A DNA stretch of 64,000 nt, taken from contig NC_092310.1 of assembly GCF_036785885.1 (NCBI RefSeq), positions 1,240,001 to 1,304,000 on the forward strand, given 5' to 3'. Below the pieces are notes generated by a model. It made no database searches, had not been told where the DNA came from, and worked only from the letters and a program-made list of their open reading frames with translations. The position numbers were made by a program, and so were the translations under genes. Below, piece by piece: positions 1 to 64,000 of this stretch. This stretch comes from Coffea arabica. Taxonomy: Eukaryota; Streptophyta; Magnoliopsida; Gentianales; Rubiaceae. Every line of letters begins with the position of its first letter. The first letter of the stretch is position 1.

Positions 1-1409
1 CCCTCAACCGTTTTACCGCTTCTAAGAATGATTGCATTGACATGCTCTCTCGGATTCACTTCGGTTTTACTTGGTAATTCACCAGGGTTTCTATTGTTGA
101 TCACATTGGCAATTTGACCAATTTGAACCTCCAAGTTTCTGTACATCCCAGCTAATTGGTCCAACCGCCCCTCAACTCGCTCGAATCTATCCGAAGTCAC
201 CTTAGCAAGTTTTTCCACCGCGATCCACCAACTTGGTTTAGTTTCAGCCTGTGGTTGCCTTGGTTGAAATCCCGGCGGATTGGTTGGCCTTTGTTGATTG
301 CCTTGATCTTTCCATCCAAAGTTTGGATGATTTCTCCACCCCGGATTGTAAGTATTCGAGTAGGGATTATTTGGAGCATTTCGGTTGTAATTATTGACAA
401 ATTGTACCTGCTCAGAATCAACACACTCATTAATATCATGTTCACCTCCACAGAAAGAGCAACAAGCTACGTGTGCATTAGATGAACTTGGACCAACTCC
501 ACCTTGTCTACTTAGCAATTTCATCACATTATTCATTTGAGCACTCAGCATATTGAGAGTGTCCATTTCTATCATACTTGCGTGACGTCTTGTATTACCT
601 CTCTCATTGGCCCATTGGTAGTTATTTGCTGCCATTTCTTCTATCAAATTATGAGCTTCTTGGGGTGATTTACCCATTAAAGCTCCACCTGCAGCTGCAT
701 CGATTATAGTTTTAGTAGAAAAAACTAAACCATTATAGAAGGTTTGTATGATTAACCACTCCGGCAGTCCATGATGTGGACATTTCCGAAGCAAATCTCT
801 AAACCTTTCCCATGCCTCATATAATGATTCACCTTCCATTTGGCTAAAACTAGTGATATCCATTCTTAGTTTAGCAGTCTTACCTGGTGGAAAATACTTG
901 TTTAAGAATGCTCTTGATAAATCATCCCATCCGGTGAAAGTATTAGGAGCATGAGAGTGTAGCCAAAGTTTGGCCTTATCTCTCAATGAAAATGGGAGCA
1001 ACCGTAACCTTATAGCATCATCACTAACTCCATTCATTTTAATTGTATCACATATTTCCAAGAATGTAGCTAAGTGTGTATTAGGATCTTCTACTGCATT
1101 ACCTCCAAATTGAGATTGTTGAACCATTTGAATAAGTGATGGTTTAATCTCAAAATTGTTAGCATTTACCGTAGGCCTTACTATACTTGTTTGAGATCCT
1201 TGTGTTCCCGGTAGAGCAAAATCTCGTAGAACTCGCCTATTTGCTTCATTTTCAGCCATTTCTTCTTCAAATGGTAGTTCTATCAAAATTTCCTCTATCG
1301 GTTGCCAAATCTCTTGTTCCTCTTGCTGTTGTGTGTGCCTCCTTTGTCTACGTAGTGTCATCTCAATTTCTGGATCGAAAGGTGCGACTTCTCGAGACTC
1401 CCGGTGCAT
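1..1409 (-). CDS. gag: Gag-protease, partial (C-terminal part outside window)
   Basis: The ATG is at 1409 and the frame runs open to the left edge, so about the first 469 residues of the 850-residue protein are seen. This covers the acidic N-terminus, the capsid (Retrotrans_gag-like) region, the CX2CX3HX4C zinc knuckle and the predicted helical segment after it, but not the protease. I saw no difference from the copy at 7745-10297. It shows that the array continues beyond the window. Confidence 0.9.
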   Translation of the reverse strand, partial: MHRESREVAPFDPEIEMTLRRQRRHTQQQEEQEIWQPIEEILIELPFEEEMAENEANRRVLRDFALPGTQGSQTSIVRPTVNANNFEIKPSLIQMVQQSQFGGNAVEDPNTHLATFLEICDTIKMNGVSDDAIRLRLLPFSLRDKAKLWLHSHAPNTFTGWDDLSRAFLNKYFPPGKTAKLRMDITSFSQMEGESLYEAWERFRDLLRKCPHHGLPEWLIIQTFYNGLVFSTKTIIDAAAGGALMGKSPQEAHNLIEEMAANNYQWANERGNTRRHASMIEMDTLNMLSAQMNNVMKLLSRQGGVGPSSSNAHVACCSFCGGEHDINECVDSEQVQFVNNYNRNAPNNPYSNTYNPGWRNHPNFGWKDQGNQQRPTNPPGFQPRQPQAETKPSWWIAVEKLAKVTSDRFERVEGRLDQLAGMYRNLEVQIGQIANVINNRNPGELPSKTEVNPREHVNAIILRSGKTVE

Positions 1410-1544
1410 ACACTACAAACAGAAATAAGGGATATTATGCAACTTCAATGGTAAAAAAAAACTGATTACAATATAAGATTAAATATAATCTAAAAAATAA
1501 AGCTGTCTAAATTAATAAAGATGATTAGGCTCTAATATTGCCGC

Positions 1545-1562
1545 TCCCCGGCAACGGCGCCA
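1545..1562 (-). other. Primer-binding site for tRNA-Asp (partial left unit)
   Basis: On the minus strand this reads TGGCGCCGTTGCCGGGGA, complementary to the 3' 18 nt of plant tRNA-Asp(GUC) including CCA, as I know that tRNA. It lies 6 nt from the LTR end. The leader then carries CTTTATTAATTTAGACA at plus 1504-1520, which is repeated exactly in the leader of the third element. Confidence 0.88.
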
Positions 1563-1568
1563 AAAACT

Positions 1569-3486
1569 TGACGGGTGTTTACTATAAGTGCAAGTTTAAT
1601 TCCGAATTATACCCGTTTTTTCTGCAAGTATACAGGCCAAAAGCGTAGTATTGGGTATGTATCGGGTCGATCCCACGAGGAGCAATTAGAACAATTATTA
1701 GATACTAATTTACTCTATTATTTAGACTCACAATAAATTTGAGCAGAAAATTCAGAATTTAATTCAACTACAAAAATTCTTAGCTAGATAATTGCAATTC
1801 ACAATAGGAGTAGAATTCACTAAATATTAAGATCTAGGGATGTAGATTCCACCTATAATACAAAAGATCTAAAACGAATGAATTTAACACTTGTTACTAC
1901 TCTTGTTTAACCAAGGATTCATTTCCAACAATACCAAAATCACATTCTCATGATAATAATGGGTTAAAACAGATTAGTTTTCCCTAATCTCTTGGTAAAT
2001 ACTAAATCTGTTTTGTGCACACAGGAAATGTAAATTTCATCCACTTGAATGTATTTCTATTCTCATGAATATACTACTCAAGCTCTACTTATGTCATTCC
2101 ATTATTTTTACCATTTCTCAATGAGTAAAAACAACTACAAACCTGCTATTGGTGATCAAACAACAACAAGTAATCCAACATACACAAGTAGATAGGTTAA
2201 TATATACAAGATATAACAAGTATAAATCACAATCACTTCATATCACTTGACCATAAGCTTCATCTACTCCCTAGATTAAGGAAATTAGCTACTCATGAAT
2301 GATGAAAAACTCAGAACTTCATTAATGCAAATCATCATGAATTACAAATACAAAAAGAGTAAAGAAAGTCTTAGCCAAGATATGGTGAAGCCTTCCAAAA
2401 ATCTCCTTTGTCTTGAACTTAGATGATTACAAGATGAAACCTCAATTGCCCCTTGCAAGTACCTAGCTAGAGAAAATATGTTTTTCTGTAAGAAGCTAAG
2501 CTACGTATGGCTCCCAGACCTCTCTCAATGTCTCAGCATAAAAACTACTCAAAGGCTCTATTTTTCCAAGTCAAATTCTATCCTTTGATTCTCAAATCTG
2601 CACTTTGTTAGCATAGTCAAAAACCAATATTTTTGACTTGAAAATAAGCCATCTTTACTGCCCTTTTGTCTTCTGAGGCATGTGCACCGAATTCTCTTGC
2701 AGATTGTAGCTGGAAAGTAGTTTGAACATAAGAGAATTGACTGAGCAAATTGCAGAATTACGGCCAGAAAACGCGCCTACACAAAACGCGGTTACAAGTC
2801 ACGTTTTGTGTACTCGCGTATTCACTTTGGCCTTAATTCATCTGCGATTTTCTCTGTCATAAATGCCGAACTGGCTTTTGTACAAAACACCAAAGTTGTA
2901 ACCCTTTGAATTAGCTTTCCAATTCTCTAAAAATCATCCAGATCGGAGTTGTGCAGCCTGAGATATGGTCGAAATACTATCACCTGGTCAAACCTCTGTT
3001 TCCAGTTTCGACCACAGAGTGCAGCTTCTGTATTCCGACTTTTTGTCCACGAAAATGGCAGAATTGGATTTCGATGTCTTCATACGAATTGTAGGTCTCT
3101 TTCTTAGCTTAAAAATGGTATAAAGATCACCTTAATCCGATAAGTGTAGCTCCAGATATGATCAAAATACTGAAGAGTGTCAAAACTGATTTGTCTTGCA
3201 TTTCCTCACTTGAACGTTTTTCACTTCATTCTTCTTGTTACCACTTGAATTCATCACCAACTTTCTATTTTTCATCTCATTTGACATCCTTTGGTGATTG
3301 AATCATCATTCCTGCATAAAAATGAAGTTTTTATCATTAAAATCACTAAAAATGCAATATTATCCACTTTTACCAAAAATATATAATTTTACCAAAAACC
3401 TCTTTATTTTATTTATAAAACTAGATAATCAACTCAAAATTAACTAATAAAATGCACTTAAAAATACGTAAAATAAACTCTTATCA
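1569..3486 (-). repeat. Array LTR 1, 1918 bp
   Basis: On the minus strand it begins TGATAAGAG at 3486 and ends CCCGTCA at 1569, bounded by the polypurine tract on one side and the tRNA-Asp primer site on the other. It is the 3' LTR of the unit 3487-10456 and the 5' LTR of the unit cut by the left edge. Near its 3' end, plus positions 1663-1675 hold a GGGATCGACCC motif on the minus strand. An inverted repeat with 10-nt arms (ACACAAAACG) spans 2779-2811 and carries the AAAACGCGGTTAC word that recurs in the internal CGCG cluster. A TATAAATA sequence lies near 3410, but I cannot place the transcription start. Confidence 0.92.
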
Positions 3487-3526
3487 AATACCCCCACACT
3501 TGAATCATTGCTTGTCCTCAAGCAAT
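3487..3526 (-). other. Stem-loop C and 3' polypurine tract, unit 1
   Basis: A perfect 8-bp stem (ATTGCTTG/CAAGCAAT) around AGGA occupies 3507-3526. It is followed on the minus strand by AGTGTGGGGGTATT, which abuts the TGATAAG start of LTR 1. The purine tract should prime plus-strand DNA synthesis. The stem-loop shares the TTG-AGGA-CAA core with stem-loop B but has different outer base pairs. Confidence 0.82.
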
Positions 3527-3888
3527 ATAAAATTCCAACCATCAATGATCCAAAAATTTGAAAATAAACATATGTAGTATTTCAACTCCGTTTCCTTAAA
3601 TCAAGGTAAATAACCCTTATGTGATCTTTTAATTAACCTCAAGTACTCATAATATCAAGCAAAGAAGAGCCAAGTATACCATAATTTTACTAATTTAACT
3701 CAATTTCTCATTTTTACCCAATTTTACAAGCAAGCAACTCATATAGTCAATAAAGATGCTAACTAATCTCATGATCAACTTCTTTATTTTTCTTAAAGAG
3801 GGATTTATTTTCTTTTATTTTCTTTTTTCTTTTTTCTTTTTTTTAAATATATTTTAAGAGTTAAATACTACTTAAGTTGTGAAAAATA

Positions 3889-4032
3889 CCTTTTGACGCG
3901 AAGATCGACATTTTTAGATGAAGATCACCGGTTACTCAATATTTCACATACTCAAGTTGCTTTTCATACTCTTAATTCAAGTACCGTTTTACGCGAAAGT
4001 CGACATTTGTAGATGAAGACTCCCGGTTACTA
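3889..4032 (-). repeat. Pair of 49-nt conserved motifs in the 3' untranslated region, unit 1
   Basis: Copies are at 3984-4032 and 3889-3937, 95 nt apart. On the minus strand they share AGTAACCGG, CTTCATCTA, AATGTCGA and TTCGCGT segments. Each can form two small adjacent stems, CAT-loop-ATG and CGA-NNN-TCG. All six copies in the three elements align without a gap over 49 nt. Array and element 3 also share the spacer; element 2 does not. Function unknown. Confidence 0.8.
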
Positions 4033-4086
4033 AGTACAAGAACCATTGGAGTAGAATAACTCTTTTCTTTTCTTTTTTTATACAAA

Positions 4087-4117
<31 letters not shown>

Positions 4118-4392
4118 AATAATAAAATTCCCTCTAAAAAGCAATCATGAGAAGAGAGTAACACTTATTGACCATATTAATTCCTTAACTTGTAAAATCA
4201 AATAAAAAGAAGAAATTTCATCAAATATGCAAAATTTAGGCATAATTTTCTCTACTTTACTAGATATACTTTCCTACAAATGTCAAAATTATAATCACAT
4301 AATAATCAATTCCAAGTTAACTGAGAAAAGAAGTTTCAAAACCACATATATCTATTTCAAAAAGGATAAGTGACAAAATTTTATTTGTTTAT

Positions 4393-4434
<42 letters not shown>
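4087..4434. repeat. Two TA microsatellites in the 3' untranslated region, unit 1
   Basis: AT dinucleotide runs at about 4087-4110 and 4396-4434 differ in length between array units; the first is markedly shorter in unit 5 near 39644-39660. They account for much of the few-base variation in unit length, and no gene is seen between them. Confidence 0.85.
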
Positions 4435-4436
<2 letters not shown>

Positions 4437-4571
4437 TATAAGGTTTTGGAAAAATTTTGACAGAGTTTCCCTTTAAAAGTGGACTAAACTCCCTGCCAGC
4501 AACCACAAGAAACACAATTTAAGCACAAGAATTATATCTAACACAACTAAAATCACAAGTACCACACATTT

Positions 4572-4610
4572 CTTCCCCCACATTTAGAATACACATTGTC
4601 CTCAATGTGT
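4572..4610 (-). other. Stem-loop B plus first TGTGGGGG purine tract, unit 1
   Basis: At 4591-4610 there is a perfect 8-bp stem (ACACATTG/CAATGTGT) around AGGA on the minus strand. Downstream, TGTGGGGGAAGA at 4572-4582 resembles the true polypurine tract about 1.1 kb further on. It lies about 250 nt after the ORF2 stop. The same pairing of stem-loop and purine tract is found in both other elements. Confidence 0.75.
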
Positions 4611-4854
4611 AGGGAAAGAAAAGAAAAGAAACAAAAGAAAGGAACAAGTGACTCCCCAAGTGATATGGCTGTGGTCCAGTGAAGCCTTGAAGCATGAGTC
4701 ATCGACCGCTCAACCATCTATAGTCAACGACCTACTAGTTACTGCCACAAGTTCCAATATTCAAAATAAGGAATGTAAGTTAACATTTTTCAAACAAAAG
4801 ATAAAAATAACATGCAAACAAGCAAACAAAAGAAAAGCCAGCCAAAGGGCAGCC

Positions 4855-6060
4855 TCAATCATCCTCTTCATTGTCATCTTCATCATTATCGACGGGAGGT
4901 GGATGTAAGCCTAGATGATGTTCAATGCGGTCCAGGCGAGTATCTAGTCGGGCTAAATGATGGTCGATGTCATCCAAGCGGCCGAAAAGCCGCTGCCAAT
5001 TGGTTTGTGGCGGAGGAGGAGGTGGTGCTGCAGTAGATGGTCCAGCTTCCTCGCGACCATGTCTAGCCTTCTGTCTCCGTTCCTGAACAGGGCGTGGAAT
5101 GTCCCCCGTGCCAATACCAAGCCGACGAAGAGTAGTAAGAGTCATTTCAGCTCGTGGAGGAACATTCTCCCGCCTCATGCCTTCCAAGCGAACCTCAAAA
5201 CGGGGGAAGATTAAAGTCAGTAGACGAGGAAATGATAATTTGAAAGAAGTTGTCTTACGCCTCGCCGTAGACCGAATGTGGCTAATGATGATGTTAGGCA
5301 GCGAAATGTGAGCATATGGAGACGTCCGGTTATGGAACATGTAATCCAAGAAGTAGATATCGCTCTTGCGAACCTCCGTGTGCCCCGTCTTCTTAGGAAT
5401 AACATTGTGAGCCACTATATAAATGATAAGACGATGACGAGGTTCGAACACATTCGCCAATATGGTCTCCTTCCTTGTAGAGCGAAAAGGTTGGTACTCG
5501 AGACCAAATCTGGCCATGGCCAATGATGGATCCCACCTCCTATTCGGGGGAACAAACTCCTTCTTCAGATCTACTGGACGTCCGTCATCCATACACCCCA
5601 CAATAGCAGCCAAATCTTGACGTGACAAGACGATTCGTCTTCCACGCACCCAGGACTCAACCATTTCTCCACTGTGGCGCGTCTTACTCTCAATGTTGGC
5701 GTAAAACTCGCGCACCAAGTCGGGGTAGTAATGGTTTGGTAAGGTGAGAATCGGAGCCCATCCTAGCTGAGCAAAAGCCTCTGAGATGTTATACATCATC
5801 TCAACTGTTGGGTTGACATGCATCTCGAACAGGAATTCCAAGTTAGCATGCTCCTCATGCCATTCTTGATTCCTGCGAGTATTGAACCTAGCACTGTCAA
5901 ATACCGATCTACCCGCTCCACGGGAGCTGCCCTCACCAGGCTGTCGACTAACCGGTGGCGGAGAAGGTGAACTCTCCTCCTCAGACACGTCCATCTCTTC
6001 ATTAACCTCTCTCTCCTCACTACTAGAGGATGAAAGTACCGCTCTTCTTCCCCTTGGCAT
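4855..6060 (-). CDS. ORF2, Athila ORF-1 / plant transposon protein-like, 401 residues
   Basis: This ORF sits between gag-protease and the 3' LTR, where Athila-type elements carry their extra (often called env-like) gene. The N-terminus (1-50) is basic, then Ser/Glu-rich. The core (about 70-320) contains GWAPIL at 100-105 and LVREFYANIE at 115-124, which align in pattern with GWRPYL and LTREFY of the ORF2 at 50515. A run of prolines at 346-351 precedes a heptad-like helix at 357-384 (LFGRLDDIDHHLARLDTRL) and an acidic tail. I see no signal peptide or membrane segment, so it is not an obvious envelope protein. The ATG lies just after a strong 3' splice site (TTTTCTTTTAG then GTACT), so it is probably translated from a spliced RNA. 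It resembles the families Pfam calls ATHILA ORF-1 and putative plant transposon protein; its function is unknown. Confidence 0.85.
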   Translation of the reverse strand: MPRGRRAVLSSSSSEEREVNEEMDVSEEESSPSPPPVSRQPGEGSSRGAGRSVFDSARFNTRRNQEWHEEHANLEFLFEMHVNPTVEMMYNISEAFAQLGWAPILTLPNHYYPDLVREFYANIESKTRHSGEMVESWVRGRRIVLSRQDLAAIVGCMDDGRPVDLKKEFVPPNRRWDPSLAMARFGLEYQPFRSTRKETILANVFEPRHRLIIYIVAHNVIPKKTGHTEVRKSDIYFLDYMFHNRTSPYAHISLPNIIISHIRSTARRKTTSFKLSFPRLLTLIFPRFEVRLEGMRRENVPPRAEMTLTTLRRLGIGTGDIPRPVQERRQKARHGREEAGPSTAAPPPPPPQTNWQRLFGRLDDIDHHLARLDTRLDRIEHHLGLHPPPVDNDEDDNEEDD

Positions 6061-6065
6061 AGTAC

Positions 6066-6726
6066 CTAAAAGAAAATGTTACAATTAACCACATGTATTT
6101 AGACACACTGCGCAATTTGGCAATGAATATCCGAAAATGATCCAAATAATCTCTAAAGTGTCCTTGCAAGTGATAATTCGTCCAATAACTAATGTAAAAG
6201 ACCGAATCAAGAAGAGCCATAATTTTTGCCAAAAATTGTTCAAAATCACCAATTGAAACAAGATATTGAATAATTATAACCCAATCAGTGAAATTAACAA
6301 TAATTATGATTATAACTATTTAGAATTAACAATAATAACATGCCTTTAGCTATAATCATGTTTAAGCAAAAATTAAACCAATTAACTCACTAAATCAACC
6401 ATATTACTCAATATACACAATGCACATGCCCAATCATCATCAACTAACCATCCTTAACCATAATTAATCATCACCAATGGCTCAAAAACATCCTAGTTCC
6501 TTTTTCCAATTTCGTCTAAATATAGCAATTGTGAATTTTAAAGTAATAATGACCAACAAATTGCTACATTTAAACTCATAAACATACTTAAACAATCTCA
6601 ATAAGCATGAATAAATTCAAAAATAGTCAAATACATCATTAAATTTTCGACATTAAAAGATGTCAGATAGCTCAGGAAAAAAAAATATAACTTTCTAAAA
6701 TCAAAAGATTTGATGAAGAAACTTAC
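6066..6726 (-). other. Predicted intron upstream of ORF2, unit 1
   Basis: On the minus strand the donor reads TTGAG then GTAAGTTTCTT at 6726, a near-consensus plant 5' splice site. The acceptor reads TTTTCTTTTAG ending at 6066, followed by GTACT and the ORF2 ATG. The 661-nt interval is AT-rich, as plant introns are. Element 3 keeps an equivalent pair (60316-61092), although its ORF2 is gone. A TTTTATAG sequence about 60 nt upstream of the donor could be a TATA element for an internal promoter, but this is speculative. Equivalent introns are at 14954-15614, 23842-24502, 32733-33393 and 41616-42276. Confidence 0.65.
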
Positions 6727-6990
6727 CTCAATCACGTAGAAGGATGTTTGGTGATGCTAAAATTGCAAAAAGCCCTATAAAACAAACTCCAATTGACCTC
6801 CAATTGAAGAAATTAGAGTTGAAGAACCCTAACCTTCAATCCTTCAAAAACTGAATTTAAGGTGTTTTTCTTGGATTTTAATCAGTTAAAAAGGTTGTAT
6901 GAAGCTCAAAAAGTGTTGGGTTGATGATTTCTAGCAAGATTATGGAGTAAAAATGAAGATTTGTGAGGTAGTTAGAAGGAAAAAGGAAAA

Positions 6991-7340
6991 ACGCGGCTGG
7001 AAAAATTGGAGAAGTGAAGAAATGTTCTGGAAATCGCGTTTTTGAAGCAGAAAAGTGAACCGCAAACGCGACTAAAAACGCGCCTTAAACGCGCGTTTTT
7101 AAAGCCGCGTTTTTTGCACAAATCTCGCAGAATTGAAAACGCGGTTACGTATGAAAACGCGACTTAAAGTCGCGTTTATCTGTGTCGCGTTTTCCAGTTT
7201 TGCTCAGGCGAGAAAACGCGATTTCCTCCAAAACGCGACTTTAAGTCGCGTTTTAAAGGCGCGTTTTCTGTTCTGCAGGCTCAGAATTGAAAACGCGATT
7301 CTGAGAAACGCGACTTATAGTCGCGTTTTCTTGGAAAACG
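6991..7340 (-). repeat. CGCG-rich palindrome cluster between gag and ORF2, unit 1
   Basis: About 350 nt dense in AAAACGCG and CGCGTTTT words. It holds three near-perfect palindromes: 7155-7177 (11-nt arms around A), 7230-7254 (12-nt arms AAAACGCGACTT around T) and 7306-7328 (10-nt arms around TAT). The 13-mer AAAACGCGGTTAC at 7137-7149 is also in the LTR at 2783-2795. CpG is otherwise scarce in this AT-rich element, so the cluster stands out. It lies upstream of the predicted ORF2 exon. Confidence 0.8.
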
Positions 7341-7677
7341 CATTTTCTGCTTCGATTTTTGGCAGAATTTCAACTTTTGAAAAATTACAAAAGGTACCCC
7401 AATGACTCAAAATGCATCATAGATCATTTGTTTGCCAATTTTAATGACTGGAACAAATGTAAAACATTAAAAACATGCATTTTACCCCTTTATAATGAAT
7501 CAAAAACACCTTTAACGCAAATCGAGGGGTTGAGTTGTTTGATCAAAGTTCGCCTTTTTTGTACTCAATTGGTCATCCTTGCCTTCAATTGCCACCCTAC
7601 ATTACAAAAACAGCAATGTAGCTAAAACATTGATTCAAACCACAAAATCACACCAAGTTAACAAATATAACCTAAAT

Positions 7678-7695
7678 ATTGGGTTGCCTCCCAAT
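7678..7695 (-). other. Conserved stem-loop A (loop AGGCAA) downstream of gag, unit 1
   Basis: A perfect 6-bp stem (ATTGGG/CCCAAT) with loop AGGCAA on the minus strand, preceded by GCGCTA, about 50 nt after the gag stop. The same stem and loop follow pol of element 2 (49616-49633) and the Gag remnant of element 3 (58820-58837). Other array copies are at 16566-16583, 25454-25471, 34345-34362 and 43228-43245. The role is unknown; a translation or RNA-processing signal is possible. Confidence 0.75.
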
Positions 7696-7744
7696 TAGCG
7701 CTTTTGTTTATAGTCGTTGGCTCGACTGAAAAAGTTGAATCACT

Positions 7745-10297
7745 TTAGAGCATTAGAGAGAGATTTTCTCCCCATGGGTCGAAACTCCAGAGCCAATCCA
7801 CCATGTGGTGAACCATGCATTGATCTTCATAATCCAATTTCCTCAAATGCCAAGGAGGAATATTAGACTTGTCATAGAGAGGCTCAACTTCACCTTGGAG
7901 TGGATTTTGCTTGTCTTTTCTGAATTGGCTCAACTTTTCACCATTTTCTTCATGGAATGGCGAATTTATTAAGCCAACTTCCATCCTTATCTTCTCCTCC
8001 TTTGTTCCTACACCATGAAAGTTAGTACCAAGGACATTTATAATTTTAACTTCTTCGGTCCTTTCTTGGTTAACCTTTTCATCAGATGGCATATTAGAAA
8101 CAAGAGCAGTAGGCTCTATACTCCCATCTTTATTATCCAAATTGAATTCCAATTCCTCACCATTAACCCGTAATATAAGCTTACCTTTTTCTACATCAAT
8201 TATAGTTCGTGCAGTGGCTAAAAACGGTCGTCCTAGAATAATTGGCATTCTCACATCTTCTTCAATATCTAAGACAACAAAATCCACAGGTATTATAGAT
8301 TGTCTTACCTTTATGAGCACATTTTCCAAAATACCCATGGGACGTGTGATTGACCGATCCGCCAATTGCAATGTAATATTGGTAGCTTTTAGCTCTTGAA
8401 GTCCCAATCTCCGGGCAACCGATAACGGCATAAGTGACACACTTGCACCTAAATCACATAAAGCATTAGAAAAATGCAATTGACCAATAGTGCAAGGAAT
8501 AGAAAAACTTCCCGGATCTTTCAATTTAGGAGGGAGTTTATTCTTAATCAATGCACTACACTTTTCCGTTAATGCTATCATCTCATTATCTACAATTTTC
8601 CTCTTCTTTGACATGTTGTCTTTCAAGAAACGTGCATAAGAGGGAATCTGTGTTATAGCATCAATGAAAGGAATGTTAATGTGCAATTGTTTAAACATTT
8701 TGAAGAACTTTTCAAACTCCCGATCCTGTCCATCTTTCTTCAACCTGTGAGGAAAAGGTATCACATTAGAATTTAATTTGGGATGAAGTGCATCAATATC
8801 AATGATAACATGATCAGTTTGACTTTCTTGCTCCCCTTCAATTGCTTGCTTCTCGTCTTTTTCACAACCTGAATTTTCAAAATCGAATCCCTCAACCGTT
8901 TTACCGCTTCTAAGAATGATTGCATTGACATGCTCTCTCGGATTCACTTCGGTTTTACTTGGTAATTCACCAGGGTTTCTATTGTTGATCACATTGGCAA
9001 TTTGACCAATTTGAACCTCCAAGTTTCTGTACATCCCAGCTAATTGGTCCAACCGCCCCTCAACTCGCTCGAATCTATCCGAAGTCACCTTAGCAAGTTT
9101 TTCCACCGCGATCCACCAACTTGGTTTAGTTTCAGCCTGTGGTTGCCTTGGTTGAAATCCCGGCGGATTGGTTGGCCTTTGTTGATTGCCTTGATCTTTC
9201 CATCCAAAGTTTGGATGATTTCTCCACCCCGGATTGTAAGTATTCGAGTAGGGATTATTTGGAGCATTTCGGTTGTAATTATTGACAAATTGTACCTGCT
9301 CAGAATCAACACACTCATTAATATCATGTTCACCTCCACAGAAAGAGCAACAAGCTACGTGTGCATTAGATGAACTTGGACCAACTCCACCTTGTCTACT
9401 TAGCAATTTCATCACATTATTCATTTGAGCACTCAGCATATTGAGAGTGTCCATTTCTATCATACTTGCGTGACGTCTTGTATTACCTCTCTCATTGGCC
9501 CATTGGTAGTTATTTGCTGCCATTTCTTCTATCAAATTATGAGCTTCTTGGGGTGATTTACCCATTAAAGCTCCACCTGCAGCTGCATCGATTATAGTTT
9601 TAGTAGAAAAAACTAAACCATTATAGAAGGTTTGTATGATTAACCACTCCGGCAGTCCATGATGTGGACATTTCCGAAGCAAATCTCTAAACCTTTCCCA
9701 TGCCTCATATAATGATTCACCTTCCATTTGGCTAAAACTAGTGATATCCATTCTTAGTTTAGCAGTCTTACCTGGTGGAAAATACTTGTTTAAGAATGCT
9801 CTTGATAAATCATCCCATCCGGTGAAAGTATTAGGAGCATGAGAGTGTAGCCAAAGTTTGGCCTTATCTCTCAATGAAAATGGGAGCAACCGTAACCTTA
9901 TAGCATCATCACTAACTCCATTCATTTTAATTGTATCACATATTTCCAAGAATGTAGCTAAGTGTGTATTAGGATCTTCTACTGCATTACCTCCAAATTG
10001 AGATTGTTGAACCATTTGAATAAGTGATGGTTTAATCTCAAAATTGTTAGCATTTACCGTAGGCCTTACTATACTTGTTTGAGATCCTTGTGTTCCCGGT
10101 AGAGCAAAATCTCGTAGAACTCGCCTATTTGCTTCATTTTCAGCCATTTCTTCTTCAAATGGTAGTTCTATCAAAATTTCCTCTATCGGTTGCCAAATCT
10201 CTTGTTCCTCTTGCTGTTGTGTGTGCCTCCTTTGTCTACGTAGTGTCATCTCAATTTCTGGATCGAAAGGTGCGACTTCTCGAGACTCCCGGTGCAT
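7745..10297 (-). CDS. gag: Gag-protease polyprotein of the array element
   Basis: An 850-residue structural polyprotein that should form the virus-like particle and process it. Residues about 90-245 look like the plant Retrotrans_gag capsid domain (LRDKAKLWLHS, then YEAWERFRDLLRKCPHHGLP). A zinc knuckle of form CX2CX3HX4C uses C317, C320, H324 and C329, followed by an Asn/Pro/Gly-rich linker and a heptad-like helix at 393-440. An aspartic protease lies at about 610-715, with DLGAS at 615-619 in the active-site position and ILGRPFL at 687-693. The last 130 residues, ending in a Trp-rich tail, match nothing I recognise. The frame stops where reverse transcriptase would be expected to follow, so pol is missing. 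The ATG sits 3 nt after a splice-acceptor-like TTTGTAG. Family assignment is secure; the tail's role is unknown. Confidence 0.92.
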   Translation of the reverse strand: MHRESREVAPFDPEIEMTLRRQRRHTQQQEEQEIWQPIEEILIELPFEEEMAENEANRRVLRDFALPGTQGSQTSIVRPTVNANNFEIKPSLIQMVQQSQFGGNAVEDPNTHLATFLEICDTIKMNGVSDDAIRLRLLPFSLRDKAKLWLHSHAPNTFTGWDDLSRAFLNKYFPPGKTAKLRMDITSFSQMEGESLYEAWERFRDLLRKCPHHGLPEWLIIQTFYNGLVFSTKTIIDAAAGGALMGKSPQEAHNLIEEMAANNYQWANERGNTRRHASMIEMDTLNMLSAQMNNVMKLLSRQGGVGPSSSNAHVACCSFCGGEHDINECVDSEQVQFVNNYNRNAPNNPYSNTYNPGWRNHPNFGWKDQGNQQRPTNPPGFQPRQPQAETKPSWWIAVEKLAKVTSDRFERVEGRLDQLAGMYRNLEVQIGQIANVINNRNPGELPSKTEVNPREHVNAIILRSGKTVEGFDFENSGCEKDEKQAIEGEQESQTDHVIIDIDALHPKLNSNVIPFPHRLKKDGQDREFEKFFKMFKQLHINIPFIDAITQIPSYARFLKDNMSKKRKIVDNEMIALTEKCSALIKNKLPPKLKDPGSFSIPCTIGQLHFSNALCDLGASVSLMPLSVARRLGLQELKATNITLQLADRSITRPMGILENVLIKVRQSIIPVDFVVLDIEEDVRMPIILGRPFLATARTIIDVEKGKLILRVNGEELEFNLDNKDGSIEPTALVSNMPSDEKVNQERTEEVKIINVLGTNFHGVGTKEEKIRMEVGLINSPFHEENGEKLSQFRKDKQNPLQGEVEPLYDKSNIPPWHLRKLDYEDQCMVHHMVDWLWSFDPWGENLSLML

Positions 10298-10432
10298 ACA
10301 CTACAAACAGAAATAAGGGATATTATGCAACTTCAATGGTAAAAAAAAACTGATTACAATATAAGATTAAATATAATCTAAAAAATAAAGCTGTCTAAAT
10401 TAATAAAGATGATTAGGCTCTAATATTGCCGC

Positions 10433-10450
10433 TCCCCGGCAACGGCGCCA
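10433..10450 (-). other. Primer-binding site for tRNA-Asp (unit 1)
   Basis: Identical 18-nt site next to LTR 2. The leader runs to the gag start at 10297. Just before that ATG the minus strand reads TTTCTGTTTGTAG followed by TGT-ATG, a 3' splice-site-like sequence whose AG ends at 10301. Confidence 0.88.
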
Positions 10451-10456
10451 AAAACT

Positions 10457-12374
10457 TGACGGGTGTTTACTATAAGTGCAAGTTTAATTCCGAATTATAC
10501 CCGTTTTTTCTGCAAGTATACAGGCCAAAAGCGTAGTATTGGGTATGTATCGGGTCGATCCCACGAGGAGCAATTAGAACAATTATTAGATACTAATTTA
10601 CTCTATTATTTAGACTCACAATAAATTTGAGCAGAAAATTCAGAATTTAATTCAACTACAAAAATTCTTAGCTAGATAATTGCAATTCACAATAGGAGTA
10701 GAATTCACTAAATATTAAGATCTAGGGATGTAGATTCCACCTATAATACAAAAGATCTAAAACGAATGAATTTAACACTTGTTACTACTCTTGTTTAACC
10801 AAGGATTCATTTCCAACAATACCAAAATCACATTCTCATGATAATAATGGGTTAAAACAGATTAGTTTTCCCTAATCTCTTGGTAAATACTAAATCTGTT
10901 TTGTGCACACAGGAAATGTAAATTTCATCCACTTGAATGTATTTCTATTCTCATGAATATACTACTCAAGCTCTACTTATGTCATTCCATTATTTTTACC
11001 ATTTCTCAATGAGTAAAAACAACTACAAACCTGCTATTGGTGATCAAACAACAACAAGTAATCCAACATACACAAGTAGATAGGTTAATATATACAAGAT
11101 ATAACAAGTATAAATCACAATCACTTCATATCACTTGACCATAAGCTTCATCTACTCCCTAGATTAAGGAAATTAGCTACTCATGAATGATGAAAAACTC
11201 AGAACTTCATTAATGCAAATCATCATGAATTACAAATACAAAAAGAGTAAAGAAAGTCTTAGCCAAGATATGGTGAAGCCTTCCAAAAATCTCCTTTGTC
11301 TTGAACTTAGATGATTACAAGATGAAACCTCAATTGCCCCTTGCAAGTACCTAGCTAGAGAAAATATGTTTTTCTGTAAGAAGCTAAGCTACGTATGGCT
11401 CCCAGACCTCTCTCAATGTCTCAGCATAAAAACTACTCAAAGGCTCTATTTTTCCAAGTCAAATTCTATCCTTTGATTCTCAAATCTGCACTTTGTTAGC
11501 ATAGTCAAAAACCAATATTTTTGACTTGAAAATAAGCCATCTTTACTGCCCTTTTGTCTTCTGAGGCATGTGCACCGAATTCTCTTGCAGATTGTAGCTG
11601 GAAAGTAGTTTGAACATAAGAGAATTGACTGAGCAAATTGCAGAATTACGGCCAGAAAACGCGCCTACACAAAACGCGGTTACAAGTCACGTTTTGTGTA
11701 CTCGCGTATTCACTTTGGCCTTAATTCATCTGCGATTTTCTCTGTCATAAATGCCGAACTGGCTTTTGTACAAAACACCAAAGTTGTAACCCTTTGAATT
11801 AGCTTTCCAATTCTCTAAAAATCATCCAGATCGGAGTTGTGCAGCCTGAGATATGGTCGAAATACTATCACCTGGTCAAACCTCTGTTTCCAGTTTCGAC
11901 CACAGAGTGCAGCTTCTGTATTCCGACTTTTTGTCCACGAAAATGGCAGAATTGGATTTCGATGTCTTCATACGAATTGTAGGTCTCTTTCTTAGCTTAA
12001 AAATGGTATAAAGATCACCTTAATCCGATAAGTGTAGCTCCAGATATGATCAAAATACTGAAGAGTGTCAAAACTGATTTGTCTTGCATTTCCTCACTTG
12101 AACGTTTTTCACTTCATTCTTCTTGTTACCACTTGAATTCATCACCAACTTTCTATTTTTCATCTCATTTGACATCCTTTGGTGATTGAATCATCATTCC
12201 TGCATAAAAATGAAGTTTTTATCATTAAAATCACTAAAAATGCAATATTATCCACTTTTACCAAAAATATATAATTTTACCAAAAACCTCTTTATTTTAT
12301 TTATAAAACTAGATAATCAACTCAAAATTAACTAATAAAATGCACTTAAAAATACGTAAAATAAACTCTTATCA
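10457..12374 (-). repeat. Array LTR 2, 1918 bp
   Basis: Same boundaries and length as LTR 1. I saw no substitution against LTR 1 or LTR 3 on reading them side by side. Confidence 0.92.
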
Positions 12375-12976
12375 AATACCCCCACACTTGAATCATTGCT
12401 TGTCCTCAAGCAATATAAAATTCCAACCATCAATGATCCAAAAATTTGAAAATAAACATATGTAGTATTTCAACTCCGTTTCCTTAAATCAAGGTAAATA
12501 ACCCTTATGTGATCTTTTAATTAACCTCAAGTACTCATAATATCAAGCAAAGAAGAGCCAAGTATACCATAATTTTACTAATTTAACTCAATTTCTCATT
12601 TTTACCCAATTTTACAAGCAAGCAACTCATATAGTCAATAAAGATGCTAACTAATCTCATGATCAACTTCTTTATTTTTCTTAAAGAGGGATTTATTTTC
12701 TTTTATTTTCTTTTTTCTTTTTTCTTTTTTTTAAATATATTTTAAGAGTTAAATACTACTTAAGTTGTGAAAAATACCTTTTGACGCGAAGATCGACATT
12801 TTTAGATGAAGATCACCGGTTACTCAATATTTCACATACTCAAGTTGCTTTTCATACTCTTAATTCAAGTACCGTTTTACGCGAAAGTCGACATTTGTAG
12901 ATGAAGACTCCCGGTTACTAAGTACAAGAACCATTGGAGTAGAATAACTCTTTTCTTTTCTTTTTTTATACAAAAA

Positions 12977-13007
<31 letters not shown>

Positions 13008-13283
13008 AATAATAAAATTCCCTCTAAAAAGCAATCATGAGAAGAGAGTAACACTTATTGACCATATTAATTCCTTAACTTGTAAAATCAAATAAAAAGA
13101 AGAAATTTCATCAAATATGCAAAATTTAGGCATAATTTTCTCTACTTTACTAGATATACTTTCCTACAAATGTCAAAATTATAATCACATAATAATCAAT
13201 TCCAAGTTAACTGAGAAAAGAAGTTTCAAAACCACATATATCTATTTCAAAAAGGATAAGTGACAAAATTTTATTTGTTTATT

Positions 13284-13324
<41 letters not shown>

Positions 13325-13743
13325 TATAAGGTTTTGGAAAAATTTTGACAGAGTTTCCCTTTAAAAGTGGACTAAACTCCCTGCCAGCAACCACAAGAAA
13401 CACAATTTAAGCACAAGAATTATATCTAACACAACTAAAATCACAAGTACCACACATTTCTTCCCCCACATTTAGAATACACATTGTCCTCAATGTGTAG
13501 GGAAAGAAAAGAAAAGAAACAAAAGAAAGGAACAAGTGACTCCCCAAGTGATATGGCTGTGGTCCAGTGAAGCCTTGAAGCATGAGTCATCGACCGCTCA
13601 ACCATCTATAGTCAACGACCTACTAGTTACTGCCACAAGTTCCAATATTCAAAATAAGGAATGTAAGTTAACATTTTTCAAACAAAAGATAAAAATAACA
13701 TGCAAACAAGCAAACAAAAGAAAAGCCAGCCAAAGGGCAGCCT
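12375..13743 (-). other. 3' untranslated region of unit 2
   Basis: Equivalent of 3487-4854, spanning 12375-13742. Stem-loop B is at 13479-13498, the 49-nt motifs at 12872-12920 and 12777-12825, and stem-loop C with the polypurine tract at 12375-12414. TA runs differ slightly in length from unit 1. No gene is seen. Confidence 0.75.
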
Positions 13744-14948
13744 CAATCATCCTCTTCATTGTCATCTTCATCATTATCGACGGGAGGTGGATGTAAGCCT
13801 AGATGATGTTCAATGCGGTCCAGGCGAGTATCTAGTCGGGCTAAATGATGGTCGATGTCATCCAAGCGGCCGAAAAGCCGCTGCCAATTGGTTTGTGGCG
13901 GAGGAGGAGGTGGTGCTGCAGTAGATGGTCCAGCTTCCTCGCGACCATGTCTAGCCTTCTGTCTCCGTTCCTGAACAGGGCGTGGAATGTCCCCCGTGCC
14001 AATACCAAGCCGACGAAGAGTAGTAAGAGTCATTTCAGCTCGTGGAGGAACATTCTCCCGCCTCATGCCTTCCAAGCGAACCTCAAAACGGGGGAAGATT
14101 AAAGTCAGTAGACGAGGAAATGATAATTTGAAAGAAGTTGTCTTACGCCTCGCCGTAGACCGAATGTGGCTAATGATGATGTTAGGCAGCGAAATGTGAG
14201 CATATGGAGACGTCCGGTTATGGAACATGTAATCCAAGAAGTAGATATCGCTCTTGCGAACCTCCGTGTGCCCCGTCTTCTTAGGAATAACATTGTGAGC
14301 CACTATATAAATGATAAGACGATGACGAGGTTCGAACACATTCGCCAATATGGTCTCCTTCCTTGTAGAGCGAAAAGGTTGGTACTCGAGACCAAATCTG
14401 GCCATGGCCAATGATGGATCCCACCTCCTATTCGGGGGAACAAACTCCTTCTTCAGATCTACTGGACGTCCGTCATCCATACACCCCACAATAGCAGCCA
14501 AATCTTGACGTGACAAGACGATTCGTCTTCCACGCACCCAGGACTCAACCATTTCTCCACTGTGGCGCGTCTTACTCTCAATGTTGGCGTAAAACTCGCG
14601 CACCAAGTCGGGGTAGTAATGGTTTGGTAAGGTGAGAATCGGAGCCCATCCTAGCTGAGCAAAAGCCTCTGAGATGTTATACATCATCTCAACTGTTGGG
14701 TTGACATGCATCTCGAACAGGAATTCCAAGTTAGCATGCTCCTCATGCCATTCTTGATTCCTGCGAGTATTGAACCTAGCACTGTCAAATACCGATCTAC
14801 CCGCTCCACGGGAGCTGCCCTCACCAGGCTGTCGACTAACCGGTGGCGGAGAAGGTGAACTCTCCTCCTCAGACACGTCCATCTCTTCATTAACCTCTCT
14901 CTCCTCACTACTAGAGGATGAAAGTACCGCTCTTCTTCCCCTTGGCAT
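13743..14948 (-). CDS. ORF2, unit 2 copy
   Basis: Intact 401-residue copy, identical to the 4855-6060 copy as read. The splice-acceptor-like sequence before the ATG and the stem-loop plus purine tract after the stop (13460-13498) are both kept. Confidence 0.85.
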   Translation of the reverse strand: MPRGRRAVLSSSSSEEREVNEEMDVSEEESSPSPPPVSRQPGEGSSRGAGRSVFDSARFNTRRNQEWHEEHANLEFLFEMHVNPTVEMMYNISEAFAQLGWAPILTLPNHYYPDLVREFYANIESKTRHSGEMVESWVRGRRIVLSRQDLAAIVGCMDDGRPVDLKKEFVPPNRRWDPSLAMARFGLEYQPFRSTRKETILANVFEPRHRLIIYIVAHNVIPKKTGHTEVRKSDIYFLDYMFHNRTSPYAHISLPNIIISHIRSTARRKTTSFKLSFPRLLTLIFPRFEVRLEGMRRENVPPRAEMTLTTLRRLGIGTGDIPRPVQERRQKARHGREEAGPSTAAPPPPPPQTNWQRLFGRLDDIDHHLARLDTRLDRIEHHLGLHPPPVDNDEDDNEEDD

Positions 14949-16632
14949 AGTACCTAAAAGAAAATGTTACAATTAACCACATGTATTTAGACACACTGCG
15001 CAATTTGGCAATGAATATCCGAAAATGATCCAAATAATCTCTAAAGTGTCCTTGCAAGTGATAATTCGTCCAATAACTAATGTAAAAGACCGAATCAAGA
15101 AGAGCCATAATTTTTGCCAAAAATTGTTCAAAATCACCAATTGAAACAAGATATTGAATAATTATAACCCAATCAGTGAAATTAACAATAATTATGATTA
15201 TAACTATTTAGAATTAACAATAATAACATGCCTTTAGCTATAATCATGTTTAAGCAAAAATTAAACCAATTAACTCACTAAATCAACCATATTACTCAAT
15301 ATACACAATGCACATGCCCAATCATCATCAACTAACCATCCTTAACCATAATTAATCATCACCAATGGCTCAAAAACATCCTAGTTCCTTTTTCCAATTT
15401 CGTCTAAATATAGCAATTGTGAATTTTAAAGTAATAATGACCAACAAATTGCTACATTTAAACTCATAAACATACTTAAACAATCTCAATAAGCATGAAT
15501 AAATTCAAAAATAGTCAAATACATCATTAAATTTTCGACATTAAAAGATGTCAGATAGCTCAGGAAAAAAAAATATAACTTTCTAAAATCAAAAGATTTG
15601 ATGAAGAAACTTACCTCAATCACGTAGAAGGATGTTTGGTGATGCTAAAATTGCAAAAAGCCCTATAAAACAAACTCCAATTGACCTCCAATTGAAGAAA
15701 TTAGAGTTGAAGAACCCTAACCTTCAATCCTTCAAAAACTGAATTTAAGGTGTTTTTCTTGGATTTTAATCAGTTAAAAAGGTTGTATGAAGCTCAAAAA
15801 GTGTTGGGTTGATGATTTCTAGCAAGATTATGGAGTAAAAATGAAGATTTGTGAGGTAGTTAGAAGGAAAAAGGAAAAACGCGGCTGGAAAAATTGGAGA
15901 AGTGAAGAAATGTTCTGGAAATCGCGTTTTTGAAGCAGAAAAGTGAACCGCAAACGCGACTAAAAACGCGCCTTAAACGCGCGTTTTTAAAGCCGCGTTT
16001 TTTGCACAAATCTCGCAGAATTGAAAACGCGGTTACGTATGAAAACGCGACTTAAAGTCGCGTTTATCTGTGTCGCGTTTTCCAGTTTTGCTCAGGCGAG
16101 AAAACGCGATTTCCTCCAAAACGCGACTTTAAGTCGCGTTTTAAAGGCGCGTTTTCTGTTCTGCAGGCTCAGAATTGAAAACGCGATTCTGAGAAACGCG
16201 ACTTATAGTCGCGTTTTCTTGGAAAACGCATTTTCTGCTTCGATTTTTGGCAGAATTTCAACTTTTGAAAAATTACAAAAGGTACCCCAATGACTCAAAA
16301 TGCATCATAGATCATTTGTTTGCCAATTTTAATGACTGGAACAAATGTAAAACATTAAAAACATGCATTTTACCCCTTTATAATGAATCAAAAACACCTT
16401 TAACGCAAATCGAGGGGTTGAGTTGTTTGATCAAAGTTCGCCTTTTTTGTACTCAATTGGTCATCCTTGCCTTCAATTGCCACCCTACATTACAAAAACA
16501 GCAATGTAGCTAAAACATTGATTCAAACCACAAAATCACACCAAGTTAACAAATATAACCTAAATATTGGGTTGCCTCCCAATTAGCGCTTTTGTTTATA
16601 GTCGTTGGCTCGACTGAAAAAGTTGAATCACT
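14949..16632 (-). other. Gag-ORF2 intergenic region of unit 2
   Basis: Holds the predicted intron (14954-15614), the CGCG palindrome cluster (15879-16228) and stem-loop A (16566-16583), all as in unit 1. No further gene is seen. Confidence 0.75.
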
Positions 16633-19185
16633 TTAGAGCATTAGAGAGAGATTTTCTCCCCATGGGTCGAAACTCCAGAGCCAATCCACCATGTGGTGAA
16701 CCATGCATTGATCTTCATAATCCAATTTCCTCAAATGCCAAGGAGGAATATTAGACTTGTCATAGAGAGGCTCAACTTCACCTTGGAGTGGATTTTGCTT
16801 GTCTTTTCTGAATTGGCTCAACTTTTCACCATTTTCTTCATGGAATGGCGAATTTATTAAGCCAACTTCCATCCTTATCTTCTCCTCCTTTGTTCCTACA
16901 CCATGAAAGTTAGTACCAAGGACATTTATAATTTTAACTTCTTCGGTCCTTTCTTGGTTAACCTTTTCATCAGATGGCATATTAGAAACAAGAGCAGTAG
17001 GCTCTATACTCCCATCTTTATTATCCAAATTGAATTCCAATTCCTCACCATTAACCCGTAATATAAGCTTACCTTTTTCTACATCAATTATAGTTCGTGC
17101 AGTGGCTAAAAACGGTCGTCCTAGAATAATTGGCATTCTCACATCTTCTTCAATATCTAAGACAACAAAATCCACAGGTATTATAGATTGTCTTACCTTT
17201 ATGAGCACATTTTCCAAAATACCCATGGGACGTGTGATTGACCGATCCGCCAATTGCAATGTAATATTGGTAGCTTTTAGCTCTTGAAGTCCCAATCTCC
17301 GGGCAACCGATAACGGCATAAGTGACACACTTGCACCTAAATCACATAAAGCATTAGAAAAATGCAATTGACCAATAGTGCAAGGAATAGAAAAACTTCC
17401 CGGATCTTTCAATTTAGGAGGGAGTTTATTCTTAATCAATGCACTACACTTTTCCGTTAATGCTATCATCTCATTATCTACAATTTTCCTCTTCTTTGAC
17501 ATGTTGTCTTTCAAGAAACGTGCATAAGAGGGAATCTGTGTTATAGCATCAATGAAAGGAATGTTAATGTGCAATTGTTTAAACATTTTGAAGAACTTTT
17601 CAAACTCCCGATCCTGTCCATCTTTCTTCAACCTGTGAGGAAAAGGTATCACATTAGAATTTAATTTGGGATGAAGTGCATCAATATCAATGATAACATG
17701 ATCAGTTTGACTTTCTTGCTCCCCTTCAATTGCTTGCTTCTCGTCTTTTTCACAACCTGAATTTTCAAAATCGAATCCCTCAACCGTTTTACCGCTTCTA
17801 AGAATGATTGCATTGACATGCTCTCTCGGATTCACTTCGGTTTTACTTGGTAATTCACCAGGGTTTCTATTGTTGATCACATTGGCAATTTGACCAATTT
17901 GAACCTCCAAGTTTCTGTACATCCCAGCTAATTGGTCCAACCGCCCCTCAACTCGCTCGAATCTATCCGAAGTCACCTTAGCAAGTTTTTCCACCGCGAT
18001 CCACCAACTTGGTTTAGTTTCAGCCTGTGGTTGCCTTGGTTGAAATCCCGGCGGATTGGTTGGCCTTTGTTGATTGCCTTGATCTTTCCATCCAAAGTTT
18101 GGATGATTTCTCCACCCCGGATTGTAAGTATTCGAGTAGGGATTATTTGGAGCATTTCGGTTGTAATTATTGACAAATTGTACCTGCTCAGAATCAACAC
18201 ACTCATTAATATCATGTTCACCTCCACAGAAAGAGCAACAAGCTACGTGTGCATTAGATGAACTTGGACCAACTCCACCTTGTCTACTTAGCAATTTCAT
18301 CACATTATTCATTTGAGCACTCAGCATATTGAGAGTGTCCATTTCTATCATACTTGCGTGACGTCTTGTATTACCTCTCTCATTGGCCCATTGGTAGTTA
18401 TTTGCTGCCATTTCTTCTATCAAATTATGAGCTTCTTGGGGTGATTTACCCATTAAAGCTCCACCTGCAGCTGCATCGATTATAGTTTTAGTAGAAAAAA
18501 CTAAACCATTATAGAAGGTTTGTATGATTAACCACTCCGGCAGTCCATGATGTGGACATTTCCGAAGCAAATCTCTAAACCTTTCCCATGCCTCATATAA
18601 TGATTCACCTTCCATTTGGCTAAAACTAGTGATATCCATTCTTAGTTTAGCAGTCTTACCTGGTGGAAAATACTTGTTTAAGAATGCTCTTGATAAATCA
18701 TCCCATCCGGTGAAAGTATTAGGAGCATGAGAGTGTAGCCAAAGTTTGGCCTTATCTCTCAATGAAAATGGGAGCAACCGTAACCTTATAGCATCATCAC
18801 TAACTCCATTCATTTTAATTGTATCACATATTTCCAAGAATGTAGCTAAGTGTGTATTAGGATCTTCTACTGCATTACCTCCAAATTGAGATTGTTGAAC
18901 CATTTGAATAAGTGATGGTTTAATCTCAAAATTGTTAGCATTTACCGTAGGCCTTACTATACTTGTTTGAGATCCTTGTGTTCCCGGTAGAGCAAAATCT
19001 CGTAGAACTCGCCTATTTGCTTCATTTTCAGCCATTTCTTCTTCAAATGGTAGTTCTATCAAAATTTCCTCTATCGGTTGCCAAATCTCTTGTTCCTCTT
19101 GCTGTTGTGTGTGCCTCCTTTGTCTACGTAGTGTCATCTCAATTTCTGGATCGAAAGGTGCGACTTCTCGAGACTCCCGGTGCAT
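16633..19185 (-). CDS. gag: Gag-protease, unit 2 copy
   Basis: Intact 850-residue copy with no residue differing from the 7745-10297 copy. The capsid region, zinc knuckle (C317 to C329), protease DLGAS and Trp-rich tail are all present. It is flanked by the unit 2 primer site upstream and the AGGCAA stem-loop at 16566-16583 downstream. Confidence 0.92.
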   Translation of the reverse strand: MHRESREVAPFDPEIEMTLRRQRRHTQQQEEQEIWQPIEEILIELPFEEEMAENEANRRVLRDFALPGTQGSQTSIVRPTVNANNFEIKPSLIQMVQQSQFGGNAVEDPNTHLATFLEICDTIKMNGVSDDAIRLRLLPFSLRDKAKLWLHSHAPNTFTGWDDLSRAFLNKYFPPGKTAKLRMDITSFSQMEGESLYEAWERFRDLLRKCPHHGLPEWLIIQTFYNGLVFSTKTIIDAAAGGALMGKSPQEAHNLIEEMAANNYQWANERGNTRRHASMIEMDTLNMLSAQMNNVMKLLSRQGGVGPSSSNAHVACCSFCGGEHDINECVDSEQVQFVNNYNRNAPNNPYSNTYNPGWRNHPNFGWKDQGNQQRPTNPPGFQPRQPQAETKPSWWIAVEKLAKVTSDRFERVEGRLDQLAGMYRNLEVQIGQIANVINNRNPGELPSKTEVNPREHVNAIILRSGKTVEGFDFENSGCEKDEKQAIEGEQESQTDHVIIDIDALHPKLNSNVIPFPHRLKKDGQDREFEKFFKMFKQLHINIPFIDAITQIPSYARFLKDNMSKKRKIVDNEMIALTEKCSALIKNKLPPKLKDPGSFSIPCTIGQLHFSNALCDLGASVSLMPLSVARRLGLQELKATNITLQLADRSITRPMGILENVLIKVRQSIIPVDFVVLDIEEDVRMPIILGRPFLATARTIIDVEKGKLILRVNGEELEFNLDNKDGSIEPTALVSNMPSDEKVNQERTEEVKIINVLGTNFHGVGTKEEKIRMEVGLINSPFHEENGEKLSQFRKDKQNPLQGEVEPLYDKSNIPPWHLRKLDYEDQCMVHHMVDWLWSFDPWGENLSLML

Positions 19186-19320
19186 ACACTACAAACAGAA
19201 ATAAGGGATATTATGCAACTTCAATGGTAAAAAAAAACTGATTACAATATAAGATTAAATATAATCTAAAAAATAAAGCTGTCTAAATTAATAAAGATGA
19301 TTAGGCTCTAATATTGCCGC

Positions 19321-19338
19321 TCCCCGGCAACGGCGCCA
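19321..19338 (-). other. Primer-binding site for tRNA-Asp (unit 2)
   Basis: Identical 18-nt site adjoining LTR 3, serving the gag copy that starts at 19185. Confidence 0.88.
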
Positions 19339-19344
19339 AAAACT

Positions 19345-21262
19345 TGACGGGTGTTTACTATAAGTGCAAGTTTAATTCCGAATTATACCCGTTTTTTCTG
19401 CAAGTATACAGGCCAAAAGCGTAGTATTGGGTATGTATCGGGTCGATCCCACGAGGAGCAATTAGAACAATTATTAGATACTAATTTACTCTATTATTTA
19501 GACTCACAATAAATTTGAGCAGAAAATTCAGAATTTAATTCAACTACAAAAATTCTTAGCTAGATAATTGCAATTCACAATAGGAGTAGAATTCACTAAA
19601 TATTAAGATCTAGGGATGTAGATTCCACCTATAATACAAAAGATCTAAAACGAATGAATTTAACACTTGTTACTACTCTTGTTTAACCAAGGATTCATTT
19701 CCAACAATACCAAAATCACATTCTCATGATAATAATGGGTTAAAACAGATTAGTTTTCCCTAATCTCTTGGTAAATACTAAATCTGTTTTGTGCACACAG
19801 GAAATGTAAATTTCATCCACTTGAATGTATTTCTATTCTCATGAATATACTACTCAAGCTCTACTTATGTCATTCCATTATTTTTACCATTTCTCAATGA
19901 GTAAAAACAACTACAAACCTGCTATTGGTGATCAAACAACAACAAGTAATCCAACATACACAAGTAGATAGGTTAATATATACAAGATATAACAAGTATA
20001 AATCACAATCACTTCATATCACTTGACCATAAGCTTCATCTACTCCCTAGATTAAGGAAATTAGCTACTCATGAATGATGAAAAACTCAGAACTTCATTA
20101 ATGCAAATCATCATGAATTACAAATACAAAAAGAGTAAAGAAAGTCTTAGCCAAGATATGGTGAAGCCTTCCAAAAATCTCCTTTGTCTTGAACTTAGAT
20201 GATTACAAGATGAAACCTCAATTGCCCCTTGCAAGTACCTAGCTAGAGAAAATATGTTTTTCTGTAAGAAGCTAAGCTACGTATGGCTCCCAGACCTCTC
20301 TCAATGTCTCAGCATAAAAACTACTCAAAGGCTCTATTTTTCCAAGTCAAATTCTATCCTTTGATTCTCAAATCTGCACTTTGTTAGCATAGTCAAAAAC
20401 CAATATTTTTGACTTGAAAATAAGCCATCTTTACTGCCCTTTTGTCTTCTGAGGCATGTGCACCGAATTCTCTTGCAGATTGTAGCTGGAAAGTAGTTTG
20501 AACATAAGAGAATTGACTGAGCAAATTGCAGAATTACGGCCAGAAAACGCGCCTACACAAAACGCGGTTACAAGTCACGTTTTGTGTACTCGCGTATTCA
20601 CTTTGGCCTTAATTCATCTGCGATTTTCTCTGTCATAAATGCCGAACTGGCTTTTGTACAAAACACCAAAGTTGTAACCCTTTGAATTAGCTTTCCAATT
20701 CTCTAAAAATCATCCAGATCGGAGTTGTGCAGCCTGAGATATGGTCGAAATACTATCACCTGGTCAAACCTCTGTTTCCAGTTTCGACCACAGAGTGCAG
20801 CTTCTGTATTCCGACTTTTTGTCCACGAAAATGGCAGAATTGGATTTCGATGTCTTCATACGAATTGTAGGTCTCTTTCTTAGCTTAAAAATGGTATAAA
20901 GATCACCTTAATCCGATAAGTGTAGCTCCAGATATGATCAAAATACTGAAGAGTGTCAAAACTGATTTGTCTTGCATTTCCTCACTTGAACGTTTTTCAC
21001 TTCATTCTTCTTGTTACCACTTGAATTCATCACCAACTTTCTATTTTTCATCTCATTTGACATCCTTTGGTGATTGAATCATCATTCCTGCATAAAAATG
21101 AAGTTTTTATCATTAAAATCACTAAAAATGCAATATTATCCACTTTTACCAAAAATATATAATTTTACCAAAAACCTCTTTATTTTATTTATAAAACTAG
21201 ATAATCAACTCAAAATTAACTAATAAAATGCACTTAAAAATACGTAAAATAAACTCTTATCA
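19345..21262 (-). repeat. Array LTR 3, 1918 bp
   Basis: Same TG...CA boundaries, flanked by the primer site at 19321-19338 and the polypurine tract from 21263. Apparently identical to LTRs 1 and 2, which implies very recent homogenisation of the left part of the array. Confidence 0.92.
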
Positions 21263-21862
21263 AATACCCCCACACTTGAATCATTGCTTGTCCTCAAGCA
21301 ATATAAAATTCCAACCATCAATGATCCAAAAATTTGAAAATAAACATATGTAGTATTTCAACTCCGTTTCCTTAAATCAAGGTAAATAACCCTTATGTGA
21401 TCTTTTAATTAACCTCAAGTACTCATAATATCAAGCAAAGAAGAGCCAAGTATACCATAATTTTACTAATTTAACTCAATTTCTCATTTTTACCCAATTT
21501 TACAAGCAAGCAACTCATATAGTCAATAAAGATGCTAACTAATCTCATGATCAACTTCTTTATTTTTCTTAAAGAGGGATTTATTTTCTTTTATTTTCTT
21601 TTTTCTTTTTTCTTTTTTTTAAATATATTTTAAGAGTTAAATACTACTTAAGTTGTGAAAAATACCTTTTGACGCGAAGATCGACATTTTTAGATGAAGA
21701 TCACCGGTTACTCAATATTTCACATACTCAAGTTGCTTTTCATACTCTTAATTCAAGTACCGTTTTACGCGAAAGTCGACATTTGTAGATGAAGACTCCC
21801 GGTTACTAAGTACAAGAACCATTGGAGTAGAATAACTCTTTTCTTTTCTTTTTTTATACAAA

Positions 21863-21893
<31 letters not shown>

Positions 21894-22168
21894 AATAATA
21901 AAATTCCCTCTAAAAAGCAATCATGAGAAGAGAGTAACACTTATTGACCATATTAATTCCTTAACTTGTAAAATCAAATAAAAAGAAGAAATTTCATCAA
22001 ATATGCAAAATTTAGGCATAATTTTCTCTACTTTACTAGATATACTTTCCTACAAATGTCAAAATTATAATCACATAATAATCAATTCCAAGTTAACTGA
22101 GAAAAGAAGTTTCAAAACCACATATATCTATTTCAAAAAGGATAAGTGACAAAATTTTATTTGTTTAT

Positions 22169-22212
<44 letters not shown>

Positions 22213-22630
22213 TATAAGGTTTTGGAAAAATTTTGACAGAGTTTCCCTTTAAAAGTGGACTAAACTCCCTGCCAGCAACCACAAGAAACACAATTTAAGC
22301 ACAAGAATTATATCTAACACAACTAAAATCACAAGTACCACACATTTCTTCCCCCACATTTAGAATACACATTGTCCTCAATGTGTAGGGAAAGAAAAGA
22401 AAAGAAACAAAAGAAAGGAACAAGTGACTCCCCAAGTGATATGGCTGTGGTCCAGTGAAGCCTTGAAGCATGAGTCATCGACCGCTCAACCATCTATAGT
22501 CAACGACCTACTAGTTACTGCCACAAGTTCCAATATTCAAAATAAGGAATGTAAGTTAACATTTTTCAAACAAAAGATAAAAATAACATGCAAACAAGCA
22601 AACAAAAGAAAAGCCAGCCAAAGGGCAGCC
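21263..22630 (-). other. 3' untranslated region of unit 3
   Basis: Stem-loop B is at 22367-22386, the 49-nt motifs at 21760-21808 and 21665-21713, and stem-loop C plus the polypurine tract at 21263-21302. No gene is seen. Confidence 0.75.
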
Positions 22631-23836
22631 TCAATCATCCTCTTCATTGTCATCTTCATCATTATCGACGGGAGGTGGATGTAAGCCTAGATGATGTTCA
22701 ATGCGGTCCAGGCGAGTATCTAGTCGGGCTAAATGATGGTCGATGTCATCCAAGCGGCCGAAAAGCCGCTGCCAATTGGTTTGTGGCGGAGGAGGAGGTG
22801 GTGCTGCAGTAGATGGTCCAGCTTCCTCGCGACCATGTCTAGCCTTCTGTCTCCGTTCCTGAACAGGGCGTGGAATGTCCCCCGTGCCAATACCAAGCCG
22901 ACGAAGAGTAGTAAGAGTCATTTCAGCTCGTGGAGGAACATTCTCCCGCCTCATGCCTTCCAAGCGAACCTCAAAACGGGGGAAGATTAAAGTCAGTAGA
23001 CGAGGAAATGATAATTTGAAAGAAGTTGTCTTACGCCTCGCCGTAGACCGAATGTGGCTAATGATGATGTTAGGCAGCGAAATGTGAGCATATGGAGACG
23101 TCCGGTTATGGAACATGTAATCCAAGAAGTAGATATCGCTCTTGCGAACCTCCGTGTGCCCCGTCTTCTTAGGAATAACATTGTGAGCCACTATATAAAT
23201 GATAAGACGATGACGAGGTTCGAACACATTCGCCAATATGGTCTCCTTCCTTGTAGAGCGAAAAGGTTGGTACTCGAGACCAAATCTGGCCATGGCCAAT
23301 GATGGATCCCACCTCCTATTCGGGGGAACAAACTCCTTCTTCAGATCTACTGGACGTCCGTCATCCATACACCCCACAATAGCAGCCAAATCTTGACGTG
23401 ACAAGACGATTCGTCTTCCACGCACCCAGGACTCAACCATTTCTCCACTGTGGCGCGTCTTACTCTCAATGTTGGCGTAAAACTCGCGCACCAAGTCGGG
23501 GTAGTAATGGTTTGGTAAGGTGAGAATCGGAGCCCATCCTAGCTGAGCAAAAGCCTCTGAGATGTTATACATCATCTCAACTGTTGGGTTGACATGCATC
23601 TCGAACAGGAATTCCAAGTTAGCATGCTCCTCATGCCATTCTTGATTCCTGCGAGTATTGAACCTAGCACTGTCAAATACCGATCTACCCGCTCCACGGG
23701 AGCTGCCCTCACCAGGCTGTCGACTAACCGGTGGCGGAGAAGGTGAACTCTCCTCCTCAGACACGTCCATCTCTTCATTAACCTCTCTCTCCTCACTACT
23801 AGAGGATGAAAGTACCGCTCTTCTTCCCCTTGGCAT
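22631..23836 (-). CDS. ORF2, unit 3 copy
   Basis: Intact 401-residue copy, identical in protein to units 1 and 2. That it stays open in every unit fits recent homogenisation and may also reflect selection; synonymous differences are too few to tell. Confidence 0.85.
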   Translation of the reverse strand: MPRGRRAVLSSSSSEEREVNEEMDVSEEESSPSPPPVSRQPGEGSSRGAGRSVFDSARFNTRRNQEWHEEHANLEFLFEMHVNPTVEMMYNISEAFAQLGWAPILTLPNHYYPDLVREFYANIESKTRHSGEMVESWVRGRRIVLSRQDLAAIVGCMDDGRPVDLKKEFVPPNRRWDPSLAMARFGLEYQPFRSTRKETILANVFEPRHRLIIYIVAHNVIPKKTGHTEVRKSDIYFLDYMFHNRTSPYAHISLPNIIISHIRSTARRKTTSFKLSFPRLLTLIFPRFEVRLEGMRRENVPPRAEMTLTTLRRLGIGTGDIPRPVQERRQKARHGREEAGPSTAAPPPPPPQTNWQRLFGRLDDIDHHLARLDTRLDRIEHHLGLHPPPVDNDEDDNEEDD

Positions 23837-25520
23837 AGTACCTAAAAGAAAATGTTACAATTAACCACATGTATTTAGACACACTGCGCAATTTGGCAAT
23901 GAATATCCGAAAATGATCCAAATAATCTCTAAAGTGTCCTTGCAAGTGATAATTCGTCCAATAACTAATGTAAAAGACCGAATCAAGAAGAGCCATAATT
24001 TTTGCCAAAAATTGTTCAAAATCACCAATTGAAACAAGATATTGAATAATTATAACCCAATCAGTGAAATTAACAATAATTATGATTATAACTATTTAGA
24101 ATTAACAATAATAACATGCCTTTAGCTATAATCATGTTTAAGCAAAAATTAAACCAATTAACTCACTAAATCAACCATATTACTCAATATACACAATGCA
24201 CATGCCCAATCATCATCAACTAACCATCCTTAACCATAATTAATCATCACCAATGGCTCAAAAACATCCTAGTTCCTTTTTCCAATTTCGTCTAAATATA
24301 GCAATTGTGAATTTTAAAGTAATAATGACCAACAAATTGCTACATTTAAACTCATAAACATACTTAAACAATCTCAATAAGCATGAATAAATTCAAAAAT
24401 AGTCAAATACATCATTAAATTTTCGACATTAAAAGATGTCAGATAGCTCAGGAAAAAAAAATATAACTTTCTAAAATCAAAAGATTTGATGAAGAAACTT
24501 ACCTCAATCACGTAGAAGGATGTTTGGTGATGCTAAAATTGCAAAAAGCCCTATAAAACAAACTCCAATTGACCTCCAATTGAAGAAATTAGAGTTGAAG
24601 AACCCTAACCTTCAATCCTTCAAAAACTGAATTTAAGGTGTTTTTCTTGGATTTTAATCAGTTAAAAAGGTTGTATGAAGCTCAAAAAGTGTTGGGTTGA
24701 TGATTTCTAGCAAGATTATGGAGTAAAAATGAAGATTTGTGAGGTAGTTAGAAGGAAAAAGGAAAAACGCGGCTGGAAAAATTGGAGAAGTGAAGAAATG
24801 TTCTGGAAATCGCGTTTTTGAAGCAGAAAAGTGAACCGCAAACGCGACTAAAAACGCGCCTTAAACGCGCGTTTTTAAAGCCGCGTTTTTTGCACAAATC
24901 TCGCAGAATTGAAAACGCGGTTACGTATGAAAACGCGACTTAAAGTCGCGTTTATCTGTGTCGCGTTTTCCAGTTTTGCTCAGGCGAGAAAACGCGATTT
25001 CCTCCAAAACGCGACTTTAAGTCGCGTTTTAAAGGCGCGTTTTCTGTTCTGCAGGCTCAGAATTGAAAACGCGATTCTGAGAAACGCGACTTATAGTCGC
25101 GTTTTCTTGGAAAACGCATTTTCTGCTTCGATTTTTGGCAGAATTTCAACTTTTGAAAAATTACAAAAGGTACCCCAATGACTCAAAATGCATCATAGAT
25201 CATTTGTTTGCCAATTTTAATGACTGGAACAAATGTAAAACATTAAAAACATGCATTTTACCCCTTTATAATGAATCAAAAACACCTTTAACGCAAATCG
25301 AGGGGTTGAGTTGTTTGATCAAAGTTCGCCTTTTTTGTACTCAATTGGTCATCCTTGCCTTCAATTGCCACCCTACATTACAAAAACAGCAATGTAGCTA
25401 AAACATTGATTCAAACCACAAAATCACACCAAGTTAACAAATATAACCTAAATATTGGGTTGCCTCCCAATTAGCGCTTTTGTTTATAGTCGTTGGCTCG
25501 ACTGAAAAAGTTGAATCACT
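23837..25520 (-). other. Gag-ORF2 intergenic region of unit 3
   Basis: Predicted intron at 23842-24502, CGCG cluster at 24767-25116, stem-loop A at 25454-25471. No further gene is seen. Confidence 0.75.
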
Positions 25521-28073
25521 TTAGAGCATTAGAGAGAGATTTTCTCCCCATGGGTCGAAACTCCAGAGCCAATCCACCATGTGGTGAACCATGCATTGAT
25601 CTTCATAATCCAATTTCCTCAAATGCCAAGGAGGAATATTAGACTTGTCATAGAGAGGCTCAACTTCACCTTGGAGTGGATTTTGCTTGTCTTTTCTGAA
25701 TTGGCTCAACTTTTCACCATTTTCTTCATGGAATGGCGAATTTATTAAGCCAACTTCCATCCTTATCTTCTCCTCCTTTGTTCCTACACCATGAAAGTTA
25801 GTACCAAGGACATTTATAATTTTAACTTCTTCGGTCCTTTCTTGGTTAACCTTTTCATCAGATGGCATATTAGAAACAAGAGCAGTAGGCTCTATACTCC
25901 CATCTTTATTATCCAAATTGAATTCCAATTCCTCACCATTAACCCGTAATATAAGCTTACCTTTTTCTACATCAATTATAGTTCGTGCAGTGGCTAAAAA
26001 CGGTCGTCCTAGAATAATTGGCATTCTCACATCTTCTTCAATATCTAAGACAACAAAATCCACAGGTATTATAGATTGTCTTACCTTTATGAGCACATTT
26101 TCCAAAATACCCATGGGACGTGTGATTGACCGATCCGCCAATTGCAATGTAATATTGGTAGCTTTTAGCTCTTGAAGTCCCAATCTCCGGGCAACCGATA
26201 ACGGCATAAGTGACACACTTGCACCTAAATCACATAAAGCATTAGAAAAATGCAATTGACCAATAGTGCAAGGAATAGAAAAACTTCCCGGATCTTTCAA
26301 TTTAGGAGGGAGTTTATTCTTAATCAATGCACTACACTTTTCCGTTAATGCTATCATCTCATTATCTACAATTTTCCTCTTCTTTGACATGTTGTCTTTC
26401 AAGAAACGTGCATAAGAGGGAATCTGTGTTATAGCATCAATGAAAGGAATGTTAATGTGCAATTGTTTAAACATTTTGAAGAACTTTTCAAACTCCCGAT
26501 CCTGTCCATCTTTCTTCAACCTGTGAGGAAAAGGTATCACATTAGAATTTAATTTGGGATGAAGTGCATCAATATCAATGATAACATGATCAGTTTGACT
26601 TTCTTGCTCCCCTTCAATTGCTTGCTTCTCGTCTTTTTCACAACCTGAATTTTCAAAATCGAATCCCTCAACCGTTTTACCGCTTCTAAGAATGATTGCA
26701 TTGACATGCTCTCTCGGATTCACTTCGGTTTTACTTGGTAATTCACCAGGGTTTCTATTGTTGATCACATTGGCAATTTGACCAATTTGAACCTCCAAGT
26801 TTCTGTACATCCCAGCTAATTGGTCCAACCGCCCCTCAACTCGCTCGAATCTATCCGAAGTCACCTTAGCAAGTTTTTCCACCGCGATCCACCAACTTGG
26901 TTTAGTTTCAGCCTGTGGTTGCCTTGGTTGAAATCCCGGCGGATTGGTTGGCCTTTGTTGATTGCCTTGATCTTTCCATCCAAAGTTTGGATGATTTCTC
27001 CACCCCGGATTGTAAGTATTCGAGTAGGGATTATTTGGAGCATTTCGGTTGTAATTATTGACAAATTGTACCTGCTCAGAATCAACACACTCATTAATAT
27101 CATGTTCACCTCCACAGAAAGAGCAACAAGCTACGTGTGCATTAGATGAACTTGGACCAACTCCACCTTGTCTACTTAGCAATTTCATCACATTATTCAT
27201 TTGAGCACTCAGCATATTGAGAGTGTCCATTTCTATCATACTTGCGTGACGTCTTGTATTACCTCTCTCATTGGCCCATTGGTAGTTATTTGCTGCCATT
27301 TCTTCTATCAAATTATGAGCTTCTTGGGGTGATTTACCCATTAAAGCTCCACCTGCAGCTGCATCGATTATAGTTTTAGTAGAAAAAACTAAACCATTAT
27401 AGAAGGTTTGTATGATTAACCACTCCGGCAGTCCATGATGTGGACATTTCCGAAGCAAATCTCTAAACCTTTCCCATGCCTCATATAATGATTCACCTTC
27501 CATTTGGCTAAAACTAGTGATATCCATTCTTAGTTTAGCAGTCTTACCTGGTGGAAAATACTTGTTTAAGAATGCTCTTGATAAATCATCCCATCCGGTG
27601 AAAGTATTAGGAGCATGAGAGTGTAGCCAAAGTTTGGCCTTATCTCTCAATGAAAATGGGAACAACCGTAACCTTATAGCATCATCACTAACTCCATTCA
27701 TTTTAATTGTATCACATATTTCCAAGAATGTAGCTAAGTGTGTATTAGGATCTTCTACTGCATTACCTCCAAATTGAGATTGTTGAACCATTTGAATAAG
27801 TGATGGTTTAATCTCAAAATTGTTAGCATTTACCGTAGGCCTTACTATACTTGTTTGAGATCCTTGTGTTCCCGGTAGAGCAAAATCTCGTAGAACTCGC
27901 CTATTTGCTTCATTTTCAGCCATTTCTTCTTCAAATGGTAGTTCTATCAAAATTTCCTCTATCGGTTGCCAAATCTCTTGTTCCTCTTGCTGTTGTGTGT
28001 GCCTCCTTTGTCTACGTAGTGTCATCTCAATTTCTGGATCGAAAGGTGCGACTTCTCGAGACTCCCGGTGCAT
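25521..28073 (-). CDS. gag: Gag-protease, unit 3 copy (L138F)
   Basis: Intact 850-residue copy. The only difference seen is Phe for Leu at residue 138, in the capsid region just before the SLRDKAKLW segment. It comes from one G-to-A change on the plus strand at 27662 and is shared with the two copies to the right, so it marks a boundary between the left and right halves of the array. Confidence 0.92.
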   Translation of the reverse strand: MHRESREVAPFDPEIEMTLRRQRRHTQQQEEQEIWQPIEEILIELPFEEEMAENEANRRVLRDFALPGTQGSQTSIVRPTVNANNFEIKPSLIQMVQQSQFGGNAVEDPNTHLATFLEICDTIKMNGVSDDAIRLRLFPFSLRDKAKLWLHSHAPNTFTGWDDLSRAFLNKYFPPGKTAKLRMDITSFSQMEGESLYEAWERFRDLLRKCPHHGLPEWLIIQTFYNGLVFSTKTIIDAAAGGALMGKSPQEAHNLIEEMAANNYQWANERGNTRRHASMIEMDTLNMLSAQMNNVMKLLSRQGGVGPSSSNAHVACCSFCGGEHDINECVDSEQVQFVNNYNRNAPNNPYSNTYNPGWRNHPNFGWKDQGNQQRPTNPPGFQPRQPQAETKPSWWIAVEKLAKVTSDRFERVEGRLDQLAGMYRNLEVQIGQIANVINNRNPGELPSKTEVNPREHVNAIILRSGKTVEGFDFENSGCEKDEKQAIEGEQESQTDHVIIDIDALHPKLNSNVIPFPHRLKKDGQDREFEKFFKMFKQLHINIPFIDAITQIPSYARFLKDNMSKKRKIVDNEMIALTEKCSALIKNKLPPKLKDPGSFSIPCTIGQLHFSNALCDLGASVSLMPLSVARRLGLQELKATNITLQLADRSITRPMGILENVLIKVRQSIIPVDFVVLDIEEDVRMPIILGRPFLATARTIIDVEKGKLILRVNGEELEFNLDNKDGSIEPTALVSNMPSDEKVNQERTEEVKIINVLGTNFHGVGTKEEKIRMEVGLINSPFHEENGEKLSQFRKDKQNPLQGEVEPLYDKSNIPPWHLRKLDYEDQCMVHHMVDWLWSFDPWGENLSLML

Positions 28074-28208
28074 ACACTACAAACAGAAATAAGGGATATT
28101 ATGCAACTTCAATGGTAAAAAAAAACTGATTACAATATAAGATTAAATATAATCTAAAAAATAAAGCTGTCTAAATTAATAAAGATGATTAGGCTCTAAT
28201 ATTGCCGC

Positions 28209-28226
28209 TCCCCGGCAACGGCGCCA
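28209..28226 (-). other. Primer-binding site for tRNA-Asp (unit 3)
   Basis: Identical 18-nt site adjoining LTR 4, serving the gag copy that starts at 28073. Confidence 0.88.
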
Positions 28227-28232
28227 AAAACT

Positions 28233-30150
28233 TGACGGGTGTTTACTATAAGTGCAAGTTTAATTCCGAATTATACCCGTTTTTTCTGCAAGTATACAGG
28301 CCAAAAGCGTAGTATTGGGTATGTATCGGGTCGATCCCACGAGGAGCAATTAGAACAATTATTAGATACTAATTTACTCTATTATTTAGACTCACAATAA
28401 ATTTGAGCAGAAAATTCAGAATTTAATTCAACTACAAAAATTCTTAGCTAGATAATTGCAATTCACAATAGGAGTAGAATTCACTAAATATTAAGATCTA
28501 GGGATGTAGATTCCACCTATAATACAAAAGATCTAAAACGAATGAATTTAACACTTGTTACTACTCTTGTTTAACCAAGGATTCATTTCCAACAATACCA
28601 AAATCACATTCTCATGATAATAATGGGTTAAAACAGATTAGTTTTCCCTAATCTCTTGGTAAATACTAAATCTGTTTTGTGCACACAGGAAATGTAAATT
28701 TCATCCATTTGAATGTATTTCTATTCTCATGAATATACTACTCAAGCTCTACTTATGTCATTCCATTATTTTTACCATTTCTCAATGAGTAAAAACAACT
28801 ACAAACCTGCTATTGGTGATCAAACAACAACAAGTAATCCAACATACACAAGTAGATAGGTTAATATATACAAGATATAACAAGTATAAATCACAATCAC
28901 TTCATATCACTTGACCATAAGCTTCATCTACTCCCTAGATTAAGGAAATTAGCTACTCATGAATGATGAAAAACTCAGAACTTCATTAATGCAAATCATC
29001 ATGAATTACAAATACAAAAAGAGTAAAGAAAGTCTTAGCCAAGATATGGTGAAGCCTTCCAAAAATCTCCTTTGTCTTGAACTTAGATGATTACAAGATG
29101 AAACCTCAATTGCCCCTTGCAAGTACCTAGCTAGAGAAAATATGTTTTTCTGTAAGAAGCTAAGCTACGTATGGCTCCCAGACCTCTCTCAATGTCTCAG
29201 CATAAAAACTACTCAAAGGCTCTATTTTTCCAAGTCAAATTCTATCCTTTGATTCTCAAATCTGCACTTTGTTAGCATAGTCAAAAACCAATATTTTTGA
29301 CTTGAAAATAAGCCATCTTTACTGCCCTTTTGTCTTCTGAGGCATGTGCACCGAATTCTCTTGCAGATTGTAGCTGGAAAGTAGTTTGAACATAAGAGAA
29401 TTGACTGAGCAAATTGCAGAATTACGGCCAGAAAACGCGCCTACACAAAACGCGGTTACAAGTCACGTTTTGTGTACTCGCGTATTCACTTTGGCCTTAA
29501 TTCATCTGCGATTTTCTCTGTCATAAATGCCGAACTGGCTTTTGTACAAAACACCAAAGTTGTAACCCTTTGAATTAGCTTTCCAATTCTCTAAAAATCA
29601 TCCAGATCGGAGTTGTGCAGCCTGAGATATGGTCGAAATACTATCACCTGGTCAAACCTCTGTTTCCAGTTTCGACCACAGAGTGCAGCTTCTGTATTCC
29701 GACTTTTTGTCCACGAAAATGGCAGAATTGGATTTCGATGTCTTCATACGAATTGTAGGTCTCTTTCTTAGCTTTAAAATGGTATAAAGATCACCTTAAT
29801 CCGATAAGTGTAGCTCCAGATATGATCAAAATACTGAAGAGTGTCAAAACTGATTTGTCTTGCATTTCCTCACTTGAACGTTTTTCACTTCATTCTTCTT
29901 GTTACCACTTGAATTCATCACCAACTTTCTATTTTTCATCTCATTTGACATCCTTTGGTGATTGAATCATCATTCCTGCATAAAAATGAAGTTTTTATCA
30001 TTAAAATCACTAAAAATGCAATATTATCCACTTTTACCAAAAATATATAATTTTACCAAAAATCTCTTTATTTTATTTATAAAACTAGATAATCAACTCA
30101 AAATTAACTAATAAAATGCACTTAAAAATACGTAAAATAAACTCTTATCA
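28233..30150 (-). repeat. Array LTR 4, 1918 bp
   Basis: First LTR from the left that differs. It has CATCCATTTG near 28706 where LTRs 1-3 have CATCCACTTG, AGCTTTAAAA near 29771 instead of AGCTTAAAAA, and AAAAATCTC near 30060 instead of AAAAACCTC. Two of the three changes are transitions. Confidence 0.92.
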
Positions 30151-30746
30151 AATACCCCCACACTTGAATCATTGCTTGTCCTCAAGCAATATAAAATTCC
30201 AACCATCAATGATCCAAAAATTTGAAAATAAACATATGTAGTATTTCAACTCCGTTTCCTTAAATCAAGGTAAATAACCCTTATGTGATCTTTTAATTAA
30301 CCTCAAGTACTCATAATATCAAGCAAAGAAGAGCCAAGTATACCATAATTTTACTAATTTAACTCAATTTCTCATTTTTACCCAATTTTACAAGCAAGCA
30401 ACTCATATAGTCAATAAAGATGCTAACTAATCTCATGATCAACTTCTTTATTTTTCTTAAAGAGGGATTTATTTTCTTTTATTTTCTTTTTTCTTTTTTC
30501 TTTTTTTTAAATATATTTTAAGAGTTAAATACTACTTAAGTTGTGAAAAATACCTTTTGACGCGAAGATCGACATTTTTAGATGAAGATCACCGGTTACT
30601 CAATATTTCACATACTCAAGTTGCTTTTCATACTCTTAATTCAAGTACCGTTTTACGCGAAAGTCGACATTTGTAGATGAAGACTCCCGGTTACTAAGTA
30701 CAAGAACCATTGGAGTAGAATAACTCTTTTCTTTTCTTTTTTTATA

Positions 30747-30781
<35 letters not shown>

Positions 30782-31061
30782 AATAATAAAATTCCCTCTA
30801 AAAAGCAATCATGAGAAGAGAGTAACACTTATTGACCATATTAATTCCTTAACTTGTAAAATCAAATAAAAAGAAGAAATTTCATCAAATATGCAAAATT
30901 TAGGCATAATTTTCTCTACTTTACTAGATATACTTTCCTACAAATGTCAAAATTATAATCACATAATAATCAATTCCAAGTTAACTGAGAAAAGAAGTTT
31001 CAAAACCACATATATCTATTTCAAAAAGGATAAGTGACAAAATTTTATTTGTTTATTTATA

Positions 31062-31103
<42 letters not shown>

Positions 31104-31521
31104 TATAAGGTTTTGGAAAAATTTTGACAGAGTTTCCCTTTAAAAGTGGACTAAACTCCCTGCCAGCAACCACAAGAAACACAATTTAAGCACAAGAATT
31201 ATATCTAACACAACTAAAATCACAAGTACCACACATTTCTTCCCCCACATTTAGAATACACATTGTCCTCAATGTGTAGGGAAAGAAAAGAAAAGAAACA
31301 AAAGAAAGGAACAAGTGACTCCCCAAGTGATATGGCTGTGGTCCAGTGAAGCCTTGAAGCATGAGTCATCGACCGCTCAACCATCTATAGTCAACGACCT
31401 ACTAGTTACTGCCACAAGTTCCAATATTCAAAATAAGGAATGTAAGTTAACATTTTTCAAACAAAAGATAAAAATAACATGCAAACAAGCAAACAAAAGA
31501 AAAGCCAGCCAAAGGGCAGCC
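30151..31521 (-). other. 3' untranslated region of unit 4
   Basis: Stem-loop B is at 31258-31277, the 49-nt motifs at 30648-30696 and 30553-30601, and stem-loop C plus the polypurine tract at 30151-30190. The second TA run is interrupted differently from other units. No gene is seen. Confidence 0.75.
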
Positions 31522-32727
31522 TCAATCATCCTCTTCATTGTCATCTTCATCATTATCGACGGGAGGTGGATGTAAGCCTAGATGATGTTCAATGCGGTCC
31601 AGGCGAGTATCTAGTCGGGCTAAATGATGGTCGATGTCATCCAAGCGGCCGAAAAGCCGCTGCCAATTGGTTTGTGGCGGAGGAGGAGGTGGTGCTGCAG
31701 TAGATGGTCCAGCTTCCTCGCGACCATGTCTAGCCTTCTGTCTCCGTTCCTGAACAGGGCGTGGAATGTCCCCCGTGCCAATACCAAGCCGACGAAGAGT
31801 AGTAAGAGTCATTTCAGCTCGTGGAGGAACATTCTCCCGCCTCATGCCTTCCAAGCGAACCTCAAAACGGGGGAAGATTAAAGTCAGTAGACGAGGAAAT
31901 GATAATTTGAAAGAAGTTGTCTTACGCCTCGCCGTAGACCGAATGTGGCTAATGATGATGTTAGGCAGCGAAATGTGAGCATATGGAGACGTCCGGTTAT
32001 GGAACATGTAATCCAAGAAGTAGATATCGCTCTTGCGAACCTCCGTGTGCCCCGTCTTCTTAGGAATAACATTGTGAGCCACTATATAAATGATAAGACG
32101 ATGACGAGGTTCGAACACATTCGCCAATATGGTCTCCTTCCTTGTAGAGCGAAAAGGTTGGTACTCGAGACCAAATCTGGCCATGGCCAATGATGGATCC
32201 CACCTCCTATTCGGGGGAACAAACTCCTTCTTCAGATCTACTGGACGTCCGTCATCCATACACCCCACAATAGCAGCCAAATCTTGACGTGACAAGACGA
32301 TTCGTCTTCCACGCACCCAGGACTCAACCATTTCTCCACTGTGGCGCGTCTTACTCTCAATGTTGGCGTAAAACTCGCGCACCAAGTCGGGGTAGTAATG
32401 GTTTGGTAAGGTGAGAATCGGAGCCCATCCTAGCTGAGCAAAAGCCTCTGAGATGTTATACATCATCTCAACTGTTGGGTTGACATGCATCTCGAACAGG
32501 AATTCCAAGTTAGCATGCTCCTCATGCCATTCTTGATTCCTGCGAGTATTGAACCTAGCACTGTCAAATACCGATCTACCCGCTCCACGGGAGCTGCCCT
32601 CACCAGGCTGTCGACTAACCGGTGGCGGAGAAGGTGAACTCTCCTCCTCAGACACGTCCATCTCTTCATTAACCTCTCTCTCCTCACTACTAGAGGATGA
32701 AAGTACCGCTCTTCTTCCCCTTGGCAT
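31522..32727 (-). CDS. ORF2, unit 4 copy
   Basis: Intact 401-residue copy, identical in protein to units 1-3, whereas the gag copy of the same unit has four replacements. Confidence 0.85.
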   Translation of the reverse strand: MPRGRRAVLSSSSSEEREVNEEMDVSEEESSPSPPPVSRQPGEGSSRGAGRSVFDSARFNTRRNQEWHEEHANLEFLFEMHVNPTVEMMYNISEAFAQLGWAPILTLPNHYYPDLVREFYANIESKTRHSGEMVESWVRGRRIVLSRQDLAAIVGCMDDGRPVDLKKEFVPPNRRWDPSLAMARFGLEYQPFRSTRKETILANVFEPRHRLIIYIVAHNVIPKKTGHTEVRKSDIYFLDYMFHNRTSPYAHISLPNIIISHIRSTARRKTTSFKLSFPRLLTLIFPRFEVRLEGMRRENVPPRAEMTLTTLRRLGIGTGDIPRPVQERRQKARHGREEAGPSTAAPPPPPPQTNWQRLFGRLDDIDHHLARLDTRLDRIEHHLGLHPPPVDNDEDDNEEDD

Positions 32728-34411
32728 AGTACCTAAAAGAAAATGTTACAATTAACCACATGTATTTAGACACACTGCGCAATTTGGCAATGAATATCCG
32801 AAAATGATCCAAATAATCTCTAAAGTGTCCTTGCAAGTGATAATTCGTCCAATAACTAATGTAAAAGACCGAATCAAGAAGAGCCATAATTTTTGCCAAA
32901 AATTGTTCAAAATCACCAATTGAAACAAGATATTGAATAATTATAACCCAATCAGTGAAATTAACAATAATTATGATTATAACTATTTAGAATTAACAAT
33001 AATAACATGCCTTTAGCTATAATCATGTTTAAGCAAAAATTAAACCAATTAACTCACTAAATCAACCATATTACTCAATATACACAATGCACATGCCCAA
33101 TCATCATCAACTAACCATCCTTAACCATAATTAATCATCACCAATGGCTCAAAAACATCCTAGTTCCTTTTTCCAATTTCGTCTAAATATAGCAATTGTG
33201 AATTTTAAAGTAATAATGACCAACAAATTGCTACATTTAAACTCATAAACATACTTAAACAATCTCAATAAGCATGAATAAATTCAAAAATAGTCAAATA
33301 CATCATTAAATTTTCGACATTAAAAGATGTCAGATAGCTCAGGAAAAAAAAATATAACTTTCTAAAATCAAAAGATTTGATGAAGAAACTTACCTCAATC
33401 ACGTAGAAGGATGTTTGGTGATGCTAAAATTGCAAAAAGCCCTATAAAACAAACTCCAATTGACCTCCAATTGAAGAAATTAGAGTTGAAGAACCCTAAC
33501 CTTCAATCCTTCAAAAACTGAATTTAAGGTGTTTTTCTTGGATTTTAATCAGTTAAAAAGGTTGTATGAAGCTCAAAAAGTGTTGGGTTGATGATTTCTA
33601 GCAAGATTATGGAGTAAAAATGAAGATTTGTGAGGTAGTTAGAAGGAAAAAGGAAAAACGCGGCTGGAAAAATTGGAGAAGTGAAGAAATGTTCTGGAAA
33701 TCGCGTTTTTGAAGCAGAAAAGTGAACCGCAAACGCGACTAAAAACGCGCCTTAAACGCGCGTTTTTAAAGCCGCGTTTTTTGCACAAATCTCGCAGAAT
33801 TGAAAACGCGGTTACGTATGAAAACGCGACTTAAAGTCGCGTTTATCTGTGTCGCGTTTTCCAGTTTTGCTCAGGCGAGAAAACGCGATTTCCTCCAAAA
33901 CGCGACTTTAAGTCGCGTTTTAAAGGCGCGTTTTCTGTTCTGCAGGCTCAGAATTGAAAACGCGATTCTGAGAAACGCGACTTATAGTCGCGTTTTCTTG
34001 GAAAACGCATTTTCTGCTTCGATTTTTGGCAGAATTTCAACTTTTGAAAAATTACAAAAGGTACCCCAATGACTCAAAATGCATCATAGATCATTTGTTT
34101 GCCAATTTTAATGACTGGAACAAATGTAAAACATTAAAAACATGCATTTTACCCCTTTATAATGAATCAAAAACACCTTTAACGCAAATCGAGGGGTTGA
34201 GTTGTTTGATCAAAGTTCGCCTTTTTTGTACTCAATTGGTCATCCTTGCCTTCAATTGCCACCCTACATTACAAAAACAGCAATGTAGCTAAAACATTGA
34301 TTCAAACCACAAAATCACACCAAGTTAACAAATATAACCTAAATATTGGGTTGCCTCCCAATTAGCGCTTTTGTTTATAGTCGTTGGCTCGACTGAAAAA
34401 GTTGAATCACT
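32728..34411 (-). other. Gag-ORF2 intergenic region of unit 4
   Basis: Predicted intron at 32733-33393, CGCG cluster at 33658-34007, stem-loop A at 34345-34362. No further gene is seen. Confidence 0.75.
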
Positions 34412-36964
34412 TTAGAGCATTAGAGAGAGATTTTCTCCCCATGGGTCGAAACTCCAGAGCCAATCCACCATGTGGTGAACCATGCATTGATCTTCATAAT
34501 CCAATTTCCTCAAATGCCAAGGAGGAATATTAGACTTGTCATAGAGAGGCTCAACTTCACCTTGGAGTGGATTTTGCTTGTCTTTTCTGAATTGGCTCAA
34601 CTTTTCACCATTTTCTTCATGGAATGGCGAATTTATTAAGCCAACTTCCATCCTTATCTTCTCCTCCTTTGTTCCTACACCATGAAAGTTAGTACCAAGG
34701 ACATTTATAATTTTAACTTCTTCGGTCCTTTCTTGGTTAACCTTTTCATCAGATGGCATATTAGAAACAAGAGCAGTAGGCTCTATACTCCCATCTTTAT
34801 TATCCAAATTGAATTCCAATTCCTCACCATTAACCCGTAATATAAGCTTACCTTTTTCTACATCAATTATAGTTCGTGCAGTGGCTAAAAACGGTCGTCC
34901 TAGAATAATTGGCATTCTCACATCTTCTTCAATATCTAAGACAACAAAATCCACAGGTATTATAGATTGTCTTACCTTTATGAGCACATTTTCCAAAATA
35001 CCCATGGGACGTGTGATTGACCGATCCGCCAATTGCAATGTAATATTGGTAGCTTTTAGCTCTTGAAGTCCCAATCTCCGGGCAACCGATAACGGCATAA
35101 GTGACACACTTGCACCTAAATCACATAAAGCATTAGAAAAATGCAATTGACCAATAGTGCAAGGAATAGAAAAACTTCCCGGATCTTTCAATTTAGGAGG
35201 GAGTTTATTCTTAATCAATGCACTACACTTTTCCGTTAATGCTATCATCTCATTATCTACAATTTTCCTCTTCTTTGACATGTTGTCTTTCAAGAAACGT
35301 GCATAAGAGGGAATCTGTGTTATAGCATCAATGAAAGGAATGTTAATGTGCAATTGTTTAAACATTTTGAAGAACTTTTCAAACTCCCGATCCTGTCCAT
35401 CTTTCTTCAACCTGTGAGGAAAAGGTATCACATTAGAATTTAATTTGGGATGAAGTGCATCAATATCAATGATAACATGATCAGTTTGACTTTCTTGCTC
35501 CCCTTCAATTGCTTGCTTCTCGTCTTTTTCACAACCTGAATTTTCAAAATCGAATCCCTCAACCGTTTTACCGCTTCTAAGAATGATTGCATTGACATGC
35601 TCTCTCGGATTCACTTCGGTTTTACTTGGTAATTCACCAGGGTTTCTATTGTTGATCACATTGGCAATTTGACCAATTTGAACCTCCAAGTTTCTGTACA
35701 TCCCAGCTAATTGGTCCAACCGCCCCTCAACTCGCTCGAATCTATCCGAAGTCACCTTAGCAAGTTTTTCCACCGCGATCCACCAACTTGGTTTAGTTTC
35801 AGCCTGTGGTTGCCTTGGTTGAAATCCCGGAGGATTGGTTGGCCTTTCTTGATTGCCTTGATCTTTCCATCCAAAGTTTGGATGATTTCTCCACCCCGGA
35901 TTGTAAGTATTCGAGTAGGGATTATTTGGAGCATTTCGGTTGTAATTATTGACAAATTGTACCTGCTCAGAATCAACACACTCATTAATATCATGTTCAC
36001 CTCCACAGAAAGAGCAACAAGCTACGTGTGCATTAGATGAACTTGGACCAACTCCACCTTGTCTACTTAGCAATTTCATCACATTATTCATTTGAGCACT
36101 CAGCATATTGAGAGTGTCCATTTCTATCATACTTGCGTGACGTCTTGTATTACCTCTCTCATTGGCCCATTGGTAGTTATTTGCTGCCATTTCTTCTATC
36201 AAATTATGAGATTCTTGGGGTGATTTACCCATTAAAGCTCCACCTGCAGCTGCATCGATTATAGTTTTAGTAGAAAAAACTAAACCATTATAGAAGGTTT
36301 GTATGATTAACCACTCCGGCAGTCCATGATGTGGACATTTCCGAAGCAAATCTCTAAACCTTTCCCATGCCTCATATAATGATTCACCTTCCATTTGGCT
36401 AAAACTAGTGATATCCATTCTTAGTTTAGCAGTCTTACCTGGTGGAAAATACTTGTTTAAGAATGCTCTTGATAAATCATCCCATCCGGTGAAAGTATTA
36501 GGAGCATGAGAGTGTAGCCAAAGTTTGGCCTTATCTCTCAATGAAAATGGGAACAACCGTAACCTTATAGCATCATCACTAACTCCATTCATTTTAATTG
36601 TATCACATATTTCCAAGAATGTAGCTAAGTGTGTATTAGGATCTTCTACTGCATTACCTCCAAATTGAGATTGTTGAACCATTTGAATAAGTGATGGTTT
36701 AATCTCAAAATTGTTAGCATTTACCGTAGGCCTTACTATACTTGTTTGAGATCCTTGTGTTCCCGGTAGAGCAAAATCTCGTAGAACTCGCCTATTTGCT
36801 TCATTTTCAGCCATTTCTTCTTCAAATGGTAGTTCTATCAAAATTTCCTCTATCGGTTGCCAAATCTCTTGTTTCTCTTGCTGTTGTGTGTGCCTCCTTT
36901 GTCTACGTAGTGTCATCTCAATTTCTGGATCGAAAGGTGCGACTTCTCGAGACTCCCGGTGCAT
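34412..36964 (-). CDS. gag: Gag-protease, unit 4 copy (four substitutions)
   Basis: Intact 850-residue copy with E31K, L138F, A252S and Q373E relative to unit 1. L138F is shared with units 3 and 5, and A252S with unit 5. E31K lies in the glutamine-rich N-terminus and Q373E in the linker after the zinc knuckle, so no catalytic or metal-binding residue is hit. Confidence 0.92.
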   Translation of the reverse strand: MHRESREVAPFDPEIEMTLRRQRRHTQQQEKQEIWQPIEEILIELPFEEEMAENEANRRVLRDFALPGTQGSQTSIVRPTVNANNFEIKPSLIQMVQQSQFGGNAVEDPNTHLATFLEICDTIKMNGVSDDAIRLRLFPFSLRDKAKLWLHSHAPNTFTGWDDLSRAFLNKYFPPGKTAKLRMDITSFSQMEGESLYEAWERFRDLLRKCPHHGLPEWLIIQTFYNGLVFSTKTIIDAAAGGALMGKSPQESHNLIEEMAANNYQWANERGNTRRHASMIEMDTLNMLSAQMNNVMKLLSRQGGVGPSSSNAHVACCSFCGGEHDINECVDSEQVQFVNNYNRNAPNNPYSNTYNPGWRNHPNFGWKDQGNQERPTNPPGFQPRQPQAETKPSWWIAVEKLAKVTSDRFERVEGRLDQLAGMYRNLEVQIGQIANVINNRNPGELPSKTEVNPREHVNAIILRSGKTVEGFDFENSGCEKDEKQAIEGEQESQTDHVIIDIDALHPKLNSNVIPFPHRLKKDGQDREFEKFFKMFKQLHINIPFIDAITQIPSYARFLKDNMSKKRKIVDNEMIALTEKCSALIKNKLPPKLKDPGSFSIPCTIGQLHFSNALCDLGASVSLMPLSVARRLGLQELKATNITLQLADRSITRPMGILENVLIKVRQSIIPVDFVVLDIEEDVRMPIILGRPFLATARTIIDVEKGKLILRVNGEELEFNLDNKDGSIEPTALVSNMPSDEKVNQERTEEVKIINVLGTNFHGVGTKEEKIRMEVGLINSPFHEENGEKLSQFRKDKQNPLQGEVEPLYDKSNIPPWHLRKLDYEDQCMVHHMVDWLWSFDPWGENLSLML

Positions 36965-37099
36965 ACACTACAAACAGAAATAAGGGATATTATGCAACTT
37001 CAATGGTAAAAAAATACTGATTACAATATAAGATTAAATATAATCTAAAAAATAAAGCTGTCTAAATTAATAAAGATGATTAGGCTCTAATATTGTCGC

Positions 37100-37117
37100 T
37101 CCCCGGCAACGGCGCCA
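37100..37117 (-). other. Primer-binding site for tRNA-Asp (unit 4)
   Basis: The 18-nt site is intact next to LTR 5. A substitution just outside it (plus TATTGTCGCT instead of TATTGCCGCT near 37091-37100) is specific to this unit and leaves the primer pairing unchanged. Confidence 0.88.
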
Positions 37118-37123
37118 AAAACT

Positions 37124-39042
37124 TGACGGGTGTTTACTATAAGTGCAAGTTTAATTCCGAATTATACCCGTTTTTTCTGCAAGTATACAGGCCAAAAGCG
37201 TAGTATTGGGTATGTATCGGGTCGATCCCACGAGGAGCAATTAGAACAATTATTAGATACTAATTTACTCTATTATTTAGACTCACAATAAATTTGAGCA
37301 GAAAATTCAGAATTTAATTCAACTACAAAAATTCTTAGCTAGATAATTGCAATTCACAATAGGAGTAGAATTCACTAAATATTAAGATCTAGGGATGTAG
37401 ATTCCACCTATAATACAAAAGATCTAAAACGAATGAATTTAACACTTGTTACTACTCTTGTTTAACCAAGGATTCATTTCCAACAATACCAAAATCACAT
37501 TCTCATGATAATAATGGGTTAAAACAGATTAGTTTTCCCTAATCTCTTGGTAAATACTAAATCTGTTTTGTGCACACAGGAAATGTAAATTTCATCCACT
37601 TGAATGTATTTCTATTCTCATGAATATACTACTCAAGCTCTACTTATGTCATTCCATTATTTTTACCATTTCTCAATGAGTAAAAACAACTACAAACCTA
37701 CTATTGGTGATCAAACAACAACAAGTAATCCAACATACACAAGTAGATAGGTTAATATATACAAGATATAACAAGTATAAATCACAATCACTTCATATCA
37801 CTTGACCATAAGCTTCATCTACTCCCTAGATTAAGGAAATTAGCTACTCATGAATGATGAAAAACTCAGAACTTCATTAATGCAAATCATCATGAATTAC
37901 AAATACAAAAAGAGTAAAGAAAGTCTTAGCCAAGATATGGTGAAGCCTTCCAAAAATCTCCTTTGTCTTGAACTTAGATGATTACAAGATGAAACCTCAA
38001 TTGCCCCTTGCAAGTACCTAGCTAGAGAAAATATGTTTTTCTGTAAGAAGCTAAGCTACGTATGGCTCCCAGACCTCTCTCAATGTCTCAGCATAAAAAC
38101 TACTCAAAGGCTCTATTTTTCCAAGTCAAATTCTATCCTTTGATTCTCAAATCTGCACTTTGTTAGCATAGTCAAAAACCAATATTTTTGACTTGAAAAT
38201 AAGCCATCTTTACTGCCCTTTTGTCTTCTGAGGCATGTGCACCGAATTCTCTTGCGGATTGTAGCTGGAAAGTAGTTTGAACATAAGAGAATTGACTGAG
38301 CAAATTGCAGAATTACGGCCAGAAAACGCGCCTACACAAAACGCGGTTACAAGTCACGTTTTGTGTACTCGCGTATTCACTTTGGCCTTAATTCATCTGC
38401 GATTTTCTCTGTCATAAATGCCGAACTGGCTTTTGTACAAAACACCAAAGTTGTAACCCTTTGAATTAGCTTTCCAATTCTCTAAAAATCATCCAGATCG
38501 GAGTTGTGCAGCCTGAGATATGGTCGAAATACTATCACCTGGTCAAACCTCTGTTTCCAGTTTCGACCACAGAGTGCAGCTTCTGTATTCTGACTTTTTG
38601 TCCATGAAAATGGTAGAATTGGATTTCGATGTCTTCATACGAATTGTAGGTCTCTTTCTTAGCTTTAAAATGGTATAAAGATCACCTTTATTCCGATAAG
38701 TGTAGCTCCAGATATGATCAAAATACTGAAGAGTGTCAAAACTGATTTGTCTTGCATTTCCTCACTTGAACGTTTTTCACTTCATTCTTCTTGTTACCAC
38801 TTGAATTCATCACCAACTTTCTATTTTTCATCTCATTTGACATCCTTTGGTGATTGAATCATCATTCCTGCATAAAAATGAAGTTTTTATCATTAAAATC
38901 ACTAAAAATGCAATATTATCCACTTTTACCAAAAATATATAATTTTACCAAAAACCTCTTTATTTTATTTATAAAACTAGATAATCAACTCAAAATTAAC
39001 TAATAAAATGCACTTAAAAATACGTAAAATAAACTCTTATCA
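37124..39042 (-). repeat. Array LTR 5, 1919 bp
   Basis: One base longer than the others because of an insertion at the CACCTTTATTCC site near 38685. It also differs from LTRs 1-3 near 37699 (CCTACTATTG), 38256 (TTGCGGATT), 38591 (ATTCTGAC), 38604 (GTCCATGAAA) and 38613 (GGTAGAATT), and shares AGCTTTAAAA with LTRs 4 and 6. Confidence 0.92.
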
Positions 39043-39944
39043 AATACCCCCACACTTGAATCATTGCTTGTCCTCAAGCAATATAAAATTCCAACCATCA
39101 ATGATCCAAAAATTTGAAAATAAACATATGTAGTATTTCAACTCCGTTTCCTTAAATCAAGGTAAATAACCCTTATGTGATCTTTTAATTAACCTCAAGT
39201 ACTCATAATATCAAGCAAAGAAGAGCCAAGTATACCATAATTTTACTAATTTAACTCAATTTCTCATTTTTACCCAATTTTACAAGCAAGCAACTCATAT
39301 AGTCAATAAAGATGCTAACTAATCTCATGATCAACTTCTTTATTTTTCTTAAAGAGAGATTTATTTTCTTTTTTTTTCTTTTTTCTTTTTTCTTTTTTTT
39401 TAAATATATTTTAAGAGTTAAATACTACTTAAGTTGTGAAAAATACCTTTTGACGCGAAGATCGACATTTTTAGATGAAAATCACCGGTTACTCAATATT
39501 TCACATACTCAAGTTGCTTTTCATACTCTTAATTCAAGTACCGTTTTACGCGAAAGTCGACATTTGTAGATGAAGACTCCCGGTTACTAAGTACAAGAAC
39601 CATTGGAGTAGAATAACTCTTTTCTTTTTTTTTTTTATACAAAATATATATATATATATATAGAGAAATAATAAAATTCCCTCTAAAAAGCAATCATGAG
39701 AAGAGAGTAACACTTATTGACCATATTAATTCCTTAACTTGTAAAATCAAATAAAAAGAAGAAATTTCATCAAATATGCAAAATTTAGGCATAATTTTCT
39801 CTACTTTACTAGATATACTTTCCTACAAATGTCAAAATTATAATCACATAATAATCAATTCCAAGTTAACTGAGAAAAGAAGTTTCAAAACCACATATAT
39901 CTATTTCAAAAAGGATAAGTGACAAAATTTTATTTGTTTATTTA

Positions 39945-39986
<42 letters not shown>

Positions 39987-40404
39987 TATAAGGTTTTGGA
40001 AAAATTTTGACAGAGTTTCCCTTTAAAAGTGGACTAAACTCCCTGCCAGCAACCACAAGAAACACAATTTAAGCACAAGAATTATATCTAACACAACTAA
40101 AATCACAAGTACCACACATTTCTTCCCCCACATTTAGAATACACATTGTCCTCAATGTGTAGGGAAAGAAAAGAAAAGAAACAAAAGAAAGGAACAAGTG
40201 ACTCCCCAAGTGATATGGCTGTGGTCCAGTGAAGCCTTGAAGCATGAGTCATCGACCGCTCAACCATCTATAGTCAACGACCTACTAGTTACTGCCACAA
40301 GTTCCAATATTCAAAATAAGGAATGTAAGTTAACATTTTTCAAACAAAAGATAAAAATAACATGCAAACAAGCAAACAAAAGAAAAGCCAGCCAAAGGGC
40401 AGCC
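39043..40404 (-). other. 3' untranslated region of unit 5
   Basis: Stem-loop B is at 40141-40160, the 49-nt motifs at 39541-39589 and 39446-39494, and stem-loop C plus the polypurine tract at 39043-39082. One base inside the 39446-39494 motif differs from other units (GATGAAAATC instead of GATGAAGATC, near 39480). The first TA run is the shortest of the array. No gene is seen. Confidence 0.75.
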
Positions 40405-41610
40405 TCAATCATCCTCTTCATTGTCATCTTCATCATTATCGACGGGAGGTGGATGTAAGCCTAGATGATGTTCAATGCGGTCCAGGCGAGTATCTAGTCG
40501 GGCTAAATGATGGTCGATGTCATCCAAGCGGCCGAAAAGCCGCTGCCAATTGGTTTGTGGCGGAGGAGGAGGTGGTGCTGCAGTAGATGGTCCAGCTTCC
40601 TCGCGACCATGTCTAGCCTTCTGTCTCCGTTCCTGAACAGGGCGTGGAATGTCCCCCGTGCCAATACCAAGCCGACGAAGAGTAGTAAGAGTCATTTCAG
40701 CTCGTGGAGGAACATTCTCCCGCCTCATGCCTTCCAAGCGAACCTCAAAACGGGGGAAGATTAAAGTCAGTAGACGAGGAAATGATAATTTGAAAGAAGT
40801 TGTCTTACGCCTCGCCGTAGACCGAATGTGGCTAATGATGATGTTAGGCAGCGAAATGTGAGCATATGGAGACGTCCGGTTATGGAACATGTAATCCAAG
40901 AAGTAGATATCGCTCTTGCGAACCTCCGTGTGCCCCGTCTTCTTAGGAATAACATTGTGAGCCACTATATAAATGATAAGACGATGACGAGGTTCGAACA
41001 CATTCGCCAATATGGTCTCCTTCCTTGTAGAGCGAAAAGGTTGGTACTCGAGACCAAATCTGGCCATGGCCAATGATGGATCCCACCTCCTATTCGGGGG
41101 AACAAACTCCTTCTTCAGATCTACTGGACGTCCGTCATCCATACACCCCACAATAGCAGCCAAATCTTGACGTGACAAGACGATTCGTCTTCCACGCACC
41201 CAGGACTCAACCATTTCTCCACTGTGGCGCGTCTTACTCTCAATGTTGGCGTAAAACTCGCGCACCAAGTCGGGGTAGTAATGGTTTGGTAAGGTGAGAA
41301 TCGGAGCCCATCCTAGCTGAGCAAAAGCCTCTGAGATGTTATACATCATCTCAACTGTTGGGTTGACATGCATCTCGAACACGAATTCCAAGTTAGCATG
41401 CTCCTCATGCCATTCTTGATTCCTGCGAGTATTGAACCTAGCACTGTCAAATACCGATCTACCCGCTCCACGGGAGCTGCCCTCACCAGGCTGTCGACTA
41501 ACCGGTGGCGGAGAAGGTGAACTCTCCTCCTCAGACACGTCCATCTCTTCATTAACCTCTCTCTCCTCACTACTAGAGGATGAAAGTACCGCTCTTCTTC
41601 CCCTTGGCAT
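40405..41610 (-). CDS. ORF2, unit 5 copy (L77V)
   Basis: Intact 401-residue copy with one replacement, Val for Leu at residue 77, ahead of the conserved core. ORF2 is intact here although gag of the same unit has a nonsense codon. Confidence 0.85.
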   Translation of the reverse strand: MPRGRRAVLSSSSSEEREVNEEMDVSEEESSPSPPPVSRQPGEGSSRGAGRSVFDSARFNTRRNQEWHEEHANLEFVFEMHVNPTVEMMYNISEAFAQLGWAPILTLPNHYYPDLVREFYANIESKTRHSGEMVESWVRGRRIVLSRQDLAAIVGCMDDGRPVDLKKEFVPPNRRWDPSLAMARFGLEYQPFRSTRKETILANVFEPRHRLIIYIVAHNVIPKKTGHTEVRKSDIYFLDYMFHNRTSPYAHISLPNIIISHIRSTARRKTTSFKLSFPRLLTLIFPRFEVRLEGMRRENVPPRAEMTLTTLRRLGIGTGDIPRPVQERRQKARHGREEAGPSTAAPPPPPPQTNWQRLFGRLDDIDHHLARLDTRLDRIEHHLGLHPPPVDNDEDDNEEDD

Positions 41611-43294
41611 AGTACCTAAAAGAAAATGTTACAATTAACCACATGTATTTAGACACACTGCGCAATTTGGCAATGAATATCCGAAAATGATCCAAATAAT
41701 CTCTAAAGTGTCCTTGCAAGTGATAATTCGTCCAATAACTAATGTAAAAGACCGAATCAAGAAGAGCCATAATTTTTGCCAAAAATTGTTCAAAATCACC
41801 AATTGAAACAAGATATTGAATAATTATAACCCAATCAGTGAAATTAACAATAATTATGATTATAACTATTTAGAATTAACAATAATAACATGCCTTTAGC
41901 TATAATCATGTTTAAGCAAAAATTAAACCAATTAACTCACTAAATCAACCATATTACTCAATATACACAATGCACATGCCCAATCATCATCAACTAACCA
42001 TCCTTAACCATAATTAATCATCACCAATGGCTCAAAAACATCCTAGTTCCTTTTTCCAATTTCGTCTAAATATAGCAATTGTGAATTTTAAAGTAATAAT
42101 GACCAACAAATTGCTACATTTAAACTCATAAACATACTTAAACAATCTCAATAAGCATGAATAAATTCAAAAATAGTCAAATACATCATTAAATTTTCGA
42201 CATTAAAAGATGTCAGATAGCTCAGGAAAAAAAAATATAACTTTCTAAAATCAAAAGATTTGATGAAGAAACTTACCTCAATCACGTAGAAGGATGTTTG
42301 GTGATGCTAAAATTGCAAAAAGCCCTATAAAACAAACTCCAATTGACCTCCAATTGAAGAAATTAGAGTTGAAGAACCCTAACCTTCAATCCTTCAAAAA
42401 CTGAATTTAAGGTGTTTTTCTTGGATTTTAATCAGTTAAAAAGGTTGTATGAAGCTCAAAAAGTGTTGGGTTGATGATTTCTAGCAAGATTATGGAGTAA
42501 AAATGAAGATTTGTGAGGTAGTTAGAAGGAAAAAGGAAAAACGCGGCTGGAAAAATTGGAGAAGTGAAGAAATGTTCTGGAAATCGCGTTTTTGAAGCAG
42601 AAAAGTGAACCGCAAACGCGACTAAAAACGCGCCTTAAACGCGCGTTTTTAAAGCCGCGTTTTTTGCACAAATCTCGCAGAATTGAAAACGCGGTTACGT
42701 ATGAAAACGCGACTTAAAGTCGCGTTTATCTGTGTCGCGTTTTCCAGTTTTGCTCAGGCGAGAAAACGCGATTTCCTCCAAAACGCGACTTTAAGTCGCG
42801 TTTTAAAGGCGCGTTTTCTGTTCTGCAGGCTCAGAATTGAAAACGCGATTCTGAGAAACGCGACTTATAGTCGCGTTTTCTTGGAAAACGCATTTTCTGC
42901 TTCGATTTTTGGCAGAATTTCAACTTTTGAAAAATTACAAAAGGTACCCCAATGACTCAAAATGCATCATAGATCATTTGTTTGCCAATTTTAATGACTG
43001 GAACAAATGTAAAACATTAAAAACATGCATTTTACCCCTTTATAATGAATCAAAAACACCTTTAACGCAAATCGAGGGGTTGAGTTGTTTGATCAAAGTT
43101 CGCCTTTTTTGTACTCAATTGGTCATCCTTGCCTTCAATTGCCACCCTACATTACAAAAACAGCAATGTAGCTAAAACATTGATTCAAACCACAAAATCA
43201 CACCAAGTTAACAAATATAACCTAAATATTGGGTTGCCTCCCAATTAGCGCTTTTGTTTATAGTCGTTGGCTCGACTGAAAAAGTTGAATCACT
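41611..43294 (-). other. Gag-ORF2 intergenic region of unit 5
   Basis: Predicted intron at 41616-42276, CGCG cluster at 42541-42890, stem-loop A at 43228-43245. All three palindromes are intact here, although gag of this unit is broken and the adjoining LTR 6 has diverged. Confidence 0.75.
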
Positions 43295-45847
43295 TTAGAG
43301 CATTAGAGAGAGATTTTCTCCCCATGGGTCGAAACTCCAGAGCCAATCCACCATGTGGTGAACCATGCATTGATCTTCATAATCCAATTTCCTCAAATGC
43401 CAAGGAGGAATATTAGACTTGTCATAGAGAGGCTCAACTTCACCTTGGAGTGGATTTTGCTTGTCTTTTCTGAATTGGCTCAACTTTTCACCATTTTCTT
43501 CATGGAATGGCGAATTTATTAAGCCAACTTCCATCCTTATCTTCTCCTCCTTTGTTCCTACACCATGAAAGTTAGTACCAAGGACATTTATAATTTTAAC
43601 TTCTTCGGTCCTTTCTTGGTTAACCTTTTCATCAGATGGCATATTAGAAACAAGAGCAGTAGGCTCTATACTCCCATCTTTATTATCCAAATTGAATTCC
43701 AATTCCTCACCATTAACCCGTAATATAAGCTTACCTTTTTCTACATCAATTATAGTTCGTGCAGTGGCTAAAAACGGTCGTCCTAGAATAATTGGCATTC
43801 TCACATCTTCTTCAATATCTAAGACAACAAAATCCACAGGTATTATAGATTGTCTTACCTTTATGAGCACATTTTCCAAAATACCCATGGGACGTGTGAT
43901 TGACCGATCCGCCAATTGCAATGTAATATTGGTAGCTTTTAGCTCTTGAAGTCCCAATCTCCGGGCAACCGATAACGGCATAAGTGACACACTTGCACCT
44001 AAATCACATAAAGCATTAGAAAAATGCAATTGACCAATAGTGCAAGGAATAGAAAAACTTCCCGGATCTTTCAATTTAGGAGGGAGTTTATTCTTAATCA
44101 ATGCACTACACTTTTCCGTTAATGCTATCATCTCATTATCTACAATTTTCCTCTTCTTTGACATGTTGTCTTTCAAGAAACGTGCATAAGAGGGAATCTG
44201 TGTTATAGCATCAATGAAAGGAATGTTAATGTGCAATTGTTTAAACATTTTGAAGAACTTTTCAAACTCCCGATCCTGTCCATCTTTCTTCAACCTGTGA
44301 GGAAAAGGTATCACATTAGAATTTAATTTGGGATGAAGTGCATCAATATCAATGATAACATGATCAGTTTGACTTTCTTGCTCCCCTTCAATTGCTTGCT
44401 TCTCGTCTTTTTCACAACCTGAATTTTCAAAATCGAATCCCTCAACCGTTTTACCGCTTCTAAGAATGATTGCATTGACATGCTCTCTCGGATTCACTTC
44501 GGTTTTACTTGGTAATTCACCAGGGTTTCTATTGTTGATCACATTGGCAATTTGACCAATTTGAACCTCCAAGTTTCTGTACATCCCAGCTAATTGGTCC
44601 AACCGCCCCTCAACTCGCTCGAATCTATCCGAAGTCACCTTAGCAAGTTTTTCCACCGCGATCCACCAACTTGGTTTAGTTTCAGCCTGTGGTTGCCTTG
44701 GTTGAAATCCCGGCGGATTGGTTGGCCTTTGTTGATTGCCTTGATCTTTCCATCCAAAGTTTGGATGATTTCTCCACCCCGGATTGTAAGTATTCGAGTA
44801 GGGATTATTTGGAGCATTTCGGTTGTAATTATTGACAAATTGTACCTGCTCAGAATCAACACACTCATTAATATCATGTTCACCTCCACAGAAAGAGCAA
44901 CAAGCTACGTGTGCATTAGATGAACTTGGACCAACTCCACCTTGTCTACTTAGCAATTTCATCACATTATTCATTTGAGCACTCAGCATATTGAGAGTGT
45001 CCATTTCTATCATACTTGCGTGACGTCTTGTATTACCTCTCTCATTGGCCCATTGGTAGTTATTTGCTGCCATTTCTTCTATCAAATTATGAGATTCTTG
45101 GGGTGATTTACCCATTAAAACTCCACCTGCAGTTGCATCGATTATAGTTTTAGTAGAAAAAACTAAACCATTATAGAAGGTTTGTATGATTAACCACTCC
45201 GGCAGTCCATGATGTGGACATTTCCGAAGCAAATCTCTAAACCTTTCCCATGCCTCATATAATGATTCACCTTCCATTTGGCTAAAACTAGTGATATCCA
45301 TTCTTAGTTTAGCAGTCTTACCTGGTGGAAAATACTTGTTTAAGAATGCTCTTGATAAATCATCCCATCCGGTGAAAGTATTAGGAGCATGAGAGTGTAG
45401 CCAAAGTTTGGCCTTATCTCTCAATGAAAATGGGAACAACCGTAACCTTATAGCATCATCACTAACTCCATTCATTTTAATTGTATCACATATTTCCAAG
45501 AATGTAGCTAAGTGTGTATTAGGATCTTCTACTGCATTACCTCCAAATTGAGATTGTTGAACCATTTGAATAAGTGATGGTTTAATCTCAAAATTGTTAG
45601 CATTTACCGTAGGCCTTACTATACTTGTTTGAGATCCTTGTGTTCCCGGTAGAGCAAAATCTCGTAGAACTCGCCTATTTGCTTCATTTTCAGCCATTTC
45701 TTCTTCAAATGGTAGTTCTATCAAAATTTCCTCTATCGGTTGTCAAATCTCTTGTTCCTCTTGCTGTTGTGTGTGCCTCCTTTGTCTACGTAGTGTCATC
45801 TCAATTTCTGGATCGAAAGGTGCGACTTCTCGAGACTCCCGGTGCAT
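43295..45847 (-). pseudogene. gag: Gag-protease, unit 5 copy with early nonsense codon
   Basis: The frame matches the other copies from the ATG at 45847, but codon 35 (Trp in all other copies) is TGA at plus 45743-45745, caused by a C-to-T change at 45743. The rest stays open; an internal start at 45724 would give 809 residues with the capsid, zinc knuckle and protease intact, so partial function is possible. Further differences are A239T, A243V, L138F and A252S. The nonsense change, A239T and A243V are transitions, as expected for decay of methylated cytosines. This is the array's outermost 5' unit. Confidence 0.88.
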
Positions 45848-45982
45848 ACACTACAAACAGAAATAAGGGATATTATGCAACTTCAATGGTAAAAAAAAAC
45901 TGATTACAATATAAGATTAAATATAATCTAAAAAATAAAGCTGTCTAAATTAATAAAGATGATTAGGCTCTAATATTGCCGC

Positions 45983-46000
45983 TCCCCGGCAACGGCGCCA
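45983..46000 (-). other. Primer-binding site for tRNA-Asp (unit 5)
   Basis: Identical 18-nt site next to LTR 6, the outermost 5' LTR. It precedes the gag copy with the nonsense codon. Confidence 0.88.
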
Positions 46001-46006
46001 AAAACT

Positions 46007-47924
46007 TGACGGGTGTTTACTATAAGTGCAAGTTTAATTCCGAATTATACCCGTTTTTTCTGCAAGTATACAGGCCAAAAGCGTAGTATTGGGTATGTAT
46101 CGGGTCGATCCCACGAGGAGCAATTAGAACAATTATTAGATACTAATTTACTCTATTATTTAGACTCACAATAAATTTGAGCAGAAAATTCAGAATTTAA
46201 TTCAACTACAAAAATTCTTAGCTAGATAATTGCAATTCACAATAGGAGTAGAATTCACTAAATATTAAGATCTAGGGATGTAGATTCCACCTATAATACA
46301 AAAGATCTAAAACGAATGAATTTAACACTTGTTACTACTCTTGTTTAACCAAGGATTCATTTCCAACAATACCAAAATCACATTCTCATGATAATAATGG
46401 GTTAAAACAGATTAGTTTTCCCTAATCTCTTGGTAAATACTAAATCTGTTTTGTGCACACAGGAAATGTAAATTTCATCCATTTGAATGTATTTCTATTC
46501 TCATGAATATACTACTCAAGCTCTACTTATGTCATTCCATTATTTTTACCATTTCTCAATGAGTAAAAACAACTACAAACCTGCTATTGGTGATCAAACA
46601 ACAACAAGTAATCCAACATACACAAGTAGATAGGTTAATATATACAAGATATAACAAGTATAAATCACAATCACTTCATATCACTTGACCATAAGCTTCA
46701 TCTACTCCCTAGATTAAGGAAATTAGCTACTCATGAATGATGAAAAACTCAGAACTTCATTAATGCAAATCATCATGAATTACAAATACAAAAAGAGTAA
46801 AGAAAGTCTTAGCCAAGATATGGTGAAGCCTTCCAAAAATCTCCTTTGTCTTGAACTTAGATGATTACAAGATGAAACCTCAATTGCCCCTTGCAAGTAC
46901 CTAGCTAGAGAAAATATGTTTTTCTGTAAGAAGCTAAGCTACGTATGGCTCCCAGACCTCTCTCAATGTCTCAGCATAAAAACTACTCAAAGGCTCTATT
47001 TTTCCAAGTCAAATTCTATCCTTTGATTCTCAAATCTGCACTTTGTTAGCATAGTCAAAAACCAATATTTTTGACTTGAAAATAAGCCATCTTTACTGCC
47101 CTTTTGTCTTCTGAGGCATGTGCACCGAATTCTCTTGCAGATTGTAGCTGGAAAGTAGTTTGAACATAAGAGAATTGACTGAGCAAATTGCAGAATTACG
47201 GCCAGAAAACGCGCCTACACAAAACGCGGTTACAAGTCACGTTTTGTGTACTCGCGTATTCACTTTGGCCTTAATTCATCTGCGATTTTCTCTATCATAA
47301 ATGCCGAACTGGCTTTTGTACAAAACACCAAAGTTGTAACCCTTTGAATTAGCTTTCCAATGCTCTAAAAATCATCCAGATCGGAGTTGTGCAGCCTGAG
47401 ATATGGTCGAAATACTATCACCTGGTCAAACCTCTGTTTCCAGTTTCGACCACAGAGTGCAGCTTCTGTATTCCGACTTTTTGTCCATGAAAATGGCAGA
47501 ATTGGATTTCGATGTCTTCATACGAATTGTAGGTCTCTTTCTTAGCTTTAAAATGGTATAAAGATCACCTTAATCCGATAAGTGTAGCTCCAGATATGAT
47601 CAAAATACTGAAGAGTGTCAAAACTGATTTGTCTTGCATTTCCTCACTTGAACGTTTTTCATTTCATTCTTCTTGTTACCACTTGAATTCATCACCAACT
47701 TTCTATTTTTCATCTCATTTGACATCCTTTGGTGATTGAATCATCATTCCTGCATAAAAATGAAGTTTTTATCATTAAAATCACTAAAAATGTAATATTA
47801 TCCACTTTTACCAAAAATATATAATTTTACCAAAAACCTCTTTATTTTATTTATAAAACTAGATAATCAACTCAAAATTAACTAATAAAATGCACTTAAA
47901 AATACGTAAAATAAACTCTTATCA
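46007..47924 (-). repeat. Array LTR 6, right-terminal LTR of the array
   Basis: In element orientation this is the outermost 5' LTR. Its TGATAAG terminus at 47924 directly meets the RNase H frame of the interrupted plus-strand element. Private changes include CTCTATCATA near 47291, AATGCTCTAA near 47361, TTCATTTCATT near 47660 and AATGTAATATT near 47790; most are C/T or G/A transitions. CATCCATTTG is shared with LTR 4 and GTCCATGAAA with LTR 5. Confidence 0.92.
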
Positions 47925-49573
47925 CATCCCGAGCATTGAATAGAGCCCAGTTGAATTACTCCACCACTGAGAAGGAGCTTCTTGCAGTTATTTTTGCTCT
48001 AGAAAAATTCAGGTCATATCTGTTAGGTGCTAAAGTGATTGTATTTTATGATCATGCAGCATTAAGGTACCTGATGACCAAGAAAGATGCAAAGCCGAGG
48101 CTCATCAGGTGGATATTGCTACTACAGGAATTTGACCTGGAAATAAGGGATAAAATGGGCTCAGAGAATTTAGTAGCTGACCATCTGAGTCGCATACCAA
48201 TTGGGAAGGATAATGAGCCATTGAAGGATGCATTCCCTGAAGAGCATTTATTTTCCTTAAATTCTCAATTGCGTTGGTATGCTGATTTGGTCAATTATCT
48301 GGTAACGGGTAATTTTCCTGCAGGTTGGTCAAAATCGAAGAAGGATAAATTGAAGAGTGACGCCAAGTATTTCATCTGGGATAACCCGTACCTATGGAAG
48401 AGATGTGCAGACCAAGTAATGAGGAGATGTGTAAGTGAATTGAAATTTCAATCGATTTTAGCTTTTTGTCATACTTTTGCCTGTGGAGGTCATTTTGGAC
48501 CCAAGAGAACTGCTCATAAGGTTTTAGAAAGTGAATTTTATTGACTTTCATTGTTTAAGGATGCCTATGTGTTTTGTAAGTCATGTGATCGATGTCAAAG
48601 GGTAGGTAATATAGCCCGTAAAGATCATATGCCCCAAGTCCCGTTGATTTTTGTTGAAATTTTTGATGTCTGGGGTATAGATTTCATGGGGCCTTTTCCT
48701 ACTTCATTTGGTTTTATATATATTTTGTTGGCAGTTGATTATGTGTCTAAATGGGTGGAGGCCAAGGCCACTCGGACTAATGACTCGAAAGTAGTTGCAG
48801 ATTTTATTAGATCTAATATTTTTGTGCGATTTGGAATGCCAAGAGCTATTGTCAGTGATAGGGGAACGCACTTCTGCAACAAAACCATAGCTGCGTTATT
48901 TCGCAAGTATGGTGTTCTCCACAGGGTCTCGACGTCGTACCACCCTCAGACCAATGGTCAAGCGGAGGTGTCGAATCGGGAGATTAAGTCCATCTTGGAG
49001 AAAATGGTGCGCCCCGATAGGAAAGATTGGAGTCTACGGTTGGAAGACGCACTCTGGGCCTATCGGACGGCGTACAAGACTCCTATAGGGATGTCATCGT
49101 ACATGTTGGTATTTGGGAAGCCGTGTCACCTTCCAGTGGAATTCGAGCACAAGGCTTTTTGGGCGATAAAGCAATGTAATATGAATCTAGAAGAGGCCGG
49201 TGTTCAACGGAAGCTGGATTTGCAAGAATTGGAGGAGATCCGGAACGAAGTATACGAAAACGCCTTGATTTATAAGGAGAAAAGCCGGGCATTTCATGAC
49301 CAACAAATTTCAAGAAAAACATTTGAAGTTGGTCAGAAGGTCCTCCTATACCAATCAAGGCTCAAGCTATTCCCAGGTAAGCTACGTTCCCGTTGGATTG
49401 GACCTTTTATTGTGACTCATGTTTTTCCCTATGGTGCAGTTGAAATCCAGAGTGCTAAGACAGACAACAAATTTGTGGTGAATGGACACCGTCTCAAATA
49501 TTATTACGAAGGATTTTCAGGTAGAGAGGTGGAGACAATAAGGCTAGACGCACCACCGTGTCCTAATCAGTGA
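47925..49573 (+). pseudogene. pol: RNase H-integrase part of pol, 5'-truncated and with one in-frame stop
   Basis: One continuous frame apart from a TGA at 48542-48544. RNase H hallmarks include the [10 protein letters not shown] segment, the YDHAAL segment and VADHLSRI; the first catalytic Asp would lie on the far side of the inserted array. Integrase has an HHCC zinc finger (CHTFACGGH, then CKSCDRC), the catalytic triad in [17 protein letters not shown] and the Glu of [10 protein letters not shown], and a C-terminal GPF/Y-like stretch ([11 protein letters not shown]). The stop falls between the His and Cys pairs of the zinc finger, at a site where Trp is usual in this family, so a G-to-A nonsense change is likely. 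The frame ends 42 nt before stem-loop A. The protein should be non-functional from this copy. Confidence 0.92.
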
Positions 49574-49615
49574 CACTTTACCATGTCTAACCGAAGACAC
49601 TAAAAAAAGGCGCTC

Positions 49616-49633
49616 ATTGGGAGGCAACCCAAT
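49616..49633 (+). other. Conserved stem-loop A downstream of pol, element 2
   Basis: ATTGGG-AGGCAA-CCCAAT, preceded by GCGCTC, 43 nt after the pol stop. It is identical in stem and loop to the copies in the array and in element 3. Confidence 0.78.
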
Positions 49634-49750
49634 TGTTCCTTTTAATTGTTTGTTCAATTTCGTGTGGTAGTTTAGAGGTGTTCTCCTTGAATTCGACTGA
49701 TTTTGGGTTTCAGTTTTCGTTTTTGCTGATTTATAGGTGCCCTTCAGTCA

Positions 49751-49910
49751 TGACGTGCCCGCGTGGTGACGTTCAGGAAGCTCACGATCAGAAACTTCTG
49801 GGAGCTCTCTTGCCCTCATGACGTGCCCGCGTGGTGATGTGCAGGAAGCTCACAATCAGAAACTTCTGGGAGCTCTCTTGCTCTCTTGACGTGCCCGCGT
49901 CACGTTCGCG
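49751..49910 (+). repeat. 68-bp tandem repeat, about 2.3 copies
   Basis: TGACGTGCCCGCGT recurs at 49751, 49819 and 49887, a period of 68 bp, with two full copies and a partial third. It lies between pol and ORF2, the same place where the array has its CGCG palindromes and element 3 its GGCCGGAT words. Confidence 0.85.
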
Positions 49911-50322
49911 GGAAAGGTAAGAATTTAAAAAAAAAAGTTGAAAAAAAAGAAGAAAAAAAATAATATATAATATATATATATATACTAGTTATACTGATAA
50001 TGAAATAATTGTCAAAAAAAAAATCATAATCACCATAGCTTAAATGGAGCCTGGAGAAAAGAAAAAAAAGAAACGAAACAATTTCTGTTTTTTTTTTCCT
50101 TTTCTTTTCCTTCTTTTCTTTTCTTTCTTTTCTTTCTTTTTCTTTCTTTTTCTTTCTTTCTTTCTTCTTCTTTCTCTTTTCTTTCTTTCTTCTCCCCAAT
50201 TTATTTTTCTTCTCTGTCGACCGAAGACCCCCTGTCCGTCGCCCACTGGCGCATCTCCTCCGCCACCAGATCTGCTCTACGGCTGAAATTCCCTCTCTCA
50301 TCGCGCAACCACTCCAGCTTGA
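49911..50322 (+). other. Noncoding pol-ORF2 region with polypyrimidine tract
   Basis: A-rich to about 50040, then a long C/T tract of TTTCTTTC type at about 50085-50195, then GC-rich sequence leading into ORF2. The tract could serve splicing to ORF2 but may be just an expanded simple repeat. No gene is supported; reading frames through the tract are low complexity. Confidence 0.6.
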
Positions 50323-50514
50323 CCGACGCCTCGAGCAGCGCCTCCACCATCGCGCGCCCCAATCGCGCGCTCCGCCGCCGCTGTCCCCCTCGCATCGAGC
50401 TCCACCAGTCGTCTCCAGCCTGGGCCGCCGGCCCACCAGCCCTCTCTCCAGCGTCGCTATGCTCAAGCTTGTGAGCGGCGTATCATTCCGTGCAAATGCG
50501 CGGACCACATTACT

Positions 50515-51516
50515 ATGGTTTTTTTGGGGATCCAAGGGGAGGTTGAGTGCATGTACACCGCCATTGGATGGCGCCCCTATCTTGATATCTTCCAGCCAGC
50601 CTTTGTCGAGTTGACTAGAGAGTTTTACGTCACTTTTGAGTTTGAATTACCGACTAGGTATACTGTTGCGACTCCCGATGTCATTCACTTCCGTCTCATG
50701 GGTCAAGAATTCAATTTCTCTATCACCCAGTTCAATCTGGCTTTCGGTTTCATCACTCGGGAGTATGCAGAGACTAGGGAGTACGACGAGAGTGCCTGCG
50801 ATTTTGTGGAACCTTTCCTTACCGCCTACCGTGAGGTGTGGCAGGACATGTCTGTGGACATGCAGCGTTACGATCCCTCTCGGTCTCGGAGCTCCTTTCT
50901 AGAGGACCCGAGTGCTCGGTATGTTCAGCGGCTTTTAGCATATAGCTACTCGGGCAGAAAGGACAGCTCCGGTATTATCTCTCGGCCGGAGCTCTTCTTC
51001 CTTTGGTGTATGAAGAATGGGTTCAAGGTCAATTTGGGTTGTTGGTTGGCGGCACAGTTCAAGACCGTCATGGTAAAGAAGAACAAGCCGTTGATTCTTG
51101 GGTCGTATGTCACTCATTTGGCGGTCCAGCTAGGCGTTCTGAATCTACAGGATCACGATTTGCACTTGTTATGCGACATGGAGTATCTCACTGCTGACCG
51201 GCTAGAGAAGATGGGAGTTCTGGAGCTTGTCGATGGCCACTACCGATTTGTGCCCCCGGGACCGCCCCGCGCCCCGCCTCGCTCTTCCTCCACCCATTCG
51301 GCCCCAGTTGGCGGTGATCCTGGCCCGTCGACGTCCGCTCAGCCCCCTCCACCAGCAGGGGCTGAAGATTGGCACCAAATCAGGACGCAGATTCAGAATT
51401 TGGACGCCCGGATGATTAGCATCGAGAGCAACGTGGCGGCTATATCACAGAATCTGGCGGCATTGCTGCAGCACTCGGGTTTCCCGCCCCCAGTCCCACC
51501 TCACCCTCCACTATGA
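50515..51516 (+). CDS. ORF2, Athila ORF-1-like protein of element 2
   Basis: 333 residues from the first ATG, resembling the Athila ORF-1 family. GWRPYLDI near residue 18 and LTREFYVTFEFE near 33 match the pattern of the array ORF2. A Pro/Ser-rich stretch (about 245-285) precedes a heptad-like helix (about 291-324, with IQNLDARMISIESNVAAI), again the array ORF2 layout. The frame stays open upstream to 50323 with no in-frame ATG, and the residues just before the ATG (RRYAQACERR) look family-like, so the true start was probably in an upstream exon or has been lost. No signal peptide or membrane helix is seen. Its GC content is clearly above its surroundings. Function unknown; it may be inactive. 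Confidence 0.78.
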   Translation: MVFLGIQGEVECMYTAIGWRPYLDIFQPAFVELTREFYVTFEFELPTRYTVATPDVIHFRLMGQEFNFSITQFNLAFGFITREYAETREYDESACDFVEPFLTAYREVWQDMSVDMQRYDPSRSRSSFLEDPSARYVQRLLAYSYSGRKDSSGIISRPELFFLWCMKNGFKVNLGCWLAAQFKTVMVKKNKPLILGSYVTHLAVQLGVLNLQDHDLHLLCDMEYLTADRLEKMGVLELVDGHYRFVPPGPPRAPPRSSSTHSAPVGGDPGPSTSAQPPPPAGAEDWHQIRTQIQNLDARMISIESNVAAISQNLAALLQHSGFPPPVPPHPPL

Positions 51517-51567
51517 CCCGGTTTCAGGGAAGTTTGGTTACTTTCTCCCTCACTTTTGCTGTTTTTT

Positions 51568-51609
51568 GACACATTGAGGACAATGTGTCCTATAGGTGTG
51601 GGGGGGGTC
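51568..51609 (+). other. Stem-loop B plus first purine tract, element 2
   Basis: A 9-bp stem (GACACATTG/CAATGTGTC) around AGGA at 51568-51589, then GGTGTGGGGGGGG at 51595-51607. It lies about 50 nt after the ORF2 stop and matches the array and element 3 arrangement. Confidence 0.76.
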
Positions 51610-52066
51610 TATAGTCTTTCTAGTTTTTAGTAGTTGTTAGTTTTTAGTTTTATTTTTAGTTGCGTATTTTCTTTCTTTTCTTAGTGCTTATTCCCCATGT
51701 GAAAAGAAAAAGAAAACAAAAACAAAAAGAAGGAGAAAAAAATGTTGGTTTATTGACTCTAACTCTACTTTTGCCAAGTTTTTTTTAAAATAAAAATGTA
51801 TCGGGTTAATGTGGTTGGATCCAGAATATCTCCCTGGTGAATATCGGATTGCTTGGCTCTTTTGATTTCTGTGTTAATTTCTCTAGGCATAGGGAATGAC
51901 TGTTGGCATTTTAATGTGAACTGGTCCAATATTGACTCCAGTTCTCTATGTTTGGCAATAATGAGGCGAGCTGTTCCTATTTTTGGTTCTTAGTGTTGTT
52001 ATTATGTGTTTTTGGCTTTGTTTGGCTGTGAATAATCTGGACTGTACTCCGCTATGAGTTACTACT

Positions 52067-52206
52067 GAGTAACCGGGGATCGGCACCTAAAAGTGTCGAT
52101 TCTCGCCTCAAAAGGTGGTACTTTATATGAGTACGTGGTCGTATAGCGGTAGGAGTTGAGTAACCGGGCTCCTTCATCTAAAAATGTTGGAGTTCGCGTC
52201 AAAAGG
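52067..52206 (+). repeat. Pair of 49-nt conserved motifs, element 2
   Basis: Copies at 52067-52115 and 52158-52206, 91 nt apart. The first has CAC-CTAAAA-GTG and the second CAT-CTAAAA-ATG, a compensatory pair in the predicted stem. The spacer is unlike that of the other elements. The rest of 51610-52562 is noncoding and holds simple A-rich runs. Confidence 0.8.
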
Positions 52207-52562
52207 CCCCGACGGCTAACGACTAAGTCTTTTTGTGTTAATTATTATTGCTTTGAAAAACAAAAAAAAAAAAGAACGAAAAAAGATAGAATAAATAATG
52301 GGAAGGCTTGCCGGTTTATGGACTTAATATGGAGACTTGTGTGAATATTTGGACCATTAGCTGATAAAGGTTGTGCGCCATTCCCTTTTCTTAGAGTAGT
52401 TAACCTGGAAATTGAAGGATTTTGCAGTTTAGGGGCTAACCGGGGGGATGCTTCTTGGATTTTAATCACTAGTGCTCGATATATGGTTTTTCTGGATATC
52501 TTGGGAATGTGGTAGATAGAGCAATGACCGTCATCAAATTTTGGTGTCTGTCCACTTTTCTT

Positions 52563-52600
52563 ATGCTTGAGGACAAGCATGGTTTAGGTGTGGGGGAAAT
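52563..52600 (+). other. Stem-loop C and 3' polypurine tract, element 2
   Basis: A 7-bp stem (ATGCTTG/CAAGCAT) around AGGA at 52563-52580, then GGTGTGGGGGAAAT directly before the TGATAGACTG start of the LTR. Confidence 0.82.
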
Positions 52601-53679
52601 TGATAGACTGCAATTTATCTATTTATTTTATTATTATTTTCCCCTATTACCTGACTTGATGTGGATTAATTGCTGGATTCTACTCATTTTTCTTAATTTA
52701 CGTATATTTCAGGGAGTAGAACGAAAACATGATAACAGGTGCCAAATTGACAGGAAAAGAATTCAGATGATAAAGCTTGTCCCAGGGGCACTTTTGGAAC
52801 AGAAGATGTCACGCCCATTTTGGTAATTTTCGCAAAGGAATGACGGACGGAGGGCTTCTCTTCTTGTTGATGTGCGCCGCAATTAAAAAGAAACAAGGAG
52901 GAGGAAGTTCACTAGCTAGCTTGTGCGGGGTCTTCCGTCTATAGCTTAGCAGCAATTCTTGACTTTTCCCTTGTACTTTACTTTTGGCTTAAGAAACCTA
53001 CGGATGTTAGGAAGAAAAGCAATTGCTAGCTTTTAGCTTTGACTATTCTTCTAGATCTCTTTTGATTCTGAATCCTGCGCATGGCAGGAACAAAAACTTG
53101 GGGAAGCTTTTGACTTTTCTTCATCTTTGAACCTTGAGTATTTACGCTTCTTTCGTGGTATGTGGTTCGAAGAAGAACAGAGGGCTACCTCTTGTGACTT
53201 TGCTATTTCTGCGAAAATGGCCGCTGCCCTCTTTACAATCTCCTGTGGGTTTAGTTCATCAATTATGAAGTAATTTTCCAACTCTAGTCAAGAAGCAACG
53301 AAGGCTCTGGTTCGCTTAAAAATTGTGAGATCGATTTAATTTTACCTTTTTCTTTTATTTATTAGTATTTGCATATTCCCTGGTTGCAGCGCTTATGATT
53401 GTTTAATTAATTGGTTGTCCTGGATCTGGATAATTAATTGATTGGGTAATCTATTGTCAATTGGGACGTTAAATCCGTAATTGTTTAATTGTCTCAAAAT
53501 AGTGACAACTGGCACGATTAGATTCGTGCCAGGGGGATACGCGGGCTAATCTAAAATAACCCTGGTAGTGTGTTATTTGGTTAGAATAGGGCTCCTCTAA
53601 TACGTAAGGCAATTGGGGAATTAAATTCTACGGGCGTACCTAGGATTATTTCTTAATTAGAGCAGTGATTAACGGGCGT
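52601..53679 (+). repeat. Truncated 3' LTR of element 2
   Basis: Starts TGATAGACTG right after the polypurine tract and is broken at 53679 by element 3. The remainder, with its CA end, should lie beyond the right edge. GGCGT at 53675-53679 is the candidate target-site duplication. A 9-bp stem with loop TTAGAT lies at 53509-53532. No gene is seen. Confidence 0.8.
53509..53532 (+). other. Perfect inverted repeat in the element 2 LTR
   Basis: CTGGCACGA and TCGTGCCAG form a 9-bp stem around TTAGAT. It is the strongest local hairpin in this LTR. It could mark an RNA structure or a protein-binding dyad; nothing decides between them. Confidence 0.6.
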
Positions 53680-55478
53680 TGATAAGTGACTAATTTACGT
53701 AATAATTGTATGACATTTTATATTATTTTTAGTCACTTTGGTTATATTATTGGAAGAATATGAATCATTTTGGCTATAATTGGTGAAAAATGCTTTTAAG
53801 TGATTAAATGAGGTTTTTATCATTTTTTAGTGGGATTTTGTGTATTTTGACAGTTTTGACACATTTTCGTATTTCGGCTATAACTTGAGCTACAATGATC
53901 GGATTGAGATGATTCTTGAACCAATTTGAAGATAAGAGATAGATCTACAACTTTGGTGAAGACATCTAAATCCAGTTTGAAGGTTTTCAAAATCAAAAAG
54001 CCGAATTACATTAGCTAATTTCTGTTGGTCGAAGCTGAAACAGGGCAATGAGCAGGCAAGGGTATTTTGGTCATTTTTCAGCCTACACAGATCCAAATGA
54101 GGTGATTCTTGATGCATTGGAAAGCTAACGCAAAGAGCTACAAGTTTCATGTTTTGGTCAAGAGCTAAATCAGCTTTTATCATCAAGAAAAGTTCGGTTG
54201 AAGTTGGACCAAAAACAGAGCAAGTGATCCACACTCGGATCCACTATTCATCCGAACCCTCGGCTGTTTCTGGGTTAGTGGATCCGAGGTACTGTAGCAG
54301 CTCGGATCACTGTAGCAGCCCAGATTTACTGTAGCAATTCGGCCGGAATTTGGCCGGATTTGTGGCCGGATTCCTGGCCGGATTGTGGTCAGAGAAGTCT
54401 GCTTTTTACGCGGAAAACTCAATTTCACCTCCACCAACTCACATGGGATGCTAGACATGTGAGAAACATTACCAGCTGTAAGGAGAAAGTGTAAAGCTTC
54501 ATTCCTTGACCATTTTCATCATTAAAATGAGCCAAATTCATTGCAAGAAAGGATAGGAGAGGAGATAGAGCAAAAGGGATGGAGTTCATAGCAGAAAAAT
54601 AGGGAGAGACATACGGGAGAAGCTTGGAGTCTGCAGAAATGTAGCTCTTTCATCTTCCTAGTGTTAGTTTAGCTTAGTATAGAGTAGTGTAGCTTTTCCA
54701 TTCTTGTTTATTATCTAGATTAGGATGAAGATGGAGGATGAAGAAGGAAAGGAAGAAAGCTCATGTGACAAGGGTTGTATTCCTTCCAAACTCTTTATCT
54801 TTTGTACTTGATTCTAAGTTTAGTTAATATACAAGTTCTGGATTTTGTGTTCATTATGTGTTTCTAAAGTTTATACCTTGGGTTTGGTTGAACTTTCTAT
54901 GATTGTTAGTGTTTATTATTTGGTTATTTGACTGCTACGATTTGAGCAAGTTATTTAGCACTTTGACTCTTAAAATCATGATTAATCTGGTACCATTAAT
55001 TGTGATTATCTAAGGTGTTGTTTCTGCAATGAAAATTGAGATTTAACACTAGTTCATGAAGTGCTAAACATAGGGAGTACACTCACGAAAGTAGAGGTGC
55101 ACTTATGTGGTTTTTAGTGATTCATTTCATGTAATTTCATTGAAGAAATGAACTTGTAGCTAATTTCATAACCATGAAAATAGGTATGGATTAGTTATGA
55201 GTATAGTTGATTCACTACGAAAGTAGGTTTCACATGTTTAAGGAAATTACACCATAACTAGCCTAAATGTAGTATTCAATGATCCAAATATAGCACTTGC
55301 ATGAGTAGTTAGGGATACCACAACCTAAGGAGCTTTTATTTGTTATTTTGTATAATTTCAGTAGGTTAAATTTGTTATAATTCATTGATAGTCTAAATAA
55401 TAGAGAAGCTTTAGTAATACCGGTAATTGTTCACTCTTCCCTGTGGGATCGACCCGATATATACCCTAAACTACTACG
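53680..55478 (+). repeat. 5' LTR of element 3, first (truncated) copy
   Basis: Starts TGATAAGTGAC and breaks off at CTACTACG (55478), where a second copy begins at its own internal TACG. It differs from the second copy and the 3' LTR at several sites, such as lacking the GGATCCGAGCTCGGATCC palindrome. Its GGGATCGACCCGATATA near 55446 resembles the array LTR more than the second copy does, so it probably derives from another family member. Confidence 0.82.
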
Positions 55479-57381
55479 TAATAATTGTATGACATTTTAT
55501 ATTATTTTTAGTCACTTTGGTTATATTATTGGAAGAATATGAATCATTTTGGCTATAATTGGTGAAAAATGCTTTTAAGTGATTAAATGAGGTTTTTATC
55601 ATTTTTTAGTGGGATTTTGTGTATTTTGACAGTTTTGACACATTTTCGTATTTCGGCTATAACTTGAACTACAATGATCGGATTGAGATGATTCTTGAAC
55701 CAATTTAAAGATAAGAGATAGATCTACAACTTTGGTGAAGACATCTAAATCCAGTTTGAAGGTTTTCAAAATCAAAAAGCCGAATTACATTAGCTAATTT
55801 CTGTTGGTCGAAGCTGAAACAGGGCAATGAGCAGGCAAGGGTATTTTGGTCATTTCTCAGCCTACACAGATCCAAATGAGGTGATTCTTGATGCATTGGA
55901 AAGCTAACTCAAAGAGCTACAAGTTTCATGTTTTGGTCAAGAGCTAAATCAGCTTTTATCATCAAGAAAAGTTCGGTTGAAGTTGGGCCAAAAATAGAGC
56001 AAGTGATCCACACTCGGATCCACTATTCATCCGAACCCTCGGCTGTTTCTGGGTTAGTGGATCCGAGCTCGGATCCGTATGGATCCGAGGTACTGTAGCA
56101 GCTCGGATCACTGTAGCAGCCCAGATTTACTGTAGCAATCCGGCCGGAATTTGGCCGGATTTGTGGCCGGATTCCTGGCCGGATTGTGGTCAGAGAAGTC
56201 TGCTTTTTACGCGGAAAACTCAATTTCACCTCCACCAACTCACATGGGATGCTAGACATGTGAGAAACATTACCAGCTGTAAGGAGAAAGTGTAAAGCTT
56301 CATTCCTTGACCATTTTCATCATTAAAATGAGCCAAATTCATTGCAAGAAAGGATAGGAGAGGAGATAGAGCAAAAGGGATGGAGTTCATAGCAGAAAAA
56401 TAGGGAGAGACATACGGGAGAAGCTTGGAGTCTGCAGAAATGTAGCTCTTTCATCTTCCTAGTGTTAGTTTAGCTTAGTATAGAGTAGTGTAGCTTTTCC
56501 ATTCTTGTTTATTATCTAGATTAGGATGAAGATGGAGGATGAAGAAGGCAAGGAAGAAAGCTCATGTGACAAGGGTTGTATTCCTTCCAAACTCTTTATC
56601 TTTTGTACTTGATTCTAAGTTTAGTTAATATACAAGTTCTGGATTTTGTGTTCATTATGTGTTTCTAAAGTTTATACCTTGGGTTTGGTTGAACTTTCTA
56701 TGATTGTTAGTGTTTATTATTTGGTTATTTGACTGCTACGATTTGAGCAAGTTATTTAGCACTTTGGCTCTTAAAATCATGATTAATCTGGTACCATTAA
56801 TTGTGATTATCTAAGGTGTTGTTTCTGCAATGAAAATTGAGATTTAACACTAGTTCATGAAGTGCTAAACATAGGGAGTACACTCACGAAAGTAGAGGTG
56901 CACTTATGTGGTTTTTAGTGATTCATTTCATGTAATTTCATTGAAGAAATGAACTTGTAGCTAATTTCATAACCATGAAAATAGGTATGGATTAGTTATG
57001 AGTATAGTTGATTCACTACGAAAGTAGGTTTCACATGTTTAAGGAAATTACACCATAACTAGCCTAAATGTAGTATTCAATGATCCAAATATAGCACTTG
57101 CATGAGTAGTTAGGGATACCACAACCTAAGGAGCTTTTGTTTGTTATTTTGTATAATTTGAGTAGGTAAAATTTGTTATAATTCATTGATAGTCTAAATA
57201 ATAGAGAAGCTTTAGTAGTACCGGTAATTGCAATCTTCCTTGTGGGATCGACCCTTAATACACTATACTCGCTCACGATTCGTATACTTGCGATAAATCG
57301 CGTGTGGGGTGTTTAGAAATTTATAAATGTAAAACTTGATTAAAATGAGGTTAAATTGATATGTATACCCTGCGCACACCA
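55475..57381 (+). repeat. 5' LTR of element 3, second copy
   Basis: Lacks the first 16 bp of the LTR and ends CACACCA at 57381, two bases before the TTTTTGG of the primer site. It shares with the 3' LTR the palindrome at 56059-56076, GTTGGGCC and AAAATAGAG where the first copy differs, so these two are the true pair. Differences from the 3' LTR in the visible part are few, including sites near 55669, 55708, 55856 and 55870, so insertion was recent. GGGATCGACCC is at 57244-57254. Several ACTGTAGCA and GGCCGGAT words lie at 56093-56185. Confidence 0.85.
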
Positions 57382-57387
57382 AGTTTT

Positions 57388-57405
57388 TGGCGCCGCTGCC
57401 GGGGA
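57388..57405 (+). other. Primer-binding site of element 3
   Basis: TGGCGCCGCTGCCGGGGA, one base different from the array site and from a perfect tRNA-Asp match; the change still allows a G-U pair. The leader repeats CTTTATTAATTTAGACA (57435-57451) exactly as in the array leader. Confidence 0.85.
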
Positions 57406-57615
57406 AGATTTGGCAATATCGGTGTGAAGAGCAACTTTATTAATTTAGACAATTTTTCTTATTTTTGTTGTTTTTGCTGTATCTTATGTGTTTTATGTCA
57501 TTTTTTTTTTAATCAACTTTTATTTTATTTTATTTTTCTGTTTTAGTTTGTGTCTTGGAATCTATCCTTCTTAACTAATCTTACTTTTGAGATTGTTTAA
57601 AAGCAATTTTAGGTA

Positions 57616-58773
57616 ATGAGAAGGGTAGGTCAATTTGGAGGACAATGCTTGAGAAGTGGAAGATTGGCAATGGATGGTTACCAAGTGCAAAGCTCCTTCA
57701 ACAGAGGTAACCAAGAATTTACTGAATGTATGTCTTTTGAAGATGGTTTAAGGTGCTTAAAGGCTAAATTTGATGTTATGATGTTACAAGTTCAAATGGA
57801 CACAATTATGCATAAAATTGAGCAAGGGAGGAATGTTAATGCTTTTAATTCTTATCATGTGATTTGTGACTTGTGTGGAAGTTATCATGCTACTAATACA
57901 TGTATGCAAGCACAAAATGTGGATTATTATGATGAATTAGAGCATTACAATCCTTGTTTTGATCAATATAGTGCTAATTGGAGCAATTCTCCTGCTTATG
58001 GTTGGAATAATCAATGTACTTATAGTGATAATTCATGTTTTTATGATTACCAACCTGAAAGTGTCCAATATAAATCAAAACCATCTTGGGAGTTGGCAAT
58101 AGAGAAGTTAGCTAATACACCTCTACCTTGGGAGTTAGAAAGTGAACCATTAGCTAATGATTCTAATGCATCTTGGGAGCTAGCTGTAGAAAAATTTTCT
58201 AATCAATTTGATTTAGCCATAGAAAAGCTAGCAAATGCAACCTCTGACCGTTTTGATAGGATTGAGGAAAGGTTAGATGAATTAGCTTCTCATTTTGGTG
58301 ATATACATGAGCAATTGAATGTATTGTGTGAAGTTATTTCTTCTAATAATTTGCAAAATGATCCTAGCATGAATGGTGGAAATGTTGTATGTGAAAATGG
58401 ATTGCATTTTGATGAAAATAATGAATCTCAAGAGTGTTTTAATGAGCGAATGTCCATTTCACATGATAATATCTTTGGAACTAACTTTGAATCTCAAGAG
58501 GTGAGTTTTAATGACTCATTTTTTACCCCTCTTGAGGAGTGCATTGAAAGTATAGGTTCTAAAGGTGTTCCTGCCCAAGATACTCTCATGACATTTCCTT
58601 TGGTAAGTTCTCAAGTGGTGCATATTCAAGGTAATATCTATGAAACACTTGAAATATGTAAGTCACTTTCATTTCTCACATCATTAGATCATGTGGCTTT
58701 TGCTATAAAGTCACCATTTAATGATCCACCAAGACCAAAAATGGTGGATTATTCGCTAACAAAGCCTCCTTGA
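57616..58773 (+). CDS. gag: Gag remnant of element 3 (zinc knuckle and helix repeats only)
   Basis: 385 residues. A CX2CX3HX4C zinc knuckle uses C84, C87, H91 and C96, followed by a Tyr/Asn-rich linker. A helix segment SWELAIEKLAN is repeated with variation at 157-167, 186-196 and 199-207 and ends in TSDRFDRIEERLDELA, which matches TSDRFERVEGRLDQLA of the array Gag. The capsid region that should precede the knuckle is missing, and the protease after it is absent; the C-terminal 130 residues are not recognised. The ATG directly follows a splice-acceptor-like GCAATTTTAG-GTA. The stop lies 47 nt before stem-loop A. The frame is intact, so an RNA-binding role without capsid is possible, but this is inference. 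Confidence 0.8.
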   Translation: MRRVGQFGGQCLRSGRLAMDGYQVQSSFNRGNQEFTECMSFEDGLRCLKAKFDVMMLQVQMDTIMHKIEQGRNVNAFNSYHVICDLCGSYHATNTCMQAQNVDYYDELEHYNPCFDQYSANWSNSPAYGWNNQCTYSDNSCFYDYQPESVQYKSKPSWELAIEKLANTPLPWELESEPLANDSNASWELAVEKFSNQFDLAIEKLANATSDRFDRIEERLDELASHFGDIHEQLNVLCEVISSNNLQNDPSMNGGNVVCENGLHFDENNESQECFNERMSISHDNIFGTNFESQEVSFNDSFFTPLEECIESIGSKGVPAQDTLMTFPLVSSQVVHIQGNIYETLEICKSLSFLTSLDHVAFAIKSPFNDPPRPKMVDYSLTKPP

Positions 58774-58819
58774 AAAAATGAGGAGAAATAGTCAAGCTAT
58801 TGACTTTAAAGAAGCGCTT

Positions 58820-58837
58820 ATTGGGAGGCAACCCAAT
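58820..58837 (+). other. Conserved stem-loop A, element 3
   Basis: ATTGGG-AGGCAA-CCCAAT preceded by GCGCTT, 47 nt after the Gag-remnant stop. Kept unchanged although pol is completely absent from this element. Confidence 0.78.
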
Positions 58838-59154
58838 GTTTGTTTAAGTTGGTGTTACTTTGGAGTGATTTTATGTTTAAAGTATAAGTTTGAGTAATTT
58901 TGTTGTTTTTCATTTGTAGGTTTTGAAAAAGTGACCAAATGAGGTGAAAAGGGCGAAGTTTGATCAAAGATCTCAATACCTCAAATTCAGTAATTATGGT
59001 TTTTGATGCATTAAAGAGGTTTAGAATGCATGTTTAGATCATTTTACATGTGCGTGAATGGTTTATTTTGACATAGAAATGATCTAGGGTGTATTTTGAA
59101 GAATTGAGGTCAAACTGAAAATTGCAAAAATTCTGCAATAAGTGCAGATTCAAT

Positions 59155-59305
59155 GGATCCAAGGCCTCGGATCCATATGGATCCAAGGCCTCGGATCCAC
59201 TTCTGCAATCAGAAAAAATTCGAGCTTCTTGATCCGAGCTCAATCATCATGATCCGACCTCGGATCCTTTCAAAAACGACCTCGGATCCTTTTAAAAATG
59301 AAGGC
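59155..59305 (+). repeat. GGATCC/TCGGATCC repeat cluster, element 3
   Basis: Starts with nearly two copies of a 24-bp unit built from GGATCCAAGGCC and TCGGATCC (59155-59198), followed by four more dispersed GATCCGA or TCGGATCC words. The LTR carries the related palindrome GGATCCGAGCTCGGATCC at 56059-56076. Confidence 0.75.
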
Positions 59306-59639
59306 TTGGATCACTTTTCAACTCCACTTTTCTTCATGTTGGCTTGTTTTTAGTAAGTTTTAGTTGTTCGATTAATGTTTTTGTGTGTTTTGTAGGTGGC
59401 AATGACAAGAGTTCATGCAAATGATCTCAATTGCAAAGGTGTTTATATTAAGGCAAAAAGGGAGTTTTCATGTTCAATTGCTGCATTTCATGCATTTAAG
59501 GTGTTTCATGTTTAAGTTATATTCATGCATGATCATGTTAAATTTGAATTTTATTCAAAGAACATGAAGTTGGTTGAATGTGGAAGGTTGGCCAAGCAAA
59601 TTTGGAGGAAAAACTGCAGAAAACAGCTTTTTCTGCAGC

Positions 59640-59970
59640 AAATCCGGCCATAAATCCGGCCAAATGTTGGCCGGATTGAAGGCCGGATAGTCAGGGGAGA
59701 AAAGAAAATTTTTTCGAGCATTCTGGACAGAATCCGACCGAAAATCCGGCCTGAAATCCGGCCAAAAACTGGCCGGATTGTAAAAAAAAAAAAAAAATTA
59801 ATTAATTTAAAAAAAAAATCCACTGTAGCAAATCCGGCCAATAATCCGGCCGGAAATCCGGCCAAAAACTGGCCGGATATGCAACAGTAAAAAAAAAAAA
59901 AAAAAACTTTCTGCCCAGAATCCCTCCAGCAATCCCTCCACGAATCCCTCCAATTTCTGGCCGGATTGTG
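59640..59970 (+). repeat. GGCCGGAT / ATCCGGCC cluster, element 3
   Basis: More than ten copies of AATCCGGCC or GGCCGGAT, in both orientations, separated by A-rich spacers. The same word occurs about five times in the LTR (56140-56185). The cluster sits between stem-loop A and the intron donor, like the CGCG palindromes of the array. Confidence 0.8.
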
Positions 59971-60315
59971 AACAGTAACCTGCCTAAGATGAATCCGTTT
60001 CACGGATTCCTCACAATTTTTCTCCCTTCTTCTTCAACCCAACTCACACACTAACACCTCAAACACACACTACTCACTAAACTCACTCTTTTCACCATCC
60101 AATCTTCAAACCAACTATACCAAAACACTCCCCTTTTACTTGAGAGATGATTTCATAGCTAAAAATTCTTCAAAAACAAGTCTAAATTCGGATTTTAGCT
60201 TAGCAAGAACAAGGGTTTCAAATTTTTGAACTCTTCATTTGAGGCCGAATTGGAGTGAAATTTTTGGGGGTTTCATCACCATTGGCATCCATAATCATCA
60301 ACCAACAAGTTTGAG

Positions 60316-61092
60316 GTAACAAATCTTCACCAAATGTTGTTATTTGAATTTTGCCAATTTTTTTTTTTTTCTATTTTTGGGCAATTTCGAATTTTTTTCA
60401 TTTTGTGAAGTTTGGTGCTTTACATTGTGCTTATTGAGCTTATTGGTGATGTTTAACTCATGAGTTTGTCATTATTTGGTGAAATTTTGCTAATTTTATG
60501 CTTAATTTGGCTTAGTGATCAAGTTGCATATTAAGTGGCCAATGTAGCATTTTAATTAGTTTTGTGGGAGTTTATGATATTCATGTGAGTAATTTAGATT
60601 ATCTAATGAATGAAAAGGTGCTTGGTTGAATAATTTCGTAAATTCTTAGGTAATTCTAAAAGAAGAGGTGAATTGAAGATGACCTTAATTGATGAAATTC
60701 ATAAATGCACTTATAATCCTTGTGGTTCAATGGTTTTTAGTATTTCATGAATTCTCAAGAAGGTCATCTATATTTTGGTTTGGTGTGTTTGTCTCCATTT
60801 TGAGATTACTTTTGTACTTGAGGGGATTTGATCATTGATGACAAAATGTATAAATGGAACTTATTTTGTTCATGATTGTGGATTTTTTGTGTGAAATTAG
60901 CTTCCCTTTGCTTTGGATACTAATGCATATATTTGATTAGCAAAGATTAGCTTATTTCATGTTTTTATCCCTTGAACATTGTATGGTTCCACATGCTTGA
61001 TCATTTTTCCTTTTTCCTTGAATTGCATGATTTTGTTGATTGCAACCTTTTATTTTTAAGAAATTTATTTGTTTTGATTTTGTCTTTTTCAG
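60316..61092 (+). other. Predicted intron without its ORF2 exon, element 3
   Basis: Donor TTTGAG then GTAACAAATC at 60316, acceptor TTGTCTTTTTCAG ending at 61092. It corresponds in place and donor sequence (TTGAG-GTAA) to the array intron before ORF2, but no ORF longer than a few dozen codons follows; stem-loop B begins only 127 nt later. ORF2 seems to have been deleted while the splice sites remain. Confidence 0.6.
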
Positions 61093-61219
61093 GGTGCAAT
61101 AAGTGAACTCTCCATTCTTTCTCAAATACGGTTGGAAATTCATCACTTGGACATGAATTCGGATTGCGCAAGTTCAATTGAGCAGTATTTTCTTTTACTC
61201 CTTATTTATTTTCCTTTTC

Positions 61220-61260
61220 TCACATTGAGGACAATGTGAAGTTTAAGTGTGGGGGAGGAA
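61220..61260 (+). other. Stem-loop B plus first purine tract, element 3
   Basis: An 8-bp stem (TCACATTG/CAATGTGA) around AGGA at 61220-61239, then AAGTGTGGGGGAGGAA at 61245-61260. Confidence 0.76.
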
Positions 61261-61784
61261 AGTATTGAACTTGCATTTACTTGCTAGGTGATGATATTTT
61301 GTTGATTTAAATGTTTAGAAATGTTGGAATTGTGTTTGAAATGCTTGCCATGTGGATAATTTGCTAGAAAATAGGTTTGTTGGCAGGGAGTTTTCTTCCA
61401 TTTATAAGGAGAAACTCTGTAAAAATTTTTCTAAAATCTTTTCCAATATTTCACTATAGCCCAAAATTTCTTCAAATTTTTGCATTTTCATTCAAAAAGG
61501 GCCAATTTGTTCCAACCTTAAGTGTTTAATTCTTCCAATTGTTGAAATGTTATATATATTTTGGAAGGTTTAGTCCTCATTTAACTTGGAAATAGTATTA
61601 TGCAATTAGAATTTTTACATTTTAGAAAGTATATTTGGTAAAGTAAGGAAAATTATTCATATAATTTTACATGTTTAATGAGATTTCTTCTCTTTACTTA
61701 ATTTTGCAAGTAAGTGATTGATATAGTCGATAAAAGTTATACTCCTCCTTTGATTATTCCTATATATTTTTCTATGAGGGAAAA

Positions 61785-61858
61785 AAAGAAAAAAAAAAGA
61801 AGAAAAAAAAAAGAAGAAAAAAAAAAGCAAAAAGAAAAAAAAAAGAGAAAAGAAAGTA
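61785..61858 (+). repeat. Purine-rich A/G simple repeat
   Basis: An A-rich tract with AAGAAAAAAA-type units. The opposite-sense CT tract of the array at the same position (3807-3844) suggests it was present in the common ancestor and has expanded. Confidence 0.7.
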
Positions 61859-61894
61859 AATAAAAATTTTTTCTACTCCAATGATTCACCTACC

Positions 61895-62039
61895 GAGTAA
61901 CCGGGGGTTGGCATCTACAAATGTCGACATTCGCGTAAAAAGGTACTTGAATTAAGAGTATGCATTAGCAACTTGAATAAGTGAAATGTTGAGTAACCGG
62001 GGATCTTCACCTAAAAGTGTCGATTTTCGCGTAAAAAGG
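61895..62039 (+). repeat. Pair of 49-nt conserved motifs, element 3
   Basis: Copies at 61895-61943 (CAT-CTACAA-ATG stem) and 61991-62039 (CAC-CTAAAA-GTG stem), 96 nt apart. The spacer (TACTTGAATTAAGAGTATG...) is nearly the same as in the array. Confidence 0.8.
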
Positions 62040-62359
62040 CATTTTCACTATTTAAGTAAAAAATTAGTATGAATAAATCCCTCTTAGTTATAGAATGTTG
62101 AGAAAAAGATGATTATAGGAGGAGGAAGGCTATAAATTGACTATGTGATTTGCTTATTTGTAAAATTAAGTTAGGGTAAGAGATTAAGTTTAACTTGTTG
62201 AATTTAGGGTATAATTATCTTTCCTTTACTTGATATTATGAGTATTTAGTGTAAATTGAATAATTGTATAATGATTATTTTCCAAGTCTTGAGGAATTAA
62301 ATTGGACAAAGTGCATATATTGTTTCACCTCTTGAATCATTGCATTTGATTATGTGGGA

Positions 62360-62399
62360 ATTGCTTGAGGACAAGCAATGATTTAAGTGTGGGGGAGTT
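62360..62399 (+). other. Stem-loop C and 3' polypurine tract, element 3
   Basis: An 8-bp stem (ATTGCTTG/CAAGCAAT) around AGGA at 62360-62379, then AAGTGTGGGGGAGTT directly before the TGATAAG of the 3' LTR. Confidence 0.82.
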
Positions 62400-64000
62400 T
62401 GATAAGTGACTAATTTACGTAATAATTGTATGACATTTTATATTATTTTTAGTCACTTTGGTTATATTATTGGAAGAATATGAATCATTTTGGCTATAAT
62501 TGGTGAAAAATGCTTTTAAGTGATTAAATGAGGTTTTTATCATTTTTTAGTGGGATTTTGTGTATTTTGACAGTTTTGACACATTTTCGTATTTCGGCTA
62601 TAACTTGAGCTACAATGATCGGATTGAGATGATTCTTGAACCAATTTGAAGATAAGAGATAGATCTACAACTTTGGTGAAGACATCTAAATCCAGTTTGA
62701 AGGTTTTCAAAATCAAAAAGCCGAATTACATTAGCTAATTTCTGTTGGTCGAAGCTGAAACAGGGCAATGAGCAGGCAAGGGTATTTTGGTCATTTTTCA
62801 GCCTACACATATCCAAATGAGGTGATTCTTGATGCATTGGAAAGCTAACTCAAAGAGCTACAAGTTTCATGTTTTGGTCAAGAGCTAAATCAGCTTTTAT
62901 CATCAAGAAAAGTTCGGTTGAAGTTGGGCCAAAAATAGAGCAAGTGATCCACACTCGGATCCACTATTCATCCGAACCCTCGGCTGTTTCTGGGTTAGTG
63001 GATCCGAGCTCGGATCCGTATGGATCCGAGGTACTGTAGCAGCTCGGATCACTGTAGCAGCCCAGATTTACTGTAGCAATCCGGCCGGAATTTGGCCGGA
63101 TTTGTGGCCGGATTCCTGGCCGGATTGTGGTCAGAGAAGTCTGCTTTTTACGCGGAAAACTCAATTTCACCTCCACCAACTCACATGGGATGCTAGACAT
63201 GTGAGAAACATTACCAGCTGTAAGGAGAAAGTGTAAAGCTTCATTCCTTGACCATTTTCATCATTAAAATGAGCCAAATTCATTGCAAGAAAGGATAGGA
63301 GAGGAGATAGAGCAAAAGGGATGGAGTTCATAGCAGAAAAATAGGGAGAGACATACGGGAGAAGCTTGGAGTCTGCAGAAATGTAGCTCTTTCATCTTCC
63401 TAGTGTTAGTTTAGCTTAGTATAGAGTAGTGTAGCTTTTCCATTCTTGTTTATTATCTAGATTAGGATGAAGATGGAGGATGAAGAAGGCAAGGAAGAAA
63501 GCTCATGTGACAAGGGTTGTATTCCTTCCAAACTCTTTATCTTTTGTACTTGATTCTAAGTTTAGTTAATATACAAGTTCTGGATTTTGTGTTCATTATG
63601 TGTTTCTAAAGTTTATACCTTGGGTTTGGTTGAACTTTCTATGATTGTTAGTGTTTATTATTTGGTTATTTGACTGCTACGATTTGAGCAAGTTATTTAG
63701 CACTTTGGCTCTTAAAATCATGATTAATCTGGTACCATTAATTGTGATTATCTAAGGTGTTGTTTCTGCAATGAAAATTGAGATTTAACACTAGTTCATG
63801 AAGTGCTAAACATAGGGAGTACACTCACGAAAGTAGAGGTGCACTTATGTGGTTTTTAGTGATTCATTTCATGTAATTTCATTGAAGAAATGAACTTGTA
63901 GCTAATTTCATAACCATGAAAATAGGTATGGATTAGTTATGAGTATAGTTGATTCACTACGAAAGTAGGTTTCACATGTTTAAGGAAATTACACCATAAC
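62400..64000 (+). repeat. 3' LTR of element 3, cut by the window edge
   Basis: Begins TGATAAGTGAC and follows the second 5' LTR copy closely for the 1,601 bp visible, including the palindrome near 63000-63017 and the GGCCGGAT words. The end and the target-site duplication lie outside the window. No gene is seen; short frames here recur in the 5' copies and are LTR noise. Confidence 0.85.

Follow-up and report, generated by a model that had tools for sequence, protein, structure and literature searches.

The constitutive transport element (CTE) of Mason-Pfizer monkey virus (MPMV) carries two like internal loops on one long hairpin. In the available part of PMC11379458, this CTE is immediately followed by a polypurine tract (PPT), and its place in MPMV could be taken by a retroviral MER11 element; precedents for export elements are described in the accessible sections of that paper and of PMC12786077. 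The latter, a review of late 2025, states in those sections that RNA export of plant LTR retroelements had not been directly studied, that CAR-like export motifs were unclear, and that TREX with its associated factors is what plants use, in contrast to systems employing the TAP/NXF1 receptor. Here we show that Athila-type elements of the Coffea arabica genome carry a duplicated, structure-constrained hairpin on the sense strand, flanked by an internal purine-tract module on one side and a terminal one on the other. By analogy with the systems above, this hairpin pair is probably a handle for export or packaging of the element RNA. All evidence on the hairpins is sequence-based and comes from this one genome. 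Among the papers listed from the open literature, no title or abstract opening dealt with such an Athila hairpin pair, and a search with the motif letters gave, among the matches listed, only papers whose titles were unrelated.

The window analysed was a stretch of 64,000 nucleotides of Coffea arabica (NC_092310.1, positions 1,240,001 to 1,304,000), in which the pair is carried by three elements. In element A, LTR-internal units are repeated in tandem; they encode gag-protease and, where Athila elements carry an env-like ORF, a PF20167 ORF, the label env-like being given by position. The three best database matches of this ORF were Coffea arabica proteins with 61-89% identity. The array fills window positions 1-47900 with units of about 8888 bp (92-100% identity in the 300-nt blocks listed), and before the window begins, motif matches recur with this spacing at C1:1208364, 1217240, 1226128 and 1235017. 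Element B, cut short where it meets the array, encodes RNase H, integrase and an ORF with similarity to ATHILA and PF20167. Element C has only a partial gag ORF, with 28% identity over 201 residues to the gag of A and covering just residues 287-447 of it. No similarity to RNase H or integrase was detected in A or C, and none to the env-position ORFs of A or B was found in C. As for lineage, PF03078 (ATHILA) scored above cut-off in B and PF03732 (gag) in A, PF20167 passed its cut-off in A and fell short of it in B, and the assignment of C to Athila rests on its similarity to A. A TGGCGCC primer-site-like sequence, which we take to be of the Athila/Tat-type PBS, was present in A and C.

The preliminary description had reported six copies of a 49-nt motif arranged in three pairs, and all six were found in place, aligning over 49 nt without a gap at pairwise identities of 36-44 of 49. 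Each motif lies within a longer hairpin, and the two hairpins of a pair are called upstream (U) and downstream (D). In A they lie on the minus strand, U at 3977-4041 (motif proper 3984-4032) and D at 3882-3946 (3889-3937). On the plus strand, those of B lie at 52058-52122 (U, 52067-52115) and 52149-52213 (D, 52158-52206), and those of C at 61886-61950 (U, 61895-61943) and 61982-62046 (D, 61991-62039). These six were identified by scan, folding and covariance model. Repetition of the array adds further minus-strand copies, identified by scan and covariance model, at 12865-12929 (U) and 12770-12834 (D) in unit 2, 21753-21817 and 21658-21722 in unit 3, 30641-30705 and 30546-30610 in unit 4, and 39534-39598 and 39439-39503 in unit 5, so that the window holds 14 motif copies in 7 pairs. 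When the majority string was scanned over both strands of the window, the copies matched at 41-47 of 49 positions and the best other site at 26 of 49. A covariance-model search of the window at E ≤ 1 returned exactly the 14 known copies and nothing else. The spacing within a pair, start to start, was 95 nt in the array, 91 in B and 96 in C. As had been noted, the spacer is common to the array and C (84.5% identity over the 213-nt pair region) and not to the array and B, where blastn (E ≤ 1e-3) aligned the motif copies and not the surrounding stretches. Over the whole array unit, the same comparison with B aligned only the motif copies, two stem-loop/purine-tract modules, a 37-nt piece situated after the gag/pol ORF, and low-complexity tracts rich in TA, A/G or C/T. 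In each of the three elements, the gag or pol ORF is directly followed by a second conserved non-coding hairpin, with an ATTGGG/CCCAAT stem, an AGGCAA loop and GCGCT before it (7678-7714 on the minus strand; 49599-49633 and about 58814-58838 on the plus strand).

The two modules enclose the pair in each element. In A (minus strand), the internal module, a stem-loop with an AGGA loop followed by the purine tract TGTGGGGG, lies upstream of the pair at 4575-4610, and the terminal module, again a stem-loop with an AGGA loop and TGTGGGGG, adjoins the 3' LTR at 3482-3524. The corresponding plus-strand modules lie at 51569-51604 (internal) and 52564-52605 (terminal) in B and at 61220-61256 and 62360-62399 in C, the terminal ones again adjoining the 3' LTR. 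The AGGA loop is the same at both sites and the stems differ, being CACATTG/CAATGTG in the internal module and GCTTG/CAAGC in the terminal one. That the pair lies between two such modules, as first proposed from this window, was also seen among genomic loci. With one mismatch allowed, 63 of 69 loci had the stem-loop core upstream of the pair and 65 had it downstream, and this downstream core was located 357-539 nt past the start of the downstream hairpin.

Folding of the six copies showed that each 49-nt motif is the end portion of one longer hairpin on the sense strand. With the motif numbered 1-49, the hairpin consists of an outer helix of about 5 bp (positions 0 to -4 with 48 to 52), a 5x5 internal loop in which GAGUA (1-5) faces MAAAA (43-47), an inner helix that contains a bulged C and reaches at most 15 bp (6-42, 7-41, bulged C40, 8-15 with 32-39, 18-20 with 27-29), and an apical loop of 5-7 nt; positions 16-17 and 30-31 are paired or mismatched depending on the copy. 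The preliminary description had instead drawn two short stems per copy. The first of them, 18-20 with 27-29, stands as part of the long hairpin, and its alternation of CAC..GTG with CAT..ATG is a genuine double change. The second, 31-33 with 37-39, is possible in each of the six copies. It shares bases with the 3' arm of the long hairpin, however, competing with the pairing of 8-15 with 32-39, and none of its three pairs was double-changed; we therefore rejected it. The nearly invariant internal loop GAGUA/MAAAA, missed at first, is the most constrained part of the hairpin. G-bulged (loop E) modules have the consensus AGUA facing GAA or a like strand, and the internal-loop letters fit this consensus in nearly all copies, with MAA, not GAA, as the facing strand.

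We also examined how strongly these regions fold. In the 211-nt regions both hairpins formed together with an extra outer helix (z = -5.1 in C, -5.3 in B and -4.9 in A). When 100-nt windows were slid from module to module, the lowest z belonged to a hairpin in both B (-5.7) and C (-5.5). In A, the better hairpin (-4.1) was slightly surpassed by a window of TA repeat (-4.4). The upstream hairpin of C alone reached a z of only -1.9, weaker than the -3.0 of the internal module. A known RNA family was rejected as an explanation: at the gathering score, Rfam gave six matches in the window, all to snoR71 and none at the hairpins, and at E ≤ 5 it gave none in B and one in C (E 0.86, far below the cut-off and on the other strand), the array pair having been searched at the gathering score only. 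The snoR71 matches (60 bits) lie at 766-872 on the plus strand and in five more array units, on the strand opposite the array gag ORF, and represent either a snoRNA family overlapping a retroelement or a snoRNA-like stretch captured by it.

A 32-place pattern was then matched against the whole genome (1.198 Gb) and gave 715 + 596 = 1,311 exact matches, and the reversed pattern gave 0. The first 70 loci were found by matching one copy to the pattern, and because of mutual overlap or array repetition not all of them are independent; since one copy served as bait, independent evidence comes from the partner copy alone. The partner passed the ungapped threshold in 63 of the 70 loci, at spacings of 91-103, and in the remaining seven it was found at +91, its loop being 7 nt long (CTGGCCA or ATGGCCA). 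Four of 61 partner copies themselves matched the bait pattern. In the 45 distinct partner copies outside the bait, positions 2-5 and 44-46 kept their letter in 39-45 copies, and the internal loop and most helix pairs were kept, the exceptions being 12/35 (20 of 45), 16/31 (26), 17/30 (28) and -5/53 (7). Minimum-energy folding of 52 distinct pair regions, a set that excludes ten loci (L012, L031, L017 and the seven with the longer loop), showed on the sense strand an inner helix in 47 U hairpins and 46 D hairpins and an outer helix in 49 U and 43 D hairpins; in 35 regions both hairpins were complete. The antisense strand of the same regions formed the inner helix in 19 (U) and 33 (D) and the outer in 32 (U) and 27 (D). 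An antisense fold was rejected on these lower frequencies and on its weaker folding in five of the six window copies, the exception being A_D.

A second set was selected by integrase and not by the motif. From 17,023 candidates, 118 were scored, all at least 83% identical to the integrase of B, and 18 elements in 19 stretches were hand-picked for spread. Fourteen of the 18 carried exactly two hairpin copies, 90-93 nt apart, and four carried none. The preliminary description had made its reading depend on the pair recurring in other Athila-type 3' regions, and within this genome it does so in these 14. In their 28 copies, AGUA was kept in 26 and MAAAA or a longer form in all 28, and the apical loop took six forms of 5-7 nt with variable letters. 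Among the four elements without the pair, L080 has both modules and L077 has two stem-loops and one purine tract, and neither showed a pair even with filters off; in L078 and L087 one or both modules were also absent from the examined stretch. The modules of L080 and L077 indicate that the pair is dispensable or that those copies are mobilised differently, and the two elements offer a natural comparison for its function. Locus L056 carries two complete hairpin pairs 929 nt apart. Beyond this genome, the pattern had 0 exact and 0 loose matches in viral contigs, where an integrase search found no relative either, and 0 matches in a collection of genome contigs; no second species was found in the collections searched.

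Next to its shape, the hairpin was examined for covariation. In the six copies, 4 of 13 helix pairs were double-changed, with a covariation score of 0.364 vs at most 0.108 when the pairing was slid; for the two short stems first drawn, the count was 1 of 6. Twenty hand-picked extended copies gave 11 of 22 double-changed pairs and a score of 0.396 vs at most 0.126, and RNAalifold, given no structure, drew 17 of the 22 pairs, outer helix included. The 28 copies from integrase-selected elements, in an alignment that was fitted to the structure model and hence leans to it, contained 120 double-changed cells vs 48.0 in shuffles, none of 500 being as high, and scored 0.599 vs at most 0.146. The number of double-changed pairs in this set (12 of 20) was equalled by 81 of 500 shuffles, which counts against the structure reading. 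Pair 8/39, invariant in the first six copies, was C-G in 21 and U-A in 5 of the 28.

Shared descent was taken into account with a tree null, a home-made simplification of R-scape. With 90 distinct copies, the best four column pairs were all helix pairs, and only 20/27 reached E < 0.05. The set was enlarged to 117 distinct copies by adding 27 of the 28 integrase-selected ones (one row was dropped for an insertion and 10 gap cells were filled), giving 1891 column pairs, of which 22 belong to the structure. The best six of the 1891 were all helix pairs, with E of 0.005, 0.015, 0.53, 3.1, 3.4 and 4.2; only -4/52 and 20/27 stood below 0.05, the other 20 of 22 helix pairs being above it. Compensatory events on the same branch numbered 21 vs 1-2 in slid pairings. 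The preliminary description would have been abandoned had a larger alignment held no covariation beyond phylogenetic expectation; in this one, drawn from a single genome, covariation goes beyond shared descent, and the hairpin is a conserved RNA structure.

The helices are not uniformly kept. In the 90 copies, 12/35 was non-standard in 27, and 16/31 and 17/30 were unpaired in 62 and 53, respectively. Uncompensated changes were present in locus L063, and several copies with rare letters at position 13, among the matches listed and judged by eye, were also uncompensated. The outer helices of U and D differ in letters, yet both pair. Counted by cell, the helices contained 1302 Watson-Crick, 352 G-U, 27 A-C and 209 other combinations, 87 of the G-U cells coming from the single pair 10/37. 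The excess of G-U (352) over A-C (27) indicates that the folding molecule is plus-sense RNA; together with the compensating changes in the arms, it disfavours a DNA-level repeat such as a transcription-factor site. Coding constraint is not favoured either, since the motif lies outside all ORFs of at least 150 aa in the window and C keeps the pair without an env-position ORF.

What the pair does was considered by analogy. Elements A and C keep it without detectable RNase H or integrase, and C also without an env-position ORF, which suggests that it acts in cis. The reading that we prefer, with a probability of about 0.4, is an action like that of the MPMV CTE but via a plant factor other than NXF1. 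The internal loop, with its G-bulged-like letters, may be a protein-recognition site, and with its two copies the full-length RNA would carry a cis-acting platform of two sites. Both internal loops might be bound together by a host RNA-binding or export adaptor, or by the element's own Gag; the bound unspliced genomic RNA would then leave the nucleus and afterwards enter particle assembly. Recognition by the internal loop is suggested by the retention of AGUA/MAAAA while the apical loop varies in letters and length, and a two-site design by the exact doubling, at 90-93 nt, in all 14 pair-bearing integrase-selected elements. According to the available text of PMC12786077, plant LTR elements generally have no introns, which counts against the need for an export signal. 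It is doubtful, and we offer it only tentatively, that the pair represents, for plant LTR retroelements, the first cis-acting element of RNA export (or of export and packaging), its repeated G-bulged loop recruiting the plant factor that replaces NXF1. If this were true, the export machinery of plants could be captured with the two-hairpin RNA as bait. The RNA is compact and mutable, has two sites and a clear candidate for recognition, and its pattern matches 1,311 times in this genome, which makes the export question testable. The covariance model can also mark Athila 3' regions, including those of pol-less elements missed by searches with pol proteins.

Of the alternatives, a packaging site ranks highest, although we consider it rather unlikely. 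Here the two internal loops would bind Gag and mark genomic RNA for particles, including the RNA of elements that borrow enzymes in trans, and the retention of the pair in A and C would fit such borrowing. We place export slightly ahead because a 3' element is present in spliced and unspliced RNAs alike and cannot single out genomic RNA by itself. The match of C to no more than residues 287-447 of A's gag also speaks against a Gag-binding site. In the available part of PMC11381356, Ty3 packaging requires both UTRs and POL. A palindrome, UGGCCA, is found in the downstream apical loop (CUGGCCA or AUGGCCA) of one subfamily (L001, L045, L049, L050, L052, L058 and L061). It could form a kissing dimer, which would fit this alternative, but it is confined to that subfamily and the common loop CUAMAA is not palindromic.

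A role in reverse transcription is improbable. The hairpins would then be pause, transfer or plus-strand stop signals between internal and terminal plus-strand starts, and their location on a stretch of about 1 kb between purine-tract modules, with the stem-loop core on either side in most loci, is what such signals would call for; an extra PPT in the linker is likewise described for Athila4 and Calypso in the accessible part of PMC2829016. A pause, however, needs no two identical binding-type internal loops, and L080 has both modules without the pair. The preference for G-U on the RNA-sense strand also points to RNA, although the same strand is that of plus-strand DNA.

We give still less credit to a 3'-UTR control element governing translation, stability or small-RNA production of Athila RNA. 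The available sections of PMC3276544 report that Arabidopsis Athila 21-22-nt siRNAs come from the non-coding region 3' of gag and pol; its authors offer three models for them, among which is hairpin-like folding. A selfish element should not keep a structure for its own silencing, however, and the peak of conservation is the internal loop and not a long perfect duplex; C, moreover, retains the pair without an env-position ORF. A lack of any function, with sequence shared by descent among young related copies and complementarity incidental, is very improbable and already disfavoured: the families are related, copies within a family are nearly identical and most helix pairs fall short of significance on the tree, but the same-branch compensations, the outer helices that pair in different letters and the flanks that do not align between A and B all stand against it.

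Returning to the preferred export reading, we compared the pair with described systems. Like the MPMV CTE, the IAP RTE and the musD MTE, it is a non-coding RNA structure situated after env and before the terminal PPT. Two like internal loops in that location were found in A and B, where env is defined by position only; C lacks an env-position ORF and has the pair at the same position relative to the modules. The CTE promotes the export of unspliced RNA with no protein encoded by its element. The pair differs from the MPMV CTE in being two separate consecutive hairpins, in having another internal loop (GAGUA/MAAAA), and in lying hundreds of nucleotides before the terminal tract, whereas the CTE is directly next to the PPT.

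Among retroviral dimerisation elements, the DIS kissing loops resemble the one Athila subfamily with a 6-nt palindrome in its apical loop. They differ from the main form, since CUAMAA and other variants in the copies examined are not self-complementary and the Athila pair is 3', not 5'. The possible likeness to the G-bulged (loop E, sarcin-ricin) module lies in AGUA facing an A-rich strand between helices, with A/C where sheared pairing would fit; the Athila MAA in place of GAA is the difference. In plants, the part of PMC2829016 available describes Sireviruses (Ty1/copia) with repeated conserved motifs and several purine tracts from the last ORF to the 3' LTR, which is a similar layout, but their motifs consist of PPT octamers identical to one another and of an inverted repeat where PPT and LTR meet, with no duplicated covarying hairpin. 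The same text makes no mention of a hairpin pair in the env-containing Athila4 and Calypso, which are alike in having an internal PPT in the linker, as the two modules of the window show. Next to all these systems, the Athila hairpin pair matches no Rfam family and has been kept in shape while its letters changed.
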